From Anaerolineales bacterium (GTDB lineage: Bacteria; Chloroflexota; Anaerolineae; Anaerolineales; UBA4823): 12,873 nucleotides of DNA. Positions within the stretch are counted from its first letter, which is position 1; the number at the start of each line of letters is the position of its first letter. The stretch spans positions 1-12,873 of the forward strand of contig JAOAHK010000030.1 in NCBI GenBank assembly GCA_026415275.1. The letters are read 5' to 3'. Under the pieces are notes generated by a model, which saw only the letters and a list, made by a program, of their open reading frames with translations, was not told the DNA's origin and made no database searches. Position numbers and translations under genes: made by a program. Below, in pieces: positions 1 through 12,873 of this stretch.

Positions 1-629
1 GTATACGTGCCGCTGGTCAAATTTCCAAAAGTCAGTGTGCCGGCATTGCTACCACTACCGCTCGTTGAACCACTGCCAATTTGGTTGCCATTGTTGTTAT
101 AGAGGGTAAACGTCCAGCCGTTTAACCATCCCTCACCGCTATCTTTGCTTCCGTTGCCATTCTTGTCCTCGAATTTTCGGACGGTGATCTTGGAATACTT
201 GGCGTTGCCGAAATTTGCGGTCCAAGATTTTGATTGTTGTCCACCAGAGTATGTCCATTGCTGGCTGAGCGGGGTTGTGTTATACCAGCCGCTTTGCAGG
301 GTCTCTGTCAGGGTATAGATACCGGTGCTGCAACTGGTCGAAAAAACTGCTTTCCCTTGCGAATTTGTTGTTCCATTTGCCGTAGTATTATTGGGGCGGG
401 TTAGGGTAAAGGTCCAGCCACTCAGCGCACCCTCACCGCTTTCTTGAGAACCATTTCCATTCTTGTCTTCGAATTTGAAAGCGGTAATCGTAAGGGTACA
501 TCCAGTGTCTGTTTCAGCTTGAACGGGGCTTACCCACAGCGTTGCAAAGACAAACACCACAATCAGCGCAAACCCGATGATCTTCCGCAACGAGGGGCGC
601 CCGGAGAATAAAGAACTCTTTTCTCTCAT
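1..629 (-). CDS. Secreted repeat protein with SdrD B-like domains, 3' end cut off by the window edge
   Basis: Reading the minus strand from ATG at 629 gives 209 codons plus two bases with no stop, so the C-terminal part lies outside the window. Residues 1-38 form a classic Sec signal peptide: basic start (MREK...RKIIG), hydrophobic core (ALIVVFVFATLWV) and probable cleavage after SPVQA. The mature part holds two copies of a beta-sandwich-like repeat, each opening with KFEDKNGNGS, an acidic/Gly Ca-loop-like stretch, then GEG..L.GWTFTL (residues about 52-76 and 152-176), followed by Gly/Ser/Thr-rich sequence. This matches SdrD B-type domains known from secreted and surface proteins. The protein is probably an extracellular structural or adhesive component, which is inference. 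ATG at 632 is an in-frame alternative; I prefer 629 because it lies 7 bases from AGGAGG. A riboswitch-like leader precedes it. The domain class is fairly sure; the specific role is unknown. Confidence 0.85.
   Translation of the reverse strand, partial: MREKSSLFSGRPSLRKIIGFALIVVFVFATLWVSPVQAETDTGCTLTITAFKFEDKNGNGSQESGEGALSGWTFTLTRPNNTTANGTTNSQGKAVFSTSCSTGIYTLTETLQSGWYNTTPLSQQWTYSGGQQSKSWTANFGNAKYSKITVRKFEDKNGNGSKDSGEGWLNGWTFTLYNNNGNQIGSGSTSGSGSNAGTLTFGNLTSGTY
102..478 (-). repeat. Two diverged copies of an SdrD B-like domain-coding repeat
   Basis: The segments at about 402-478 and 102-178 both encode F-E-D-K-N-G-N-G-S, a short acidic linker, G-E-G, and G-W-T-F-T-L. They are about 300 bases apart and also similar at DNA level, with many silent differences. 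The copies are therefore old and under protein-level selection, not a recent duplication. The contig breaks within the second copy, right after residues SGTY; the first copy at the equivalent point continues as TGIYTLTETLQSGW. More copies may follow outside the window. Confidence 0.85.
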
Positions 630-636
630 CATTACA

Positions 637-642
637 CCTCCT
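637..642 (-). promoter_or_regulatory. Ribosome binding site AGGAGG that decides the start of the repeat-protein gene
   Basis: The minus strand reads AGGAGG followed by TGTA and then ATGATG. The spacing is 4 bases to the first ATG (632) and 7 to the second (629), so the second is the more likely start. Confidence 0.75.
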
Positions 643-661
643 GCATTATGAATAAAAATTA

Positions 662-765
662 TGGGACTCTCCTTTTCGGCAGCCAGACCGTCTGATCGTC
701 CCCTTAAGACTCTTGGCTTTGCGTCCCCGTCTCGCGGCGGGTTTGCTCTTTCGATTGTGGAGAAA
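662..765 (-). promoter_or_regulatory. Candidate cyclic di-GMP-I (GEMM) riboswitch in the leader of the repeat-protein gene
   Basis: On the minus strand, 748-740 reads GAGCAAACC, followed by a hairpin (stem CCCGCC/GACGGG with one C-A mismatch) closed by the GNRA tetraloop GCGA. Next comes GGGACGCAAAGCC (727-715) and, after a second arm, GGCTGCCGA (684-676). The order AAACC, GNRA hairpin, GACGCAAAGCC, GGnTGCCG is the hallmark core of the c-di-GMP-I aptamer. TCTCC before the core (763-759) and GGAGA after it (672-668) can pair as a closing stem. A GGGAC (702-698) could instead pair with GTCCC (667-663), which is followed by AUAAUUUUUAUU, a possible weak terminator platform. Less typical: the outer GGC of the first arm is AGC, and the second-arm tetraloop receptor is not a textbook match. 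Boundaries are approximate. Confidence 0.72.
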
Positions 766-793
766 TCAGAGAAAGATTATCTCATTAACGAAA

Positions 794-822
794 AGTATAG
801 CAGATTGTTTCTTAAAAATCAA
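794..822 (-). promoter_or_regulatory. Sigma-70-type promoter of the riboswitch/repeat-protein transcript
   Basis: On the minus strand, TTGATT (822-817), a 17-base spacer and TATACT (799-794) form a near-consensus promoter. The -10 is preceded by TGC, making an extended -10 (TGnTATACT). Transcription would start near 786-788, about 25 bases before the riboswitch core, so the whole aptamer is transcribed. Confidence 0.75.
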
Positions 823-895
823 TAGTATATTTATGCCAATTTTCATCTTTATTCTCTTTTTGCAGCTACTCTGAGAAGTCTCGCTCAGCCATTTG

Positions 896-920
896 CCGCT
901 ATCTTGTGGTAAGATAGTGG
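896..920. other. Ten-bp stem-loop between the divergent genes, role unknown
   Basis: CTATCTT (899-905) and AAGATAG (911-917) are perfect complements around the loop GTGGT. The stem extends by CC/GG and one G-T wobble to 10 bp (896-905 with 911-920). No T-run follows on either side, so it is not a normal intrinsic terminator. It lies 58 bases before the helicase start and about 74 bases behind the minus-strand -35. It could be an operator or a 5' UTR element of the helicase gene. Confidence 0.5.
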
Positions 921-959
921 ATTGCATCGCGATCAATCAAGGGATTAGTTTTTTGCGGT

Positions 960-968
960 TGATAGTAT
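960..968 (+). promoter_or_regulatory. Weak extended -10 candidate just before the SNF2 gene
   Basis: TGATAGTAT fits the TGn-plus-minus-10 pattern (TAGTAT, 4 of 6 consensus positions), but no good -35 sits 16-18 bases upstream. It would start transcription at about 975-977, almost on the ATG at 978. AGGA at 971-974 is only 3 bases from the start, too close for a normal ribosome site. Both points are compatible with a very short or absent leader, but the evidence is thin. Confidence 0.25.
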
Positions 969-977
969 TTAGGAAAG

Positions 978-3900
978 ATGAATAGACGGGTCGTTCTTGC
1001 AGATTATTTGGATGACTCCTCCCTGATGCGTCTGGCTGGGCCGACTTACTTTGAACGCGGTCGCTCGTACTTCTTTACAAATCGGGTGACTTTGAAGCAT
1101 GTTACAACCGATAGAGTAGAAGCGGTTGTCATGGGCACAGAACAATATCGGGCGCTCCTAAGAATGAAAGAGGAACAACTGGAGTATTCCTGTTCTTGCC
1201 CGGTCGGGACCAGTGGGTACTTTTGCAAGCACTTGGTCGCTGTTGCAATGCAAGCGCGCAGGCAAGTGACGATTCCGCCTGAAATTGCCTGGCAGCGCAA
1301 AATGGATTGGTTGCTCAAAAAGACAGAATGGGCAATCTCTCAATATTCCAGTTCGCCCCCCGCGCGCCGATATGTGATTGTTTTCGGTTTAGGTCGGGGA
1401 TATTCCTCCAATTGGGATGTCATCCCGTTGCGCCTTTATATCGGTAAGGCCTATCAAGAACCATTGGAACCGATCGATTGGAACAACCCCGACGAGTTAG
1501 ATAGCTTTTTGCAAAAGATACCCGCTCGAAAACCAGAGGTCGTGCGTTCTTTAGGAGAGATACAATATTGCCTGAATGTCGAAAGCGGTGCTTACCTCTT
1601 GGCAAGTGCGCTTTACGGCTACTTGTCAACCCGTAATCAGCTAGAATGGTTTTGGCGTGCGCCGCTGCTCCTTTACGAGCTCAGTTCCTCAGGAACGCTC
1701 GGCAAGCGCATTGCGTTGCATCCAACCATTGAGAAAGCTGTGATGGTGCTCAATAAGACCGATCAAGGTTCCGATTTGCATCTTGCCCTCACCCTAGGGG
1801 AAAAGTTAGAACCTTTGAGCAATAAAAAAGCCACGTTAATTCAAAATAAGCCCCCCGTACTTCTCATCGATCATACTTTGGTGCGCGTCTCGCAGCCTAG
1901 TGCATTTTTGCTGGAAAAGTTACTCGAAGAACCCAAAATCCACGTTCCAGCCGAGTATACCGATCAATTTATGAAGGTGTATTTCCCCAAGATTGCAGAA
2001 ACCATCTCCGTGATTGGGGAGGGTATTCAGTATCATGAGGAGGTTGAGCCGCAACCTCGCCTTTATCTATCGGAGAAAAACAGAGAACTCATTGTCGAAT
2101 TGCGTTTCAACTATTTAGGCAAGGAAGTGCCTTATGAACCAACCGAAGGCTACCTTGTCACCCCTCAAGCGGAACCCGGAGCTGCCACCTACATCCGCCG
2201 CAACCGCACTTTCGAAGATACGGTTGAAGCCGAATTAGTTGGCACTCGGTATGGCTTAAAACGGCTCTCTGTCAATGAACCCGGCCGCTACACCTTACGT
2301 GCTAAGGTGCACATATTGGATTTTTTGCTCAAATATCTTCCTTTATTAGCCAAAGATGGATTTGAAATCTTTGGCGAAGATCGCATCAAATCGGTACGCG
2401 TCAATCGCGCTCGACCTACACTCTCCATGCAAGTGTCTTCGGGGATTGATTGGTTTGATCTAGCGCTCCACGTAAAATTTGGTGACCACACAGCGGACTG
2501 GAAGGAAGTGCGCACAGCGATCCTAAAAGGACACTCTTATGTCAAACTATCCGATGGATCGATTGGGCAAATTCCAGAAGACTGGATTAAGCGCTTCAAG
2601 AAGGTTTTTGCGCTCGGAAAAGCCACCGAACGAGGATTAGAGCTCAGCGAGGCGCAACTGCCTCTCGTTGATATCCTCTTGGACGAGGCAGAACTGCACA
2701 GCAACTTTGCAGAGTTCGAACAGCGCCGCAGACGCCTGCGCGAATTCGAGCAGATCGAACCCCAGCCCCTGCCACAAGGCTTTCGCGGCGAACTGCGTCC
2801 CTATCAGAAAGCAGGATATGATTGGCTACATTTTTTGTATCGCTTTAAATTGGGCGGCTGTTTGGCAGATGATATGGGGCTCGGAAAAACGGTTCAGGTG
2901 TTGGCGTTTTTGCAGTCCTTGAAAGAAACCCAGAAACCTGAGGCAGCTCACCTTTTGGTTGTGCCCAAATCCCTGTTGATCAACTGGCAGCGGGAAGCCG
3001 AACGATTCACCCCCGAGTTACGCATGTTCGATTACAGCACAGCCGATCGCCCCAAAGATCTTCGAGTTTTTGATGAAGCGGACGTTGTTTTGACCACGTA
3101 CGGGATCGTTTTGCGCGATGTGGATAAATTGCGCAAATATCATTTTGACATTGTGATTTTAGACGAATCGCAAGCAGTTAAGAACCCCCTAGCCCAAAGT
3201 GCCAAAGCCGTCCGCCTGCTGAATTGCAATCATCGTCTGGTGATGACGGGAACACCAATTGAAAATAACACTTTTGAGCTTTGGTCTCAGTTTGCTTTTC
3301 TGCAACCCGGTCTGTTGGGCAGCTTGGAGACATTTCGTAACGAATTTGCCAACCCCATCGAAAGCGAAGGCGACGCAGAGACGGCAGAGACTTTGCGCAA
3401 ATTGGTGCATCCCTTTATCTTAAGGCGCACCAAAGCCCAGGTTGCTCCCGAATTGCCGCCGCGCGAAGAGCGCATTGTCTATACAGAGATGAGCGCTGAA
3501 CAAGAAAAGTTTTATCGCAAGATGCGCGATTACTATCGGGAGCTGTTACTCGGAACGATCGAGCCCGAATTCACCCCGGATCAGCGCATGAGAATTCTGG
3601 AAGGTCTGCTCCGCCTGCGTCAGATCAGTATCCATCCGGCATTGGTCGATGTCAATTTTCATGGCGAAGCGCCGAAGTTCACCTGGCTGCTTGAAACGCT
3701 GGAAATCTTGCAGCAAGAGGGACATAAGGCTCTGATCTTTTCTCAATTTGTCGAAGCGCTTCATCTCATCCGCCGCGAATTAGATAGCCGCTCTGTACCC
3801 TATGTCTACTTAGATGGTCAAACCCGCAATCGCCAGAGTCAAGTGGATACCTTTCAGAACGATCCAAATCTGCCATTTTTCTTAATCAGCCTAAGAGCTG

Positions 3901-4175
3901 GTGGAGTGGGGCTAAACCTGACCGCAGCGGATTACGTTATCCACCTCGACCCATGGTGGAACCCGGCGGTTGAACGCCAAGCCGCCGACCGAACTCATCG
4001 CATCGGGCAAGATAAGCCAGTTTTTATCTACAAGGTTATTGTGCGCAACACCGTTGAGGAGAAAATCTTGCTGCTGCAGGAGAAAAAGCGGCAATTGGTG
4101 GATCAAATTATCCATGCTGACGGAAGTGTTTTCAAATCTCTGACCCGAGAAGATTTGGAAGTGTTGTTTAGTTGA
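978..4175 (+). CDS. SWIM zinc-finger SNF2-family helicase-like ATPase
   Basis: This 1065-residue protein is a Swi2/Snf2 (superfamily 2) ATP-driven DNA translocase of the bacterial SWIM-containing kind. A SWIM zinc site CxC...CxH is formed by C72, C74, C83 and H85. The ATPase core begins with LRPYQ (606-610), then DDMGLGKT (631-638, Walker A), DESQ (729-732, motif II in place of DEAH), TGTPIENN (757-764, motif III), and in the second RecA lobe AGGVGLNLT (from about 974), DPWWNP (991-996) and RTHRIGQ (1005-1011). Every motif needed for ATP hydrolysis is present. Residues about 100-590 show no motif I can name; bacterial family members carry a lineage-specific accessory region there. Substrate and role (repair, transcription recycling or chromosome remodelling) are unknown for this group. 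The start is supported by a family-like N-terminus, not by its ribosome site. The S9 peptidase gene follows after 38 bases. Confidence 0.95.
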
Positions 4176-4213
4176 TCGGAAAGTCAGGGTTCTTTTTCTG
4201 AAAGGAAATAAAG

Positions 4214-6067
4214 ATGTCCAAACTCATTGAACTAAAAGAAAAATACGAGCGCAATGGCTGGCCCGCTTTGCCCAGGCCAGACCTGAAACCACCGAAGGGT
4301 TGGAACCTCTCCCTGCTGGTCTCCCAAGAACGCATCTATAATCACCAACTCTCCCCAGATGGCAAGTGGATAGCCTTTATCAAGGATGATAGCCATTTTT
4401 GTAATGTGTTTCAGGTGCCTAGCCAAGGCGGCATTCCCGCCCAGCTCAGCCTAGACCGCAAGCTGACCGCCTATTGGGACGACGAAATCCCTCAATGGTC
4501 GCCAGATGGTAGATGGCTTGCCTTTGGTTTACACAAACATGTGCACATTGTCCCTGTCGAGGGAGGATTGCCGCAGAAATTGACCGACTTCACCGATTCG
4601 GCAAGCAGCCCGCGTTGGATGCCAGATTCCCAACATCTGATCGTCACGGTCGAACGACATGAAGCCGATCAACTGGTGATGACCGATATTGAAGGCAGAT
4701 GGCCGCGTCCCCTCACCGACTCCGCCGAAGGCGATCATTGGGATGCCGAACCCGCGCCAGATGGGAAAAGCGTTGCCTACGTGTTACGCCGCTTTGACGA
4801 TCTCAACCGCTCCGATTTGTGTCTGATCGATTTGGAGAGTGGGCAAACGCGCACCCTTTACGGAAAAGCCAAAATCCGAGTGGGTCGACCGCGCTTCTCT
4901 TCCGATGGACAGTGGATAGCTTTTACAAGTGAAGAAGGGGGTTGGAACGATTTATGGTTGATCCACCCAAACGGCGAAGGATTACATCAGCTTTCTAAGC
5001 TATCCGCAGATGTCGTGCACTATGAATGGGCACCGGATAGCAAAAAACTCGCCATCACAGTGAATCATGGCGGAGCTGTTGAACTGGGTCTTCTGGAAAT
5101 CGAAAACGCAGCCTATCATCTACTGCGGGGTGGGAAAGGAGTTCACAACAACCCTTGTTGGAGTCCAGATGGGAAATTCCTGACTTTTGAATACGAAGAT
5201 CCGCTGCATCCGCCAGAAATTTTCCGTTTGGACCTTGAAAGCGGGCAAGTGGAACAGGTAACCTTCTCGCTTCTGCCCGCCCTTGCTGCCGTCGAACGGG
5301 TGATGCCAGAAGCGATCAGCTATCGCGCTTGGGATGGCTTGGAGATTCCCGCCTTTCTTTACCGTCCGAAGCAACCCAACCGAGCAGCCATCGTCCATCC
5401 GCATGGGGGTCCCTCCGCGCAATACGCCTATGAATGGGACATTCTCGCTCAATATCTCGTTGCCAAGGGCTACACCTTCATCGCCCCAAATTACCGCGGT
5501 TCAACCGGGTACGGAATCCCCTTTGAACACGCCAATTATAACGATTGGGGGGGGAAAGATGTCGAAGACTGCCTTGCTGCCGCCCAGTTCCTCGCCCGGT
5601 TACCAGAGGTTGATCCCAGCCGCATTGCCAGTATGGGGGGAAGCTACGGCGGCTATCTCACGATGTGCGTTCTCTCTCGCGATCCCTTTTATCGTTTTGC
5701 GTGTGGCATCGCTAAATACGGCGACAGCAATCTGATCAGTTCGTGGGCACAATGCAACCGCAAACTTCGCCTTTATACCGAAATCTTTTTAGGCCATCCA
5801 GCCAAAAACCGCGCCGTGTATGTAGCAGGATCGCCCATTTATGACCTCAAAAACATCCGAAAACCTATTTTGTTATTGCACGGTTTAGAGGATGACATCG
5901 TGCCACCCGAAGCTTCGGAAGAGATCGTGTATGAGCTAAAGCGGTTGGATAAGGTCTTCGAGTACAAAACGTATGCTGGCGAACCACACGGTTTTTTGAT
6001 GCGCGCCACCCAACTCGATGCCTATGAACGCATCGAACGCTTTTTGGATTGGTATTTGTTGCCTTAG
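4214..6067 (+). CDS. Cytoplasmic S9 (prolyl oligopeptidase family) peptidase with TolB-like beta-propeller
   Basis: The 617-residue protein has an N-terminal propeller and a C-terminal alpha/beta-hydrolase. Seven PD40/WD40-like strands can be counted, with cores such as LSPDGKWIAF (46-55), WSPDGRWLAF, WMPDSQHLIV, APDGKSVAYV, FSSDGQWIAF, WAPDSKKLAI and WSPDGKFLTF (to about 325), consistent with a seven-bladed fold that gates the active site. The hydrolase has HGGP (397-400, oxyanion region), the nucleophile elbow GGSYGG with S477, the acid D560 in HGLEDDIVP and H592 in EPHGF, so the triad is complete. No signal peptide is present, pointing to cytosolic cleavage of short peptides or acyl-peptides, as in acylaminoacyl-peptidases. 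The exact specificity cannot be read from sequence. AAGGAA at 4202-4207 with a 6-base gap supports the start. The close spacing to its neighbours suggests co-transcription. Confidence 0.95.
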   Translation: MSKLIELKEKYERNGWPALPRPDLKPPKGWNLSLLVSQERIYNHQLSPDGKWIAFIKDDSHFCNVFQVPSQGGIPAQLSLDRKLTAYWDDEIPQWSPDGRWLAFGLHKHVHIVPVEGGLPQKLTDFTDSASSPRWMPDSQHLIVTVERHEADQLVMTDIEGRWPRPLTDSAEGDHWDAEPAPDGKSVAYVLRRFDDLNRSDLCLIDLESGQTRTLYGKAKIRVGRPRFSSDGQWIAFTSEEGGWNDLWLIHPNGEGLHQLSKLSADVVHYEWAPDSKKLAITVNHGGAVELGLLEIENAAYHLLRGGKGVHNNPCWSPDGKFLTFEYEDPLHPPEIFRLDLESGQVEQVTFSLLPALAAVERVMPEAISYRAWDGLEIPAFLYRPKQPNRAAIVHPHGGPSAQYAYEWDILAQYLVAKGYTFIAPNYRGSTGYGIPFEHANYNDWGGKDVEDCLAAAQFLARLPEVDPSRIASMGGSYGGYLTMCVLSRDPFYRFACGIAKYGDSNLISSWAQCNRKLRLYTEIFLGHPAKNRAVYVAGSPIYDLKNIRKPILLLHGLEDDIVPPEASEEIVYELKRLDKVFEYKTYAGEPHGFLMRATQLDAYERIERFLDWYLLP

Positions 6068-6107
6068 GGAATTTAGAGTGTGAGAACGACATCAGGAGCG
6101 AACAGCT

Positions 6108-6686
6108 ATGGCACAGGTTATTCACGAAAAAACCTTTTCCGATCAACGCTGCTTGCAACTTGTGCATGGTGACATCACCGCTGAGAACGTGGACGCAATT
6201 GTCAACGCTGCCAATCGCTACTTGCAGCACGGAGGCGGTGTCGCCGCCGCCATTGTGCGCCGTGGTGGCGAGGTGATCCAACAAGAAAGCGATCGTTGGG
6301 TGCAGGAGCATGGACCTGTTTCTCATGAACGCCCTGCCTATACCAGCGCAGGTCAATTGCCCTGCCGCTATGTCATTCACGCTGTCGGACCGGTCTGGGG
6401 TGAAGGGAATGAAGATGAAAAGCTGTGTACTGCCGTGCAGGGCTCGCTGCAGGTGGCGGAACAACTTCGGTGCACCTCCCTAGCTCTGCCAGCCATCTCC
6501 ACAGGAATCTTTGGCTTTCCCAAAGAGCGCGCTGCGCGGTTGATTTTTCAAACCATTGCTGACTTTCTCCAAAAACAGCCCAGCGGAACCTTGCGGATTG
6601 TGCGGGTGACCATCATTGACCAGCCTACCTTAGACGCCTTTCAAAAGGTCTGGCAGGAGCTCTGGGGAAGCCCACCCTCAGCATGA
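6108..6686 (+). CDS. Macro-domain protein, probable ADP-ribose binder or hydrolase
   Basis: The 192-residue protein is almost entirely one macro domain. The ADP-ribose pocket motifs are present: GDIT (21-24), VDAIVNAAN (28-36), HGGGVAAAI (41-49), HAVGPVW in the middle, and ALPAISTGIFGFP, the phosphate-binding loop. The NAANRYLQHGGGVA arrangement resembles the archaeal Af1521 type more than MacroD. Proteins of this class bind ADP-ribose and some remove it from proteins or nucleic acids or deacetylate O-acetyl-ADP-ribose; which applies here is unknown. AGGAG at 6094-6098, 9 bases from the ATG, supports the start. Its stop overlaps the start of the rRNA methyltransferase gene (ATGA), so the two are probably translationally coupled. 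No ADP-ribosyltransferase partner is visible in this window. Confidence 0.93.
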   Translation: MAQVIHEKTFSDQRCLQLVHGDITAENVDAIVNAANRYLQHGGGVAAAIVRRGGEVIQQESDRWVQEHGPVSHERPAYTSAGQLPCRYVIHAVGPVWGEGNEDEKLCTAVQGSLQVAEQLRCTSLALPAISTGIFGFPKERAARLIFQTIADFLQKQPSGTLRIVRVTIIDQPTLDAFQKVWQELWGSPPSA

Positions 6687-7459
6687 TCACTTCCACCCGC
6701 AACCCCAAAATTCAATGGATCCGAGCCTTGCAAACGCGCGCTCAGCGCCGAAAGGAAGAGGGCGTATTTGTGATTGAGGGGGTGCGCTTGGCAGAGGAAG
6801 CCTTGCAGTCGGGATGGCAAATTCAACTGGCATTGTTCACTCGTTCAACCGATATGCGGGTGCAAAATCTACTCGCCAACTTAGAAGAGCGTCAAGTTCT
6901 CTTAGAGGAAGTTTCCCCCAGGGTGCTACAAGCGGTCAGCGACACCGAATCACCCCAAGAGGTTTTATTGGTGGTCAAGCAGCAAAGCCTTTCTTTGCCC
7001 CCAAAGCTTTCTTTTGTGTTGATAGTCGATGCTTTGCGCGACCCTGGCAATCTCGGCACAATCTTACGCAGTGCAGCCGCAGCGGCTGTAGAAGCGGTGT
7101 TCCTTCCACCCGCAACCGTTGACGTCTATTCACCCAAAGTGGTGCGTTCTGCAATGGGTGCCCATTTCCGCCTTCCGATGATGCGCCTAAGTTGGGATGA
7201 GATTAGGCAAATCGTTGAAGTACATCATTTGACCGTTTATCTTGCCGATGCGCATGGCGAGGTTGCATACGATCAAGCAGATTTTCGCCAGCCTTTTGCG
7301 CTCGTGATGGGTGGTGAAGCCGAAGGAGCAAGTCCAATTGCGCGCTCCATAGCCCAACACCGAGTGTTCATCCCCATGCCAGGCAAAATGGAGTCGCTCA
7401 ACGCCGCTGTGAGCGCTGCGATCTTGATTTTTGAGGCAGTGCGTCAGCGAAATCGATGA
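6683..7459 (+). CDS. TrmH/SpoU-family RNA 2'-O-methyltransferase
   Basis: The 258-residue protein has the normal two-part build of an rRNA 2'-O-ribose methyltransferase that uses S-adenosylmethionine. The N-terminal substrate-binding part (about 1-95) contains STRNPKIQWIRAL and VFVIEGVRLAEEAL. The C-terminal SPOUT knot domain has motif 1 DALRDPGNLGTILRSA (116-131, with conserved N123 and R129), motif 2 VMGGEAEG (208-215) and motif 3 IPMPGKMESLNAAVSAA (230-246). Similar proteins methylate 23S rRNA (RlmB or TsnR-like), but the target nucleotide cannot be assigned. The start ATG overlaps the macro-domain stop codon; GGGGAAG about 15 bases upstream is the only ribosome-site-like sequence, so translational coupling is likely. 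A dyad and promoter lie just after the stop. Confidence 0.94.
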   Translation: MITSTRNPKIQWIRALQTRAQRRKEEGVFVIEGVRLAEEALQSGWQIQLALFTRSTDMRVQNLLANLEERQVLLEEVSPRVLQAVSDTESPQEVLLVVKQQSLSLPPKLSFVLIVDALRDPGNLGTILRSAAAAAVEAVFLPPATVDVYSPKVVRSAMGAHFRLPMMRLSWDEIRQIVEVHHLTVYLADAHGEVAYDQADFRQPFALVMGGEAEGASPIARSIAQHRVFIPMPGKMESLNAAVSAAILIFEAVRQRNR

Positions 7460-7468
7460 GAGATTTTC

Positions 7469-7497
7469 TTGACAGGCGTATCCCTATCGGTTAGGAT
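7469..7497 (+). promoter_or_regulatory. Consensus-like promoter for the phosphatidyltransferase-lgt unit
   Basis: TTGACA (7469-7474, perfect -35), a spacer of exactly 17 bases, and TAGGAT (7492-7497, 4 of 6 at the -10). Transcription would start near 7504, leaving about 34 bases of leader before the TTG start at 7538. The spacer and -10 are embedded in a perfect inverted repeat, so the promoter may be regulated. Confidence 0.6.
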
Positions 7498-7503
7498 ACG
7501 CCT
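7474..7503. terminator. Perfect 10-bp dyad after the methyltransferase gene: terminator or operator
   Basis: AGGCGTATCC (7474-7483) and GGATACGCCT (7494-7503) are exact complements around a 10-base loop. Starting 15 bases after the methyltransferase stop, it sits where a terminator is expected, but no T-run follows on the plus strand, and none follows on the minus strand. It also covers the spacer and -10 of a good promoter, so it could be a repressor-binding operator instead. Both readings remain open. Confidence 0.5.
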
Positions 7504-7537
7504 TGAATATCCTCACATTCTACATGGGAGCCATTTC

Positions 7538-8167
7538 TTGACTGAACAACTTACCCAAAAGAAAGAGCGTCTGAGTTTAACCGATTGGATGCGCCGCAAA
7601 TTCGGCAATATTTTCAACCCCTTGGCAGCTTTCCTCAATCGGATTGGTTTGCAGCCTAACACAGTCACCTTGATTGGGTTGATTGGCAACGCAGTTGGTG
7701 CATATTTTCTGGCGCAGGGGCAAATGACCATTGGGGGGATCTTCGTTCTGCTGATGGGTCCGGTCGATGCGCTGGATGGCGCTATGGCACGTTTGCGCGG
7801 GCATCCCACCCAATTTGGCGCGTTTGTGGATTCGGTCACCGATCGCTATTCCGAACTCGCAATCTATGGTGGATTGTTAATCCACTATATCGGCCGTCAG
7901 GAATGGCTGCCGGCTGCTTTGGTGTATTTAGCAGCCTCTGGCTCTGTCTTGGTATCTTACATCCGAGCGCGAGCGCAATCGGTGGGTGTCGAAACCAAAG
8001 TGGGCATCCTCACTCGTTTTGAACGCTATCTCGTCCTGGCGCCGGCGTTGGTTTTCAATATCCCCTTGGTTGCGCTGTGGATTTTGGCTGTGTTTACCCA
8101 CATCACTGCCCTACAGCGCATCCTCGATGTTCGTCGTCAATTTCGACAAGGAGGAGGTTACCGATGA
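7538..8167 (+). CDS. CDP-alcohol phosphatidyltransferase, PIP-synthase-like
   Basis: This integral membrane enzyme (209 residues from the chosen start) joins a CDP-activated lipid to an alcohol head group, releasing CMP. The full signature D-x2-DG-x2-AR-x8-G-x3-D-x3-D is present: D77, D80-G81, A84-R85, G94, D98 and D102. The N-terminal NPLAAFLNRIGLQPNTVT and the later SYIRARAQ and ERY segments resemble actinobacterial phosphatidylinositol-phosphate synthases and archaeal relatives more than PgsA, so myo-inositol-phosphate is a plausible acceptor (inference). About six hydrophobic helices are visible. I place the start at TTG 7538 because GGGAG lies 7 bases upstream (7526-7530). The in-frame TTG at 7469 falls inside the -35 box. 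The stop overlaps the lgt start (ATGA), so the two should be coupled. Confidence 0.9.
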   Translation: MTEQLTQKKERLSLTDWMRRKFGNIFNPLAAFLNRIGLQPNTVTLIGLIGNAVGAYFLAQGQMTIGGIFVLLMGPVDALDGAMARLRGHPTQFGAFVDSVTDRYSELAIYGGLLIHYIGRQEWLPAALVYLAASGSVLVSYIRARAQSVGVETKVGILTRFERYLVLAPALVFNIPLVALWILAVFTHITALQRILDVRRQFRQGGGYR

Positions 8168-8988
8168 TCCCCGGTATCCGTATTGGTCCGTTGCTCATAC
8201 CCTATTATGGAATGATCCTCATGACGGGAGTCATTGCTGCGGCATGGTTGACCTCGCGCCGGGTGAAACAGCGCGGCTTAAATCCCGATTTGGTTTGGGA
8301 TGGTTTGCTCTGGGTGTTGATTGGGGGAATTGTTGGAGCGCGCTTGTGGCATATCCTTACCCCACCCCCATCGATGGTGGAACGCGGCATTACAACCTGG
8401 TATTACCTGACCCATCCCCTCGAAGCGATTGCTACCTGGAACGGCGGTTTGGGCATCCCGGGTGCGATCATCGGCGGGGGATTTGCCCTGTGGGTCTACG
8501 CCCGCCGCAAGAACCTAAACTTCCTTGAGTGGTTAGATATGACTGCGCCGGCAATCGCTCTAGGACAAGCGATCGGCCGGTGGGGCAACTTCGTCAACCA
8601 AGAGCTCTATGGCTTGCCGACCGATTTGCCGTGGAAAATTTTCATTGCGCCAGAACACCGTCTGCCAACTTATAAAGAGGTTGCCTATTACCATCCCCTC
8701 TTCCTGTACGAATCGCTATTCAACCTGGCAAATATGGCGCTGCTGCTTTGGTTGGGCAAGCGCTATGCAGAACATTTGAAAGCAGGTGATTTATTCCTGA
8801 TCTACCTCGTTACCTACCCTTCTGCGCGCTTTTTATTGGAATTTCTGCGCCTTGATGCTGCCCGCATTGGCGGCCTGAACACCAATCAAACTGTTATGCT
8901 GGTGGTTTTGCTCAGCGCAGCCATGATCTTTGCCATGCGCCATCGCGCAGATGAGGTTAAATCGGTTGAACATCGCCCGGAGGATTAG
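8164..8988 (+). CDS. lgt: Prolipoprotein diacylglyceryl transferase
   Basis: Lgt moves diacylglycerol from phosphatidylglycerol to the lipobox cysteine of prolipoproteins in the cytoplasmic membrane. The 274-residue product has the usual length and several transmembrane helices. It shows IPYYGMIL near the start, GARLWHIL, WNGGLGIPGAIIGG, the family signature GRWGNFVNQELYG (R139, N142) and C-terminal RFLLEFLR (R222, E226), matching the E. coli catalytic R143, N146, R239 and E243. The E. coli H103 position appears to be Pro in GLGIPG; several non-proteobacterial Lgt proteins also lack that His, so activity is not in doubt. AGGAGG (8152-8157), 6 bases before the ATG, fixes the start at 8164; an in-frame ATG at 8077 would add 29 residues unlike the family. 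The ATG overlaps the stop of the phosphatidyltransferase gene. Confidence 0.96.
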   Translation: MIPGIRIGPLLIPYYGMILMTGVIAAAWLTSRRVKQRGLNPDLVWDGLLWVLIGGIVGARLWHILTPPPSMVERGITTWYYLTHPLEAIATWNGGLGIPGAIIGGGFALWVYARRKNLNFLEWLDMTAPAIALGQAIGRWGNFVNQELYGLPTDLPWKIFIAPEHRLPTYKEVAYYHPLFLYESLFNLANMALLLWLGKRYAEHLKAGDLFLIYLVTYPSARFLLEFLRLDAARIGGLNTNQTVMLVVLLSAAMIFAMRHRADEVKSVEHRPED

Positions 8989-9000
8989 GATTTTCTCTTA

Positions 9001-9021
9001 GACCTACGTTTTTGTTAGGTC
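9001..9021 (+). terminator. Weak stem-loop after lgt, possible terminator
   Basis: GACCTA (9001-9006) and TAGGTC (9016-9021) pair around a 9-base T-rich loop. The stem is short and no T-run follows, so termination strength is doubtful. It starts 13 bases after the lgt stop and precedes a new promoter. Confidence 0.3.
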
Positions 9022-9039
9022 AGTTCGTTCAATTCCTTA

Positions 9040-9068
9040 TTGCCAACTAGGGCGGTTCTGGATATGAT
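9040..9068 (+). promoter_or_regulatory. Promoter abutting the ABC ATPase start, predicting a leaderless mRNA
   Basis: TTGCCA (9040-9045), a 17-base spacer and TATGAT (9063-9068) form a strong sigma-70-type match. The first base of the ATG (9075) is the seventh base after the -10, which is where transcription normally begins. AGAGG at 9069-9073 leaves only one base to the ATG, so it cannot act as a normal ribosome site. Confidence 0.65.
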
Positions 9069-9074
9069 AGAGGT

Positions 9075-10013
9075 ATGATTGAAACTGAAGACCTGAGCAA
9101 AGCCTTCAAAGATTTTTGGGCGGTCACCGGGGTCACCTTGCGTGTGGAGGCCGGCCAGGTGTTGGCTTTGCTCGGTCCAAACGGCGCTGGCAAGACGACT
9201 ACCGTGCGCATGTTGACCACTATTTTGCGCCCAACCCGCGGTTCGGCGCGTGTAGCCGGTTACGACATTCTGACTCACCCAGACGAAGTGCGTGCCGCAG
9301 TGGGAGTACTCACCGAAGGACATGGTCTCTATCCCTTTATGTCGGCTGAGGAGGATCTCGATTTTTTTGCGCGTGCCTATCGTCTGCTGCCCGGCGAAAG
9401 AAAAAAACGCATCGAAGAGCTGTTGGAGTTCTTTGGGTTGGCAGAAGTGCGGCGCAGGCAAATTGGACAGTTTTCCAAAGGGATGCGCCAAAAGTTAGCC
9501 CTTGCGCGCGCCTTGCTACACAAACCGCGGGTTCTTCTCTTGGATGAACCAACCTCGGCGATGGATCCCGCTAGCGCTCGCTTGGTGCGTGATGCGATTC
9601 GGGAATTGCGCTCGAAGGAGCGCACCATCATCGTTTGTACCCACAATTTGAGCGAAGCTGAAGAAATTGCCGACCAGATCGCCATCATCAACCACGGTCG
9701 AATCGTCCTTAAGGGTTCCCCCTTGGAATTAAAATTCGCTTTACAAGATCAAGCGCGTTTTCGCATTCGTTTTGCCGCTCCCCTCAATGGTCATCCACTT
9801 TCTCTAGTCGAAGGTGCCAAGTGGTTAGGTCAAGGGAAAGATTGGTTGGAATACCAAACTGCGCAACCTGAAACAGTTAACCCATTGCTCATTCAATCGC
9901 TCACCCGACAAGGTTTACCCATTCTAACCATCGAAGAGCAGGTTTGCAGTTTAGAAGAGGTGTATTTACACGCCGTTGAAGGTAAATTGAACAATGTCTA
10001 TCAAACAGCTTAG
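9075..10013 (+). CDS. ABC transporter ATP-binding protein, NatA/CcmA-like exporter type
   Basis: The 312-residue cytoplasmic ATPase would power the ABC-2 permease encoded next to it. It has Walker A GPNGAGKT (34-41), a signature loop FSKGMRQ (133-139) in place of LSGGQ, Walker B LLLDEP with D157 and catalytic E158, and the switch His H190 in CTHNLSEAEE. The Q-loop Gln is replaced: the segment reads GVLTEGHGLYPF with E81 at the usual Gln position, as seen in part of the NatA-like group. Residues after about 230 form a C-terminal extension typical of ABC-2 ATPases. The substrate is unknown. The start is supported by a family-like N-terminus and by the promoter ending 7 bases upstream, which implies a leaderless transcript. 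The last 20 bases overlap the permease gene. Confidence 0.94.
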   Translation: MIETEDLSKAFKDFWAVTGVTLRVEAGQVLALLGPNGAGKTTTVRMLTTILRPTRGSARVAGYDILTHPDEVRAAVGVLTEGHGLYPFMSAEEDLDFFARAYRLLPGERKKRIEELLEFFGLAEVRRRQIGQFSKGMRQKLALARALLHKPRVLLLDEPTSAMDPASARLVRDAIRELRSKERTIIVCTHNLSEAEEIADQIAIINHGRIVLKGSPLELKFALQDQARFRIRFAAPLNGHPLSLVEGAKWLGQGKDWLEYQTAQPETVNPLLIQSLTRQGLPILTIEEQVCSLEEVYLHAVEGKLNNVYQTA

Positions 10014-11430
10014 AGATTATTTGGCGGGAATTTTATTGGTTGCAGGACGGGAAGTGCGAGAGCATTTTCGGGATTGGCGGATTATTGTGCCCATTATCAT
10101 CCTCACTCTGTTTTTTCCGGTTCTGATGAATTACACCGCCAACCGCTTGGTCAATTTCGTGCAGCAATATGATGCCCCGATTATCGGGGAACGACTCATT
10201 CCCTTTCTGCTGATGGTTGTGGGGTTTTTCCCCATGTCAATCTCTCTGGTCATTGCCCTAGAGAGCTTTGTGGGAGAGAAAGAGCGGCTCACCATTGAAC
10301 CCTTGCTCTGCACCCCGTTATCCGATCGGCAATTGTATTTCGGCAAATTGCTCGCTTCGCTTACCCCCCCTCTTCTATCGAGCTATCTTGGCACCACAGT
10401 TTATCTTTTCGGCGTCATCTATAAAGTTGGTTGGCGCGCCGATCCGATGTTTATCATCCAAATCTTTGTTCTAGCGACCATGCAAGCCTTGGTCATGGTC
10501 AGCGGCGCCGTGGTCATCTCCTCTCAAACCACTTCGGTGCGGGCGGCAAATCTACTAGCCTCATTTATCATCATTCCGATTGCAATGCTTTTACAAGCCG
10601 AAAGTGCATTGATGTTCTGGGGACGCTACACCGCTCTATGGTGGGTTGCAGTCGGTTTGTTTATCATTGCTGGCTTGCTCATCCGTTCCGGTTTGGCGCA
10701 ATTTCGGCGCGAAGAACTCCTTGAGCGGGAAATGGATGCCCTAAACTTGCGCTGGATCGGGCGCACGTTTTGGCGATTTTTCAAAGGCGAAGGGAGTTCT
10801 GTCTGGAACTGGTGGCGAACAGAGGTGCTGCTCAGCACACGCAAGGCGCTGTTGCCCAGCGGCTTATCCGTTTTGGTGTTGTTCTTCGGCGGATTGGTTG
10901 GCTTTTCACAAGCGAAGGAATTTGTTTTGCCAGCCGAATACATCCAAAAATATTGGAACAGCGGCGAGCTGGTCAACCGTTTGGCAGGATTACAATTGCT
11001 GCCCTCCTATACAGCCGGAGTGGTGTGGTTTCAAAATTTGCGGGCGATTTTCTTGGCCTCTTTGGGTGGGTTCTTCACCTTTGGCGTTTTGGGTATGTTG
11101 GTGCTCATGCTTCCCTTTGCCCTGATCGGTTACTTTATGGCAAGCCTGATTCAAGTTGGAATTTCACCCTACACCTTTATCGGTGCTTTTATCCTGCCTC
11201 ACGCCATCTTTGAGGTGCCGGCGATCTTATTGTCTGGCGGTGCAATTTTGCGGATGGGTGCTTCCTTTGCTGCACCCGCGCGCGGACAAACCGTGGGCGA
11301 AGCATGGCTAAAAGCCTTGTCAGATTGGGCGAAGGTCATGGTTGGGCTAGTAATGCCCCTCCTGCTCGCTGCAGCACTGATTGAGATGTTAATCACCCCA
11401 CGCCTAGCGTTGTGGTTGATCAGCCGCTAA
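9994..11430 (+). CDS. ABC-2 type permease fused to a SpoIIM-like membrane domain
   Basis: The 478-residue membrane protein appears to be two modules. Residues 1 to about 240 are an ABC-2 permease: a cytoplasmic start REVREHFRDWRIIVP, a first helix, the coupling motif ESFVGEKERLTIEPLL (90-105) with PLSD...GKLLAS, and further helices to about 230. After a charged linker (about 235-270), the rest matches the SpoIIM/DUF95 family: RKALLPSGLSVLVLFFGG, FQNLRAIFLASLGGFFTFG (346-364), LPHAIFEVPAILL (401-413) and PLLLAAALIEMLITPRL near the end. SpoIIM family proteins are membrane proteins known from sporulating Bacillus but widespread in non-sporulators. The overlap with the ATPase gene and the weak GAAGG 11 bases upstream suggest coupled translation. 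The transported substrate is unknown. I am fairly sure of both modules by motif recognition alone. Confidence 0.85.
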   Translation: MSIKQLRDYLAGILLVAGREVREHFRDWRIIVPIIILTLFFPVLMNYTANRLVNFVQQYDAPIIGERLIPFLLMVVGFFPMSISLVIALESFVGEKERLTIEPLLCTPLSDRQLYFGKLLASLTPPLLSSYLGTTVYLFGVIYKVGWRADPMFIIQIFVLATMQALVMVSGAVVISSQTTSVRAANLLASFIIIPIAMLLQAESALMFWGRYTALWWVAVGLFIIAGLLIRSGLAQFRREELLEREMDALNLRWIGRTFWRFFKGEGSSVWNWWRTEVLLSTRKALLPSGLSVLVLFFGGLVGFSQAKEFVLPAEYIQKYWNSGELVNRLAGLQLLPSYTAGVVWFQNLRAIFLASLGGFFTFGVLGMLVLMLPFALIGYFMASLIQVGISPYTFIGAFILPHAIFEVPAILLSGGAILRMGASFAAPARGQTVGEAWLKALSDWAKVMVGLVMPLLLAAALIEMLITPRLALWLISR

Positions 11431-11449
11431 TCTGAACGAAGGAGTTTTT

Positions 11450-12217
11450 ATGCTGAACCATGTTGCCGAGTTAGTCATTCTAGGCTCTGCGAGTGCAATC
11501 CCAACCCTTGACCACGAAAACACTCACCTCTTGGTAGTTGGAAGAGATGAGTTGATCTTAATCGATTGTCCAAACAATTTGGTTGTGCCGCTGCAAAAAC
11601 AGGGCTATGATCCGCTCAAAGTAGGACACTTGATCCTAACCCATTTTCACGCCGACCATGTCGCTGGCGTTGCCCCTTTCCTAATGAGTTCTTGGCTGAT
11701 GGGGCGGCAAAAACCCTTACACATCTATGGCTTAGAGGATACCCTTTGGCGGTTTGAAAAAATGATGGAACTCTTCCAATGGGAGACTTGGAACGGCATA
11801 TTTCCGATCGAAATTCATCGTCTGCCACTCCAGCGAATGAACTTGGTTTTCCAAAGTGAACAATTTGAGGTATATAGCTCGCCGGTGCGACATCTGATCC
11901 CAGCCGTTGGGTTGCGCGTCAAAAATCGCTGGACGGGTGAGAGCGTTGCCTATTCCTGTGATACAGAACCGTGTGAGGAAGTTGTGGAGTTAGCTCAGGA
12001 AGCGAAAGCCTTAATTCACGAAGCGGTCGGTGAATATCGCGGTCATTCCAGCCCGCAGCAAGCCGGGGAGATCGCCAAGCGCGCCGGGGCAAAGGCTTTA
12101 TACCTCATCCACTACCCTTCCGAGGACGGACGCATTCGGGAATGGGAATCGCTAGCTCGCTTAACGTTTGACGGTGTGGTAGGCTTAGCCCAAGACCGTT
12201 TGAAAATCCCCTTCTGA
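11450..12217 (+). CDS. MBL-fold metallo-hydrolase, RNase Z-like
   Basis: The 255-residue protein has the metallo-beta-lactamase fold with a complete two-metal site: HFHADH (65-70, HxHxDH), H148 in PVRHL, D171 in YSCDTEP and H199 in GHSSPQQAGEIA. The opening VILGSASAIPT and the ending GHSSPxxAGEIAKRAGAKALYLIHY are typical of the RNase Z/ElaC-like branch. No long RNase Z exosite insertion is evident, so it may process something other than tRNA 3' ends; phosphodiesterase or related hydrolase is possible. AAGGAG (11439-11444), 5 bases before the ATG, fixes the start. It follows the permease gene after 19 bases and is probably in the same transcript, but there is no clear functional link. Its stop is two bases from the converging HNH gene. 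Confidence 0.9.
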   Translation: MLNHVAELVILGSASAIPTLDHENTHLLVVGRDELILIDCPNNLVVPLQKQGYDPLKVGHLILTHFHADHVAGVAPFLMSSWLMGRQKPLHIYGLEDTLWRFEKMMELFQWETWNGIFPIEIHRLPLQRMNLVFQSEQFEVYSSPVRHLIPAVGLRVKNRWTGESVAYSCDTEPCEEVVELAQEAKALIHEAVGEYRGHSSPQQAGEIAKRAGAKALYLIHYPSEDGRIREWESLARLTFDGVVGLAQDRLKIPF

Positions 12218-12219
12218 AC

Positions 12220-12723
12220 TTACCACCCTTCCATAAAGGGCAACCATTCTTCGTTGTTTGTCAAATGGCGCGCAAACAGATAAGTTGCGTTGGCTGGCGG
12301 CGCCTTGGGCGGACGCAGCAAGCGCATGTTTACCTGTTCGGGCGTGTGACTTCCTTTACGGTGGTTACAAGCCGGACACGCAGCAACCAGATTCTCCCAA
12401 GCGTATTGTCCGCCATAGCGGCGCGGGATGACATGATCAACAGTCAGATAGGGAGAACGCTGCCCACAATATTGGCAGGTGTAATCATCGCGGCGCAGGA
12501 TTTCTTTTTTCGTCAGGCGCACTGTTGGGCGGGGACGTTTGACCATTTGCTCAAGACGAATGACCGACGGGCGTGGATAGCAGCGATTGACCGTGTGAAT
12601 TTCGCCTCGGCCATTCATGACCAAAGTAGCTTTGCCGCTGATCACCAGCATGATGGCTCGCCGCGTCGTGCAGACATTGATCGGCTCAAAGTTGGCATTC
12701 AGAACCAGAACCGGCTCGTGCAT
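12220..12723 (-). CDS. HNH endonuclease family protein
   Basis: The 167-residue protein carries one HNH nuclease domain in its second half. Zinc-ribbon cysteines are C83 and C86 (CQYCG) with C116 and C119 (CPACN). Between them are D96-H97 in LTVDHVIPRRYGG and N111 in WENLVAACP, followed by H121 in NHRKG, so the metal-dependent nuclease site is complete. The N-terminal half, opening VLVLNANFEPINV, is a conserved feature of a widespread, poorly characterised chromosomal HNH group found in Chloroflexota, cyanobacteria and others. It is not linked here to any methyltransferase, so restriction is not supported. The start ATG at 12723 has AGGAG (12734-12730) six bases upstream and a TGCTATAAT promoter. 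The gene converges on the MBL gene. DNA target and biological role are unknown. Confidence 0.92.
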   Translation of the reverse strand: MHEPVLVLNANFEPINVCTTRRAIMLVISGKATLVMNGRGEIHTVNRCYPRPSVIRLEQMVKRPRPTVRLTKKEILRRDDYTCQYCGQRSPYLTVDHVIPRRYGGQYAWENLVAACPACNHRKGSHTPEQVNMRLLRPPKAPPANATYLFARHLTNNEEWLPFMEGW

Positions 12724-12745
12724 CGCATGCTCCTATTATTTCGAC

Positions 12746-12754
12746 ATTATAGCA
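12746..12754 (-). promoter_or_regulatory. Extended -10 promoter of the HNH gene
   Basis: The minus strand reads TGC followed by TATAAT (12751-12746), a perfect -10 with the TGn extension. No convincing -35 lies 16-18 bases upstream. Transcription would begin near 12739, leaving a leader of about 16 bases that includes the AGGAG ribosome site. Confidence 0.7.
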
Positions 12755-12854
12755 CAGCAAGCCCTGAATATTTGGACGATGCAAGGGTTTGTTAAGGATT
12801 CATAGCATTGTAAACCCCTGTCGAAACCTCCTTTGGGAACGAGAGATATTTATC

Positions 12855-12873
12855 CTGTCTCTTATACACATCT
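12855..12873. other. Tn5 mosaic-end sequencing adapter remnant (artefact)
   Basis: The last 19 bases read CTGTCTCTTATACACATCT, identical to the Tn5 mosaic end used in Nextera-type tagmentation libraries, and they end exactly at the window edge. This is untrimmed adapter rather than genomic DNA. Genuine sequence ends at or just before 12854. No gene is affected. Confidence 0.95.

Follow-up and report, generated by a model that had tools for sequence, protein, structure and literature searches.

The window analysed here, a stretch of 12,873 nucleotides, is the whole of contig C234 of an Anaerolineales draft genome (2.7 Mb in 480 contigs, 67% complete). One end of it is occupied by a minus-strand gene (1..632) for a secreted SdrD_B-repeat protein, which is cut by the contig end and so lacks its C-terminus; 210 residues are present, counted from the ATG at 632. 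The start codon is either this ATG or the one at 629, the latter fitting the starts of orthologous genes better and lying 7 nt from the Shine-Dalgarno (SD) sequence. The protein has a signal peptide, as judged by eye, and matches PF17210 (SdrD_B; 50.1 bits, cut-off 29.7), with two such stretches in the 210 residues, and PF17802 (SpaA; 44.1 bits, cut-off 23.1). Divergent from it, on the plus strand at 978-4175, is a gene for an SNF2-family helicase with a SWIM zinc finger; tblastn of this SNF2 protein against nine stretches around orthologues of the repeat protein gene gave no match. Elsewhere in the window are a plus-strand gene (9994-11430) for a membrane protein matching the SpoIIM and ABC-2 transporter families, an open reading frame before it (9075-10013) that appears by eye to be ABC ATPase-like, and a minus-strand gene (12220-12723) for an HNH endonuclease-domain protein (PF01844, PF14279).

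The initial annotation had described a promoter, a GEMM-like aptamer, a T-rich stretch, AGGAGG and a signal-peptide gene following each other on one strand, and all of these elements were found on the minus strand. The promoter (794..822) consists of a -35 element, TTGATT (822-817), a 17-nt spacer and a -10 element, TATACT (799-794), preceded by TG. It scored 9 of 12 in a promoter consensus scan, a score that shuffled sequences reach at 0.8 sites on average, so that the scan by itself is no proof; five orthologous leaders carry, by eye, TTGNNN, a spacer of 16-17 nt and TATNNT in the same place. Downstream follow a 5' hairpin (769..783), which appears in the consensus fold and is weak in the window (four pairs), and the 5' strand of an extension of P1, UUCUCC (759..764). 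The aptamer itself occupies 675..757 and is followed by the 3' strand of the P1 extension, GGAGAG (667..672), a linker with a T-rich stretch in which terminator scans found no intrinsic terminator (643..666), and the SD sequence AGGAGG (637..642), which is also present in the five orthologous leaders.

The covariance model RF01051 (c-di-GMP-I) matches the minus strand at 675-757 with 61.5 bits (cut-off 35; E 1.4e-11 in a search of the organism's whole genome), bearing out the c-di-GMP-I assignment of the initial annotation at the level of family membership, whereas none of 14 control genomes had an RF01051 match. RF03167 (c-di-GMP-I-GGC) matches at 674-756 with 60.5 bits (cut-off 59; E 1.7e-12 in a search of the window). 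The aptamer core contains AAACC, a GCGA tetraloop, GGGACGCAAAGCC and GGCTGCCG. On its own, the window leader folds less stably than the majority of its shuffles (z 1.46), and the aptamer by itself has average stability (z 0.56).

Leaders preceding orthologous genes were found in five genomes of the same genus (G020, G021, G022, G023 and G024), and all five keep the layout. Loss of the GNRA hairpin or of the GNCGCAAAGCC core from such leaders had been named beforehand as a sign against a riboswitch; both are retained in all five. The four aligned orthologous proteins are 91% (G022), 79% (G020), 71% (G021) and 70% (G024) identical to the window protein, and four named records, metagenome-assembled genomes (MAGs) labelled Anaerolineales or Anaerolineae, carry orthologues with 66-91% identity in the best segment. 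By eye, the four complete orthologues (686-695 aa) carry a signal peptide and a GEVEDYYW region, and at the C-terminus a hydrophobic segment with a tail rich in Arg; four SdrD_B stretches were found in each of the two orthologues scanned. RNAalifold on the six leaders (window plus five orthologous) recovered the 5' hairpin, the extended P1, P2 and P3, and the consensus fold and pair counts show the three-way junction P1/P2/P3 to be kept in the relatives. In this consensus structure 93.1% of cells are paired (88.9% in the P1 extension) and seven pairs are changed on both sides. None of 500 column shuffles reached the observed paired share, number of both-side changes or covariation score, and 51 of 500 reached the observed number of further pair types. 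Five of the covarying pairs lie in the 5' hairpin, where both partners of 5 of the 7 pairs have changed in one or more of the six leaders, and one each in the P1 extension and P3; the covariation rests mainly on the 5' hairpin because most P2 and P3 pairs are invariant. The window feature is thus a genuine cyclic-dinucleotide riboswitch of the GEMM-I family, upstream of a secreted repeat protein gene.

The window aptamer departs from the c-di-GMP form at one ligand-contact base. At position 747 (minus strand), directly before P2, it has A where the Vc2 riboswitch has G20, the selectivity base, as mapped through two studies (PMC6274999, PMC6456294). The equivalent of Vc2 A47 is an A at 720, a base that stacks between the ligand bases according to PMC9049102. 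The equivalent of Vc2 C92, which pairs with one ligand base, is a C at 679, an assignment made by analogy to G74-C75 in J1/3 of cGAMP riboswitch RNA. Of the G20/A47/C92 set of the c-di-GMP form, A47 and C92 are therefore present and G20 is absent, giving A20/A47/C92, the cGAMP-type set. On that account the aptamer is assigned to the GEMM-I clan and treated as a candidate c-di-GMP sensor. In the cGAMP riboswitch, A14 is the last base of J1/2 and immediately precedes P2 (C15-G40), and J2/3 is A41 (PMC6274999). For Gmet_0970, PMC6456294 reports that A20G switches the ligand from cGAMP to c-di-GMP. For Cd1, the equivalent changes G11A and G11C are described as still binding c-di-GMP, with the position presented as a selectivity factor, not a hard filter (PMC9262584), and in simulations G20 and C92 mutants bind c-di-GMP more weakly (PMC9049102).

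All five orthologous leaders have G20, as do the three other GEMM-I aptamers of the organism's own genome. The leader of G022 (L048), compared over window positions 674-830, has G20; no base differs between it and the window leader over the stretch that begins with P2 and ends with GGAGA, whereas the promoter regions and 5' hairpins of the two are strongly divergent. Identity in the 3' part together with divergence in the 5' part indicates that the leader halves differ in evolutionary rate or in history. Across the family, at least 30 of 38 genomes have GEMM-I matches, at least 132 places in total; these counts are lower bounds, 85 first-look candidates having been scored per genome where more existed. 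A census of base 20 in 131 of these places (G026:C1:2892960, below the family cut-off, was omitted, and G030:C64 was included although its A47 could not be read) gave G in 118, A in 10 and C in 3. In a class-level sample of 298 genomes, the A20 pattern gave 12 raw matches in 11 genomes and the G20 pattern 90 in 45, some of these being chance matches with no P2 hairpin by eye (G166 and G199 for A20, and some G20). Seven of the ten A20 aptamers in the family stand in tandem arrays, compared with 39 of 118 with G20 (Fisher p 0.035, a weak result given that the sequences are related). A20 aptamers occur in such arrays at G009:C15, G010:C52, G009:C90, G007:C5 and G002:C398 in the family and at G317:C4, G270:C3 and G174:C76 in the class; the partner is mostly a G20 aptamer and sometimes a further A20. 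This arrangement could be explained by two-signal logic or by decay.

Which dinucleotide the cell makes was approached through its synthases. Hypr synthases have S or T where c-di-GMP synthases have D, according to PMC6456294 and PMC9140294. All 17 GGDEF matches of the organism's own genome were read; two are cut before the selectivity residue, and among the 15 in which it is readable, 14 have D and one is a degenerate domain without D, leaving no S or T in the 15 (in a genome 67% complete). We also read 25 of 61 matches in five other genomes of the genus and 73 of 80 in six genomes with A20 aptamers, the seven omitted there all scoring under 40 bits. Across the 121 aligned domains from these 12 genomes, in which some own-genome loci are counted twice, 118 were readable and comprised 114 D, 2 N, 1 G and 1 Q; S or T was found in none of the 118. 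Six of the 12 are the other genomes with A20 aptamers. SMODS nucleotidyltransferases were found in none of the six genus genomes; neither a Hypr nor a CD-NTase partner turned up in these searches. Because only c-di-GMP-type synthases were seen in the organism's own genome, c-di-GMP, sensed with weakened selectivity, appears from the gene content to be a likelier cellular ligand than cGAMP; a cGAMP sensor keeps some probability because the assembly lacks roughly one third of the genome.

The three other GEMM-I aptamers of the genome all precede genes that look secreted, by eye. One, on contig C184 (L127, 3177-3260, plus strand), is a G20 aptamer before a secreted protein, its 3' end overlapped by a terminator. 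The other two form a tandem G20 pair before a single gene for a secreted protein on contig C238 (L128, 2866-2956 and 3044-3133, plus strand), with a separate terminator-like hairpin after the second aptamer. In two Coriobacteriia records, an aptamer of the c-di-GMP-II-GAG family (RF03169) lies directly upstream of distant SdrD_B homologues (L188, 1949-2035, and L189, 2015-2102, both plus strand; 44.9 and 56.2 bits, cut-off 40), so that an unrelated c-di-GMP aptamer class also precedes this type of surface protein.

Terminators overlapping the aptamer were found in 27 of the 131 family leaders, compared with a mean of 3.4 when the downstream sequence was shuffled. In these sister leaders, the C184 leader among them, the 5' arm of the terminator begins within the aptamer 3' end. 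Ligand binding should therefore block termination in these leaders, and the C184 leader is laid out like an antiterminating ON switch. A terminator-type platform was rejected for the window leader, unlike its sister leaders, since scans found no intrinsic terminator on its coding strand; none was found in any of the six leaders of the orthologous set. The pyrimidine strand 759-764 pairs with the GGAG after the aptamer, forming the P1 extension, and could alternatively pair with the SD site. In predicted folds of the window leader with 18 coding bases included, the P1 extension went from 0.05 in the free to 0.82 in the bound state, and the SD site was open with and without the folded aptamer (exposure 0.83 and 0.84); with a longer coding stretch, exposure fell from 0.85 to 0.22 in the bound state, pointing to OFF. 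Free and bound folds of the six leaders showed no consistent change in SD exposure, which varied with the coding sequence included. SD sequestration as a deduction from folding was rejected because exposure differs between orthologues and with coding length. Pseudoknot pairing of the P3-loop GGGG with the linker is unsupported, being matched by 115 of 500 shuffles. Our best guess is that the leader may exert translational ON control.

We consider it fairly probable that the leader of the SdrD_B gene is a cis-acting GEMM-I riboswitch for which c-di-GMP is still the likelier ligand and which would turn translation on. The ligand, a 3',3'-cyclic dinucleotide, would sit where P1, P2 and P3 meet; A47 would stack between the bases of the ligand, one of which would pair with C92, and binding would stabilize P1 and its CUCC/GGAG extension. 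With A20 instead of G20, the aptamer probably tells c-di-GMP and 3',3'-cGAMP apart less well, or with a shifted preference. At higher ligand levels P1 would be folded and strand 759-764 held off the SD, with translation on and more surface protein made. This explanation draws on the RF01051 score, its absence from the control genomes, the consensus fold of the six leaders and a downstream protein above both the SdrD_B and SpaA cut-offs, and, for the ligand, on the D in 14 of 15 own GGDEF domains and on the binding retained by Cd1 after the equivalent change (PMC9262584). Its ON polarity is supported by the sister leaders, including that on C184, in which a terminator overlaps the aptamer 3' strand. 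Counting against it are the cGAMP-type base A20, since A20G retunes Gmet_0970 (PMC6456294), and a window leader no more stable than its shuffles; against a translational platform in particular, the window SD is predicted to be open in both states and the six leaders disagree. RNA-level switching of the surface protein gene is plausible. The initial claim that c-di-GMP controls this gene thus holds for the riboswitch family, the SdrD_B gene and the conserved leaders, and is weakened by A20 as regards c-di-GMP sensing.

The same base gives rise to two other readings. The leader might be a cGAMP-selective riboswitch of the GEMM-Ib type, in which A20 has retuned the pocket and cGAMP comes from an unrecognized synthase or from a Hypr GGDEF protein encoded in the third of the genome that the assembly lacks. 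The full A20/A47/C92 set is present, base 20 sets ligand choice in Gmet_0970 (PMC6456294), the genome is only 67% complete, and A20 recurs (10 of 131 aptamers in the family; 12 raw matches spread over 11 of the 298 genomes in the class sample). We nevertheless hold this to be unlikely, as G20 is found in five of five orthologues, S or T in none of the 118 readable GGDEF domains of 12 genomes and SMODS proteins in none of the six genus genomes. A decaying or weakened aptamer would fit the occurrence of A20 in the window and not in the five orthologues, one of which (G022) has G20 followed by the same sequence as the window from P2 to the end of GGAGA. On this reading G20A would be a recent change of the loss type, or an error of one base in the draft contig, and the leader would be unresponsive to physiological amounts of ligand or would behave as its orthologues do. 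Non-G20 aptamers often stand in tandem with other aptamers (7 of 10 for A20), as decay would allow; all other core elements of the 61.5-bit window aptamer are intact, however, and the equivalent change in Cd1 retained c-di-GMP binding (PMC9262584), and we regard decay as quite improbable.

RF03167 is the clan winner for the window in cmscan, and the orthologous leaders of the four named records also win as RF03167, with 65.1 to 72.0 bits, which would suit a c-di-GMP-I-GGC variant with that class's own, possibly different, ligand. The window shares with RF03167 a short P3 and a score just over the cut-off. The "GGC" of the name we take to be the bases at positions 20, 47 and 92; the RF03167 consensus has G at positions 20 and 47, and in the alignment the window has A at both (GACGCA, with A47, compared with GACGCG, with G47). 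The RF03167 label is therefore unfit for this pocket, and with RF01051 itself scoring 61.5 bits we think membership of the GGC class very unlikely. A broader conjecture, to which we give little credence, is that Anaerolineae GEMM-I aptamers have been retuned sporadically by G20A, often in tandem arrays, and that 3',3'-cGAMP, or a mixture of dinucleotides, is what some of the leaders sense in cells with no recognized cGAMP synthase. If this were true, the window would be a solo case in which a second signal governs a surface repeat protein, and a cGAMP source in Chloroflexota would still await discovery.

The riboswitch preferred here, a GEMM-I aptamer with c-di-GMP as its likelier ligand, is largely ordinary, GEMM-I before a surface repeat protein being already known; what is notable is one ligand-contact base, and the ligand cannot be read from the Rfam label (c-di-GMP-I or GGC) by itself. 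Sharing one sequence from the beginning of P2 to the end of GGAGA and differing 5' of P2, the leaders of the window (A20) and of its G022 orthologue (G20) make up a naturally occurring pair in which the influence of base 20 on selectivity could be measured. Among the open-licence papers that the literature searches listed, no title or opening of an abstract described a Chloroflexi or Anaerolineae c-di-GMP riboswitch before an SdrD-type gene.

In common with RF01051 riboswitches such as Vc2 of Vibrio cholerae, the window aptamer scores over the family cut-off and has A47, C92, a GNRA-type P2 loop and a P3 closed by GCC/GGC; it differs in having A instead of G at position 20, a short P3 and an extended P1 before the SD, with no terminator found. 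With the Geobacter cGAMP riboswitches (GEMM-Ib; PMC6456294, PMC6274999, PMC8835794) it shares A at the selectivity position, an A in J2/3 and a C in J1/3, whereas here no Hypr GGDEF was seen, the orthologous leaders have G20 and the gene encodes a repeat surface protein. A close parallel is found in the Bacillus cereus group, where the GEMM-I riboswitch Bc2 switches on cbpA, the gene for a Cna_B-repeat adhesin known as CbpA in Bacillus thuringiensis (PMC7423583). Bc2 switches transcription; in the window leader no terminator was found. CbpA has 17 Cna_B repeats, a collagen-binding A-region and an LPXTG anchor, whereas the orthologues of the window gene are 686-695 aa long with SdrD_B repeats, and no A-region or LPXTG was noticed by eye. 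Both are riboswitches of the c-di-GMP-I (GEMM-I) family before a secreted surface protein with B-type repeats. In this locus a repeat protein of the surface, from an uncultured Chloroflexota group, is under a cyclic-dinucleotide riboswitch, like CbpA of Bacillus.
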